A stretch of 64,000 nt of DNA from Chaetoderma sp. LZ-2023a (lineage: Eukaryota; Mollusca; Caudofoveata; Chaetodermatida; Chaetodermatidae): assembly GCA_034401795.1 (NCBI GenBank), contig CM067360.1, positions 117,494,572-117,558,571 on the forward strand. Reading direction: 5' to 3'. The translations under genes were made by a program, and so were the position numbers. The notes under the pieces are model-generated. The model was given only the letters and a program-made list of their open reading frames with translations. It did no database searches and was not told the DNA's origin. Every line of letters starts with the position of its first letter. Position 1 is the first letter of the stretch. This document shows positions 1 to 64,000 of the stretch, piece after piece.

Positions 1-52
1 CCATTAATCAATTCGTATGTAGGTAAATGCAAGGATAATGCTAGAGTGATGC

Positions 53-442
53 ATGGACCTTTTTCAGTTTATCCATCAACCAGATGACGTCATAATCAAC
101 TAGGTGACGTGTATGATAACGTCATAATCAGGTACGTCATGAATGGAGTAGATAAGTTTGTCACCAGCGCATAATGGATTACGGACTAAGCGTTGCTGTA
201 CGAATTGTATGGCTTTACTATTTAATAAACATGATGTTGAATATTTTGAAACTAATTTAATTGGGTGCTGTTGCTGCCTATGTTCGTCAAATTAGTTTCA
301 AAACTTTCATCAGCTTACCTGTATGGTCTTCGGGAAATCAATAGTCAGGGAGTTCAGAGATCGATCGATCCCAATACGGGCGAAGCGTGAGTGGAGCTTG
401 CCCAGAGATAGGCCGGACATGGCTAAAACTGGACAGGTCCAT
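53..442 (+). mobile_element. MITE-A copy 1, near-complete
   Basis: Near-complete member of a dispersed non-coding repeat seen about ten times in this window. The ends are inverted: ATGGACCTTTTTCAGTTT on the left and, read on the other strand, ATGGACCTGTCCAGTTTT on the right. The left half carries CRE-like sites: a full TGACGTCA at 85-92 and ACGTCA cores near 119-124 and 134-139. The centre has inverted arms containing GAATATTTTGAAACTAATTT and its complement. The right half has the conserved blocks CTTACCTGTATGG and GATCGATCGATCCC. There is no ORF, so it is non-autonomous. The superfamily is not settled because no clear target duplication is visible beyond a possible AT. Confidence 0.8.
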
Positions 443-534
443 TATAGCATCATAGTTAATCATTAATGTATTCGCTCTGACGGGGTTTTGGTAACCAGAT
501 TCCTGGAAAATATCATTTAAGATTAAAGGCATCT

Positions 535-715
535 GCAGTGGTCTTGAAAAACGTACATTTGCAGGCCATGATAAGACGAATTTTTGTAAAATTTACCACT
601 GGCATTACACTCGGTGGTAAATTTTCAAAAATAGTCTTCTCTTAGCCTGCAAATGGACACTGGCTAAACACAATTTTTTCGGCTATTAACCCTTTAATCG
701 CCAAGTCGGGCAAAA
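535..715 (+). mobile_element. MITE-B copy 1 (shortened palindrome)
   Basis: A foldback repeat. The left arm has GTCTTGAAAA, then TTTGCAGGCC, then AAATTTACCACTGG; the right arm has GGTAAATTTTCAAAAATAGT, then AGCCTGCAAATGGACA. The palindrome centre is shorter than in other copies. The adjoining CTATTAACCCTTTAATCGCC looks like the left end of another copy of the same family. No ORF. Confidence 0.65.
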
Positions 716-1367
716 CCACCTCTTAAAACATAACTAATCTCATCTCTTGATAGCTATTCCGGTGATCTAATATACCACGCATAAACTATGTAGATAGTTT
801 TAAGCTTTTTATCATGAGCTAAAGAAAGAAGGCTTTAGTCGCTAAATGTGGGTACATTTCTACACCCTATGGTGGCTGTCATGATTTGCTTTTCAACCAA
901 TCGGAAAAAGGCTAGCGTGTCTACCTAGGTATACACGATCATTCGTAGACAGCAGCAACATCCAATCAAATTAGTTTCAAAATATTCAAAGAGAAGAGTG
1001 TTACATAATAAAGAATGTTATGCATTGACACTTACATGACATCACACACTATCGCTTGAGGAGACAAGACATGTGACAGGACATGAATGATATGGAATCT
1101 ATAAACCATAAACTATCGGTGCAGTATAACATTTGCGATGAGATTAGCATCCCTTTAAAAAACTATTTTCAATATTTCCAGTGGTAAACTTACAAAATAA
1201 CTGTCCTCTCTTGACAAGTAAACGGTCCTTCAATGAGCAAATTGTGTACTTTTCTTGAGAAATCTTAGCAAATTAAAGGGTTATTTTGAGCACCTCGCGG
1301 CGCTGTTGGCACAAGATGGGTTACTAGAGAGTGTACTCAGATGCATTAAAGCATGCTAAATTAGAGG
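716..1367. other. No gene seen; small MITE-A fragment
   Basis: No coding signal. A short MITE-A palindrome arm lies at about 942-985 (CAGCAGCAACATCCAATC followed by the TTAGTTTCAAAATATTCAA block). The remainder is unassigned AT-rich DNA. Confidence 0.4.
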
Positions 1368-1760
1368 GATCCATTTCTAGCTATTCCTCGCTCATTTCTA
1401 GCTAAACTTCGCCAGCTAAACTAGCACTGTGCACGTGGTGGAGCCGATTTAAGTACTTTGAAATCTGCAGTTCCAGATTCACAATTATACAGGTAAGTCG
1501 GTCGATATTTCGTAACTAATTTAACCAGTGCTGTTATTACCTATGATTGCAATTGTATAGCAGCCAGCCAGTTTGTTTACGAATGTTTATTACATTGTAA
1601 ATTTATTCGTGTAAAGGCATACACTTCGTACATATTAGTGACGAACTTTTCGATTTTGACAGTGAAGCTATGTCATTTTGACTGTGACGTCAGCTAACAT
1701 CTGACGAATTGGATTATGACGTCATCTACTTAGTGACGGAGTGGCCCCCTCTATTAATGA
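1368..1760 (-). mobile_element. Diverged MITE-A relative, minus orientation
   Basis: The order of blocks matches an inverted MITE-A: TTTCTAGCTATTCC and CTAGCTAAACTTCGCC at the low-coordinate end, then TATACAGGTAAGT, a degenerate GTAACTAATTTAACCAGTGC arm, and finally a CRE-like cluster (CTGTGACGTCAG, TTATGACGTCAT). It is much more diverged than the other copies and could be a separate subfamily. Confidence 0.5.
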
Positions 1761-3020
1761 GATTCATCTTACATAATACTACATTTGAATCTTCGTGTTA
1801 TCCGATTGCGCGGGATGCTCGCTAGTTTCCTGGGAGTGACAACGCTGGCCTGCGAGGGTTAATGACTGCATGGCTGGTCAGTACAAGGCATGTGTGGCGA
1901 CATTACTGGGCGTCTGATGTCACCATAAATAAGCACTAGTACGGTAGGCCGCTAGATTCTCTACCCTACCAGACTTGTTAGAAATCTACGTCGACAGTCA
2001 GCATCGTATATAGCACGCACACTGTCTATTGGAATAGCTATGGTAACTTTTTGAGTGGACAGACTTTCACGACCTCCGGAATATCATAGACCTTAAGTCT
2101 AGGGCTTCACGGTATTAGAAAAATGAATATCGGTATCGATATCAATTTTCAGACCGGTATACATTTAATACTGCCATTATTCCGGTGCGAAAAATGGGAA
2201 AAATGGAGTGAGGCTTGAGCATAGAAATCGTATAGTACATTTCTATGGCCTTGAGTAGTATGATTCCATATTCAACTTATATCCGCGCTGCTTAAATAGT
2301 CGCTGCAAATTTCCACAATAAAACCAAGAAATTACATGAAGTGACCATCTCGTCCCGTATAAACTTGCCTAGTGAAACTGCGAACGGCTAAAGCTGTTGA
2401 TATTTGACTGACAAATATCAATGTTGTGACTCAAACACGTTGGCTATGAATATATCCATAGGTTTTACAAATTTTCCTTGCCACCTGCATTGATGTATAA
2501 ATTGTATATGTTAGAATAATAAATGAACTTTCTGCGATGGCCTGTGCTTTATAGGATGAATTTGCAATGGGACAACACTGCCAGGAAGCGCGCAAATCTC
2601 TGCGCAGGGGTACAACTTAGCCATTATAACGCATACTAAATAGACTACCATATGCTGCGAATACATAGGCCTATCAGCTCACTCTCGTTAGAGTAACTTG
2701 TATCGATCGCTATCTAATGATACCCGCCAACATAAGAAGTGAATAAATCTCGCGTGAATTGAGAAGTTTTCCTCACATTGTCGGGTTCCTCTTTACTTGG
2801 GCTATTGGGCGGTCACTACACAGGCGCACAATTTCAGAAAATCGCTGACTAACCAGACTGTACTAACTGATATAAAATATCACTCAAAATATTCATTTCG
2901 TACTATGATTTTTCTAACAAACAACGGGCCGAAATAATAAAATATTAGCGCAGAAAAAAATAGGTTTTAGACATTTTTAACCATCCGATATCCTATGATG
3001 TTAATTAAAATTAGTTGTAT
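1761..3020. other. Unassigned intergenic DNA
   Basis: No convincing ORF, RNA gene or repeat recognised. A short imperfect palindrome around 2130-2160 (ATCGGTATCGATATC) is the only local structure noted. Confidence 0.3.
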
Positions 3021-3234
3021 TCATTTTTTGGTGAGAAGTGCATTTTTATAACTGTATAAGTATTTTACACCATTATGTACTGCATAGTTCTCAGGTACTT
3101 CTTTGAACATCTCCGGAAACTCTTCAAGCTGGTTGACACATAATTTCTTATAATGGATACCATACACTTCTAGTGTCACGGAGCGATCCTCACTGTAGTG
3201 CTCAATTAAGCGATTCAAATTGGAAAGTTGTTGT
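3021..3234 (-). other. Possible terminal coding exon, unrecognised
   Basis: The minus strand is open for about 70 codons and ends in a stop at 3021. The composition is protein-like: charged and aromatic residues are mixed, as in the stretches EVYGIHYKKLC and FPEMFKEVPENYAVHNG. A possible 3' splice site (TTTAACCCCTAG) ends at 3235, so the open stretch could be a last exon. I do not recognise the family. No upstream exon on the minus strand was found, and a chance ORF is equally possible. Confidence 0.22.
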
Positions 3235-5879
3235 CTAGGGGTTAAATATCGGGAGGATCTACCGTTAATCAAATCCTTTGATCCGAATTGCTTAACTAAA
3301 CCGAAGTTAAGTCAATGCAATTATGACCTAAATGAATTTGAAAATGATGGTGGATTAACAGATCCAAAAGACCCAAGATGGCGGTCTCTTTTTCAAATTG
3401 ACTCAATATTGTAACATCATCTTTCAAAGATCCAATATGGTGACTTCTTGACCTCAGATTGACCTCATAGGGCGATCTCAATATCCAAGAAGATACAGGG
3501 TTACGAAATGGATAAACCAATCTGAAGTGTACATCTATCGGAGACCCAAGATGGCCACCAATGACAATTCTAGGATTTACCAGGCATCGACTGACGTTAA
3601 GTTAATATGATGTAATTTATGATTGGACCATCGCGATGAACTTGTAAATCGAATGATGTGTGCATATTATGACGTAATCCTATAGTGTGTCAAGATGGCA
3701 GACTGTCAATTCCTACGTGGATGACTCGTTGAACGACTCGTCGAGACAAAGTTTCAAATTATTAATTCCTAAGAATGGACTTAAACTAACTGGATATCAT
3801 TGTTGGCAGCAAATGCGTCAGAGAGGGTTAATTAGACAAAGAAAAACAAATACCAATATCAGTTGTTAAAAAATATTTTATATATATATATAGCATTTCA
3901 ATTAAACATATCATCAATTGCACATATGGATAAAACGGAATAAAATAGATGAGATGGATGAACCACAATGATATACCACAGATAATGTGAATCAAGATTG
4001 AACGAATTCACGATGCATACTATTTCAGCGTCAAGTTGAAGTATCAGACCTACTATAATTCGGTTTATAAATTAGTCGTTACCATAAACTAATTTGGCAC
4101 AATGATTTCATGCGTAGCAAATAAGTTATTAGACATTTGGTCATAATCAGTTAATGTCTGGAGTAAAATGTTATCCCAACCATTAACTGCTTGAAACCGA
4201 AACGTATAAACAACACTAAGCATAAAATTGTTGACCTTTTGTCTCGATAAGCGACGGGATATGATTCAGTTTAAATAATGAATCGATTCCGTTAATTCGC
4301 GTTGAGTCGAATTATATAAAATCGTGTGACTCAAATCTTTACTGATTTTACCCACTGGAAATAACTTCTATCATGGGTCTGAGAACTGTCCATTTTCATA
4401 GGAATAGAAGATTATTGTGAAAATCTACTATTGGAATGATTCATTTATCACCGACTTTCATTATAAGTGGTAGTCAGTATACCATTAAATAATTACTAAC
4501 TATACTAATTAAATAATTAAGATGTATAGTATATTATGTTTTGTGTTTGTTGGTGTAATGTCATACCAAAATCTGCATATCTTTTGTAGAGACATGAAGA
4601 CTGTAATCTGTCATAGTTGAGTTGTTCAACCCTCGAGAGCTGGTCGAAGAAGATGATCCGAAATAGGTCGTGTGAATCCGGAATAATAATCGATATATAT
4701 GTGTGATATAAACACAGGCACAGGAATATAAGGAGCATGACGTCACTGGCGAAACATATATGAGCAATTCCCAATGTGGGCGTTAACGCACAATGATGTT
4801 AAACGAACTGGAGATCCAGAGGTGATTCGTTGAAGACTATCCTCAGATGACTGCTGTTAAGAATCGAGTCTTGAAATGTAATTCGAAGAAGATAACTATA
4901 TTACATCAGTGTTCTGATAACTGATGCGTAGATGTAAAGAATGGGTTCGATGCATCTCTATGGTGATTGGGAATGTTCGATGATGGATCTTTATGTTTGC
5001 AGCTTTTATGGGTGGAAAGCGATCCTGGAATAGACTGAAGATTATCGTAGAAACGTTCGACGATGGGTCATAAGATTAGAAGACCCGTGAGCAGATGAAT
5101 GACTACTGAAGAGTGTTCAATGGCAGCTTCGGGAGGATAAGTGATTCCCCATGGCTGCTTTGAATGCGGAGCCGGCAGGTGTGATCGTAGGTGAGCCAAG
5201 TGAGTTGTCCCTAGGGCGTGGAGAGGTGCTTGATAGCTGAGTGTTTATTGAAATATGATCACAGATCAGGCGAAAATGATCGACCGATCGATTACCTCAG
5301 TTCTCTTGTAGATTTCACGCCTCCTCCATAGGAATCAATTACAGCACCTAGGACTATCACTACTAATTCACCTTAATATAAAACGTTGATATTCAACTAC
5401 TTGGCATTATACCTTAGCTTGTTCCTCTTAAAAGGAAACCCTACCGCTCACATAAAATAATAATAAGAACACTTTTTAAAAACTTCACATTTGAAGAACC
5501 AAACACATCTCGCTGGTTTCACGCCTGCACAGACACTAATCTTGCTATTCACTGACACCTGCTTTGACGGCAATTTTCGCGCCGAAAAGCATGCATAATG
5601 CCGTATATGGAAGTTGACTGATCAATCATAGTATTGAGTGATCACTCAACCATATCGAAATCAGACAGAATAGTCCCAGATCAATGTAACCAATTATTGA
5701 TCATATTTTGAAAACATGGTATCTATCGTGTCAGATTAACATTCTTAGGCCCATAAGCAATTTATAATCGGCCTTATTCAAATTTTAATTTTGTTTGTGA
5801 CATCATCAACTTAAAGTTGACGCTTCTCTCCTTACGGTATAAACGGGAGAATATCGTTTTCTACCTTAGGAATCACATA
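3235..5879. other. Unassigned DNA
   Basis: No supported gene. Short dispersed motifs of the type GACCCAAGATGGC recur at about 3368-3385 and 3543-3556. ORFs of 60-85 codons here (for example 4517-4774, minus) overlap each other in several frames and look like chance. Confidence 0.3.
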
Positions 5880-7446
5880 ATCACCAGTGTAAAAAAGTGT
5901 GGCTTCCCGAGGTTGGCTCAGACATGACAACATGTCCGCTCAGACATTATGGGAACCGTTGATATACTCAATCTTGCACCCATACTCGGCTATCAGCACA
6001 GCCCAATGTTGGACCTTCGTATTTCTTACCTCTCCCACAAACACACTCTTAAGAGGTTTGTGGTCAGTAAACATGGTAAACTCAGCTCCAAACAGATAGG
6101 GTCACAACTTCGTCAGGGCGTAGACCACAGCGTAAGCCTCTTTTTGAAGGACCGACCAGTTCAACTGGCTCTCCTTAGGTGTACTGCTTACATACTGAAT
6201 AACATTCTCGGTTCCCTGATCATCTTCTTGTACTAAAATTGCACCTATGGCATAAGAAGAAGCGTCGATATACAAACGGTAAGCCTTTTGCAAATTGGGG
6301 TATGCCAGCACAGTTCTACTGCATAGCAAGTCTTTCAATTTGTCAAATGACAACTGAATGTTCAGTCCCCCACTCGAACCGTTTATGCTTCTTAGTCAGT
6401 TCTATCAGTGGCCTTGCTTTTTCTGCATAGCCTGGCATGGATGACATATAATAGCGAGTAGCACCTAGTATCATTCTGACTCCACCGACATCCTGTGGAG
6501 GTGCCATTTCACGAATGACTTCTGCTTCTGAGGTGAAATACTATCCGCTTAAGTGTGATAACCGAGTAAATCAACTGACTTACTCGCGAAATCACACTTC
6601 TTCCATTTGGGCTGTAAATTATGCTCACGTAATCGCTCCATCACGAGCGTCAAATGATGATCATGCTCTTCAGGACTTCTGGAACCTCTACAACAACATC
6701 GTCGACGAAAACAATCATGCATTTGTTAATGTACCCCTGAAAAACGGAATTCATTGCCCTCTGAAAAACTGCTCCACTGTTTCGATAACCAAAGTGCATA
6801 CAAGTCCACACAAAAGACCTTTAGACCAGAAAAACGCTGTCTTCTCGATGTCTTGCCTAGCCATGGATATCTGCCAATATCCAGACTTCAAGTCCATCAT
6901 CGCAAACAGGATAACGCCTTCTATACTATCAAATATGTCTGAAATATTAGGCAATGGATAATTGTCTCGGGGTACTTCCTCATTCAATTTTCTGTAGTCG
7001 ATGCAGAAACAGGTTGTCCCATCCTTCTTGGGCACCAAGGTAATCGATGACGCCCAAGGTGATGAAGATGGTCGAATCACACCCACGTCTAGCATTTCCT
7101 TAACCTGGTCGTGTACAATATGTGCTTTCAATAATGGCATTCTATATGTACGTTGTCTAATGGGAGGATGATCGATAGGGATCATACATTCCACCAACGG
7201 ATTCCTACCCAGTTCCTTAGGATGAGCGGTATTAAAATTATCAGCATAGTCACTAAGAACTTTGTCGATAACTTTGTAACCAGTTGTATCCGTGATATTG
7301 GCTTCAGCGTAGTATCGCTTCTGGCGCTTATGGTGAATACGTAACTGGAAAATCTTACCAAACCACTCCGTTTCCTCTTTCCTGTAATTTATTACCACTC
7401 CGCCCGTGTGCAATATGTCCACCCCAACTAATCCCTCATGATTCAT
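5880..7446 (-). pseudogene. Ty3/gypsy pol remnant (RT and RNase H)
   Basis: Reverse transcriptase and RNase H of a Ty3/gypsy-type retrotransposon, read right to left and broken by frameshifts and stops. Visible RT blocks are VIRPSSSPWASSITLVPKKD, the IDYRKLN motif, and MMDLKSGYWQI, which contains the first catalytic Asp. The second catalytic block, FVDDVVV, lies in another frame at about 6675-6715. RNase H starts in the 6353-6102 stretch (LYIDASSYAIGAIL, then KEAYAVVYAL) and continues in other frames with TDHKPLKSVF and YINGSHNVRADMLS to about 5,890. No integrase and no LTR are seen, so the element is truncated past RNase H. It encoded the machinery copying the element's RNA into DNA; this copy cannot do so as it stands. 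Confidence 0.88.
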
Positions 7447-7780
7447 ATTTTTAATGATTACGACGGTATGGGCAGAGCACCTCGAGATTTGACCTCTGTC
7501 TCGCCTAATACCTCAATGGTTGAGCCGTTTACAGCTGAGAGTATCTGGGCTTTCTTTAATGGTCTTGAGCCAAGCATACTCTTTCAAATGTCACTCCTAA
7601 TCAATGATGTACTAGCACCAGTACCCACTAAAATATTGATACTACACTTACCGGTATCAACGTTACGACCAATATTGTTGTCTAGGCACAGTAGGACCAG
7701 GACCCTCTCGGTCGCATGTTCCCTCCGTCAGTGTTTTCCAGTCGTCGGTTGTCTCTGGATACTATGTCGGCATAACTTTA
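7447..7780 (-). pseudogene. Ty3/gypsy aspartic protease remnant
   Basis: Between gag and RT the minus strand encodes VGTGASTSLIR (about 7590-7625). This is the retropepsin active-site block, normally D-T/S-G-A. The catalytic Asp codon is replaced by GGT (Gly). Downstream, AVNGSTIEVLGE matches the usual flap and following region, with in-frame stops. The order gag, protease, RT is the standard Ty3/gypsy order, supporting the assignment. Confidence 0.7.
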
Positions 7781-9281
7781 TCATCTGCCATCATTTGTCC
7801 CTCCTCCCCTAGGGTGCTCTGTCAGTACGCCACGGCCACTCCAGAATCTTCCATATGCGTCCGTGTTCACGCTGGTCAGCGTGAACCCATCTCGGTCGGA
7901 ATATTCGTCACAATTTAGTCGGTTCTGATTATCCCTCCGAACATTGGCAGATCCCCACGCTGGTGTAACTTCGTCCACCTCCATATATGGTGTAGAGTTC
8001 GTTACGGGTGCATAGTAAGGGCATTGATTGTTGGGGTGTCCATTTTCTACATCGGTCATTAAACATTGTCTAGTCTTTCTGAGTCGCCACTGAGATGCGT
8101 AGTTTTATTGTACTTAAAACATGTTACACTAGATTGACTGTTCTGCATACCTTGGTTGTTGCTATTGCTATTATTTGATTTTGGGCTGCAACAGTTTCGG
8201 GAAACCGCCCCATCTGACCACAATTATAACAAGTTTTATTCTGATTGCTATTCTGCTGCTGTTGATTGTTCTGTTGTTGTCGTGGTGGTCTGTTTGGTTT
8301 GTTTGGGCAATTTCGTTTGACATGTCATTCTTGGTTTCACTCAACACATCTAATTGTCTCTCTCTTCTGGTTCTTGTGCATTTGTCTCCGGGCTGATGTA
8401 TTTGTCTGGGCGCTAACCATTGAAGCTATTGATTTCATTAATTGATCTTACATACCCTTAATCATAGAATATACGTCTTTCATCAGTTTGTTCTGTCTTA
8501 ATTCCAAGTCCTTTAGTCGCTTGATGGTCGTCATTGCTCTTATCTGTCAGTCAACTACGTCTATCTCCATATCCTCTTCTTGTCTTCTTGTCACGTAGGG
8601 GTGAGATGCATGGCGTCAACTAAATCATCTAGTTCTCCGTGTTGTACAGTGAAAGCTATGGCTTCTTCCAGAGTTTTGCTCCCTTTAATAATGACCCTCC
8701 GAGCCAAAGCTACGTTGGACAACGCTCGTACGTAGGCACATACCACAATTCTCTTACTGTCCTATTACTATTGTGTTAGGAATTTCTAGCTAGGGTCCAG
8801 AATCTTCGGTTAAATGCATTAATTTTGTCCTCTTGCTTCTCTTTGATGGTTTCTAGCTCGCATTTAATGCGCTTCTCTTCATTTGCGAATACAAAGAATT
8901 TTACCACGTATCGATAGATCTCGTCCCAAGTGATGATTTTCGATCGTGGGTCAATAGGTAAGCCTCAATGTCTTTATGCAACTGTCCTCTCGTAGTCCAG
9001 CTTATGATATAAGCAGCATCACCTGGTTGGTTTGGGCGCATCACGTCTAAGGCGAAACGGCACATCGCGAGATATTCCCATACTTCCGACGGTATATGTC
9101 CATCGCAGGGTTGTATATGTCACACGTGATCATACAACAACTCATGCCTGATTAGACTTTCTTCCCTAATGCTAGATATGTTCGAAAATTCCCACATGCT
9201 ATTCTTTAGATCTGTTGTCATTGTGTTAAACACGGTCAACAAATTCTCAGCAGTTGATGGTTGTCCTTCTCCTTGGGCCAT
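7781..9281 (-). pseudogene. Ty3/gypsy gag remnant
   Basis: The likely start is the ATG at 9281-9279, which opens a stretch beginning MAQGEGQPSTAENLLTVFN. Several breaks follow; readable pieces include EVWEYLAMCRFALDVMRPNQ and KSSLGTRSIDTW. A single degenerate zinc knuckle is encoded near 8190-8235 as CYNCGQMGRFPETV: the two first cysteines are kept, but the His and last Cys of the CCHC pattern are replaced by Arg and Val. The C-terminal piece at 8059-7781 is open. Gag would package the element RNA; this copy is decayed. Confidence 0.65.
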
Positions 9282-9489
9282 CGTTATTAGTGATTGTACT
9301 TGACTGGAAACGAGTTACTGGCAAGGTCGACTAGGTAGTATCTGTGAAAATGCCGGATTAGGTGGTGCATGACGGGTTCTCTGCCTATCACAGAAAGCGT
9401 ATGGGTCTTGAATGGTAGCGATACGTTCGATCGCTCTCAAGTTTTTGCCACTTTTCACTGTTTTAGTTTAAAATTTCAAAGTTCTATTT
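9282..9489. other. Junction between Ty3 remnant and LINE
   Basis: Short unassigned stretch. It may hold the 5' UTR of the downstream LINE; I see no LTR, primer-binding site or promoter signature. Confidence 0.3.
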
Positions 9490-9495
9490 GCGAAT

Positions 9496-10899
9496 ATGAT
9501 GTTCATAAGGGATTCGGCTTTCGACTCGTCATATTTTCTGTGTATTATTATATGTGGTTTAGCCATAATTCATACACAAAGTTTCTGTCTAAATATATTG
9601 GATTATAATAGTAGGTCGCCATTAGTGAAAAACTGGTCGTTTGAGAACAGTTCGCTCTTTTGTTATTCGCCTAATACTTGTATAGGCCATTCCTCGGCAA
9701 TGATTAGGTACGCTGTGATTGAATTAAAGACTATTCAACAGTCAGTTCTAAATGACAGATTATTGCGAAGGCTGGACAATGAGACATATCAGCTACTCGA
9801 CAATTACGGTATACGTGTCAAGAGGAAGCGTGGTTGTAGAGGTGGCCGGTCTAAACGGGTTCCTGTGACTACGAGCATTACCAAATGCCACAATGATCAA
9901 TCAGGTGTTAACCCCCGATCTTTCTCAAATAACCTCAAGACATGCCTGTGGAACGCCCGATCGTCGCGAAATAAATGTAACGAGATTGCTGAAATGATCG
10001 TCGATGAGAATGTAGATATATTAATTCTAACGGAAACCTGGCTGGCAGATATAGGTGACGAGTCTAAAATCGCATCCTTAACACCAGATTGGTATGCATT
10101 TGAGCACACACCCAGATTGTCCCGCGGTGGTGGCATTGCCGTAATCTATAGAAACTATCTTCACATTAAAATCTGCATCAATACACTCCCACAATAACAG
10201 TCAATCGAGGTGCTGGAATTCATACTGACCCATGGGAAAATATCGGTTCGGTTCGTATGCATATATCGCCCACCACCATCGAAGAAAAATAAATTAACCC
10301 CATCAATGTTTCACAGTGATATAGCCAGTTTAATGGATATAGTTGGTGTGAAAAATGCGAATCTAGTTCTCCTGGGTGATACAAACGTTCATTTCGATAA
10401 GCCTGAAAACTCAGATACTAAAAAGATGTTAAATCTACTATCATCTCATGACTGTCATCAGCACGTTAGCATGCCTACCCACAAAAATGGCCATATCATT
10501 GATTGGGTTGTGAGTCGTATATCAGAAACGTGTGTCCAAAATGTTCGAGTCAAAGACCTACAAATTTCGGACCATTTTTTGGTAACAGTACATCTAAATG
10601 CAACCAGAATTGTTCCACCTCCTCATCCCGTGGTCTGCCGAAATACCAAGAAAATTGACAAGGTAGCGTTCCGTCATGATCTGGAACAATCTAGTCTGTT
10701 AGTTTCCCCGCCTGCAGGCTGTGAGGAGCTGGCCAACCTCTATAATGAAGAACTATCTTGTCTCCTCAATAAGCACGCACCAGAGAGGCTGAAGACTTTA
10801 CCTCAGAGGCCAAAGTCCATGTGGTTCTTTACACCAGAGGTGAGCGCAGACAAAGCAGCTAGACGACAAGCGGAAAGGAGATGGAGAGACGCGGCTTGA
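9496..10899 (+). pseudogene. LINE N-terminal region and AP endonuclease
   Basis: One reading frame with a single internal stop (TAA at 10,195-10,197, in a context suggesting CAA to TAA). The first part has RYAVIELKTIQ and a basic stretch KRKRGCRGGR, as in CR1/L2 proteins. The endonuclease follows with its usual catalytic blocks: CLWNARSSRNK (Asn), ILTETWL (Glu), GGGIAVIYR, LLGDTNVHF (Asp), and ISDHFLVTV (Asp-His). This domain nicks target DNA to prime reverse transcription. The frame ends at TGA 10,897-10,899, after which the protein continues in another frame, so a small indel lies near 10,890. The initiating Met is uncertain; the open frame begins at 9,496. Confidence 0.85.
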
Positions 10900-12793
10900 G
10901 GTCCATCGTCAGATATATTGTAATACGAGAAATACTGTTACTATGCTTGTTACTACGGCAAAACGCTCGTTTTTTACTGGCAAAATTGAGATGGACAAAT
11001 CTAATCCAAAAGCCTTATTTAATACTATGTCTGTGCTTATGGGAAAGAAAATTAGTACGTCGCTCCTTAGCAATGATGATCTTGCAGAGGTGGCTAGATC
11101 GTTTTCGGACCTTTTCAAAGATAAGATCGAGGTCATTCGGACTAAGTTGGATCAGTCTGTAGTGCTCTCCAATGTTCGCTACAACCAGCATACATTAACT
11201 CAAAACAAACTCGACCATTTCAAACGTTTCTCAGAGGATGAGGCCCTGAAGCTCGTGAAAGAATCAAAGCCAACGTATTGCACACTGGACCCTGTTCCTA
11301 CGAAAATTGTCCTTGAATATATCGACATCCTACTCCCTACAATTACTCGGCTTGTCAATTCTAGCCTAGAGTCAGGTATCGTTCCAAAATGCTTCAAGCG
11401 CGCTTTGATCAATCCTTTGCTGAAAGAAGTAGGCCTGGATCGTGATAACCTAAATAATTACAGACCAGTATCAAATTTATCCTTTATGTCTAAACTGATT
11501 GAAAGGGCAGTATCAAATAGATTTTCTGATTACCTAACGATTAATAGGCTATATGAACCATTCCAGTCGGCATATAGGCATGGCCACAGTACCGAGACAG
11601 CCCTATTGCGAGTTGTTAATGACATTCGATGTGCTGTTGATACCGGTAACGTGTCTCTACTAATCCTGCTTGACCTTAGAGCAGCGTTTGACACTATCGA
11701 TCATCACATCCTTCTGTCTCAGCTCACAAATGAAATTGGTGTAAACGGTGTCGCACTGAAATGGTTCCAGTCATACTTATCAGATAGGTATCACTCTGTG
11801 TATATTAATGGGACCTTTTCTTCATCAGTAGACCTAACATGTGATGTTCCACAGGGCTCAATCCTAGGCCCTATACTTTTCACCCTGTATACTCGTCAAT
11901 TAGGATCTATTATTGAGGGTCATAATGTCCAACGGCACGTGTACGCAGACGATACACAGCTGATAAACAGTTTTGCTCCATCTGCCCCCATCGCAAATCT
12001 AGCTAGTAGACAAGTAACTGATTGTTGCCTTGACATAACATCCTGGATGACAACGAGTATGCTAATGCTTAACGATGAAAAAACTGAGGCTATTTTGGTA
12101 GGTCCAGCCACCAGGTGTTCCAAAACGGGATTAAGTAGAGTCCTTGTTGGAGTTAATACTATTCCATTGGCTACTGTTGTAAAAGATTTAGGCGTTCTCC
12201 TCGATTCTGAATTAAATATGGAAAGTCATGTAAATCATATTCGCAAGGTGTGCTTTATGCAGCTACGAAACATTGGTAACATTAGGAAGTACATCACTCG
12301 TGAAGCGGCAATACGGCTCGTGTTATCACTAGTAATGTCGAGACTCGATTATTGTAACGGTCTTCTCGCAGGTGCTTCCAAAATACCCATTAACAAGCTT
12401 CAGGCAGTTCAGAACACAGCTGCGTGAATTGTATCACTGAGAAATAAGTATGACCACATTACCCCCATTCTTCAAGATTTACGCTGGCTCCCACTAGAAT
12501 ACAGAATCCGTTTCAAAATCCCAAGTTTAGCATATCAATGTGTCTCCGAAACTACACCAACGTACCTATCTGAATTGCTAGAGAGTTACACACCTACACG
12601 AACCCTCAGATCTTCTGAACAAAATCTCCTGACGATTCCCAGAGTAAACACTAAAACCTATGGCCATAAAGCCTTTTCATTCGTGGCCGCCACTCAGTGG
12701 AATAATCTCCCAACTCATATTAAATCTGCCCCGACTTTATCCGTATTTAAAACTAACTTGAAAACATTCTTGTTTAAAGAAGCTTTCCCGTAA
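10898..12793 (+). pseudogene. LINE reverse transcriptase and C-terminal region
   Basis: Continues the LINE protein in a new frame. RT blocks in order: LNNYRPVSNLSFMSKLIE, SAYRHGHSTETALL, LILLDLRAAFDTIDH (catalytic Asp), DVPQGSILGPILFTLY, HVYADDTQLI (catalytic Asp pair intact), and VKDLGVLLDSEL. A TGA at 12,425-12,427 interrupts the frame in the place where the family has Arg; it is best explained by CGA to TGA. The same frame then resumes with LRWLPLEYRIRFK and ends with AATQWNNLPTHIKSAPTLSV and a stop at 12,793, the normal C-terminus of this clade. Confidence 0.88.
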
Positions 12794-12822
12794 GCTGTAT
12801 GCTAAATTTCTCTCTTATTGTC

Positions 12823-12870
12823 AGCGCTTAGAGCATGCAATCGCATGGATTTAGCGCATTACAAATGTAC

Positions 12871-12922
<52 letters not shown>
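12823..12922 (+). repeat. L2-type 3' hairpin and (ATT)n tail
   Basis: A GCGC-bounded stem (GCGCTTAGAGCATGC ... GGATTTAGCGC) is followed by ACAAATGTAC and about 16 units of ATT ending near 12,920. This arrangement is the recognition end used by L2-type RT for target-primed copying. Confidence 0.85.
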
Positions 12923-12925
<3 letters not shown>

Positions 12926-12947
12926 TTCTCTATCCCATCATTGATGG

Positions 12948-13265
12948 CTAAAGGTAATACATGTGGAGGTTGATCTGGGCAATGGCTCCGGAATCTGTAA
13001 TGCCTGATAAATTTCTCACAGCTGTGCTGCTAGGAATTTCTACTGTGAGTTTGACTGTATTGTCGGCTTTATATTCGGTGTGGGTTGATAAAGTAACTTG
13101 GTCTGGACAACAAACTAAATCGCACAATTCGACGATGGTGCCAGCAATTCGTTGAATGGCTTGCTTGCTGTTATATGATGGCGGTTGTGGACTGTACGTG
13201 GATTGCGTACATGTGTTATTGTTCATTACTAGGGACTCACGGTTTTTCCTTCGAATAATATACAC
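12948..13265 (-). other. Unrecognised 105-codon ORF
   Basis: Open minus-strand frame with protein-like composition (for example IQRIAGTIVELCDLVCCPDQ and LTVEIPSSTAVRNLSG). I do not recognise a domain. It sits directly past the LINE tail and could be transposon-derived or chance. Confidence 0.25.
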
Positions 13266-16200
13266 TTTTCACAATTTAATCTTAACAGTTCTAATCTGAG
13301 ATTAATCCTGCTAGGCTCGCCATGGGTTGGTTAAAAGATTGCTTAGAATGATGCTAAGATAATGACTGACACAGATTTGATTATGCGGATGTACTGGGAT
13401 GATTCTGACTGCTGAAGATTCTTTCTGGGTTCGGAAAAGATGGTGTGTCTTTCTCTAATCACAGACTAGAATAACTCTCTGATTGTAGATTTAACGACTA
13501 GGTTTTATTTTACACTAATAACTGATATAACAAACAGAGATAAATAAGTCGTATTGCAAACTGAATACTAATTCTAACTTTATCTATACAAACTTGAATA
13601 TCAATTTTCAACTGGTAACTCACGACTTGCAAAGATTAACTGTTCAAAATACTGAGCAGATGCTTACGAATACGTACACTGACTTCATGATCAAAAGAGG
13701 TAGTTCGGATCCTGATTGGCCGAGCCTCATTGTCCACCCAATAGAATCCCCATAAGCTCTCTTGAAGATGCGTGCGTTCGACTGGTTCTAATTAGTTGTC
13801 ACTGGAACCGTTTAGAAGGAGATATCACAACATCTTGTTGATATTGCACCACACTGACGTCATAATGTTGTGATCCAATCGTAGTTTGATATTATTGTTT
13901 AGCTTGACAGCTCAGCCACGGACTTCTATCTGAATCCCTAGGATTCACTCATACATGGTTTGTCTATTTAGGCTTTGGTAACATGACGGTCACAGCACCA
14001 CAGACCCTCATCATTCAGTGATCTCTGACCTGTCACGTACTGCAGATTTGGTCACTAGGAAAATCCGTAGCCCGCGCAGAACATGAGTCATCAGCACCTG
14101 ACAAAGTTCGATCATACTAGAAAACCGGTTATTTAACCACTGCCTCTATTCAAGATATTTCCAGACATAAGGTTCTCAAAATTATTATTTCCACGGTAAC
14201 GTTACCGAGCACTGACCACTTAAATAGCTACGATTTTTCCTAAAACAATCCAGTATTAAATAGTCAATTCTCAGCTGCATTTTATATACAACTACCACTG
14301 CATGGCATCGAAATTCATTCAGCGATAACAAAACCACTATTTCATATGGGCTTAACTAACCATGCTATGATTCCGGATAGATTCTATAACACCATCATGA
14401 AATGCGTTAGCCTTTAGAAATACAATAGTTTGCATTCGTTGTTACGAACAAAATGGTCTGCGTTTGTTGTTACGATAGTTTCTGTTTGTTGTTACGAATT
14501 GCATTCAAACTTATTTGCATTTGTTGCTGTCCAAAGGTGAGTAAATATTTTATCCAATGCATTCCATTCATGCTTCATTTATTAACAATGACACTTGCTG
14601 TCTTCACTATAGAACCGCGCCATTGCTGATGTACATGTTCATTCCTCCTTCCACTATTCTATTCCTCCTTCTTGTCTGTTCGTCCGTCCTTCATTTATAC
14701 TCTAAACATATATCGTATTCCAGCACACAGCATATAATGGGCTACTGCATCACGTGCTCCCGAGTAGGCCATCTCGCTCACCTATCTATATACATGTTAT
14801 TTGTTACATGGATAAAAACAAGGTTCAAACTTCAATTCTAATTGCGTACATGTTTAAACGCACACACATACATGCACTCACACTCATAACTAATAATATA
14901 TATATAAATCCTGATGACGTTGTCATGACGCAGAAAATATTTATAGCTGAGATGAATTTATTCAAAAGACGACTACAAGGATTAACAGAAGATTTGGACT
15001 TCAGGCTCGCCAGGTCAAGAGGCCATATGCAAATAATGGTTAAGACGGGAACTAGCAATCTTGAGGCTAGCTACCTCCTCAAAATCCCCAGATCCGAATC
15101 CGGATATCTACACGAAGTCCTATTTTATAACTAATCTTTGTGATATTAACAGCCTTGACCAATCTATAGCTATTGTTTTTTTGGTTCATTCATGTTTAAC
15201 TAAATATACATTCGGTAACTAGATTACAGATATTCAATAACACATACATCTAAATAGCTCTAAAACAGCAACATATTTCACTAGCTAACCGTTCTCATGC
15301 CTAAAACTAAACATATGATTCGGTTCTAAACCTAACTAGTTATAAGCTCACATAATTCAGTTTGTCTCTAGTAAATCGAAGCCGCTACCAATATCAGCAG
15401 TACAGCCAAACTGTGTATAAGGCGCTATTAATTAAAAGAATACTATTACGCTAAAAGCATAGACAGCTTGTTTCCATTGTGCTTATCTCCGGACAAACTG
15501 GCCATCATTCAATTGCACTTCCTTCTTTTGGTTAGGTTGGTCCAGCCCTTGCAATCACAGAGGTTCCTCGAAGGTTCCAATCTAAATGGAGAGTTCATAC
15601 ACCACCCCAGTGTCTTCAATGACACCTTAGGATATATTCTTTTTAGCCAAAGTAGGAACTCACTGCAAGATAATATAATTGTAGCTGGCCTAGCATTGGA
15701 TCTTGGGCTTTGATAACAAACCTAACGCAGGTAATCGTTAGCTCCAGGGACCAAGTCTAAAATGGCTTGTTCTCGACTCACCAACTATGGCAAAGGACGC
15801 GCATAACGAACTACCTCTCTTGTGACTGGAAAGGCGGAGTGGGTCCTCCATGCTTACAACGTGAAGGTCACAAAAGTGTGTTATCTGCTTCTTCGGCCCT
15901 GTCTTAAGTAGATACAGTGCTTATTTAATGCTTTGTATTACCCTATCCTTGTCTTTCTTTTGCGTGGTTGCCTCAGACCCTAGGAAAAAGCGTCGCTCCT
16001 GTCGCCCTGGGAACATGTACGAGCAGGTACCCTGTTTCTTCCTCATCAATAACAGCCTGGTAGGGACTCTTTATGTGACGGAGGCCAGCGTGAGATAAAA
16101 ACTCTCGCGGAGCATTCTACGGTCCGCTTGAGGCGCCTAAATTAGTAAATATTATACTAGTATACACACACTCAGCCCGCACGAGACGTATCCCTCGCAG

Positions 16201-16340
16201 GAGCTTCCTTTATGTAATCGGATAAAATTGTTCTCTGGCGAGACGCGCGATCACGAAGAAATAGCCTACCTTTTACAGTAAGGACGTCTGCTTAAATCGG
16301 CTGTGTAGCTTCCAGTATACTCTGGAAGAGACTCGGTATT
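13266..16340. other. Unassigned DNA, presumed intronic or intergenic
   Basis: No supported gene. Short repeats of TTTGTTGTTACGA occur at about 14,436-14,500. I looked for the RHGxRxP exon expected upstream of the MINPP exons and did not find it. The 14,754-15,134 frame contains no motif I recognise. Confidence 0.3.
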
Positions 16341-16670
16341 ACTGTCCCGTGAGAAAACTATACTATAATGAGCCACAAACTACCATAATATACAGGCGTA
16401 CTGGACACCCCAATGGCGGGTATGAAACGGTGGTGTTTGGCATTGGCGAGGATCCTCCCGCAGCCCCATTGGAACGTTACCGTTCTGCCGATTCTAGAGA
16501 TCGGCAATTGTATGCTCCGATCGCCTGTAGTCTCTCGCCCGAACAGGAAGTCTCGAGATGGGCTAATTGCGGGTACTGGGGATGTCAACGGACGGTAAGG
16601 CAATCGCGCTACACGATTCATGGCTGCAGTGGGGTAAATCTTTTGCAAACATGTGTCGGATGATTATGAT
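16340..16670. other. GC-richer patch open on both strands
   Basis: This stretch is visibly richer in GC and CpG than its surroundings. It is open for about 100 codons on plus (16,349-16,663) and minus (16,648-16,358). No family is recognised in any frame. A GTAAGG that could act as a splice donor lies near 16,596 on the plus strand. It could be a CpG-rich exon or an insert of different origin. Confidence 0.25.
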
Positions 16671-16875
16671 GAGGTTCTAATAAGAGTCATTTCCAAAAAA
16701 AACCATGCCACAGGATGCCCAGGTTTCTCCCATCCCCCGGCAAGCTTTTAAAGTAAATTACACTCTTTGAGAAGTAATCTCCCTGCTATTCTGAATAAAG
16801 AAACATATATGTATATGCTGCCTTCCCATACAGTCTTATCATGTTATGAGCAACGTATTCCTGATTATTCCACAG

Positions 16876-17080
16876 ACCACATGAAGATCGCGTGGGAGGC
16901 GTGCCGGTACGAGCACAGTATACTGAAGAACGCCCCCTGGTGTGCAATATTCACACCACTTCACCTTCAAGCCATGGAATACGCTACAGACATGAAGGAT
17001 TTCTACAAACGCGGTTACGGCAACCAAATCAATGCTGACATGACATGTAGTCTGATGAAAGATATTATTCAGAATCTCAG
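16876..17080 (+). CDS. MINPP1: MINPP-type inositol polyphosphate phosphatase, internal exon
   Basis: Encodes about 68 residues matching the segment of multiple inositol polyphosphate phosphatase that precedes the HAE motif: a helix with WEACRYEHS, the conserved PWC..F block (NAPWCAIF), LQAMEYATDMKDFYKRGYG, and CSLMKDIIQNL. The 3' splice site CTGATTATTCCACAG ends at 16,875 and the donor AG/GTAAGC lies at 17,080/17,081. The exon ends after two bases of a codon (phase 2), and the exon at 21,936 starts with exactly one base to complete it, so the two join in frame. The family removes phosphates from InsP5, InsP6 and related compounds, usually in the ER, lysosome or outside the cell. The catalytic RHG exon is not seen, so the gene is partial here. 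Confidence 0.85.
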
Positions 17081-17100
17081 GTAAGCAAGAACTGGAACGG

Positions 17101-17339
17101 TTAACAGTTTAATGACTAAATCTAGTTCAAGAAAATCAAAATATATCTTTATTGAATTCCATTTGCAGGCCAAGACAAGACTATTTTTGAAAATTTACGA
17201 CTAGAATGGCTTGCTCGGTTACCGAGCCAGTCATTCCAGTTGTAAATTTTCAAAATAGTCTTCTCTTGGACCACAAATATCCGTACCTCATGTCCACTGC
17301 AGAGGCCGATTTTGGCCGGCTTCGTCATGAAACGGTTAA
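17101..17339 (+). mobile_element. MITE-B copy 2
   Basis: Bounded by TTAACAGTTT and AAACGGTTAA, with long inverted arms centred on the palindrome GCTCGGTTACCGAGC near 17,215. The outer arm is TTTGCAGGCCAAGACAAGAC against GTCTTCTCTTGGACCACAAA. It starts 20 bp after the MINPP exon. TTAA at both borders fits piggyBac-type target sites (inference). Confidence 0.75.
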
Positions 17340-17529
17340 AGTTCTCGTATTCCATTACATAAACACAAATTTGCACAAGATAATTTGCGATGCTTGTTAA
17401 TTTCTATCCAATTTACCCAGCTTCCAATGCTTCCCGGCCTACAATGCCCTGCCGCCATATCCAGTGTAACTATTGGACGCCATATGCGTTGAGGTTATTC
17501 TCAAAGAAACGTCCACGTCTCCGTGTGCA

Positions 17530-17919
17530 AATGGAGAAATCCAGTTTTGGCTATGCTCCGCCCATCCCTAGCTATGTTCCAAACACACTTCACACGTGCT
17601 GGGATCGATCGATCGCTGAACTCCCTGACAATTAATTTTCAGAAAACAATGTAGGTAAGCTGTTAAGTATTTTGAAACTAATTTGACTGGGTGCTGTTGC
17701 TGTCAATGGCAGCAACAGCGCCCTATCAAATTGGTTTCAAAATATTCAACATAATTAGTATTAAATAGTAAATACATACAATTTCCACACCAACGCTTAG
17801 TTTGTTATCAAGTAGCCTTCGTGACGAACTTATCTACGTCATTCGTGGCACCATTGATTGCGACACCATCCTACACGCCATGTAGTCATATGATGGATAG
17901 ATAATCTGGAAAGGTCCAT
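17530..17919 (-). mobile_element. MITE-A copy 2, near-complete, minus orientation
   Basis: Starts with ATGGAGAAATCCAGTTTT and ends with CTGGAAAGGTCCAT. The GGGATCGATCGATCGCTGAA block, the central arms (TTGACTGGGTGCTGTTGCTG / CAGCAACAGCGCC) and the degenerate ACGTCA cluster are in inverted order. Nearly the same length as copy 1. Confidence 0.78.
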
Positions 17920-18404
17920 TGTCATTTGTCAGCCAGCCCTTCAAGCGTATGCACGTAGGAAGTATTCATGACAGCTCGTATTTCAATACCGTTCAGCGCA
18001 AGTGTGTCAATTTCTAGGAGAAAATATGAGAACAGAAATATAGTGTATACTCTGGAAATAATTTGTGTCCACGTTGTTACTGCCAATGATAGCAACAACA
18101 TTTATTGTCAAAATAATTATAACGCAATGAGATGGCTACTTGCTCCAGATTTGATACACTTTTGAATTAAAACTGTGGATGCCACAGCTTTCAGTCTAAG
18201 TCTTCTAATATAATAAGCATAGCTTTCAGTTGAAACCTACTGCGGAGTTGAAGACCAATTTGACTATAAGCTGTTGCTGACTTGCTGCCTAAGGAACCAG
18301 GAACTTTGACAAATTGTTATCAATGCTATCGCATTACACGTAATGTGCCATTTTTATTACTTAATTTTGCGGTCAGGAATTCAAAGTACAAGGTAAATTA
18401 AAAT

Positions 18405-18975
18405 ACCTGCTTGGCCAGTTTATCCATTCACAATATGACGTCATAATTATCTACGCGCTGTGTAGGATGACGTCATAACCAATGACATCATGAATGACGT
18501 AGGTATGTTCGTCACGAACGCATAATTGGTGTTAAGCTATGCAAAGAGCCGTGGAATTCGCCCTATAGAGAGCTAGTAAACATAAAGCTGGGAGAGGACG
18601 CCATTGCGTAAGTATGTTAAACGTGCTGCTACATGATCTGAAGAAAGCAGGACTCGGTACACTCAAGTCAAGAATGGAACTAAGGAAGTTACAGATTTTG
18701 GCTGAGGACAAGACGCAGTGCGCAAAAGCGAAGAAGGACTGATTGCAGCTGTAGGGTATTTCTACTACAACAGTCGCAGAATACAGTAATCATACATACT
18801 AACCGTAGTTGTACGCATTTTGTATGTCTTTACCCTGTAATAAACATGCTGTTGAATATTTCGAAACTAATTTGACTGGGCGCTTATGGCAGCAACATCA
18901 GCCAGTCAAATTAGTTTTATACTATTCACAAGTTTACATGTATAGTTTTCTGGAAATTGAGATTTATAGATTTAC
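18405..18975 (+). mobile_element. MITE-A copy 3, split by an insert
   Basis: The left half (CCAGTTTATCCATTC, three CRE-like sites) runs to about 18,540 and the palindrome half resumes near 18,800 (TGTATGTCTTTACC, then the GAATATTTCGAAACTAATTT arm). About 260 bp of unrelated DNA lies between. The right end has decayed after TTTTCTGGAAATTGA. Confidence 0.65.
18541..18800 (+). other. Insert within MITE-A, possible LINE C-terminus fragment
   Basis: The insert encodes LLHDLKKAGLGTLKSRMELR and then KLQILAEDKTQCAKAKKD followed by a stop. It resembles the last residues of some LINE ORF2 proteins, which often end in a D.K..G....R..L.AEDR pattern. The match is short, so it is a hint only. Confidence 0.25.
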
Positions 18976-19204
18976 TAGACCTAGAGATTTGATGCTCTGT
19001 TCTGAAATTCATAGAAATTCTAGCCACCTATAATATGAAGGGATGTACCAGATTTGGTAATTCTATATTATTGCAATCCCACGTTATGGCCAAAATGTAT
19101 ATTCCGGTATGCACTTCGTGATCCCGTGACCTAGAGATGGGATGCTTTTTCCTCAAAATCAGGGAACCTCTAGCCACCTCCTCATATGATTCCCAAGATA
19201 TGTC

Positions 19205-19315
19205 TCGGATAAACTGACAGACAACCAGGCAGGCCGCCGGGCGGCCAGGCAGCAATGCAGCCAGCCAGCCAGCCAGACAGCCAGGCAGCCAGCCAGACAG
19301 ACAGACAGACAGTAA
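19205..19315. repeat. Degenerate CAGC/CAGA tetranucleotide array
   Basis: Runs of CAGGCAGC, CCAGCCAGCCAG and CAGACAGACAGACAG in succession. Confidence 0.8.
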
Positions 19316-19635
19316 AAGGATACCATAAATAGCTACTTGTGAGGAAAAATATTCTGATGTTCAATTGTTCGTTCATATAAAATATGGTCCAACGCGTGAT
19401 ATGCCGCTACACAGTTTTCAGTTATTTGGGAAAAATTCAGAAGTTCCGGACTATTTCTTAGGGGCCAACGTTGCACACTACACACGGACATGCACATTCT
19501 CCGAAAACAATTTGATGGAGCCAATATAAAATTGATGGCAGATGATATACGGAACGATGACCAAGTTTCAATTCGATCTGACAAAACGCAATTTGGTCTG
19601 TCAAAACTGAAACTGATAATTTTGACCAGAGGTCT

Positions 19636-19830
<195 letters not shown>

Positions 19831-20034
19831 CCGCCCGTCCGTCTTTACATTGAAAAAACCCCGCATTGGCACATGAATTTAATTTAAAGTTTCTTTACCT
19901 AAATTTTTCCTATCGAAACCAAGTTTAGATTTACTTAGAGTGGTCACCCCTGGAGATTAGTTGGGGTAAAGTGAACTAATCAGTAGCTCACTTTACCAGG
20001 TAAAGGCTGGGATTGAGCCTCCATTATAGAGAAA

Positions 20035-20061
20035 TCACACACACGAATGCGCACACATACA

Positions 20062-20093
<32 letters not shown>

Positions 20094-20430
20094 CGAACGC
20101 ACGAACGCACGCACGCACGCACGCATACATCTGAACGAATGCACGAATGCACGCAATAATACATGCACACAGTAATCCATGCACGAATGCACGCAATAAT
20201 GGATGCATGAACGCATGCACGAACAGACGCACGAATGCATGCACGCATACACCCACGCACTAATGTACTCACGAATTAATGCACCCACACCCACATACAC
20301 GCAGGCGGACACATACACCCACGTAAGTATAGATGCACTCACGTACGGATGTACGAGCACACACCCACACACATACACACATACGAACAAATGCACGGAC
20401 GCACGCCCGCACGCACGCTCACACACACTT
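20035..20430. repeat. Degenerate (ACGC)n / (ACAC)n array
   Basis: Pure ACGC units around 20,060-20,095, then mixed ACGA, ATGC, ACAC and ACCC units for about 300 bp. This is a decaying tetranucleotide array with overlapping ORFs on both strands that are not genes. Confidence 0.9.
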
Positions 20431-20509
20431 TTGCAGACACAACACTAAAAGACGTCCTACGGATATGATTTCATGTTGCCCCACCAATGATTTTGGTTGG
20501 GATTAGATT

Positions 20510-21725
20510 TATTTAAGAATAGGCAGGGAGGGATGAAACCTTGTCATTATTATCAGGAACTATGAGGTCTAACTTTGATCTTACTCGCAAATCTTTCAGG
20601 TTTGGATTTCTATTGTAAGCTATTACTGGTCGTGCTTTGATCGGTTCCTTTGATTTAGATTGCAAGTGTGAATATTCGTCTTTCATAGCTTTCGCTAATT
20701 CAACATTACGTATATTGTATATGAGTTGCAATGGGATACTTTTGTTCTTTTGTGATATTCCTGAATCTACATTTATTCCAAATGGTGCTTTTGTTTGGAG
20801 TGTTCTAATCCAATGGCCTTCTCGTATTTTGCGAAACGAACTCGTTTCTTCTTCACTATCGAAGGTCGGAATCTGTTCTATTGGCATGATTTCAAAATGA
20901 TGCTCAACTGAATGATCAGGAAGTTGGAAATGTTAAGCAATTGGCGTATCTGCTGAGCTGTTAATATCTGAAACGTAGCGTCTAGCACGCACTCTAAATG
21001 CATTTTTTGTTTCACCAACATACTGTTTCTGGCAAAGGGCACACTTGATCAAATAGACTACATTCTCAGAATCACAATGCATATTTGTTCGAATATGATA
21101 TTCATTTTTAGTTTGAAAGCTCAGGAATGTTTGTTGGTTTACAATATAGTTGTTTACTTTGCATCTGTTTTTGTCGCATTTAGAAACTGATCCATCGCAC
21201 ATGATTGGTTTGTTGTGTTTAATTTTGACAGGTTCAAACTCGGGTCCGCTTGAGGTTTTAGATTTTCAAGCTCATTGATGGTGTCTGCTTTAATTTCTCG
21301 AAGAAAACGGGCTGAATAGCCTCGTGCTTTCAAAGCATCAAAGCGAGTAGAGCATGGACTATTCAGATTTTGCCTGTTGCTAGAGTTTTGAAAGAATCTT
21401 ATGATTTGTGATTTGATCAAACCTTTAAATGTGTGTGGAGGATGAAATGATTTTTTGTGAAGCAGCTGATGTGAGTCTGTTGGCTTAAAGAATACTTTAT
21501 ATTCTAATTTTCCAGAGGAGTCAAATTAAGGATCCTTATAGATCGTGACATCTAAAAGTCAACAGATGTTCCACTAATAGTAGCTTTTAGCTTGATGTTT
21601 GAATCTTGGTTATTTAAAATGCGAAAAAATTCCCAAAAGTCTTCTTCTGAATGTTGCCAAATTATGAAGATGTCATTGAGATATCTGAGGTAAAGAAGAG
21701 GCTTTTTGGTTGATGTTTTCAGGCA
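20510..21725 (-). mobile_element. Penelope-like element, 5'-truncated
   Basis: Read right to left: end of a Penelope-type RT (YLRYLNDIFIIW at about 21,690-21,660, with Asn where the first Asp of the catalytic pair normally stands). Next is the thumb/linker with LKARGYSARFLREIK, then a GIY-YIG endonuclease (VVYLIKCALCQKQYVGET, followed by an Arg-rich helix). The usual C-terminal block EGHWIRTLQTKAPFGIN comes last. RT plus C-terminal GIY-YIG is diagnostic of endonuclease-bearing Penelope elements. Several frameshifts split it, and the N-terminal RT part is missing. It lies antisense in the MINPP intron. Confidence 0.85.
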
Positions 21726-21895
21726 GCACAGCACCCAGTCGAATTAGTTTCAAAATATTCAACAGCTTACCTGTGTACTTTTCTGGAAATTGATAGCCAG
21801 GAGGTTCAGCGACAGATCGATCTCAACACGAGCGATCTGTGGGTGGGACTTAGCTAGAGATGGGCGGGGCATTGCTAACAATGGAAAGATCTGAA
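21726..21895 (+). mobile_element. MITE-A right half
   Basis: Starts inside the central arm (GGCAGCACAGCACCCAGTC) and continues through CTTACCTGTGTACTTTTCTG and GATGGGCGGGGCATTGC. The left half is absent; the junction coincides with the truncated end of the Penelope-like element. It ends about 40 bp before the MINPP exon. Confidence 0.75.
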
Positions 21896-21935
21896 AAATC
21901 TGAAAAAATCTGAAATCTGTTATATTTCTGCGCAG

Positions 21936-22680
21936 GGCGGCGACATCTGGCAGACAATCTCGTGTGGCAGCGCTGAGATTCGGCCACGCTGACACAATAC
22001 AGCCCCTTTTCGCTCGGCTTGGGTTGTTCTGCGATCAGATGGCGCCAAACGGAAACAACTGGCAGAGCAATACTAACAGACAATGGCGGACAAGCAGGAT
22101 ATCATCATTCGCATCTAATATCGCATTCTTGATCTATGATTGTAGTGGAACACCCCATCTTCGCGTGCTCGTCAACGAACAACCGGTTATTATGCCTGGT
22201 TGCACCGATCAACTCTGTCCGATTGCAACTGCGCTGGGGCGTGTAGGGCAGTGGGCGGAACAGTGTAATTTCCAGCAAATATGTGGCCCTGTCGGGGGTC
22301 AGAATTACGATCCCAATATGGCTATGTCCCCCTATCCTAATAATAATCCCTTATCAGGCAACGACCCGAACCAGCAAATTCAGTACCCGCAGAACCCAAT
22401 CGGCGTTGGAGTGAACCAGTACTCGACCCACCAGTGCCCCACTAACAATATGGTCATGAATAATGGCGGCATTAATCCTATCGGCAATACTTTTGTCAAC
22501 ACCAATCCCCTCATCAATAACCCGAACACAATGCAGCGAACATTCCCGGTCAACAATCAAGTGTTTTCAGATGAATTCAATTCCGGTCAGAGGCTGGGTT
22601 ATAAACTTCTTCCGGTCTGTCTAGTTACCTTGCTGATCACACGTGCATTGAGGGATCTGATCTGTCGCACAAGTATCTAA
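21936..22680 (+). CDS. MINPP1: MINPP-type phosphatase, terminal exon with HAD motif and hydrophobic tail
   Basis: Terminal exon of about 248 codons starting in phase 2 after TTCTGCGCAG and ending at TAA 22,680. It carries the proton-donor motif as FGHADT (family: HAE, here Asp), then LFARLGLFCDQMAP, the WRTSRISSFASNIAFLIYDC strand and LRVLVNEQPV, all in family order. A conserved Cys pair follows in QWAEQCNFQQICG. The rest differs from vertebrate members: about 100 residues rich in Asn, Pro and Gln, then a hydrophobic end (YKLLPVCLVTLLITRAL) that could be a membrane anchor or GPI signal instead of an ER-retention tail (inference). A MITE-A copy begins a few bases past the stop. Confidence 0.85.
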
Positions 22681-22684
22681 AGTG

Positions 22685-23060
22685 ATAATCACGTACGTCA
22701 CTATTTAGCTGACGTTATGCAAACATGACGCATAACTCTGCCAGGAGAATCGAACGGCCCTCACCAGTGTAGGAATTGCATGTCTTTGATGAATTTACAA
22801 TTTAAAAAATTTATATTCTCATGAATATTTTGAAAGTAATTTGACTGGTGGCGGTTGCGCCATGGAAAGCAACAGCCCCCACCCGCCCCCATCCCGTGTC
22901 AAATTAGCTTCAAAATATTCAACAGCTTACCTGTATAGCTATCTTGGAATTGAGATTATTGGACTTCAGGTTTAAAAGTTGCGAACAGATTCCACCACGT
23001 GTGTCATGTGGGCGGAGCTTAGATGCAAATGGGCGTGACATGGGATAGAAATGGATCCAT
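22685..23060 (+). mobile_element. MITE-A copy directly after the MINPP stop
   Basis: Degenerate left half with ACGTACGTCAC and CTGACGTTATG, then the palindrome arm (GAATATTTTGAAAGTAATTT against AAATTAGCTTCAAAATATTC), CTTACCTGTATAGC, GTGGGCGGAGCTTAG, and a right end AATGGATCCATT. It would form the start of the MINPP 3' UTR. Confidence 0.7.
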
Positions 23061-23224
23061 TCTCAGAGCACAAAAATTACATGTTCCTTCGCTCCGGTGC
23101 AAAAACATTTTACTGCAGGGCAACCACATTTTAACACATCGGCTGCCCTGGGGAACAACCTAGATAATTTGTTATTTTCAGGGCCTGTATATGTACTCAT
23201 GGTGAGTATTTATTTTATTTAGTC

Positions 23225-23472
23225 TTAACCATTTCGCACTCGAATTTGTTCAAGAAAGTTTAAATTTTCTCATAGAAAATGTGCATTTGCAGATCAAGGG
23301 AACACTGTTTCGAAAATTTACCACTGCAAACACTGGAATGACTGGTTCGGTTATCGAGCCAGTCATTCAAGTGGTACATTTTCAAAACTAGTTTTCTCGT
23401 TGTTTGCAAATGAACATTTCTCAAGACCACTACAGCAGCCGTTTTGGGCTGATATGAGGGATAAAGGGTTAC
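23225..23472 (+). mobile_element. MITE-B copy 3
   Basis: Bounded by TTAACCATTT and AAAGGGTTA. Inverted arms around CGGTTATCGAGCC near 23,350; outer arm TGCATTTGCAGATCAAGGG against the TTGCAAATGAACATTTC and TCAAGACCACTACAGCAGCC blocks. Confidence 0.75.
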
Positions 23473-23799
23473 TATAATGCTTGAGTTGGTATTTACAAGG
23501 ATTATGTAGACTGTATAGCTTACAACAATACATATTTTCAACAGAATTACAGAAATGGGGCAACCTGGAAGTACAGTCATGCGACCTAATTTTAATGACA
23601 TACTTGCCCCTGGGGGCAACACAGTATTGTCCTAATGTTCGAACCCTGCTTTTATTGTCCTGGAGTACGAGAGGTCATGCATATTAAAGCATCAATGACA
23701 CAAAAGATAGATGGCCTCATTATTCAGGTCAGATAGCTGTCTTTTTGCGATCCTGTATCTTATCTATTTGAACACAAATGGCCTCATTTCACCTACACA

Positions 23800-24155
23800 A
23801 TGAACCTTTCCAGTTTATCCATCAATCGTATGACGTCGTAATCAATCACGTGGCGTGTAGGATGACGTCCTAATCAATAACGTCATGAATGGCATAAGTT
23901 GCGAAAACTTATTTGATGACGGGCTAAGCGTTGTTGTTCGAATTATATGACTCTGCTATTTATTAAACATGCAGCAACAGCATCAAATCCAGTCAAATTA
24001 ATTTCAAAATCTTCAGCTGCTTACCTGTATAGTTTTCCGGAAATTGATAGTCAGGGAGTTCAGTGATCGATGGATCGATCCCAACACGGGCGAAGTGTGG
24101 GTAGAGTTTAGCAAGTGATGTGCGGGACATAGCTATAGGTGGAGTCCTCCATTGC
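23800..24155 (+). mobile_element. MITE-A copy, left palindrome arm deleted
   Basis: Begins ATGAACCTTTCCAGTTTATC, has three CRE-like sites, then ACGGGCTAAGCGTTGTTGTT. It jumps from TTAAACATG directly into GCAGCAACAGCATC, so one arm is missing. The right end, GGACATAGCTATAGGTGGAG and CCTCCATTG, is complete. Confidence 0.75.
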
Positions 24156-25470
24156 ACTTTAATAAATATTCTGTTGAATACTTTGAAACTAATGATACCG
24201 TGGAACTGTCGCCGCCTAAGACAAAAACGGGTTATTATTATCATTATACCGCTTACCTGTACAGCTTACATTGGATTTGATTTCCCGGAATTCAACTTCA
24301 AAGCGAGTTCAAGAAGTAAAAGAACCATCATTTTTCGTCTCGGAATTCAAGTGGGTCCTTAATCAGATTTTCCTGAGACGATTCAATTTACCTGCGTAAA
24401 TACAATTTGTATTATACCTATCATAATATGGGCGACCATCTTCCCGGATCCAACCGGAAAATGCGGATTTTTAACTGGCTCGGATTTCCGGAAATCCTGT
24501 GAAATATCCAGATTTTCTTCATTCACCTATCGAAAAGATTTTTTTAGCAAGTGTAAATAAATAAATCTGTTGAATTATATTTCTGCCTTTGTAATTTGTA
24601 ATAGACAAGTTGTAGTTTAAATTGATGATGTGTATGCATCTCTGCACGCGCACATATACACAAACGCTGGAAGAGACAAATCGCGCACCTGCGCGTTTTG
24701 TCCGAAAAGGGCAAACCGCGCACTCACGCTCTTGTCCAAACTTATTTTCCGGACAAAGAATATTGACACCTGCCTTGCGATAAGTAGGGAAAACGTTCCA
24801 GAGCGCTCTGCGCGTGCAAAATCGGTTTTTCTCGTTTTGCATGTTAAATGATGTAATTAATGCGAAAACAGCAGATTGTCAATAGTTTGCAGATTAGCAA
24901 AACGTTTGGAAATGGTTTCCCTACGACGCGAGGCTGGTCGCGCTATCATATTGAACGCAGTAATATTTCTGAGGTTTTATATGATCGTATTTGTTAGGTG
25001 AAGCTGTGAATGCTTATTACCCTCGCCCTGTAAGGGGAAGATGGCATTGTGACCGGGTCTGTCTGTGTGTCAGTCCGTCCGCCTATCCATCGGTCCCCAC
25101 ATATATCCCAAACACTACTGATACGATTTGGCTCAAATTTTAACACAACGAAAGAACATACGGTGCAAGAGAATTTTCAGACGTTTGGCCTCGAGCCTGT
25201 AAAAAGACCCCGGATCCAGATCGGATCAAATTCTGGATCTATAAATATGTCCGAAACTTCTGGTCCGATTTTGTTCAAATCTCAGCACGACCATAGGATG
25301 CCCCCAACATTCGGCATGATCCAAATCAATCCAGAAAATCCATGAAAATCCGAAAATTCCGAAAACTTCTTACAATGTGACAAAGATGAGCGGGCGAGCG
25401 TCTGCAGTCTCCGATTGGTCTTGTTCACACTTGTGTCAACGTAACACACTAATGCTCAAGGCGCCAACAT
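24156..25470. other. Mostly unassigned DNA with a MITE-A fragment
   Basis: A MITE-A palindrome fragment (TTCTGTTGAATACTTTGAAA) lies at 24,170-24,200. The rest is unassigned; 25,020-25,110 has low-complexity GTCTGTCTGTGTGTCAGTCC sequence. ORFs at 24,519-24,842 (minus) and 25,049-25,345 (plus) show no recognisable motif. Confidence 0.35.
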
Positions 25471-25474
25471 GACA

Positions 25475-25690
25475 TCTGCATTGGTCTTGAGGAATGCCCA
25501 CGTGCAAGCCAAGAGAAGGCTATTTCTTGAGAATTTGCAACTGGAATTAATGTCTCGTTAACCGAGCCAGTTATAGGAGTTTTAAATTTTCAAGAAAGTG
25601 TCTTTGCTTGGCCTACAAATGGACACTGATGAAGAAAAAAAAAGAATTTTCTTAACAGTTACCACTTTAATCTTAACACCGGTTAATCAG
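25475..25690 (+). mobile_element. MITE-B copy 4
   Basis: GGTCTTGAGGAATGCCCACG, the GCAAGCCAAGAGAAGGC arm, the CTCGTTAACCGAGCCAG centre, then AAATTTTCAAGAAAGTGTCT and TTGGCCTACAAATGGACAC. The ends are eroded; a further CTTGAGAAATATCAG fragment lies at 25,710-25,740. Confidence 0.65.
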
Positions 25691-25792
25691 GGACTCGTCC
25701 CTTAGTGGTCTTGAGAAATATCAGTTCATTTGCAGTCCACTAAAAAGCCATATTTGCTTAAATATCACAAGTAAATTTACAACAAAAACATT

Positions 25793-25872
25793 ATTATGAC
25801 GTCACCATACACGTCGCGTAGTTGATCATAACGTCATACGATTGATGGATAAACTGGAAAGGGCTATTGATG
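25793..25872 (-). mobile_element. MITE-A end fragment, minus orientation
   Basis: TATGACGTCACC, CACGTCGCGTAGTTGATC, ATAACGTCATACG and the terminal ATGGATAAACTGGAAAGGG. Only the CRE-bearing end is present. Confidence 0.65.
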
Positions 25873-26060
25873 TAGGGTGATCAGTCGTGTTTAGCTCAGT
25901 AAAAGGGTATCTTGGAAGTAATACTGTCCACGTCAAATATATGTCGTAATTCTGGGTTGTCACACGGTATACGGATGCATGTCTGCGGATTTCGAAATCA
26001 GATGTAGGCCTATATAGTAATCTCCCAAATTAGAAACGTACCCTATTGATTGTTGTTTAA

Positions 26061-26153
26061 GGCTGTGTTCTCACTAGAGAGTTAATCATGAATAACGCCA
26101 TTTTTTAATATGGCGTTATACCTGATTAAGTGTCTAGTGAGAAACTAAGAGCC
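26061..26153. mobile_element. MITE-C copy 1 (about 90-bp foldback)
   Basis: Left arm GGCTGTGTTCTCACTAGAG with AATAACGCCAT; right arm ATGGCGTTATACCTGATTAA with GTCTAGTGAGAAAC. The two halves are reverse complements almost throughout. Confidence 0.75.
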
Positions 26154-26226
26154 ATAGGCCTACTGAAATAACCGACGTGGGAGCTACGACAACCGCAAAA
26201 TGAATCTCTGGAATTTGTAACACTAA

Positions 26227-26316
26227 GGCCGTGTTCTCACTAGAGTGTTACTGGGGAATAACGCCATACTTCAGTATGACATTATTCCCGATTAAGTCTC
26301 TAGTGAGAACACGGAC
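26227..26316. mobile_element. MITE-C copy 2
   Basis: GGCCGTGTTCTCACTAGAG at the left, CTCTAGTGAGAACACGG at the right, loop near GCCATACTTCAGTATGAC. Flanked by TAA on the left and TTA on the right. Confidence 0.8.
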
Positions 26317-26319
26317 TTA

Positions 26320-26410
26320 GGCCATGTTCTCACAGGCGAGTTAATCGGGAATAACGCCATACCTCAGTGTTGCGGTACGCCGGTTAAGTCTCTAGTGAGA
26401 ACATGGTCTA
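26320..26410. mobile_element. MITE-C copy 3, abutting copy 2
   Basis: GGCCATGTTCTCACAGGCGA at the left and CTCTAGTGAGAACATGGTC at the right, separated from copy 2 by only TTA. A related partial copy (CGTAGAGACTTAATCAGGAA, then TAACGCCAT) lies at 26,480-26,510. Confidence 0.8.
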
Positions 26411-26662
26411 AGGTCCGTTTTATAAGTCGAACTTTCTGTCGCGCCGCGCTAATGACGATTGGTTGATTTATAAATCGGGCCGTAGAGACTTAATCAGGAA
26501 TAACGCCATATTTGCCAGAGTACTGCATATAGACTGTTGCTCAAACGGCATTTCGAAGAGCAGTCGGGTCTGGATTAATCCATTGCCTTGGTTTGACCGC
26601 TAAGAGACCCAAACCACTTTGGGACACATTTCTGTCGTGTGTATGCAAATTACGCCCACATA

Positions 26663-26904
26663 TTAACCCTTCGCGCTCAAGCCGGTATAAACCGCTTCAG
26701 CAGTGGTCTTTGGAACTGTTCATTTGCAGACCAAGAGAAAATTATTATTTGTTTTTAATTTACCACTGGAATCCCTGTCTTGATAACCGCTCCAGTCATT
26801 CCATTGGTAGATTTTCAAAAATACTCTTCTCTTTGTCTGAAAATGCACACGTTTTCTTAGGAAATACAAATTTTGAAAGTAAATTTGAGTGTTAAAGAGT
26901 TAAT
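26663..26904 (+). mobile_element. MITE-B copy 5
   Basis: TTAACCCTTCGCGCTCAAGC at the left, GTTAAAGAGTTAA at the right. Internal arms: TTTGCAGACCAAGAGAAAAT against AATACTCTTCTCTTTGTCTG, centred on TTGATAACCGCTCCAG. Confidence 0.75.
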
Positions 26905-27127
26905 ATATCGTGCATGCAATGTATCCCCTTGTCTGATGTGCCATTAACTACGATTGGCTGATAGGTTTTATCCCTTCATCCAAGCACAGGCTTTAGTGCA
27001 TCGGGAGCTAATTACTGTCGCAAAGGCTGCACTGTACACGACGCAAATGAAAGTAGGGCCATTGGCACCGCGTCCAATATTATGATCAACCAAGACACAC
27101 TCGTATGTGAATGATGACTTACTCGTG

Positions 27128-27496
27128 ATGGACCTTTCACGTTTATCCACCCATTATCTGACTTCATATGACGTCATAATCAACCAAGTGACTTGTAGGA
27201 TGCCGTCATTATTAACCATGGCATGAATGATTCGATTTAGTTCGTCTTTAGCGCATAATAGCTCAACACTGTGTATCTTTGCCATTTAATAAACATTCTG
27301 CTAAATACTTTGAAACTAATTTGAATGGATGCTGATGCTGCCATTGTTAGTTTCAACACATTTAACCGCTTACCTGTATAGTTTTCTGGAAATTTATAGG
27401 CAGCGAGTTCAGGGATAGACCAATCCCAACACGAGTGATGTGTGGGTGGGGTTTAGCTAGAGAGGGGCGGGGCATAGCTAAAACTGGAGAGGTCCA
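27128..27496 (+). mobile_element. MITE-A copy, near-complete
   Basis: ATGGACCTTTCACGTTTATC at the left, AAACTGGAGAGGTCCAT at the right. Includes CATATGACGTCATAATC, a palindrome arm with GATGCTGATGCTGCC, CTTACCTGTATAGTTTTCTG, and GGGGCGGGGCATAGC. Confidence 0.82.
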
Positions 27497-27599
27497 TTAT
27501 TTACTAGCCACTCAGCTCTGTATCAATGCTATTTGTACCGTTTTTCTATTACTGACAATCAAAAATATTTTATTCGGAAATCATAAGAGGCTGTGTTTG

Positions 27600-28003
27600 T
27601 CACTCAGATATAAGGCGTCAAAATCAATTACGCCACGTGTAGGCTGACGTCACAATCATATACGTATTGAACGAAGTTGCTAATTCCGTCATGAGCTTCC
27701 AATAGTGATTTAGTTGTACTAGTATACCATAGGCAACAACTGCGTCCAGTCAATTTATTTTGAAATATTCAATAGCTTAGCTGCATAGATTTCTGAAAGT
27801 AAATTAAGGCCGTGTTCTAACTAGAGACTTAACCGGCGTAGCGCAATGCTGAGGTATGACCTTATTCCCGATTATCTATCTAGTGTGAACACGGCCTGAG
27901 ATTCATTAAGCTCAGGGTTCGCTCGATCGCAACACGGGTAAAGCGTTGGCGGAAGTTAACTAAAGATTGGTGGGGCATAGCTAAACGTGGAGTCATCCAT
28001 TAT
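27600..28003 (+). mobile_element. MITE-A copy hosting a nested MITE-C
   Basis: Degenerate left half (CTGACGTCACAATC), a collapsed palindrome (GGCAACAACTGCGTCCAGTC), then the right half with GTGGGGCATAGCTAAACG. The right half is interrupted between TTCTGAAAGTAAAT and ATTCATTAAGCTCAGGG by a 90-bp foldback. Confidence 0.7.
27808..27896. mobile_element. MITE-C copy nested in MITE-A
   Basis: GGCCGTGTTCTAACTAGAG at the left, CTAGTGTGAACACGGCC at the right, preceded by TAA. The insertion point inside the MITE-A right half shows that this MITE-C moved after that MITE-A. Confidence 0.8.
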
Positions 28004-28129
28004 ACTCTCAGCGGCGAAGCGTTACAGTGATAGGAAAACATAAAGTAAAATGTTAGGAAAATTGCAAGAATAGACAATCTATTAAATAATAAAAAGCTTA
28101 GGCTATACCAATTACATTTTCTTGCAAAC

Positions 28130-28248
28130 CATCCTAGCTTAAATTTTCCAAATCTAGAACAAGAATAATCCTGTAATTTTGAGGCATAATACCTTAAAAT
28201 TACAGCATTATTCTTGTTCTCGATTTGGAAAAAATTAAGTTAGAAGGG
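28130..28248. repeat. Near-perfect 119-bp palindrome
   Basis: The left arm runs CCTAGCTTAAATTTTCC, GAACAAGAATAATCCTGTAA, TTTTGAGGCATA. The right arm is its reverse complement with few mismatches: ATACCTTAAAATTACAGC, ATTATTCTTGTTCTCG, TTTGGAAAAAATTAAGTTAG. It is unlike MITE-A, B or C; only one copy is seen here. Confidence 0.8.
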
Positions 28249-28249
28249 T

Positions 28250-29518
28250 TTCAGGGGTTTTTCTATCTAAGAATTTTTGGCGACCAAATCCTTATCACTC
28301 GTAATTCTTCAGAATCTCCTGCAGCTCTTTGTTCTCTGGAGCATACGCATGGCAGGTGTGAGTTGGAAATACCATCGAACAGACAAGATTATCACGCAAG
28401 AACTAGGAATATGCTGAGTAAAGGCGGTTTTGTGCACATCCATTCAAGGCATATAGGTATATCAAGCTACGTAGCCGGAGAGGTGGGGATGAGCCATCAC
28501 TAATCATTTTCCTACCAGCGACAAAGCAGTCCATTATTCGTTGGCTGCTTCTCACAGATCAACTTCATTGACACGCCGTGACGAAATGGATGGAGGACGG
28601 AGATCCGTCTCCAAGATGAGTTGTTCCATATAATGAATATAGGTATGGGGCGAATATAGGTATGTGACTGTCGGGTTTAGCGTGCACCATTGTCCCTGAG
28701 GGTGGATGTAAGTGTAGTTATATACATGCAGTAATTAATGCGACACTACCTACAGAACCTACGCGACCATGGGTAACGCTTTACGCAAGAAAGGTGCTCG
28801 TACCTCCCCTTGTGCGTGTCGCTTACATACGCCTAGCCATTGTTGTCATAGTTTCAGTAGTTATATGGCTGTTTTGTCTTGTAATGACTGTATATTTAAA
28901 TAAAGTTTCAGTGATTAATACGAGAATGGATTCTACAGTAACAACAATAGGCATCTTTGAGAAGCATGTGTACGTCAGTGCGCCTATGATGTCACCACGT
29001 CATTGACACTGTCTTTGGAAAAGTCACTTCACGGATGAGGCGAGGAAACATGGCATAGTAACCACGCTGGTACAGAGTTATGGCATCTAGTGCATGTCAA
29101 CATATGTAAGTGCACTCTCATTTAAGGGTATATACACGGTAGCTGGGTGTCTAATCATCACACGCCATCATAGACTCGTAGTCATGCCAGTGTTATGGTG
29201 AGAGATTTCGTTACTCGGTGACGATTACATTTTTTACTGATCCGACTTTGACCGCACATATCGTTAGATATTTTCCATAGCCGAAGGCGTACTGAAAACC
29301 AGATTTGGTAGAGACAAATCACTGTGATTCTAAATGTGACTTCTTGTGGATCAAAGTTGTGCGTTTTCTATCAAACCCTCAATATCGGGATGCATTCTTT
29401 CAGATTGTATTAAAACAGCCAGTGAGATATAACACACAATGCAAAGGGGAAGGGAATAATTGGCAGTGGAGAGGAGAGGGGTGGTTATCTTTGCAGAGGC
29501 ATACTGTTCTTCGTACAG
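28250..29518. other. Unassigned DNA
   Basis: No supported gene. A frame at 28,794-29,006 contains a hydrophobic stretch but lacks an in-frame ATG. A run of about ten G lies at 29,578. Confidence 0.3.
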
Positions 29519-30179
29519 TTATTCTCTCATTAATTTCAGGGTTATGGGCATGCGATGCATGGCAACATCGTAGAGGAGGGGGGGGGGAGCTGTCTTCTTT
29601 GTCAGCATCATGTGTAATGCTCGATTGAAACCTTGTTTAATCGTGTCGGTGGTCGTCCTTCCTATCTGGAGCAGGTGATACATCGCAGCGAAGAATTTGC
29701 TCTCGAACTTGGTCCTTTGATCGGAATGTAGTTCGTGAAGTGTGACGAAATGGCAAAACACATTGCCAACCAATGCGTCCGGAATGGTGGCAGACTCCTG
29801 ATTGAGAAAAGCGAGTATCTCAACCCACTTTATAAAGTTGTTATGCAGCTCTAGTATGTTAGTATTTTCATTGTCAAAGGTGGTGAGAGGAAATGGTGTC
29901 CGAGTATATCGATTGCAAACCACTCAAAAGGTTCTCCGATGACCTTAGTTTGTATCCCAGTGGTTTGGCTCTCGGGGAACAAAAGCTCTCCGATGGTGGT
30001 GAATACATTTTGCTACTCCATATTTTTATGCTGGCACAAAGACTTATCCAGTGGAACCGAGCCTTGATTTTTTCTAGGGTCTTCTCTGTAGCATTAGTAT
30101 CATGACGTTGCTCCGTGGAATGACTAGGTGGCTCATGAAATACATCTCTCTGCTTATGGATTGGCATTCTAACAGTCAC
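29519..30179 (-). pseudogene. Ty3/gypsy integrase fragment
   Basis: Minus strand. The zinc-binding region is recognisable in FHEPPSHSTEQRH and EKTLEKIKARFHW. The first catalytic Asp sits in AIDILG at about 29,900-29,915, in a different frame from what follows. The core continues with NNFIKWVEILAFLNQESATI, LHELHSDQRTKFES (second Asp) and QGFNRALHMM, where family members have ERFNRTL, so the catalytic Glu appears replaced by Gln. Frameshifted and truncated at both ends. It may come from the same family as the 5,880-9,281 element, which lacks an integrase, but the two pieces do not overlap and cannot be compared. Confidence 0.8.
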
Positions 30180-31647
30180 TGATAGTAATATTTGGTGGCT
30201 TCAGTTAGAGCAAAGATATGTTCTTCTAGAGGGTGGTCCCAACCATTGCATGAGGAAAAACGATTGGGGATCCTACAACTACCATATTTTAACAATAGTC
30301 TCCTGCATCCAGTAGAAAGAATATAGGCGCTGCTTTTTAGGGGGCCTCTGCAGTAATTATGTTAATCTTCTCATTTGAATATTGATGGATGAGGGCAATG
30401 ACATTGCTGTGCTTCCTTCTGAGCCTATAGACTAAGGTGTGAAGCTGTGTAGTGCCTCTTGCCATCTCCAACCTGTCCATCAGTGTTACATAAATCGTAA
30501 GCAATCATAGGGAGGAATGCACGTCTGTAAAGAACCTAAGAGTTCACGCCTTGTTACCACATATCTTTTCTCAATCTTCACGAGTATGCGGAAACCATAA
30601 CAATGTACCTGTTCACCTCTATCGTCGCCTCTCTAAGACAGTACCGTTCCAATTTAGATTACGGATGTGTCTATATCCATGCTGAAATGGCGAGTAGGAA
30701 CAGGGAGAGTGAGTATTGGTGTGATCATAAGTTGTTCTGTAAGGGCATGGACGGCTTCGACGCAGGTGAAATCCCAGTTAAACAGTTAAACAGAAGGCAC
30801 TTTTCAGTGGCATGGTATAAGTGACAAGCGATCTTGCAGAAGTGGTAAACATGCCCCCAATAATACTAACCTAGCCCGCGAAAGCTGTGTACCACCCTTA
30901 CAGATGTGTTGCGACTCTGAAAGAGTTTCGCATGTAGGATAGCATACTATTGGAATTTAGAATCTCTCCCGATTCCAGAATAATACAATATCAGACTGGA
31001 CACGACATTCACCACCACCACCACAACCCCAGAGTGTAGTCGGGGAGATATTATGGAAATGTGTCACAGGGTCGATATTAACTATATCTTGTGCATGGCC
31101 TATTAAAACATGTGTGCCATAGCGCATGGACGACTCAACCTCGTTCCACATATTTTATTTCGCTGTCAAACATTTGACACTGAAAACACAAATTTGTACT
31201 TGTGTCACTTTCCTGTATGCACACCAAACAACAACAATCACAGATGTAAAGAACTTCATACCAGAAGGCATAGATAATTTTAATTACATTATATAAATAT
31301 CTGAATGTATCTAGATGGTTTTTAGAAGATCATTGATGCTGTTGTGTTGCTTTGATGGGTATGATGCTATAACAACATACTATTGCTAATCAGGAAACAC
31401 AATACTAGTGGTGATATGACAGCAAAAACAATTCAACTGACAGAAATTGTTAATAACATATATTCTCGAGTCCTAATTGAATTAAAGTGGAGGATGGAAT
31501 GACATAGGCATATGAATGTCAGCCGGATTACACTGTCAAAGGCCTGATGTTCTGCGTCCAGCATCTGAAGCCCACCATGCATTCTGAGAATGATGTAGAT
31601 TGTTATATTGAAGTCTTTTAAAAGTATGGTGAGCACTCGACATGTAT
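30180..31647. other. Unassigned DNA
   Basis: No gene recognised. The stretch just after 30,180 may continue the Ty3/gypsy remnant in badly broken frames. A CACCACCACCACAACC run lies near 31,010. Confidence 0.3.
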
Positions 31648-31950
31648 ATTAACCCCTTTAGTGTCAACAGCGCATTAAATCGCTCAACATATTATTTATT
31701 TCAATTAACCATCTAATTGCCAATAGTTTTCTAGAATGTTTTGAGTATTTTCGTAAATTCATAAGGAAAACTTTAAAAAATTAATTTCTGTTGTCCTTCT
31801 AATGGACATTCATTAATTTATATTTTTTAATTTACATTCCAGTGGTAAATTTTCAAACATATTCTTCTATCCTGAAAATGGACATTTCTCTGATCACTAC
31901 AGAGGTCGTTTTTACCAACCTGACCTTTAAAGGCAAACGAGGGGTTAATG
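31648..31950 (+). mobile_element. MITE-B copy 6, longest
   Basis: TTAACCCCTTTAGTGTCAAC at the left and GGCAAACGAGGGGTTAA at the right, about 300 bp. The right arm keeps CCAGTGGTAAATTTTCAAAC, TCCTGAAAATGGACATTTCT and CACTACAGAGGTCG; the left arm is eroded. Confidence 0.7.
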
Positions 31951-32436
31951 ATTCTACTGATAAGAGTAATATGACAACCACTAAAATGATATTAATGGAA
32001 TGATAATATTATAATAAGATCAGAATGACAGAATAATATACCAATTTATTGAGTAAATGGCGAACAGTAATAATGGTATATTGACATTCTGCTATTGTTT
32101 TATAATGTTATAATGATGAAATATTATGACATACTGATATATTGATGTTAAAATAACAAAATTATTGAATGAAATAATGATGTAATGCTATACCGATTGC
32201 AATTATAAGTTATAATATTATAATCGTATAATGTCAATGATATGATGCTAAAACTACAAGGCTGGTCCTAAATTGATAATGTTACCACGTTTTAATACAG
32301 CATTGCTAGAGGGCCGTAGTGCTAGGATATTATATTGTTATAATGATGACGATATAGTGATGCACTGATGCTGAAATAATACCAGTGGTGTAATGCAAAT
32401 AATAGAATGAAAATAATGTATGATAATATTATTAGG
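31951..32436. repeat. AT-rich low-complexity block
   Basis: Dense, irregular ATAATG, ATGATG and ATAATATTATAA words with no fixed period. No ORF. Confidence 0.6.
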
Positions 32437-32569
32437 TTATTTAACATTTCCGAGTACAATATGGATTTTTATTTATGAGTCAATGTTGTGATTAAATATC
32501 AGCATTGGGCGAGATGCAACGTGGACTCTTACAAAAAAATCCATATTCTACTCGGAAATGTTAAATGAT
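32437..32569. mobile_element. Short TIR element, about 133 bp
   Basis: Terminal inverted arms of about 45 bp: TTATTTAACATTTCCGAGTA then CAATATGGATTTTTATTTAT, against ATCCATATTCTACTCGGAAA then TGTTAAATGAT. The loop of about 45 bp is unrelated to the arms. Non-coding; superfamily unknown. Confidence 0.7.
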
Positions 32570-32984
32570 CTATTTATTACACATCTATATATTGAAATAA
32601 TTAGGAAATAAATAGTCCAAAGCAACATGCTCGTTTAATTTACTATTTACCAAATGTACAACACGAATGATACGAGTTAGCAATTCATTTGTGACCTAAT
32701 ACCGCATTGAGGAATACCATGTGTTCATGATGTATCCAAACAGATCTTCCATGAGCCTGCAAATTGGCATTCCTAAAGAAGATTAAAGAAGCTGGTTTGG
32801 GCTGTCTTGACAATAAACGGGGTAGCGGCATGACTGAGATTTGCTGCATAAATGGCAAGCTAAAGGTGCTGTCAGTTTTAAACATGTATCCAATGTTCCA
32901 TGCAACAGTTGGATACAATGTCTATGCTCTTTTAGGTTGACTGTTTTAATATCTGTTTTCCGATGTTGGATATAAGCGATGTTT
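32570..32984. other. Unassigned DNA
   Basis: A short MITE-B-like fragment (GCCTGCAAATTGGCATTCCT) lies at 32,756-32,775. Nothing else recognised. Confidence 0.35.
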
Positions 32985-34975
32985 GTTTGGCTTTCTGGAA
33001 TATCGATGGGGCCTTTACAAGTAACAATGACCAGAGAACATGCAAGCTTACCGACCCAGAAATTTAAAGCCAGATAATAAAATTTGACATTATCTGCCTG
33101 ATAGAAACGCACTGTGGAGAAAAATATCAGTTTACAATACTGGGCTTCCATATACAAACACACCTTAGGCCAAGATTATCCACTTCTAAACGTGACTATG
33201 GAGGAATTGATGTATTTGTAAGAAAATAGATACGTAAGTGTATAAAATGTATACCTCCATCAAATAGCGAGATCATGTGGATCAAACTCCTCAAAAGCTT
33301 TTTCAATTTCGAAAAAGATATATATCTTGGCGTAGTTTATGTAAGTCCAGTAGGGACAACTTTCTCTGCATGGAGAGATAACACCTTTGAAATATTAGAA
33401 AATGATGTAGCTCTGTATTCTAAATCAGGAAATTGGTTAATCTGTGGGGATTTCAGTGCTCGAACTGCAAATGATTCAGATGTTTGTATGGACGAGTGAT
33501 CACCTATAGCCAATTTTCTACCAGACTATGTACTTGATGTGGATACTCCCAGAAACAACACGAATCCACATGATGTAGATAAGCACGGCAAATCTTCAAA
33601 TCTGCGTATCCTAAATGGGCGTATCTTGAGCGATTCTTCTTGCCATTGCACTTGTTTCAGCCACACCGGCAAACCCAGTCGAATTGACTATATGTTAGCT
33701 TCTACCAATATTTTCTGTAAAATAGAATGTTTCCATGTAAATAATCCCAAGCATTTCTCTATCCATTATATAAGATGGTACGCAACGCTGGTATATATGG
33801 GCACACACTAAGTGATACTCCGAAGTGCATCTAAACTGTCGGGTATAAAACATTGATGCTGGAAAGTGTTTGAAAATAAAACCTAGAAGTATAGTTAATA
33901 ACATGAAGAATCAATGGTTTGACCAGGATTGCAGAATTATGCATAAGGATCTCAGAGGTATGGCACGTAGAATTCATGAAGCGCCATCAGATACCATCTT
34001 ATTAAATAAGTTTCGATATTTATACAAATAGTGTAAAAGAAGTCCATCTTTAAAAAGCGAATCGTGGATCAAATGGAACCCTTTCAGTCCAAAAACCCTA
34101 ATACATTTTGGAAACTGTATGATGAACTCAAAGGTACAAATATTAATTCTAAAGGAAATTCAATTTCCTGTACAGAATGGGTGTCACAATTCAACAAACT
34201 TGTTAATAGTGTTCCACACGTCGATTTAGACCTTGAACACACAATAGACAATTTTATTCAAACCAACAGAACTACAATTTTTAACGAACTTAATTTTAGT
34301 ATTACCACTTCTGAGATCTCTCGGGCTATTTCCTTTCTGAAAAAGCCCGCCAAACCGAGTAGATTTGACGAGATCTTAAATGAAATGTTAAAGGCTGGAC
34401 ACACTCGATTTTTACCTGTTCTGCACAAATTGTTTAATTCACTTCTGAGCCCTTCACAATTTACTATAGAATGGCACTGTTATCTACTTTCACCTATACA
34501 CAAGAAGGGTGAGGTAACACAATTTGCTGAAGCAAACTCACTAATCCCACAATGCCAAATTGATTATAGGAAGAATGCAAGAACAGCAGACCATATTATG
34601 ACTTCGAAAACAATTATTAATGCTTCTACTAAGAAAAATATATACTGCTGTTTTGTGGATTTCAAGTCAGCCTTTGACACAGTCTCCCGAAGCAAACTAT
34701 TGTATAAATTACTACAAGCTGGTATTGATGTAAATTTACTAAGCGAAATATGCAGTCAAAATGAATGATGGGTAGAGCAATTGCTTTTCATCCTCAGTTG
34801 GTGTCAAACAAGTTTGCGTACTTAGCCCAATTTTACTCAACATGTATCTGCGTGATTTGTCAGATATCTTTGATAGAACATGCGATCCTATACCTTTGAA
34901 TAACATTTCTATTAATTGTGTTATGTTTGCTGATGATCTTGCGATAGTGTCAGAAACCCACAGTGGCTAAATTAA
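32985..34975 (+). mobile_element. LINE D: 3'-truncated non-LTR retrotransposon
   Basis: Begins near a broken endonuclease start (WNIDGAF) followed by IICLIETHCGEKYQF. Continues with LGVVYVSP, WLICGDFSART and SRIDYMLAS; the expected final SDH block is degraded to PKHFS. RT follows from 34,064: LHKLFNSLLSPSQF, LLSPIHKKGE, IYCCFVDFKSAFDTVSR (catalytic Asp), and, after a frame break, NCVMFADDLAIVSETHSG with the Asp pair intact at about 34,920-34,965. The sequence stops being LINE-like straight after this, so the thumb and 3' end are absent. The endonuclease is APE-type, but I cannot place the clade with confidence. Confidence 0.82.
34064..34768 (+). pseudogene. LINE D reverse transcriptase fragment
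   Basis: The longest open part of LINE D, 234 codons, covering the pre-RT region (NPNTFWKLYDELKG), the RT fingers and the first catalytic Asp (VDFKSAFDTV). The following RT segment, with a variant GVKQGCILSP and the FADD box, lies in shifted frames at 34,770-34,965. Confidence 0.8.
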
Positions 34976-35097
34976 GCAATATTGTGCATATGGGCTGAGA
35001 ACACGACTTTCCACTTGTTGTCCCTAGGTCGATTTTTTTACGATAAATAGCATGTGTGTTTGTGTATCCGCTTGAGCCGATTTCTCTTTAAAATGTG

Positions 35098-35250
35098 ATG
35101 TATTTTTGTGCCACAATGTACACAACTGTCTGAAATGTGTTCGGGAGTTTCATTTTCTAGATTCCCAGCAGATCAAATTGCACGTAAAAATGTCTACAAC
35201 TTATACGGTGAGGATCTAGTGAACGTTACCAGTTTTCACAATTATAAATA
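35098..35250 (+). pseudogene. THAP-like zinc-finger fragment
   Basis: A frame starting with TGT near 35,099 reads CIFVPQC, then CSGVSFSRFPADQIARKNVY, and runs to a stop at about 35,250. The pattern of a Cys pair near VP.C, then GVSF.RFP.D...RK, is the N-terminal half of a C2CH THAP domain. The later Cys-X2-His pair is not seen. THAP domains occur in host proteins and at the N-terminus of P-element-type transposases, so a dead transposase is likely. Confidence 0.45.
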
Positions 35251-36701
35251 GTGTAAGAGCCTGCTACTTTGACGTGCATTTGTGTCAAGCCTTTTACATA
35301 TTTAAACTTAGAATATAATGTTTTTATGTGATATAGCATATAATTCTTCGATTAATACATAACTACCTCAAAATAAAGAGCATATTATTTAGTAAATAAA
35401 ACATTTAAATTACCAAAACTGGATTCTACAATGTACTTGAGAAAAATGTCGATTTGCAGGCCAGTTAAAGACAATTTATGAATAGTTTTAACTGAGAATT
35501 ATTGGGTCGATAATCCAGCCAGTCTTCCCAGTCATAAATTTTCAAAAATAGTCTTGCCTAACCTGGCAATTTTACAGACATTTACTAATCCAAAATTTTT
35601 TATTTTCACAAATTTGGACTTAAAGGTTTAATTGTTTAACATGCATACATAGACATAAACAAAACACCAACATGTTAGTGTATTAATACTGTTGCTATAT
35701 AGTTAATATTTTTTGGTATTTACATGTAAGGGAAAGGGGGGGGGGGTTGGGTGGTCAGGGTACCTGTGATGGTTGGTATCTCATCGGTGTACTTGGAAAG
35801 ACAGTGCTGATAGTGAATTTAGTTAACAGTAAAACGAAAATTGGGATCGGTTGCCATTGATGCACACTTAAGAATGGGCCTTTTAGCACATAACCTGAGG
35901 TACTTAACCACCTCTACATTAGAAAAAATTATTAAAGCAGATTGCTGGACAGCAATAAATAAATAAACCCATGTTGACAATCACAGCAACAAGTAACACT
36001 AAGGCAATACATATAATTAATATATTTACATATGAAGTAAATTTTAAAAGTTTAGCTTAAAATAGTTTTTTCTATCAATAATTATGAACATATATCACAA
36101 ATAATCAAGGCTTTAGATTACACGTTAGCTATGACTGCAAGTCATGCCCACATGAAATCCGCCCATATTAGTGAGCCCAAATTAAAATTCTATGAACACT
36201 AATTAACTGATTTAGTCAATGAAATTCTCAGGGACGGATGCTGTGACATTTTATGGACATTCAGATGTCTTATATTGCTATTAAAAGTAAAATGGCTCAA
36301 AATCAATCTCTCAGATTTCAAAATTCTCTAATTTCTAGGAACATTGATGGATCCCGGACCAGATATGCGGTGTTCCCAAATAAGGTAAATCTAAAGGCCT
36401 GAACATATTGCCCAGGTGAGTAACAATACACAATTTAAAAGCAAAAGCATTAAATGAGAAATAAATAGATCATATAGATTGTAGAGGTTAAAGCATAATG
36501 ATGACATATAGTAAAATTATATTAAATACACTCTACATGGTATGTAAGAAGAAAATAATGCACTAAAGATGGCAATCTGCCATTGCATAACAACCACAGC
36601 ACCGCCCCACCCCACTCTCGCGCCCTCTCTCCCAGAGCATCATAAGGCCAGTATACAATAGGCAAATAATTGACTAAATAGTAGCAATTGTCACAGTCAG
36701 G
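35251..36701. other. AT-rich DNA with a MITE-B copy
   Basis: A MITE-B copy spans about 35,445-35,632 (CTTGAGAAAAATGTCGATTT, centre GGTCGATAATCCAGCC, right end TAAAGGTTTAA). A G-run lies at 35,739-35,749. The rest is AT-rich with no gene. Confidence 0.5.
35445..35632 (+). mobile_element. MITE-B copy 7
   Basis: Arms TTTGCAGGCCAGTTAAAGAC and AAATTTTCAAAAATAGTCTT around the imperfect centre GGTCGATAATCCAGCC; ends in CTTAAAGGTTTAA. Confidence 0.7.
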
Positions 36702-37491
36702 TTACTTGAGTTGTGTCAACTCATGAGAAGAGGTTACCAAAGCGGGACATGATGATGACCAGTTTCTATTAAATTCAATTTTGTCATGTTGTATGTTAGT
36801 TTTACACATGTAACCTATCAATGAACGTTCCACATAGATCCTGTCTAACATTGAAGCTAGCTTACCATCGGTTGAAGAACAAATAAATTCCCAGCCTTCT
36901 GTATTTTCAATGTGATAATTGTCTACCAAGCTTTTATATTTACAAATGTGTTTAAAAGATATTATGAGATGTGTCATTAAAATTAGACCCAGAGTATCTG
37001 TCTTTAGCCTCATCTAATATATAATTAAAGTCACTGCCCATAATTAGGTTTCATGCGTTCTGTCTAGAATTATTTTGGAAACATCATTTAGAAATTCACG
37101 GCGCAATTGATGAGAGGTTGGTGCATAAAGGCACAACAAATTTAAACTTGTGTTTAGTACATCAATTGATACACAAATATATCGTCCATTTATATCTGAT
37201 GACGACGATATAACGTCAACAAAGTTGAGGCAGCGAGGTAGGATAAGAATGGCCACTCCCGCACTATTATCTCGTGATAAAGAATACAAAAATCTGCCCT
37301 TTTGAAATATCTTTGAGAGATTCATATACCCCAGGTTTTTGAATTTTGGTCTCGTGTAGAAAAGCAATATCAACTCTCTCATTTTCTAATTCTTCAAGCA
37401 AGTGGCGCTGCTTTAATTCGGTGTTTAATCCTCTACAATTGATGGTACATATAATCATAATTTGTACAATGATGTTTACAAGCGCCATCAT
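36702..37491 (-). pseudogene. LINE C ORF2 start (AP endonuclease)
   Basis: Frames in sequence: IICTINCRGLNTELKQRHLL with FLHETKIQ (catalytic Glu), then DNSAGVAILILPRCLNFVDV and LNLLCLYAPTSHQLR. Next is the badly shifted GGDFN-equivalent region, then SSTDGKLASMLDRIYVERSL. The ORF2 ATG (37,491-37,489) overlaps the ORF1 stop TGA (37,490-37,488) in ATGA. Confidence 0.8.
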
Positions 37492-38820
37492 TTGGAAAAA
37501 CTGATTTGGTTTTTAGCTCGTTTCTTAGACCATTTACCTAATTTATCTGCGAGTTCAATGTTTCCTAGTTCTACCACAGACAAATATTCATATTTGGAAA
37601 TATCAGAATCATGGCGCAGTAGACGATATTTAACTCCTCTCGCCGTTACGTATGGTACTAACACTTCACCACCTGCTGATCGGTACATTGCCATTTCATC
37701 TTTCATCTGTGAACTCTGTGTTGAATAGACATGTCTGATACTGTAACTGACATTGTATCATCATCCATATCATTTTCCTCAATAACAGATTCTGAGCTAT
37801 TGTCTTCTTTATGGCACTCATTGCCACTTAAGTTACTTTTGGCTGGAGCATCATTTACCAAATCTTCAAAGCTTATAGGAAAATCGGCTGCATTTTCCGT
37901 ATTCTGAGACCTAAATTTATCCTGTCCTAATTTTAACTCATCTTCTAACGATTGTAATCTGGCTCTTCTGCAAGATCGTCATTTTTCTGCGTTTCTTCTA
38001 CATCCACGTTTGGCTCCACTGCATTTTGATTATTTTCTGAGGTTAAAATTATGCCCTCCTCTATTACTTGAATTTCATCAACTGCAGTTACTTTAACAGG
38101 AGTTGACGATTTGTTTGTGTCATTTTCAGTGGCATGAACCTCGGCAGTAGCTTCCGTAGCGATTGCCACAGAAACAGTTGAGTCAGTTGCATTCTTTAAT
38201 GGTGGATTGCCTTCGGGCAAGGCAGTCGTGTTCTGTCTTTTTGGACAGCGACATTTAAAATTGTCAACTGGACCACAGAGCAGATATTTGTTTCGATTGG
38301 GACAATCTGTTGCCAGATGGTCAGTACGTAGGCAGATCCGTCACACTAATTTGCCCTCTATACCACACGAGCAGGACGAAACTGTCTCCAGCGTCAATCT
38401 GTTTAATAAAGGACTATCCACTTTTAAAAAACCAGATGCGTCTTACACCGTTTTCTAGCATCCTGTCGAAGGGATATGTTTCTCGTTCAATCTTTTGCAC
38501 TTTGCCGTACATTTTCAGTTCATTCATAATTCCGTCACATGGAATTTCTAGTGGAACTTTCATCTTCACTAACAACCTATCTGACTCGATTTCCTCTACA
38601 TTACATACTTCATCTTTCACAATAAGAACATCTTCTAGCAGCTTCTCCGTGATACCTTCATTTGACACTGTTCAGTTTTCGTAATATTAATGAGACCGTG
38701 CAAAATAGCAGGTCCCGCACCAACCACGTCATTTAACCCATGATACACGTCAATTCCAGTGACACCCTGCCCATTAGTTGTTATGTTAAGGCTGAGGGTA
38801 CGTTTGTATTCGGTTGCCAT
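37488..38820 (-). pseudogene. LINE C ORF1 (nucleic-acid-binding protein)
   Basis: Broken homologue of ORF1 in LINEs A and B: start MATEYKRTLSLN, then VEEIESDRLLVKMKVPLEIP, then a degraded zinc-knuckle region. Next comes the acidic linker with VDEIQVIEEGIILT and the C-terminal block SAGGEVLVPYVTARGVKYR. Several frameshifts. Confidence 0.8.
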
Positions 38821-39522
38821 TTGATATTACGGCGCAATGGCAATCATTAAAGCAATATGGCGTATCAGGTTAAACGTTAAAATAACGCCACTTTAAAACG
38901 CCTGGTCAGTATAAATACACACTAAACTGCCATAATGGTTATCTATAGAGACCACTAAGCCTAGATTCAAACAAAATTACCAACACGCAAAGAGCTAAAC
39001 ACTAATAAATTAGCGTCCCGTTTAGAACGTGCGATCCACTGGCAAATATCCGGCGATATTAACAGCCGTATATTCGTCAGTCTAATCATGTTGACCGTCT
39101 TCAGGTAACTGGTGTAGCTTAAAATCGTCAACGCTCTGAACTAACAAATTGATTAACTAACAAAAGATTTGTCCGCCAAAATGTCAACTATAAATGTCCC
39201 CCCTGATAAAGCATTGTTACTAATAGAACCATTCAAAATGAACAACGGGGACGGGCCGAATCTTGACAAAAGAAAAAGAGAAACGAGTATGCTCAGTGAT
39301 CAGCAAAAATGGCTAACCACAGAGGCGATTTTAGCTTTCAATCTGAAAACTCAGGTCACGATTGCGACTTCATACAATCAAGCACATACACACAGAGAAG
39401 AAATAAGGAAACTACATGCAGGTAGAAAACCAACTGAACAAAAAATATGTACATAAGCTTACAAGAAACTAGTAATACGAGTAGATAGCGTAGATCTAAA
39501 AACAAGTCTTTTGGCTTTGAAA

Positions 39523-39576
39523 ACTACTACTACTGCTGCTGCTGCTGCTACTGCTGCTGCTGCTGCTACTACTACT
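39523..39576. repeat. (TAC)n/(TGC)n microsatellite at the LINE C 5' end
   Basis: About 18 triplets, mixed CTA and CTG. Directly followed by GGGT and GGAT tetranucleotide runs (39,577-39,635). Confidence 0.9.
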
Positions 39577-39635
39577 GGGGAGGAGGGTGGGTGGGTGGGT
39601 GGGTGGGTGGGTAGATGGATGGATGGATGGATTGG
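39577..39635. repeat. (GGGT)n then (GGAT)n
   Basis: GGAGGAGGGTGGGTGGGTGG passing to AGATGGATGGATGGATGG. Confidence 0.85.
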
Positions 39636-39776
39636 CGGATTGATGGATATGTATGGCTGAGAAGGATCAACGAATGAACCCCATATTACTGTAAATTCGT
39701 AGCTATCTTGAACAGCTGGGGTATCCAGTCATTACAATTTCAGTTCCTACAAACTACATTCAAATGTCCGGCCATC

Positions 39777-40013
39777 TTAGCCCTTTGTGATCTAGATTGA
39801 CCGGATAAAATTGATATTTCTGCTTGCTGTAGGTCAAACTGATTCCCGTGAGAGATACATCATTTTGTAAAAGATTATCCACTGTAATGACTGGCCTGAC
39901 CGTCGAGCACGGCATTCCAAGGTTACATTTTCAAAAAATAATATAAGGAGCTGCACATAGATATTCCTCAAGACCATGCAGTGATTTTGACCGCCAGGTC
40001 TCTGAAGAGTTAA
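39777..40013 (+). mobile_element. MITE-B copy 8, degenerate
   Basis: TTAGCCCTTTGTGATC at the left, CTGAAGAGTTAA at the right; internal AATGACTGGCCTGACCGTCG, GGTTACATTTTCAAAAAAT, and CTCAAGACCATGCAGTG. Confidence 0.6.
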
Positions 40014-40451
40014 TCTAACAAGCCATTCATATAAAGGAAATCTAAACAAAAGAGGCTATTTATCACATTCGTGTGTTGTCACTAAGCTCCACCACCCCAC
40101 CTCGCCCATCCTGCTAACTTAGAAACTACAATGGTAGGGACAATTTTGTGGAATGTTTGCTTATCTAAACGCTTATACAGGCGCTATCAGAAATTAATAG
40201 GACTAATTTAAATCTTTAAAATGATCAAAATACAACGAATTGCTCTTTGAATAATTTGACTGAAATTATTGCTATCATATGTAATACTGAGCCTAATGTG
40301 TTGAATGTTTTTGCCCTAATTTGACCAGAATTAATTGTGAACTCAAACAACAATACCATTCAGTCTAATTGTGTTAACACATTTTTCTCAAAATTCTTTG
40401 CACAATTATTTTGAAATTAACTTCAGAACTATTTTCAATTTTCCTCAAAAT

Positions 40452-40838
40452 CAGTAAAGATCAGCGGGCGTAGTAGCATTTGGGTAGTATAATACATATA
40501 GTCGGCAGAAAAATTTCAGAAAAATTAATGGCGCTCTTGTTTACATTTTCAATTTACTTTATTGTAAGGTTTTGTAAATTACCATTCAATCCATGTGTGG
40601 TAGTAGGCCCGTGTGGCGAGTGCAACTATTCAACAAATGAAAAGTGACTCGTCAATCAATGACAAATAAGTCAATCATTGACGCCGGTGGGCTGAGTCTT
40701 TAAAGATCAGCGGGCGTAGTAGCATTTGGGTAGCATAACATATATAGTCAGCAGGAAAATTACAGAAAAATAGATGGAAATAGATGGCGCTCTTGTTTCC
40801 ATTTTTGATTTACTTTGTTGTAAGGTTTTGTAAATTAC
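40452..40838 (-). repeat. Duplicated 3' UTR segment of LINE A
   Basis: A block of about 135 bp beginning AAGATCAGCGGGCGTAGTAG occurs at about 40,456-40,585 and again at 40,702-40,838, offset by about 246 bp. The intervening 40,594-40,695 block (GTAGTAGGCCCGTGTGGCGA ... CAATCATTGACGCCGG) has two relatives in the LINE B 3' UTR (47,440-47,545 and 47,587-47,695). Confidence 0.8.
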
Positions 40839-41068
40839 CCGGGAACAAATAACCCTATAAAACTCTGTGCAAATTCCTAAAATTACCTGGGACAATTTTA
40901 TAATTCAATGGCAACTTACTTTATCGATTGATTATTAAATTACCCCAGTCTGTTTATTTGTTAACATGAATTATTAAACATAACAATAGCAAAGTGCAGA
41001 CTAAAATGAATTACATGACACAGATTAATTAAAAGACACAGATAAATCAGCTGTAGTAATTAAATGAT

Positions 41069-44000
41069 TTAAGCTAGTGCAGGCTCATTTATTTTTACAG
41101 CTCCCAACTCTATTGAAACTATGTTTGTTTTGCACCATATGTCCTCGAATACTTTTTCTTTACCATGCTGCTTTAATCTAAAATATTCGCAAGGAATATG
41201 ATTCAGCAGCAATGAACGAAATATTGCCTTTATTGCTCTATTGTGATTGCCCATAGATGGATTTTTCGTCTGTGCACACCGATGTTTCCAAATGGCCCAA
41301 ACACCTATGGTTAGTATTGTTATTAAAATAGTCCTTTCAGACTTTATGATATTTACACGGCTTGATCCAAATTCTCTAAATAAGACTACATGCGTGTCTA
41401 GAACAATGGGCTTCGCTCCAAATTTTGCCAAGATTTGGCTGATATAGTCCCAAAATTGTGACGATATTGGACATTCCACAAATAAATGCTCGATTGTTTC
41501 CTCGTCTGTTTGACATAAGTAACACCTATCAGAAGTCGTAATATTGCACTTGTATGTCAAGTGTCCCACCCATAGCCGTCGATGTAGTAATCGCCACAAT
41601 AAATCACGAGCCATATTTGGTATGTATGGAGAATGTAAGATTTTCCATACATTTTTCCAACTGGATGGTTTAAAGCTTGAGTCATCCCATCTCCTAATTG
41701 CTATGGGAGGTGTTACTTGTTTTCGTCTCATAATATGGTACCATTCCTTGGATCTCATCTTGTATTTTAACATCTCATCATCAAGAACTAATGCGGGTTG
41801 TGGAGTCAAACTACTATTATTTACATTTGGCAGACGAAACCATTCAATTGGTACAGCATGATTTATTTATTTAGCAACCGCTGGACATCTATATGCCTCA
41901 TATGTGTTTTTCTAGCTACTTCTTGCATTGAAATCCATCTACGTGTTTGAGGGTGTATCATATCAGATAAATGTTGAATGCCATATTTTGCAAAGGACGG
42001 TAGATAAAGTACTGCATTGTTATAACATATATTACTATTGCCCCACAATTGCTGTTCTAGTACTTCCTTCCAGCACGTAGGTGGAGGCATGTATCTGTCA
42101 AATATTTCTAACTCCTTAACTTGATCTTTAAACACATCTGGTATCATTTGGCTATTCGGAGGTGGCTTCTTTGAGGTAAAAACATGCTCCGCCAGAAATG
42201 GTTCTACAATTCTCTCCATGAGAGCTCGTGAAACACATGCCCACGTCTCATCTGATGTAATAAGATCATCCAAAAATTTTAACCTTAAAGAAACACATTT
42301 CACTTTAATATCAATTAAATCAAGTCCTCCTTCTAACTTAGCATTATTGAGAACACGATGGGAAACTAAATGATTCTTTTCTTCCCATATGAATGACAAT
42401 ATCAACTCATTAACCTCCTTTTCTACATGTTTTGGCATGTGTACAACAGATGCTGTATACCATAGACCAGATAATGCCAAGTTGTTGACAACAAACACTC
42501 TACCAAAGATTGAAAGACGACGACGCTTCCAATTTGCTAATATTCTCTTAAGCTTAGATACTCGTTCATTCCAATTTTGTATTGTATTCGGTTTCCTGCC
42601 AAAATAGATGCCTAAAATCTTAATGGTATCATTAGACCAATTGATTTCAAGTGGCTGGTCATTCCGCTCTTTCCATGGCCCCAAAAATAATCCTTTGGAT
42701 TTTCCTTTATTGATTTTCAAACCAGATGCATTTTGGAACTTTTCTAGTACGTGGTTTAAAATTGCAAAATCATTGTTTGAACTGGTAAACACAGTTGTGT
42801 CATCAGCATATTGTGACAGCTTAAGTGGTCTTTCTATGCCACGAATACATATGCCTTGAAAGTTATTATTTTGCCTCAATGCTATGCCAAGTGATTCCAT
42901 CACAATAACAAATAATAATGGCGATAGGGAACATCCCTGTCTAACCCCACGTTCTAAGACAATTTCTCTGGATAATTGATTGTTCACTAAATAGCTACTC
43001 TTGATATCCGTATATAAAATCTTAACCCATTTAATAAAGTTTGAGCCTAACCCAAACGATTGCAAAGAATTAAAAAGAAAATCCCAATCCACACGGTCAA
43101 ATGCCTTTTCATTGTCCAAGGCAATCACAGCTGAAGGGATGCTATCCTTCTCAACCAATTGTATAAGGTCTCTTATTACCATGGTATTGGTTAGAATTGT
43201 CCTCCTGGGTACAGCACATGTCTGCTCTGTTCCAATGATTTCTCCTAAAACACTACCTAGTTTCAATGTTAGTGCTCTGGATATTATTTTGTAGTCTACA
43301 CATAGTAGAGAAATTGGTCTGTAGTTCTGAATTAGACTTCTGTCATTTCCTTTATATATTAGCCTTACGTATGCCCTAGCCATAGTTGGTGGTAAATGGC
43401 CTTTCTAAAAAATTTCAGTGCCCAATTCTTCCATTATTGGATCTACAAGGTGCCAAAACGTTTGGTAAAATTCAACTGGAAGGCCATCACACCCCGGTGA
43501 TTTTTCTAGTTTCATACCTTTAAGGGATTTAGTTAAATCTTCTAGTGTTAAGGGTTGATCACAAAATTCACTGCCTGTGTCTGACACCTTTTTGTCTATA
43601 TTTGCTAACAAATCCAATTTTGCATCTTCATCAATTCCCTCTGACTTGTACAATGACTCATAGTAATTGCATACAATAGTACTCATTTCATTGTTGGTAA
43701 AGATGGTTGAACAATCCGGCATGTTTAATGAGCACATCACCTTATCTATTGCCCGTGCTTTTCTAATGTGCAAAAATATCGGGTTGGCTTTCCCCCGTCT
43801 GCGTGCATCTGGGCTCTTGCTCTAATTTTTGCACCCTCAAACTCATATTGTTCTATATCTCTTATTTTACTTTTAATTTTAACCAGTAATTCATAATAAT
43901 TATCTTCACCATTATTTACTTTAGCATTAGTTTTCATCAGTGATCGATGAAGTGTTTTCTTGCGTTTGCGTATTTCCTGTGCTTTTCTAATAGCATACTT

Positions 44001-44930
44001 TCGGGAAACGTACTTTAAATCCAGTTTTACATCCTCCCACCATTGCAATGTGCTCTTATATGATGCTTTCCTATTAATCCAATGTTGCCAACAACTCTCT
44101 ATATTATTCTTATAAAATTCTTCTCCCAACAGTGTTGTGTTTAATTTCCAAAACCCGACCCCTTTTGTTACCCAGTCAGCATTGGCAAAGGCTACACAAA
44201 CCATGTTATGATCGGAGAATGCAACTGGCTTAATATTAACATCTCTCCAGTACCCTGTTAACAAACTATTCACATAAATTCTGTCGATCCTTGAACCAAC
44301 TTTACCATCTACCGAAAACCATGTAAGATCTTTACCATGAGGTTTTGATATTCTATAGGTGTCAACTAAATTTTCATTATCACATATTTCTTTTAAGAGT
44401 CTATGTGATGTATCAGTATAAGTTGAAGTTGCATTCCTGTCATTTTCTTTGTCTATGACACAATTAAAGTCACCACCCATTACTAAGTTTTCAGTGATGT
44501 TATCTAGTGATGTTTTAGACATCTCCTTAAAAAAATTATGACGTAGTTGATGAGATGCAGGTGCATATATACACAGCAACGTGATACGTGTTTGTTGTAT
44601 ATCTAGAGTGACTCTCACCCAGCGACCATTTGCACCTGATACTGAAGAGATTATATTTACATAGGCTGAACAACGAGGGAGTATAACAATTGCTACGCCT
44701 GCACTATTATCTTGAGATAACGAATAAAATATTCTGGATCCAGAAATCTTTTCTAAATTATCGTATGATTCTGACTTCCGAATTTTTGTTTCCTGTATCA
44801 AAGCAATGTCAATCTGTTCATTTTTCAGAGTCTCTAGTAAGTGACGTTGCTTTATGTCACTATTTAAGCCTCTACAATTGAGTGTGCAAATTAGCATAAA
44901 AGGTAATAAAATGCTGTGTAAAACCGCCAT
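41069..44930 (-). pseudogene. LINE A ORF2: AP endonuclease, reverse transcriptase, CCHC finger
   Basis: About 1,280 codons overall. Endonuclease 44,930-43,750 is intact: LNCRGLNSD (Asn), LIQETKIRK (Glu), GGDFNCVID, DRIYVNS, and FSDHNMV. A frameshift near 43,760 separates it from the next piece, which has GAKIRARAQ-type linker just upstream and SPGCDGLPVEFYQTFW. A TAG near 43,400 interrupts the frame. RT then reads through 43,383-41,863 with VIALDNEKAFDRVDW and QYADDTTVF, both catalytic blocks present. A frameshift near 41,850 precedes the C-terminal piece with RDLLWRLLHRRLWVGHLTYK and the finger CYLCQTDEETIEHLFVEC. Normal stop at 41,069. Confidence 0.88.
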
Positions 44931-45008
44931 TATTAAGCTAACAAGATTTTGTTTTTTTCGACCCTCTCCTAGACCATTTACCTATTTTACTCACAAACGC
45001 TGCATTAC

Positions 45009-46345
45009 TTAGCTCAACTTTTCCAAATGCTTATATTTTAATATATCTGAATCATGACGCAGATGCCTATATTTAACACCATTTGCCGTCACATATGGAA
45101 CTAACACCTCTCCTGCCTCTGACCTGTACATGACCATTTCATCAGGTGATTTAGAACTCTGTGTTTGAATGGATATATCAGATTCAACGACTGACATATT
45201 ATCGTCTTCTATATCACTTTCCTCTATTTCTGATTCAGAACTCTCTCCATCTTTCTGTCGCTTTGTTCCACTCAATCGATCCGAGACACCAATTACTTTC
45301 TCTATATTATTTAGATCGTCTAGATTGAGTGTACTCAGTGGAAAATCAAAGTTAGTTTCAGTATCTTGCGACCTGAATTTTACTTGTCCTAAATTAAAAC
45401 TCTCTTCCAGAGGGTATTGATCATCATCTTCAACTTGTGTGGAATTAGCCTCTCTGTCATCAAACTTGGATTGACTTGTTACTGGAGTAAGACTTAGCCC
45501 CTCATCTAGAACCTCTATTTCATCGCCTGCTACTACAGCGATTGGATTCTTAGTTTTTTCCCCATGCTTCTCATTAACATGGACTTCAGCTACAATCTCA
45601 GCAACTACTGGTTCGATGACATTTTCCTTAGCAACGTGCTTCCCATTAGTATGGATTTCAGCTACAATCTCAGCAGCTACCGGTTCTATGACATTCTCTT
45701 TAGAGACAACTTGCTCTGCACTTTTATCAGCACCCTTTTTGACATATTTGTTCTGCGGGCATCGCCACTTAAAATGATCAGATGATCCACAAACTAGACA
45801 TTTGTTTTTGTTAGGGCAATCTGTTGCAAGATGTTCTGTGCTTAAGCAGATTCTACACTCTTTGATTTGCCCCTGTACCATAATGGCAAGATAAATCGAC
45901 CATCTATGGTGACCTTGCTTGGGAGAGGTTGCTCTACCTTTTCAAACCAAATTCTTCTGATGCCATTTTCTAAGGTTCGATCAAATGGATAGGTCTCGTG
46001 TTCTACTTTGTCCACTTTGCCATACTTGATCAATTCAGTGATAACCCGTTCATCTGGGATCTCTAATGGAACCTTCATCTTGACTAATAGACGATCAGAA
46101 TCTATTTCCTCCACATTACACACCTCACCCTTCACGACAAGGACCTCGTCGAGCAACTTTTCCTTCACACTTTCATTAACTACGGTGACATTCCATACAG
46201 ATTTGGAAACATTAACGAGACCTTGAAGGACCCGTGGCCCTGCCCCAACTACATCCTTCAACCCATGATACACCTCAATTGCTGAAATACCCCAAGCCTT
46301 TGTCGTGATTTTAAGACTCAGGGTCCGCTTATATGAGGTTGCCAT
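45009..46345 (-). pseudogene. LINE A ORF1: RNA-binding protein with two zinc knuckles
   Basis: Starts MATSYKRTLSLKI at 46,345. The first 160 residues include an RRM-like region with IDSDRLLVKMKVPLEIPDER and GIRRIWFEKVE. A frameshift at about 45,880 leads into two perfect CX2CX4HX4C knuckles (CRICLSTEHLATDC and CLVCGSSDHFKWRC). An acidic, Ser/Glu-rich stretch and GEVLVPYVTANGVKYRHLRH follow. A second frameshift near 45,020 ends the frame early; the expected tail (KIGKWSRRGSKK) is visible in another frame to about 44,945. ORF1 would coat the element RNA. It overlaps or nearly overlaps ORF2. Confidence 0.85.
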
Positions 46346-47027
46346 GGTGTTTTATAAAAAGACGAACCCCATCCTACTACAATATATAATACAAATATAT
46401 AACACCAAGACGTCGGGGAAAGAGCTAAACACTAAATAAATAGTGTCCCCTTTTGAAACCCTGACGTCTACCAACAAATATACGAATAGAGAGTACAGTC
46501 GTATATTTGTTAGTTTGAACCACTTTCTAAGTGGTTCACTAACACCTAACCGATTAAAGTGGTTTCCTAATGCATACTAACATATTACAGTCATATATTT
46601 GTTAGTCTGTTCGAGTTGACCGGGGACAGCCAACTGACTATAAGGATTTATATCGTTAAAGAACTAGGCTTGTGCTTACAAATGACAAAGGAATTAAATC
46701 CACTCACTCAAGCGATCTTGCCAAATATAATGCGCTAGCCTACGAACTATAGAAATAGCAGACTGGCGCAGCGAGAAATGTATTGCATTGACCACAGTAA
46801 GAGGATCCCTACTAAATGGCGGAAACCGCCAGCTAAGAGGAATGCCTTTAGAAAATGGAGACACAAAATGCGCTCCAACCAAGACAAGAATTTACAAATT
46901 AAACATAAAGTTTGAAAGGAAACACTAATACGAAATATATGTATAAAATTTATCTACAAAATCGCGCTAGAAACTAGCAAATTCGGGCAGCAATTGCAGA
47001 GCTAAATAAACGCGTGCGTTCACTTCG

Positions 47028-47028
<1 letters not shown>
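46346..47028 (-). promoter_or_regulatory. LINE A 5' UTR
   Basis: 683 bp, the same length as the LINE B 5' UTR and nearly identical to it along its whole length. It contains hairpin-forming inverted words (AACAAATATACGA with TCGTATATTTGTT; GAACCACTT with AAGTGGTTC). A LINE 5' UTR normally holds the internal promoter; no specific site is recognised. Confidence 0.7.
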
Positions 47029-47114
<86 letters not shown>

Positions 47115-47153
47115 ACTGCTACTGCTACTACTACTACTACTAGTACTAGTACT
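47029..47153. repeat. (TAC)n/(TGC)n microsatellite between LINEs B and A
   Basis: About 41 triplets. On the minus strand it joins the LINE B poly(A) end (47,154-47,169, A-rich with one G) to the first base of LINE A. Confidence 0.92.
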
Positions 47154-47689
47154 TTTTTTCTTTTTTTTTGAAAATCCGACGCTGACGCAGTCGGACACAC
47201 CTCACGGAGGAACTCCTTTAAAAAGGCTTGCAAACCCCCATAAAAAATCGGGTGAAATAGCAGGCTTTATTAATAGCATATGAATAACAATACAAACTTA
47301 ACATATCAAAACAGTGCAAGCTAAAATACTCTATTACCATATACCACACCCATGGCATAACTACATAGAAAAGAAACCCTAAATAAAGAGCTGATAACAT
47401 AATATAATTCAACAAAGCCATTACTGTTTGCACACCGTGTAGTAGTAGACCCAAACGGCGAGCATAGTTACCCAATACTTTGTACATTGACTCATCAATA
47501 ATTAGCAGTAAGTTACTGCTACTCATTGACACCATTGAGCCGATTCATGACCGGCATGCTAAGTAGATCATATGCAGTTCAACGTAGCACACCGTATAGT
47601 AGTGGGCCCAAATGACGAGTGCAGCTCTCCAACTAGTGGCGAGGTGACTCGTCAATACGTAGCAAAAGGTTGCTCATTGACGCCAGTTG

Positions 47690-50600
47690 GCCGGTTCTTA
47701 CAAGTTCTGCTTCTGCTATTTTTAGATATCCATGTTCAATTGATACTATGCCAGTTTTGCACCATATATCTTTAAATCTACTTTATTTTCCATGTTCCAA
47801 TAGCCTTTAAAATTCACAATGAATGCAGTTTATCAACAATTACCTAAATATAGCTTGTATGGCTCTTCGGTGGTTGTTTCCTGTTTTATCTATGACCTCT
47901 GAACACCGATGTTTCCAAATGGCCCACACTCCTACAGATATCAGGGTTATTAACAATTCTTTCACCTTGCTATTAATGATTCGTCCGATAGTTGAGCAAT
48001 CTTTGAACATAATTGTTTCAGCCATTATTTTCACATATTTGATTCCAAATTTAGCAAGGAGCATATTGATATATACCCAAATGCCTTTATCTATACAACA
48101 CTGTGTAAACAGATGGTCTATTGTTTCCTCCTCGGTATTACATAATAAACACCGGTCTGTACTTGTTATTTTGCACATATAAGTCAGATGGCCGACCAAG
48201 AGCCTTCGATGGAGTAATCGCCATACCAGGTCCCGTGTGTTTGCTGGTAGACAAGGTAGATGTATTGTTTTCCACGCATTTTTCCGGTTCTTTGGCGTGC
48301 ATCCTAAAGTGTTCGAATGCCTAACGGCAACAGGAGTCTGTCTCCGACTTTGCATTAGCATTCCATACCAGGCTCTAGATGCCATGTTGTATTTTATATG
48401 CTCTGACTTAAATACTAATGTTGGTTGCAATATATCTCTGCTGCCACGTGCTTTCGGCAATTTGAACCATTCACCAGGTATTGCATTCTTTATTCTAAGA
48501 AATAAGCGTTGGACATCAATATACCTCATTGATGTTGCTCTTGCTACATCCTGCATCGCGATTCATTTGCGAGATTTTGGATTAACTAAATCACGTAAAT
48601 ATTGAATGCCATTTTTGGTCATATAGGGCAAATATAATACAGCATCATAACCACGAATCAACTCGTTGCCCAAAAGACGTTGCTCTAAGGCATCTTCCCA
48701 ACAACTGGATTGTGGCATTGATCGTGTAAATATCTTTAGAGCTTCGAGTTGTTCTTTATATACGTTTGGTATCTTCTGATGGTTAGGTGGCAGTTTATTA
48801 CACACAAATAAACATTCTACTGGAAATGGATCTACGTACCTTTGTAGAAGTGTTCTTGCAACACTTGACCAAGATGAGTTTGAGGTGAGTAACCTATTCA
48901 AGAATTTCAGTTTTAGCGAAGCAATCTTTGCTAACACATTAACCAACTCCAGGCCTCCATCATGCTTTTCATTGGTGAGGTTTGACTGCGATACTAAATG
49001 GGCTTTGGCCTCCCATAAGAAGGACAAAAGTAATGTGTTGATCTTTGACTCTACTGATTTGGGCATATGAACTACAGAAGCGGTATACCACAGTCCAGAT
49101 AAAAGTAAATTATTAAGGACAAATGTCCTGCCAAATACAGTTAGGCTACGTCGTTTCCAATTTACTAATTCACACTTTAGCGTGGATAGCCTTTCTTCCC
49201 AGTTTATTATTACATCCTGTTCTCAACTAAAGTAAATACCCAAAATCTTTATGACATCATCTGACCAGTTAATATCCATAACATTGTCAGTTCTGTCCTT
49301 CCAAGCGCCCAAAAATAATCCCTTAGATTTGTCTCTGTTGACTTTAAGCCCTGATGCCTTTTGAAAATACTCCATTTAAAATTCTAAAATCTGAATTTTA
49401 CCTGCAAACACAGTCGTATCATCTGCATATTGAGACACCTTTAGTGGTCTTTCTACGCCACGTATACATATTCCTTGAAAATCATTACGTTGCCTCAATG
49501 TAGCCCCAACGATTCCATAGCTATGACGAATAGAAGCGGAGACAATGAGCAACCCTGTCTGACACCTCGTTCCAACACTACAAGTTCAGATAGATGATTA
49601 TTTACTAAATACCAACTTGTTATATCAGTATATAAAATATTGACCCATTTAATAAATCTGGAACCAAAGCCAATATGATCTAAAGACTTAAACAAGAAGT
49701 CCCATTCAAGTCTGTCAAACGCCTTCTCGTTATCAAGTGCTATTATTGCTGTTGGGATGCAATCCTTTTCAACTAATTGAATAAGGTCTTGTATAAGCAA
49801 TGTGTTGTTTAATGTCGTTCTTCCTTGTACAGAGCACGTTTGATCATCATGAATTACTTCGCCTAGGACTGCGCCAAGTTTTAATGTTAGTGCCGAGTAA
49901 TAATCTTATAGTCTACACAGAGTAGAGAGATTGGTATATAATTCTGATTTTTATTTCTGTCACCCCTCTTGTATATAAGCCGAACATATGCTTGGGCCAT
50001 CGATGGAGGGAGATGCCCTTGCTTAAAAATTCTAGCTGCTATTTCTTCTAATACTGGGCCAAATATGTGCCAGAATGTTTGATAAAATTCGACTGGAAGT
50101 CCATCGCAGCCAGGAGACTTTTCTAACTTCATACCTTTGAGGGATTTTGTCAAATCATCAATTGTTAGTGATTGGTCACAACTTTCGCGACATGCATCTG
50201 GAAGTCTTCTCGTTATATTAGCTAAAATATCTCTCATCGCAGTTTCATCACATCCCTCAGATTTCTACAATGATTTGTAAAATTTGTATACTGCTTCCAT
50301 CATCTCTGCATTTGAGGACACTGATACACCATCATTAGTCGTCACTGAGCGCATTAATTTCTCTATACCTCTTGCTTTTTCCAAGTTACAAAAGTAACGT
50401 GTAGGCTTTTCACCTTCGGTGTGCATTTGTGCTCTTGCCCTTATTTTGGCCCCATCAAACTGATAATGCTCTATTTCATTTAGTCTACCTTTTAATTTAA
50501 CTAATAGTTCGTAATAATTATATTCTCCATCATTAATTTTCTTATTAATTTTACACACCGACCACTGAAGCGCCTTTTTACGCTTTCGCATTTCTCGTGC

Positions 50601-51489
50601 TTTCCTGATGGAATACTGCCTTGAAATATGTTTCAGGTCGGATCGTTTCATCCCAATGCCTCCAACAACTTTCTACACATTTGCGAAAGCATCTATCTCG
50701 TAACAACGCTACATTGAGTTTCCAAAATCTATCTCCTCGTTTGATCCAGTCAGCATTGTCTAATGTGGTGGAAAACATATTGTGATCAGAGAAAGTTACT
50801 GGTTTTATGTTAGTTTTACATGTAACCTGTCAATGATCGTTCTACATAGATCCTGTCCAATCTGGATGCTTTCTCTCCACCAGTTGAAGACCAAGTCCCT
50901 GCCCTCTGGATTTTCAATCCGATAAGTGTCTAACAAGCTTTTATATTCACAGATGTGTTTCAAAATATTATGAGATGTGTCATTAAAATTAGACCCATCG
51001 TTTCTGTCTTTAACTTCATCTAATGTGCACTTAAAGTCACCGCCCATAATTAGGTTTTCTGGCGTTCTGTCTTGAATTATTGTGGAAACATCATTTAGAA
51101 ATTCACGACTCAATTGATGAGAGGTAGGTGCATAACGGCACATCAAATTTAAACTTGTGTTGAGTACATCAATTGATACACAAATCCATCGTTCATTTGT
51201 ATCTGATGACGACGATATGAGATCAACATAGTTGAGACAGCGGGGCAGGATAAGAATGGCCACTGCTGCGCTATTATCTTATGATAAAAACCTGCCCTTT
51301 TGAAATATCTTTGAGAGATTCATACACTTCAATTTTTTGAAATTTGGTCTCTTGTAGAAAGGTAATATCAACTCTCTCATTTGCTAATTCTTCAAGCATG
51401 TGGCGGTGCTTGAACTCGGTATTTAATCCTCTGCAATTGATGGTGCAGATAATCATAATTTGTAAAATGATGTTTACCACCGCCATCAT
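47690..51489 (-). pseudogene. LINE B ORF2 (endonuclease, RT, CCHC finger), many breaks
   Basis: Same architecture as LINE A ORF2, split into at least eight open pieces. Readable: IICTINCRGLN with FLQETKFQ, LIMGGDFK, GAKIRARAQMHTEGEKPTRY, SPGCDGLPVEFYQTFW, IALDNEKAFDRLEW, RGVRQGCSLSPLLF, and YADDTTVF (about 49,410-49,435, intact). The C-terminal finger reads CLLCNTEEETIDHLFTQC. A stop at 47,840 cuts the last residues, which remain readable to about 47,690. The start ATG at 51,489-51,487 overlaps the ORF1 stop in TAATG. Confidence 0.85.
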
Positions 51490-52766
51490 TAGATTAACTT
51501 GATTTTTTTAGCTCGTTTCTTAGACCATTTACCTAATTTGCCAGCGAATTCAATGTTTCCTAGTTCTACCGCAAACAAATATTCATATTTGGAAATATCA
51601 GAATCATGGCATCTCACCGTTACATATGGCACTAACACTTCACCCCCTTCTGATCGGTACATTACCATTTCATCTTTCATCTGTGAACTCTGTTTTTGAA
51701 TGGACACATCTGATTCTGCAACTGACATTGTATCATCATCCATATCATTTACTTCAATCTCAGATTCTGAGCTATTGTTTTCTTGATGACGCTTATTGCT
51801 ACTTAAGTTACATTTGGCAGGAGCGTCATTTACCATATCTTCAAGCTGAGTTAAATCATGTGAGATTAGCGGAAAATCGACGAACTTTCCGTCTTCTGAG
51901 TCCTAAACTTGTCCTGTCCTAATTGTAATTCATCTTCTAAGGAATTGTAAACTGGCTCTTCTGTAAGATCATCATTTTCCTGAATGGCTTTTACAGCCAC
52001 GTTTGGCTCCACTGTATTTTGATTATTTTCTTGACTTAAGATTATACCCTCCTCTAATACTTGAATTTCATCAACTGTAGTTACATTAACAGGATTAGAT
52101 GAGTTGTTTGTGTCATTTTCAGTGGCATGAACCACAACAACAGCTTCCGTAGTGATTGCTCCAGAATCATTTGACTCAGTTGCATCCTTTAATGGGCGAT
52201 TATCTCCTGATACAGAGCAAACATTTCTTTCGATTGGGACAATCTGTTGCCAAATGGTCAGTACTTAGGCAGATCCGGCACTCTTTAATTTGCCCTCTAT
52301 ACCATAAGGGCAGGACAAAGCTGCCATCAAGAGTCAATCTGCTTGGTAACGGGGTATCCACTTTATCAAACCAGATGCGTCTTACACCGTTTTCTACCGT
52401 TCTGTCAAAGGGATACGTTTCCCGTTCAATCTTTTGCACTTTGCCATACTTCTTGAGTTTATTCATGATTCTCTCATCTGGAATTTCTAGTGGAACTTTC
52501 ATCTTCACTAGCAACCTATCTGACTCGATTTCCTCTACGTTACAAACTTCGCCGTTTACAATAAGAACATCTTCTAGAAGCTTTTCCGTGACCCCCTCAT
52601 TTGACACTGTTACATTCCATACAGTTTTAGAAACATTGATAAGCCCCTGCAAAGCATCAGGTCCCGCGCCACCGACGTCCTTTAACCCATGATACACGTC
52701 GATAGCCATAACACCCCACCCCTTAGTTTTAATCTTAAGGCTTAGGGTACGCGTATAGGTTGTCAT
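51489..52766 (-). pseudogene. LINE B ORF1
   Basis: Starts MTTYTRTLSLKIKTKGWG at 52,766. RRM-like region to about 52,300, then the first zinc knuckle CRICLSTDHLATDC is intact, while the second is lost where the frame breaks after CLLCIRR. Further pieces: VDEIQVLEEGIILSQENNQN and the C-terminal GGEVLVPYVTV ... GKLGKWSKKRAKK. The stop TAA is at 51,491-51,489. Confidence 0.83.
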
Positions 52767-53449
52767 GGTGTTTTATAATATCAAGGAAAACCATACTACT
52801 TCAATATATAATACAAAAATATAACACCGAGACGTCGGGGAAAGAGCTAAACACTAAATAATGAGTGTCCCCTTTTGAAACCCTGACGTCTACCAACAAA
52901 TATACGAATAGAGAGTACAGTCGTATATTTGTTAGTTTGAACCACTTTGTAAGTGGTTCACTAACACCTAACCAATTAAAGTGGTTCCCTAATGCATACT
53001 AACATATTACAGACATATATGTGTAGTCTGTTCGAGTTGACCGGGGACAGCCAACTGACTATAAAGATTTATATAATCAAAGTACTCGGCTTGCGCTTAC
53101 AAATGACAAAGGAATTAAATCCACTCACTCAAGCGATCTTGCCAAATATAATGCGCTAGCCAACGAACTATAGAAATAGCATACTGGCGCCGGGAGAAAA
53201 GTATGGCATTGACCACAGTAAGAGGCGACCTATTAAATGGCTGAAACCGCCAGCTAAGAGGAGTGCCTTTAGAAAATGGAGACACAAAATGCGCTCCAAC
53301 CAGGATAAGAATTTATAAATTAAACATAAAGTTTGAAAGGAAATACTAATACGAAATATATGTTTAAAATTTATCTACAAAATCGCGCTAGAAACTAGCA
53401 AATTCGGCCAGCAATTGCAGAGCTAAATAAACGCGTGCGTTCACTTCGG
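52767..53449 (-). promoter_or_regulatory. LINE B 5' UTR
   Basis: 683 bp, collinear with the LINE A 5' UTR and over 90% identical by eye; clearly different from much of the LINE C 5' UTR. It ends against (TAC)n at 53,450. Confidence 0.7.
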
Positions 53450-53511
<62 letters not shown>

Positions 53512-53539
53512 GCTACTGCTACTGCTACTGCTACTACTG

Positions 53540-53584
<45 letters not shown>
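53450..53584. repeat. (TAC)n microsatellite before the second MINPP exon
   Basis: About 45 triplets, mostly CTA with a few CTG. It lies between LINE B and the MINPP-like exon; a remnant (TGCTACTACTACTCTGTAG) serves as the pyrimidine-rich end of the intron. Confidence 0.93.
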
Positions 53585-53619
53585 GTGTTGATACAGGTAC
53601 TGCTACTACTACTCTGTAG

Positions 53620-54286
53620 AGCCGCACCAACAGATTACAATCTTTTGGCAGCGCTGAGACTCGGTCGCCCTGGCACTCCCCAGGCTCTGATCGTTCGACT
53701 TGGGTTGCTCTGTGATCAGGCACCGTCAATTGGAACACGATGGAAAAGCAACATGGGCGGACACTGGCGAACAAGCAAGATACCATCACTCACTTCGAAC
53801 TTCGCATTCTTAATATATGATTGCTTTGAAACACCCAACCTTAGTGTACTCGTCAATGAACGGCCAGTTATTAAGCCTGGATGCAGACATCAAATCTTCC
53901 CGTTGGCGACTGAACTTGGACCGTTAGGCCCATGGACAGATCATTGCAAGTTCCAACAAATGTGTGGTGGTGCTGGTTTTCTAAATTACAGCCGTGCCCA
54001 AGCATTTCTTAATCCAATTAAACTAATTCCAAGAAAGGTTACGATCCAACCATTTCTAAATCAGTTCAGAAATCAAATTAGCCTTGGTGTGAACCAATTC
54101 CTGCATTATAAGTGCACTCGTTCAGTCCCCTACAGTCGGCCTAGTACTTATCCTGGTGACAACTCCACATTTCCTAGATCACTCCCTGTCAACAAACTTG
54201 ATCAGTTCACTTACAGGCAGCGAGTGTATTACAGTTTTCTTTATATCGGTCACGTTTCCTTTCTGATCGCATATATATTTCTATGA
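53620..54286 (+). CDS. MINPP1: MINPP-like terminal exon with lost active-site motif
   Basis: Paralogue of the 21,936-22,680 exon, entered by the same type of phase-2 acceptor (CTCTGTAG at 53,619). Matches run throughout: LAALRLG, IVRLGLLCDQAPS, HWRTSKIPSLTSNFAFLIYD, LSVLVNERPVIKPGC, and the Cys pair in DHCKFQQMCG. The FGHADT motif has become LGRPGT, removing the catalytic His and acidic residue. Even so, the frame is open for about 222 codons to TGA 54,286. It ends in a hydrophobic segment (FLYIGHVSFLIAYIFL), as in the other copy. Either a non-catalytic paralogue or a recently dead exon. The matching upstream exon was not found in this window. A protein reading through the microsatellite (poly-Leu) is an artefact. 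Confidence 0.75.
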
Positions 54287-54317
54287 AACACTGGGGTGGG
54301 ATATGGAACCTATAGTG

Positions 54318-54552
54318 TCATGCAGTCCCACATCCAAGCATCTGACATCATAATCAATTCCGTCACATGCAGGCTTACTTCATAATCAAAAGCTAAAGCA
54401 CACAGTCAATTTCAAAATATTATACATCTTATCTGCATAGTTATCTTGATATTGGGATTCTAGAAAATCAAGGTTTGATCGATGACAACACAGGAAAAGT
54501 ATCGGTGGAGCTTATCTAGAAATGAGTGGGGCTAGAAATAAATTGGGCGTTT
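54318..54552 (+). mobile_element. MITE-A copy after the second MINPP exon
   Basis: Diverged: CTGACATCATAATCAATTCC, ACTTCATAATC, then CAGTCAATTTCAAAATATTA, CTTATCTGCATAGTTATCTT, GATCGATGACAACAC and GGTGGAGCTTATCTAGAAAT. It lacks the left palindrome arm. Confidence 0.65.
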
Positions 54553-54779
54553 TGTTAGAAATTGATAAATTCTATTACCAAACACTTCACTCATTTTTGC
54601 AGGCCAGTTACAAAACAGTATACGTTTCGTTGCAATTATCTGTCTTAAACATTTGAGCTCGAAAAGACAACATAAAACACAATTACAATCTTATAAAGAT
54701 TAATATTCTATTGATTATTCTGAAATATGTTTAACTGAGAGCTTTCAAATTTGTTTCTGGTATATTCTATTTTGCTCTA

Positions 54780-55195
54780 CCCTACTCAAATCTGCTCCAC
54801 TCTACAATGTTCTACTTTACTATACTCCACTCTGCACTGCTTTGCTCTACCCTAATCTACTGTACAATGCTCTACTCTACTATACTCTGGCCTGTTCTGC
54901 CCTGCCCTGCCCTGCACTACCCTACCCTGCCCTGCCCTGCCCTACTCTACCCTACGTCATCATCCACCCCACACTCCACCCACGCAGCCCACCAGGCTAA
55001 CCACCAAGCCACCCACCCGACCCACTCCACTCCACTCTACAATGCTGCACTCTACTCCGCTCTGCTCTGCTCTACTCTGCCCCGCTCAACCCTATCCCAC
55101 TCTACCCCGCCCTCCTCCTCTCCGCTCCGCTCTGCTCTACCGTGCTCTACTTTATTATACTCTGCTCTGCTCTGCTCTACTCGTTCAGCAAAAGT
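54780..55195. repeat. Degenerate pentanucleotide array (CTCTA/CTCTG/CCTGC)
   Basis: About 400 bp of pyrimidine-rich five-base words: TCTAC, TCTGC, CCTGC, CCTAC. The long frames crossing it are artefacts. Confidence 0.85.
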
Positions 55196-55439
55196 GAAAA
55201 AGTGACCAAACGTTAATTGAACCCTCGAGTGTACCTGCGCCGCCGCCCCCCCCCCACCACAAACCCCCGGTGCCTAGTGCATCATGCAGGTGTTTCTCAG
55301 ATAATATTACTGAAATGAAATTTAACGATTGAAATGAAAGTTTCCCAGATAAAATTATTAAATTGTGTTAACGTTGGTGATTGATTGACGTGGTCGCCGT
55401 TGGTGAATGGGCATTGAACCAAGGTTGGCAATTGGTTGG
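55196..55439. other. Unassigned DNA with a C-run
   Basis: CCGCCGCCCCCCCCCCACC at about 55,239-55,257; nothing else recognised. Confidence 0.4.
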
Positions 55440-56560
55440 TAATATCACTAGTGTTCGGTCTGAATATTCGAATATGCAAATATTCATTCAAACAGACCAA
55501 TATGAATGCATATTCACATAGCATACGAATATCGAATATTTGAATATTTATGAAAAACTACAAAATTGTCTTAAATTGGATTGAAAACCAAATTTAATTT
55601 TTCAAAATCTTGTGTGGTCCCATAAATATGAAATCTGGTGGATGTATAGGTCCTATACTGCTTTGATTTGGTATTACTTTTAAATTGGATTCATGAAATG
55701 CTATTCGAGATGCTCATCGCCTGTATATGAATTTGCATTGGGTTGGACGTTGCCCTTAGCCCCAGATGATGTCTGCTGAGTTTGGAGCCAAAGATAAAAA
55801 AGACACGTTTACCCGTAAGGTCAAAGTTACAACTTGTTGGTTCTTCTGCCAGAAATAAATACCTGTTGTCCTGAACAGTTCAATGGCTATATTAGATCTT
55901 ACCCCAATGACACCCAATGTTATTCGCTTTATGGAAAATGTTCGCGGTAGTTATCCTAAAGAAGCAGGCTGATTTTCTGGTCAAAGGACAATAACATTTA
56001 TTGGTGTCCAGATAACCCTTTCTCTTAATATTACGTTTGCTTTTAACAGAGATCAATTCCCTATGATGACAAGTTAAATGATCATCGACAGAAATGTAAA
56101 CCCTTACAGGGAGAAGCTGAAAACAAAAATCAGTCTTTTTTAAATGTTCGCCAAAATTGTTTTTCGTAGGTTTGACTAGAACCTTGATACACTCCTAATT
56201 GCTCAAATTCCTTGATTGGGGAAGACTTTTGAAGCGGATCCCCTCCAATAGTTTTCAAGAATATGTTTTTCTCTACCCAATGTGACTTCCATAGGAAATA
56301 TAGACATATGATAGCAATATTTAAATGGTATTTTCTCTTTACGTTCTAAACCAAATGACTGGAAACTTGGCAGATATCTAATACAACTTGAGCCATGTGA
56401 TGTCGATGTGTCAATCGCGGTTTTCCCCTGCAAATCCTTCCATGTTTTATATGTTTACCGACGATATTTCGTTTCTATTTGGCATACATCTGGCATATAC
56501 GAATAATTCGAATAGTCATTCATACAAGTATACGAATATTCGAATACCGATTTTTATAAG
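55440..56560. other. Block bounded by GAATATTCGAATA clusters
   Basis: Clusters of GAATATTCG and ATACGAATAT words at 55,465-55,555 and again, roughly inverted, at 56,498-56,548 bound about 1.1 kb. This could be an eroded element with inverted ends. Inside, the minus-strand frame 56,433-56,203 has protein-like composition (SIFPMEVTLGREKHILENYW) but no family I recognise. Confidence 0.3.
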
Positions 56561-56564
56561 AGTA

Positions 56565-57060
56565 CCGTTGGTGATTAAAGGTTTGGCAAACTTTGGCATA
56601 ACAGTGAAAAAACTACAATTGGGGTATCCTTGTTGGGACAACATTGGGCCATACACCTATAGCCAATGTATATAATACACGTTATATATGTGGGTTTGGG
56701 CCAAACAGTGGCAGGATTACAGTTGGGGTACAGTTCTTGGGACAATGTATGCTCACTAACATAGCGCCACTGTATTTACGAAAAAATAGTCACCTGTGTC
56801 GGGACAGTGTTAGTAGTCGCAAAATTTATGGCCAATTTATAAAACACATTTTAGATACGAGCTTTGGTCCAAAGTTGACATAGCCGTGGCAAGGGTGCAG
56901 TTGTGTTGCAGTTGTCGGGCCAATCTAAGCGTAGTGACGTATTGCCAATGTATATAGTAAATTGTATCTACATGCGCCGGGAAAACATTGATATAACAGT
57001 GGCCAAATTACAGTAGGGTTAGAGTTGTTGCACCCCTGGAGCGCACAGAAGTGTGGTACC
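56565..57060. repeat. Diverged tandem repeat, about four units
   Basis: The pattern GGCCAAACAGTGGCAGGATT followed by ACAGTTGGGGTACAGTTCTT, GGGACAA and a GCCAATGTATATA-type segment recurs with strong divergence near 56,590, 56,695, 56,870 and 57,000. Confidence 0.5.
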
Positions 57061-57084
57061 GCGTTGCCCAACAAAAGAAGGAAT

Positions 57085-57428
57085 CAATTCTTAGTTATAC
57101 CCCGCTCATTCCTAGTTTAGCTCCACCCGCGCTTCCCCAGATAGAGCGATCTCTGAACTCACTGACTATCAACTTCCAGAAAGCTATACAGTTAAACCAT
57201 GGCAGCAAATGCGCCCAGTCAAATTAGTTTCAACATATTCAACACCATGTTTATTAAATAGGAAAGACATACAATTCATACATTAACATCCACCGTCATC
57301 AATTAAGCATCCGTGACCAACTTCGCTACGTCATCCACTGCGTAATTGGTTATGACATCATCATCCTACATGTCGCGTAGTTGTTTATGGCGTCATCTGG
57401 TTGATAGATAAACTGACATCCTCCATTG
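57085..57428 (-). mobile_element. MITE-A copy, minus orientation
   Basis: TAGTTATACCCCGCTCATTC, CCACCCGCGC, AGATAGAGCGATCTCTGAAC, CTATACAGTTAAACCATGG, then GCCCAGTCAAATTAGTTTCA and a CRE-like cluster ending in GATAGATAAACTGAC. One palindrome arm is missing. Confidence 0.75.
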
Positions 57429-57990
57429 AAATAAAGCTGTAAGCAGCAATGAAGGGGATCACGATCTGTGGCGCTGGAATATACCATGTCTCATTGTCAT
57501 GTTTTATTTGCCAACTTTGACGCCCATTTCAACTCCGCCCCACCCGCACATCCAGCGCTGAACAGAATCTAATATAAACACCGCCAAGCAATCTGCAGAT
57601 GGTAAATCACAAGGTCTGCAAATTGGCATTTCTTAAAACCATAGCCGAATGGCATGACGGAAGTGAGATATTCCAACTCAGCACACTGGAAAACCTATAT
57701 AGAGACATTCCTATCGCAAAATTATGACTCGTTACATGGCTGCTACAAAGATCACCTATGTTGCTAAAGAGGCAAACCAGGCTGCTAAGGTAATGGATGG
57801 ACACTTCGAAAATGTTATATTCGAACAAGGCATACCAAAACCATAACCATGTTTACCTTGAACATATTTGTTTGGTTGCAATCGACAGCATCTCGGTATG
57901 TAAGGTAGTAGGGCTGGTTACTAAGGACATGGGTGTGTATTTTAAAAGTTTGGCATTCGAGCTCAACACACCCCAAACCATATATAAACA
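57429..57990. other. Unassigned DNA
   Basis: A MITE-B-like end fragment (GGTCTGCAAATTGGCATTTC) lies at 57,612-57,631. No gene recognised. Confidence 0.35.
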
Positions 57991-58234
57991 TTAACTTTTA
58001 CTTGCTAAGGAAATGTGTTCAGAATTAATATATTTTCTTAATAGAGAAGAAAACTTTTGAAAATCTACCACTGGAATTACTGCCCTGCCAATTGACATTC
58101 CTCAAGAGCATTGGAGACGCTGGGTTTGGTCGGCTAATTAATGGCAGGTGTTAATGGTCAACTGATCAAGCCAGCTAAAACAGCTTCTGTAGTTGACTTG
58201 GTGTTTAATTGTCTGGACAAATGTAAAGGGTTAA
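57991..58234 (+). mobile_element. MITE-B copy 9
   Basis: TTAACTTTTACTTGCTAAGG at the left and GTAAAGGGTTAA at the right (244 bp), with the arm AAAATCTACCACTGGAATTA; most of the right arm is deleted and GACATTCCTCAAGAGCATTG remains. Confidence 0.6.
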
Positions 58235-58639
58235 TTGGGTTAGCTCTATAATAGAACCACTGAACACAATGTTTGGATATGGATTATTAAATAACTTTTC
58301 GGCTAGTAACCAGACAAGGATGAATGAAAAAACCCCAGATGATATAAATCAAATGATCTCCCCTCAACGGCAGACACCTTAGTGGACATGACAACCACAC
58401 TGGTTTGGATAGACGCATGGATGAACGCATATCGTCCCATGAAGCTTCAGCACAATACACTAAGCACACGCAAGGTTATCAACCGAAAAAAGCCTAATTT
58501 TCCTCAGATGGATGGACACACGGTTAGAAAGAAATTGATGGATGGACAGACTGACTGACTATTGGAAATAATGTGCATTTTTCTATTACCCTGTACCATA
58601 GACAAATTTTCCATGAAGTGTCGTCATGATACTCCAAGC

Positions 58640-58826
58640 AAAACTAAGGTTATTGAACGATAACCTTTAATTTGCATGCACATTTATCACTGGAAGGACT
58701 CGATTACTGAGCCAGTCCTTCCAGTGGTAAATTTTCAAAAATTGTGTTCTCTTGGCCTGCGAATGGACGTTCCCCAAGATCACCTCAGAGGCAAGTTTTG
58801 GCCGGCTTCGGCATGAAAGGGTCAAA
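58640..58826 (+). mobile_element. MITE-B copy 10
   Basis: Palindrome centre CGATTACTGAGCCAGTCC; right arm CCAGTGGTAAATTTTCAAAA, TCTCTTGGCCTGCGAATGG, GGCCGGCTTCGGCATGAAAG. Left arm shortened. Confidence 0.7.
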
Positions 58827-59022
58827 TGTCTGACAACAATATTAAAATGTCTTCATCTAGAGGCCAGCCATCCTTTCGCAATCGCGTAAACCTGGCCCAC
58901 ACTGCCCTGCTGGTGAATCTAAATTTGACGGAAGACTTGACCCTGATACCTGATCTAAATTGTATGGTGCACTAACGATCTGGTAAACGATAAACAAAGA
59001 AAATAGATTTATTGCTCATCTA

Positions 59023-59610
59023 ATGGCCCTTTTCAAGTTTATCCATCCGTCATATGACGTCATAATCAACTACATGACGTGTATGATGACGTAATAATCA
59101 TGACGTCATAAATGACTCGATATAGTCCGTTTTAACACTTAACAATCCGACACGTTGTACGAATTCATGAATCCATTCTCTCACTCATCTGACGTCATAA
59201 TTAACGACAAGACTGTATGCTGACGCCATAATCGTAACGTCATGAATGACTCGATAAAGACCGTCTTTAATGCTTAGCAGTCTGACACGGTGTACGAATT
59301 GTATGTCTACCATTTAATAAACATTCTGTTAAACATTTTGAAATTAATTTAACTGGACGCTGTTGCTGCCATCCCAGCAGGCACATGACGTTGCTTGAAC
59401 ATTGAATCCACGTTGAAAGCACGTCATGTGCCTGCTGGGATAGGCTGCAACAACCCAGTCAATTTAGTTTCAAAATATATAACAGCTTACCTGCATAGTT
59501 TTCTGGAAATTCATAGTCAGGGAGTGTGGAGATCGATCCCAGCACAGACGAGTTGTGGGTGGAGCTTAGCGAGAGATTGGCGGGGCATTGTTAAAACTTG
59601 AAAGGTGCAT
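59023..59610 (+). mobile_element. MITE-A copy with doubled CRE half and a nested hairpin
   Basis: ATGGCCCTTTTCAAGTTTAT at the left and AAACTTGAAAGGTGCAT at the right. The CRE-bearing left half occurs twice in tandem (about 59,040-59,165 and 59,170-59,290, both ending in a TGTACGAATT word). The palindrome centre is interrupted by a 71-bp hairpin. Confidence 0.8.
59371..59441. mobile_element. 71-bp hairpin inserted at the MITE-A palindrome centre
   Basis: ATCCCAGCAGGCACATGACG at the left and CGTCATGTGCCTGCTGGGAT at the right are exact reverse complements, with a loop of about 30 bp. It sits exactly between the two arms of MITE-A. Confidence 0.75.
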
Positions 59611-60164
59611 TCATTTAGTGTAAAGTATGGAAATGATCACCAAGCTCAGGATTTTAGCCAAATGGAGTTTCCTTTAGTCAATTTCTCATTTCTTTAGCAA
59701 AGAACAATTTAATATTTAGCACTATGATAAAGATTGTGTCTTGACATTTTCAGACTTTCATTTATAAATCGAAATATGTTTAATTACTGGAGAAGGATGT
59801 TGACACATTGGGATGAACGGCGTCGTACTAACATACGGCCACTCACATAGCTACGCTGTTCGAGGCCGTACTTGCAGACCTGTGAGTTCTCGCTATGTGA
59901 AGTAACATTACGCTAGTGGGTTGGAGGTAGCCAATCAGATTTCTGCCTAATTCACGCGATAGGCGAGAGTTCGTCTGGTGACCTAATTTACGATCACAAA
60001 AACAACGGCGATCGTGACGCTCTTGATCTGGAAAGAGACATTTGCAAAAGTTTGCAATAGTTTTGCTCTAAACAAGTTATCTGAGGAACAGAAAATGTGT
60101 AGATTGGTTTTCGGTACCAAAAACCACTAGTTTGGTTTACGCACATGTGTAAATTTGGGGTTCC
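59611..60164. other. Unassigned DNA before the satellite
   Basis: No gene or repeat recognised in about 550 bp. Confidence 0.35.
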
Positions 60165-63100
60165 ACTAAAAGGAATAACGAATAACGAATAAAGAATAAC
60201 GAATAAAGAATAATGAATAAAGAATAACGAATAACGATTAAAGAATAACGAATGGCACAGAATAACAGCCATTTTACAGGGAATAACTCGGAATAACAGA
60301 CATATTATATGGAATAACATATTATAGCACCCATTTTATATGGAATAACACGGAATAACAGCCATAGTAAATGGAATAACATGTAATAACAACCATTTTA
60401 TAAGGTATAACACAGAATAACAGCCATTTTATATGGAATAACACGGAATAACAACCATAGTAAATGGAATAACATGTAACAACAACCATTTTATAAGGAA
60501 TAACACAGAATAACAGCCATTTTATATGGAATAACACGGAATAACAACCATAGTAAATGGAATAACATGTAACAACAACCATTTTATAAGGAATAACACG
60601 GAATAACAGCCATTTTATATGGAATAACACGGAATAACGGACATAGTAGATGGTATAACATGGAATAACAGCCATTTTATATGATATAACACTGAATAAC
60701 AGCCATTCTATATGGAATAACACTGAATAACAGCGATTTATATGGAATAACTCGGAATAACGGCCATATTAAATGGAATAACATGGAATAACAGCCATTT
60801 TAAATGGAATAACATGGACTAAAGGCAATATTAAATAGAATAACGAATAACGAATAAAAAATAACAAATAACGAATAAAGAATAACGAATAAAGAATAAC
60901 GAACAATGAATAACGAATAACGAATAAAGAATCACGAATAATGAATAACGAATAAAGAATAACGAGTAATGAATAACGAATAACGAATAACGAATAACAC
61001 AGAATAACAGCCATTTTATATGGAATAACTGGGAATAACAGACATATTATATGGAATAACATATTATAGCAGCTATTTTATATGGAATAACACGGAATAA
61101 CAGCCATAGTAAATGGAATAACATGGAATAACAGCCATGTTATAAGGAATAACACAGAATAACAGCCATTTAATATGGAATAACACAGAATAACAACCAT
61201 AGTAAATGGAATAACATGGAATAACAGCCATTTTATGAGGAATAACATGGAATAACAGCCATTTTATATGGAATAACTCGGAATAACGGCCATAGTAAAG
61301 GGAATAACGGCCATTTTATGAGGAATAACATGGAATAACAGCCATTTTAAATGGAATAACATGGAAGAAAGGCCATATTAAATGGACTAACGAATAATGA
61401 ATAACGAATAAAGAATAACGAATAAAGAATAACGAATAACGAATAACGAAAAAAGAATAACGAATAACGAATAATGAATAACGAATAATGAATAACACAG
61501 AATAACAGCCATTTTACATGGAATAACTCAGAATAACAGCCATATTATATGGTATAACATATTATAGCATCCATTTTATATGGAATAACATGGAACAACA
61601 GCCATAGTAAATGGAATAACATGGAATAAGAGCCATTTTATAAGGAATAACACAGAATAAGAAAAATTTTATATGGAATAACACGGAATACCAACCATAG
61701 TAAATGGAATAACATGGAATAACAGCCATTTTAAATGGAATAACATGGAATAACAGCTATTTTATATGGAATAACTCGGAATAACGGCCATAGTAAAGGG
61801 AATAACAGCCATTTTATAAGGAATAACATGGAATAACAGCTATTTTAAATGGAATAACATGGAATAAAGACCATATTAAATTGAATAACGAATAATGAAT
61901 AACGAATAAAGAATAACAAATAAAGAATAACGTATAAAGTATAACGAATAACGAATAATGAATAACGAATAACGAATAATGAAAAACACAGAATAACAGC
62001 CATTTTACATGGAATAACTCGGAATAACAGACGTATTATATGGCATACCACGGAATAACAGCCATTTTATAAGGAATAACATGGAATAACAGCCATAGTA
62101 AATGGAATAACATGGAATACCAGCCATTTTATAAGGAGTAACACAGAATAACAGCCATTTTATATGGAATAACACGGAATAACAACGATAGTCAATGGAA
62201 TAACATGGAATAACAACCATTTTATAAGGAATAACACGGATTAACAGCCATTTTATATGGAATAACACGGAATAACGGCCATATTAAATGGAATAACATG
62301 GAATAACAGCCATTTTATATGGAATAACACTGAATAACAGCCATTTTATATGGAATAACACGGAATAACGGCAATATTAAATGAAATAACATGGAATAAC
62401 AACCATAGTAAATGGAATAACATGGAATAACAACCATTTTATAAGGAATAACACGGAATAACAGCCATTTTCTATGGAATAACACTGAATAGCAGTAATT
62501 TTATATGGAATAACTCGGAATAACGGCCATAGTAAAGGGAATAACAGCCATTTTATATGGAATAACACGGAATAACAACCATAGTAAATGGAATAACATG
62601 TAACAACAACCATTTTATAAGGAATAACACAGAATAACAGCCATTTTATATGGAATAACACGGAATAACAACCATAGTAAATGGAATAACATGTAACAAC
62701 TACCATTTTATAAGGAATAACACGGAATAACAGCCATTTTATATGGAATAACACGGAATAACGGACATAGTAGATGGTATAACATGGAATAACAGCCATT
62801 TTATATGATATAGCACTGAATAACAGCCATTCTATATGGAATAACACTGAATAACAGCGATTTATATGGAATAACTCGGAATAACGGCCATATTAAATGG
62901 AATAACATGGAATAACAGCCATTTTAAATGGAATAACATGGACTAAAGGCAATATTAAATGGAATAACGAATAACGAATAAAAAATAACGAATAACGAAT
63001 AAAGAATAACGAATAAAGAATAACGAACAATGAATAACGAATAACGAATAAAGAATCACGAATAATGAATAACGAATAAAGAATAACGAGTAATGAATAA

Positions 63101-64000
63101 CGAATAACGAATAACGAATAACACAGAATAACAGCCATTTTATATGGAATAACTGGGAATAACAGACATATTATATGGAATAACATATTATAGCAGCTAT
63201 TTTATATGGAATAACACGGAATAACAGCCATAGTAAATTGAATAACATGGAATAACAGCCATGTTATAAGGAATAACACAGAATAACAGCCATTTTATAT
63301 GGAATAACACAGAATAACAACCATAGTAAATGGAATAACATGGAATAACAGCCATTTTATGAGGAATAACATGCAATAACAGCCATTTTATATGGAATAA
63401 CTCGGAATAACGGCCATAGTAAAGGGAATAACGGCCATTTTATGAGGAATAACATGGAATAACAGCCATTTTAAATGGAATAACATGGAATAAAGGCCAT
63501 ATTAAATGGACTAACGAATAATGAATAACGAATAAAGAATAACGAATAAAGAATAACGAATAACGAATAAAGAATAACGAATAACGAATAACGAATAATG
63601 AATAACGAATAATGAATAACACAGAATAACAGCCATTTTACATGGAATAACTCAGAATAACAGCCATATTATATGGTATAACATATTATAGCAGCCATTT
63701 TATATGGAATAACACGGAATAACAGCCATAGTAAATGGAATACCATGGAATAACAGCCATTTTAAATGGAATAACATGTAATAACAACCATTTTACAAGG
63801 TATAACACAGAATAACAGCCATTTTATATGGAATAACACGGAATAACAACCATAGTAAATGGAATAACATGTAACAACAACCATTTTATAAGGAATAACA
63901 CGGAATAACAGCCATTTTATATGGAATAACACGGAATAACGGACATAGTAGATGGTATAACATGGAATAACAGCCATTTTATATGATATAACACTGAATA
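60165..64000. repeat. Hierarchical satellite array, open at the window edge
   Basis: The base unit is 31 bp: GGAATAACACGGAATAACAG followed by CCATTTTATAT, with variants ending AGTAAAT or TTTTATAA. Successive variants form a 93-bp trimer in places (about 60,428-60,613). Stretches of 7-bp GAATAAC/GAATAAA units interrupt at 60,170-60,250, 60,838-61,000, 61,385-61,490, 61,880-61,985, 62,960-63,120 and 63,510-63,615. A block of about 1,170 bp starting near 60,422 recurs 2,124 bp downstream (about 62,546-63,714). Because 93 is a multiple of 3, minus-strand frames stay open and give hydrophobic repeat peptides; these are not genes. Confidence 0.93.

Follow-up and report, generated by a model that had tools for sequence, protein, structure and literature searches.

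Among LINEs with preferred integration sites, Kibi and Koshi, members of the Tx1 group in fish, reportedly target microsatellites. The repeats concerned are (TC)n and (TTC)n. For Tx1 the target is another transposon, and for L1 it is a short degenerate TT/AAAA site. According to a section of PMC4640811, which cites Kojima and Fujiwara 2004, the Tx1 clade is one of three groups holding most target-specific families; the same section treats the (TG)n-specific Togen families of fish among the NeSL-related families. Kibi is used as a reference element in a part of PMC4746887, and an excerpt of PMC3747384 presents Tx1 of Xenopus as a target-specific LINE of the L1 clade. Among the titles and abstract openings listed for the openly licensed literature, which does not cover Repbase, none described a GTA/TAC-specific LINE.

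The window, the whole analysed stretch of 64 kb, contains three LINEs, all on the minus strand. The preliminary description had each of the three 5' ends abutting TAC/TGC triplets, and TRF and the sequence confirmed this, with array boundaries at 39521|39522 for LINE C, 47027|47028 for LINE A and 53449|53450 for LINE B. The (TAC)n/(TGC)n arrays, annotated without strand, occupy 39522-39577 (flush with the LINE C 5' end), 47028-47152 (between the 3' end of LINE B and the 5' end of LINE A) and 53450-53584 (adjoining the LINE B 5' end; TRF period 3, score 235; degenerate to ~53612). Runs of at least six TAC/TGC units were found at these three places only in the window, and none in the two ~10-kb stretches beside it (L009, L010). 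The array had been described as TAC; the repeat is there, and on the sense strand of the LINEs its unit reads GTA, with TAC on the opposite strand. LINE B (47153-53449), delimited by alignment to A and C, has both ends, and its coding frames lie in several broken pieces. Its A-rich tail (47153-47169) runs directly into the GTA-type triplets of the array that touches LINE A, as had been described, and the pair noted earlier as head to tail is indeed B and A with that array between them. LINE A (40455-47027) is complete at the 5' end and diverges after ~40455 from full family-A copies, which reach their A tail ~350 nt further on; since it has no 3' end of its own, its missing 3' array is uninformative either way. 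LINE C (36788-39521) consists of a 5' part broken within the endonuclease region. Its homology to B stops at ~36788, and it is 83% identical to the LINE B body with a 5' UTR of a different type. Scans of the window with Rfam (gathering threshold) and for tRNAs gave no matches.

The coding content lies on the minus strand throughout. ORF2 of LINE A contains an Exo_endo_phos endonuclease (43746-44981; PF03372, E 1.5e-13; human L1 ORF2p, E 1.5e-19), a reverse transcriptase (41863-43404; PF00078, E 4.5e-37) and a C-terminal zf-RVT domain (41069-41866; PF13966, E 2.3e-14). The best PDB match of the reverse transcriptase was L1 ORF2p (E 3.2e-39), ahead of R2 (E 4.7e-14). A C-terminal ORF2 piece with zf-RVT was also present in LINE B (47840-48562; PF13966, E 1e-11). 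ORF1 of the Tx1 clade carries RNA-binding and CCHC domains. The N-terminal ORF1 frame of LINE A lies at 45842-46345 and the ORF1 start of LINE B at 52200-52766, where CCHC-like cysteines were seen by eye; the Pfam scan gave no zf-CCHC match in frames 45842-46351 and 52200-52772, and no Pfam match of any kind in the latter. In the LINE A ORF1 frame 45009-45941, a zf-CCHC match (E 0.0013) scored 19.2 bits, under the Pfam cut-off of 20.8. LINE A combines the features of an L1-like non-LTR element, with an ORF2 that encodes a reverse transcriptase and an APE-type endonuclease and, in its family, an A-rich 3' tail. Judged from their sequences, the families are L1-like (APE-endonuclease) LINEs, for which Tx1 is a tentative label. 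One scan of viral_contigs with the family-A reverse transcriptase returned no relative, and an AlphaFold model of the endonuclease frame had a mean pLDDT of 35.6 and was left unused.

Families A and B were found to have both termini in common. The LINE B 5' UTR (52767-53449) is of the A type, with 640 of 682 aligned positions (94%) identical to that of LINE A (46346-47027); between the two consensus sequences there were 19 differences in 682, versus 46-79% identity per block in the bodies. At the 3' end, the conserved terminal tail of LINE B (47170-47242) matched a family-A copy at 70 of 74 positions. Two hairpins are predicted in it, and the predicted minimum free energy, taken without a shuffle baseline, is -26.5 kcal/mol for B and -21.7 kcal/mol for A. 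As far as these alignments go, this is modular exchange between families A and B, with a common 5' UTR and 3' terminus around diverged bodies. Local gene conversion was rejected as the source of the common 5' UTR, since B copies elsewhere carry the A-type UTR (matched at the expected 5' end in 15 of 20 loci fetched). Purifying selection alone was rejected as well, since LINE C has a body close to B and yet a different 5' UTR.

Junctions were then compared across the genome, in which the 27-letter 5' start has 1,435 exact occurrences. For family A, 40 copies were scored and the 30 chosen by score were fetched, including the window copy L011; GTA triplets lay flush upstream of the 5' end in all 30. 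The first 328 nt of the LINE A 5' UTR matched at 99-100% in all 40 scored copies, and the fetched copies, picked by score, were young, with 24 of 30 at ≥98.5% to the window 5' UTR. In a set of 40 unselected family-A copies taken in genomic order, all had GTA flush upstream and 38 had GTAGT|CG. The family C flank was of GTA type in 20 of 20 copies read out of 40 scored, the window's own copy and four higher-ranked matches starting inside the UTR having been passed over; 16 arrays were long and four short or degenerate. L129 had a short array and L133 a degenerate one, and in L115 and L116 merely 2-3 degenerate units separated the tail of another LINE from the 5' end. For family B, 20 of the 30 loci fetched for their 3' ends were read, and the array lay ≤15 bp from the 5' end in all 10 copies whose 5' end was complete and whose flank could be seen. 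Unusable B loci comprised L080, L083, L092 and L093 (no match; L092 contains N), L077 (minisatellite), L090 (partly N) and L086 (no flank). At the junctions read, GTA stood on the sense strand of the LINE; the phase of the junction was near-fixed (GTAGT|element ... A-rich tail|GTA), and uninterrupted 5' GTA runs varied by locus from 2 to 524 bp.

At the 3' side, the A-rich tail of family B led into GTA units in 30 of 30 copies fetched from 40 scored, the window copy (L045) included; the flanks of L051, L053 and L069 were without a run of five units. Of 24 family-A loci tried, 17 had readable 3' ends, and all 17 passed from the A-rich tail into GTA units and also had the 5' array; L028 and L029 have a common left flank, which leaves 16 independent ends. 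In the other seven, the sequence was N (L042), rearranged (L044), still in the element (L101, L109, L112), in 5'-UTR-like sequence (L096) or in other DNA (L103). Twenty unselected 3' windows gave six readable ends, all six in GTA; seven more began in GTA-type repeats, five lay in other or LINE-internal DNA (two LINE coding by eye) and two were N. The preliminary description had proposed that TAC/GTA repeats on both sides of more than 80% of copies would support targeting; the repeats were present at every complete 5' end read with its flank and at every readable 3' end, in support of the targeting proposed. The pattern it had named as contrary, 3' ends in unrelated DNA, was seen at none of the readable 3' ends. 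Most copies read had both ends in one repeat and a single orientation, the arrangement that marks a microsatellite-specific LINE.

Among 30 flanks examined on each side, neighbouring LINEs of these families at ≤1.5 kb were found in six on the 5' side and two on the 3' side, all in the same orientation and none in the opposite one; in these counts the window pair is entered on both sides, and L028 and L029 have their flank in common. Among the 100 5'-start matches listed, five pairs <8 kb apart were seen by eye, each on one strand. Three 5'-truncated copies (L088, L078 and the neighbour downstream of L020) had an array at the truncation point, and three truncated or rearranged ones (L069, L070, L089) had no upstream array. 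Locus-specific odd units flanked both sides of one copy at L023 and L035. In a test of shared units between left and right arrays, 17 matched pairs had a mean of 3.9 k-mers in common versus 2.0 in mismatched pairs, and two of 17 loci were clear by eye, a modest excess that is only suggestive of long target duplications. L001 is a bare array without similarity to A, B or C, and L002-L008 are that same array. As a separate observation, at least one further LINE family besides A, B and C was seen as a neighbour.

From these comparisons we consider it very probable that a group of L1-like LINE families integrates into (GTA)n microsatellites. The element endonuclease, which may be what fixes the site, would nick the (TAC)n strand; the freed 3' end would prime reverse transcription at the A-rich tail beside the conserved 3' hairpin, as in target-primed reverse transcription, and a second cut and joining would take place inside the same array. 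The GTA triplets might instead be part of the element, as a 5' UTR repeat or at both RNA ends, and be carried to any site. The array is indeed flush, and its phase constant, in almost all copies read; the genome abounds in GTA arrays, as if they were being spread; and the three truncated copies without an upstream array would fit. However, the 3' ends read also lie in GTA arrays, three other copies carry the array right where they are truncated, array length varies between loci, family C has the same array beside a very different 5' UTR, and L001 is a bare array, so that carriage by the element appears highly improbable. Abundance of the repeat raises another explanation, random insertion with survival or assembly favoured near GTA arrays, or junctions by chance. 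In the genome of 2,438,752,110 bp, exact (TAC)7 starts number 552,771 + 563,255 (~1.1 million), versus 49,726 + 48,557 for the reversed pattern, making (TAC)7 about eleven times commoner, and many of the copies read were picked by score. From these counts, the chance that a given junction abuts a seven-unit run in a given orientation was calculated as ~1 in 4,400. GTA was found at 40 of 40 unselected copies, phase is near-fixed and orientation single, and near-identical copies leave little time for selection; insertion without target choice can be practically dismissed.

Under integration into (GTA)n, the polarity of the array means that later insertions into it are expected head to tail with earlier ones, giving the B-array-A arrangement of the window. 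Template jumping or unequal crossing-over could also produce such pairs, with no need for separate insertions into one array. The very short tail-to-5' linkers of 11-14 bp at L167 and L170, with L115 and L116 about as short, and two C1 pairs with an equal spacing of 6,962 bp point that way. The window B and A belong to different families, though, with body blocks 46-79% identical; the ages differ, with most A-type copies at >98% and most B copies at 92-96% identity to the B of the window; and other linkers are longer arrays. We regard this origin of the pairs as unlikely. A wider proposal, which we put forward tentatively and hold to be rather doubtful, is that families A, B and C, together with one or more others, form a guild whose evolution is driven by one microsatellite target. 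Crowding in the arrays would lead to trading of 5' UTRs while the shared 5' and 3' termini are kept, and insertion would seed or lengthen GTA arrays, which would explain the roughly eleven-fold (TAC)7 excess.

The findings extend the small set of LINE target sequences by a trinucleotide. With many near-identical copies and the large number of exact 5' starts, target recognition is open to a comparison of endonucleases from families with and without this target. The families also show clearly, in nature, how diverged LINEs can exchange their 5' UTRs, and they possibly follow a safe-haven strategy where one microsatellite is abundant in the genome.

Compared with known systems, the present families are like Kibi and Koshi in being APE-type LINEs within a simple repeat, and are set apart from them in having GTA in place of (TC)n or (TTC)n. 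Togen is likewise a microsatellite-specific non-LTR retrotransposon; the NeSL clade, to which PMC4640811 relates it, has a restriction-like endonuclease, whereas that of the present families is of APE type. Human LINE-1 ORF2p is the best solved relative of both the reverse transcriptase and the endonuclease, but LINE-1 uses its TT/AAAA site and not a microsatellite. Tx1 of Xenopus, compared by description, is target-specific like the present families and differs in its target, another transposon. Microsatellite-specific LINEs are a known kind, to which GTA/TAC looks like a new address.

All three LINEs of the window lie on the minus strand. As the preliminary description had claimed, a TAC/TGC triplet array is flush with the 5' end of each (39521/39522 for LINE C, 47027/47028 for LINE A and 53449/53450 for LINE B), and the array at 47028-47152 does join the A-rich tail of LINE B (47153-47169) to the 5' end of LINE A. 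No further TAC/TGC run of at least 6 units was present in the 64-kb window or in the adjacent 20 kb that were read. LINE A carries minus-strand matches to PF03372 (APE-type endonuclease, E = 1.5e-13), PF00078 (reverse transcriptase, E = 4.5e-37) and the zf-RVT domain, and human L1 ORF2p provided the nearest solved structures to its proteins. It has no 3' end of its own in the window, and LINE C is interrupted at ~36788. The segment 53637-53967, just past the LINE B array, is 72% alike to 21954-22286, beside which no TAC array was seen. A large satellite of GAATAAC / GGAATAACA units with a period of ~31 occupies 60173-64000.

The genome scanned comprised 2,438,752,110 bp in 2,753 contigs, with the window at 117494572-117558571 of contig C2. 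The (TAC)n microsatellite is unusually abundant in it: (TAC)7 has 1,116,026 start positions genome-wide versus 98,283 for the reversed pattern. With 328 nt of the family A 5' UTR as DNA query, 486 first-look candidates were obtained, and the 40 that were scored all matched over the whole query at 99-100%. On the LINE sense strand, GTA-type repeats were flush with the element in all 30 copies fetched (window copy included), the last six letters before it being AGTAGT in 28, AGTAGC in one and AGTGGT in one. Because these copies were top-scoring, an unselected count was made with the exact 27-mer of the family A 5' start, which occurs at 737 + 698 places in the genome (reversed control, 0). The first 40 matches along contig C1, in genomic order, were taken without further selection. 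GTA triplets were flush in 40/40, with the junction letters GTAGT/CG in 38, GAAGT/CG in one and GTAGT/CA in one; 36 copies passed a stricter rule of at least three uninterrupted GYA units. Twenty family B loci were read where the 5' end was expected; in 10 of them the start of a full 5' UTR could be seen together with its flank, and each of these 10 had an array at most 15 bp away. Twenty family C copies were taken by rank from 40 scored matches, skipping four that started inside the UTR; all had GTA-type units at the 5' end, as long arrays in 16 and short or degenerate ones in L115, L116, L129 and L133.

The 3' junctions were read with the last 262 nt of family B as query (1,909 first-look candidates, 40 scored, 30 fetched including the window copy). 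The A-rich tail ran into GTA-type triplets in 30/30, with at least five GTA/GCA units nearby in 27 and shorter runs only in L051, L053 and L069. By pattern search, the first unit pair after the tail was GTAGTA in 26 copies and GTGGTA, GTAGTG, GTGGTG or GTAGCA in one each. Full family A copies measure ~6,940 bp by our own arithmetic; the 3' end was reached in 15 of 20 windows and continued into GTA in every case, for only about three units in L097. With L041 and L043 added, GTA stood on both sides of 17 family A copies (24 tried), 16 of them independent as L028 and L029 have one left flank in common. Among 20 unselected copies, 3' windows contained the 3' end in six (GTA in 6/6), began in GTA-type repeats in seven, and held other or LINE-internal DNA in five and N in two. 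The tabulation of flanks proposed in the preliminary description was made for the copies read, at the 5' ends of all three families and the 3' ends of A and B, and GTA-type units were found at both.

The arrays could be cargo carried by the elements, a reading on whose side stand L069, L070 and L089, which have no array upstream. However, three 5'-truncated copies have the array right at the truncation point: L088 (near 5' UTR position 100), L078 (near 433) and, in L020's right flank, a neighbouring copy. Uninterrupted runs vary from 2 to 524 bp and differ in composition. In L023 and L035, odd locus-specific units recur on both sides of the copy; over the 17 pairs, left and right flanks shared a mean of 3.9 k-mers versus 2.0 for mismatched pairs, only an approximately 2-fold difference. 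The bare array L001, whose flanks were read, shows similarity to none of the families A, B and C. A further apparent LINE-family 5' start (TTTGGCTCTGCTATTAACG) follows GTA triplets in L097 and in the right flank of L051, where LINE-like ORF1 sequence comes after it. That the array is target and not cargo is well supported. The sequences show the site, orientation and phase of the junctions. The element's endonuclease, the putative chooser of the site, would nick the TAC strand; target-primed reverse transcription would start at the A-rich tail, and the joining would take place within the array.

Within 1.5 kb, 6/30 A copies had a further member of these LINE families upstream and 2/30 B copies had one downstream, with no exception in the same orientation; this count enters the window pair on both sides, includes the common L028/L029 flank and would miss families too divergent from A, B and C to be recognized. 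Among the 40 unselected copies, L145, L167 and L170 had another LINE's tail 11-35 bp upstream, of a second type in L145 and L170 that also occurs in L044. Clusters in one orientation are expected from a polar target. Some linkers are very short, so that template jumping may account for a share of the clusters.

The families also appear to have exchanged modules. The 5' UTRs of A and B are identical at 640/682 aligned positions in the window (the family consensus differs at 19/682), and the two families agree at 70 of the last 74 nt, with two predicted hairpins; between these shared ends and as far as the 3' UTR, body identity is only 46-79% per block of 150 columns. The bodies of B and C are 76-93% identical in shared blocks (54% in the incomplete final block, where LINE C breaks off), and their 5' UTRs only 43-55%. 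The switch point is near the ORF1 start codon. Since an A-type 5' UTR was found in 15/20 loci of other B copies, the chimera is one of the family. The family C 5' UTR is of a different type from that of family A, to which it is distantly alike (alignment score -0.5 versus a shuffled mean of -61, best of 100 shuffles -36.5); the first ~20 nt of C and A, CAAAGCGAACAGACGTGTTT and CGAAGTGAACGCACGCGTTT, resemble each other by eye. The 5' UTR exchange probably came about through template switching in the course of reverse transcription. A ~110-nt motif (GTCAATGA ... TTGACGAGTCA ... CTACTAC) is repeated in the minus-strand 3' UTRs of LINE B (47420-47710) and LINE A (40600-40711) and may be a structured RNA. 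In one family B copy (L077, 1-1301; L048, 21-140), 60 bp from the ORF2 region have been amplified into a minisatellite.

Microsatellites are also the targets of Kibi and Koshi. No GTA/TAC-specific LINE was described in the titles or abstract starts of the partial literature searched, with Repbase outside the search. Tx1 is placed in the L1 clade by PMC3747384. The Tx1-like label of the preliminary description is plausible for these LINEs as candidate members. As judged from their junctions, GTA/TAC is a well-supported new target of a known kind of element.
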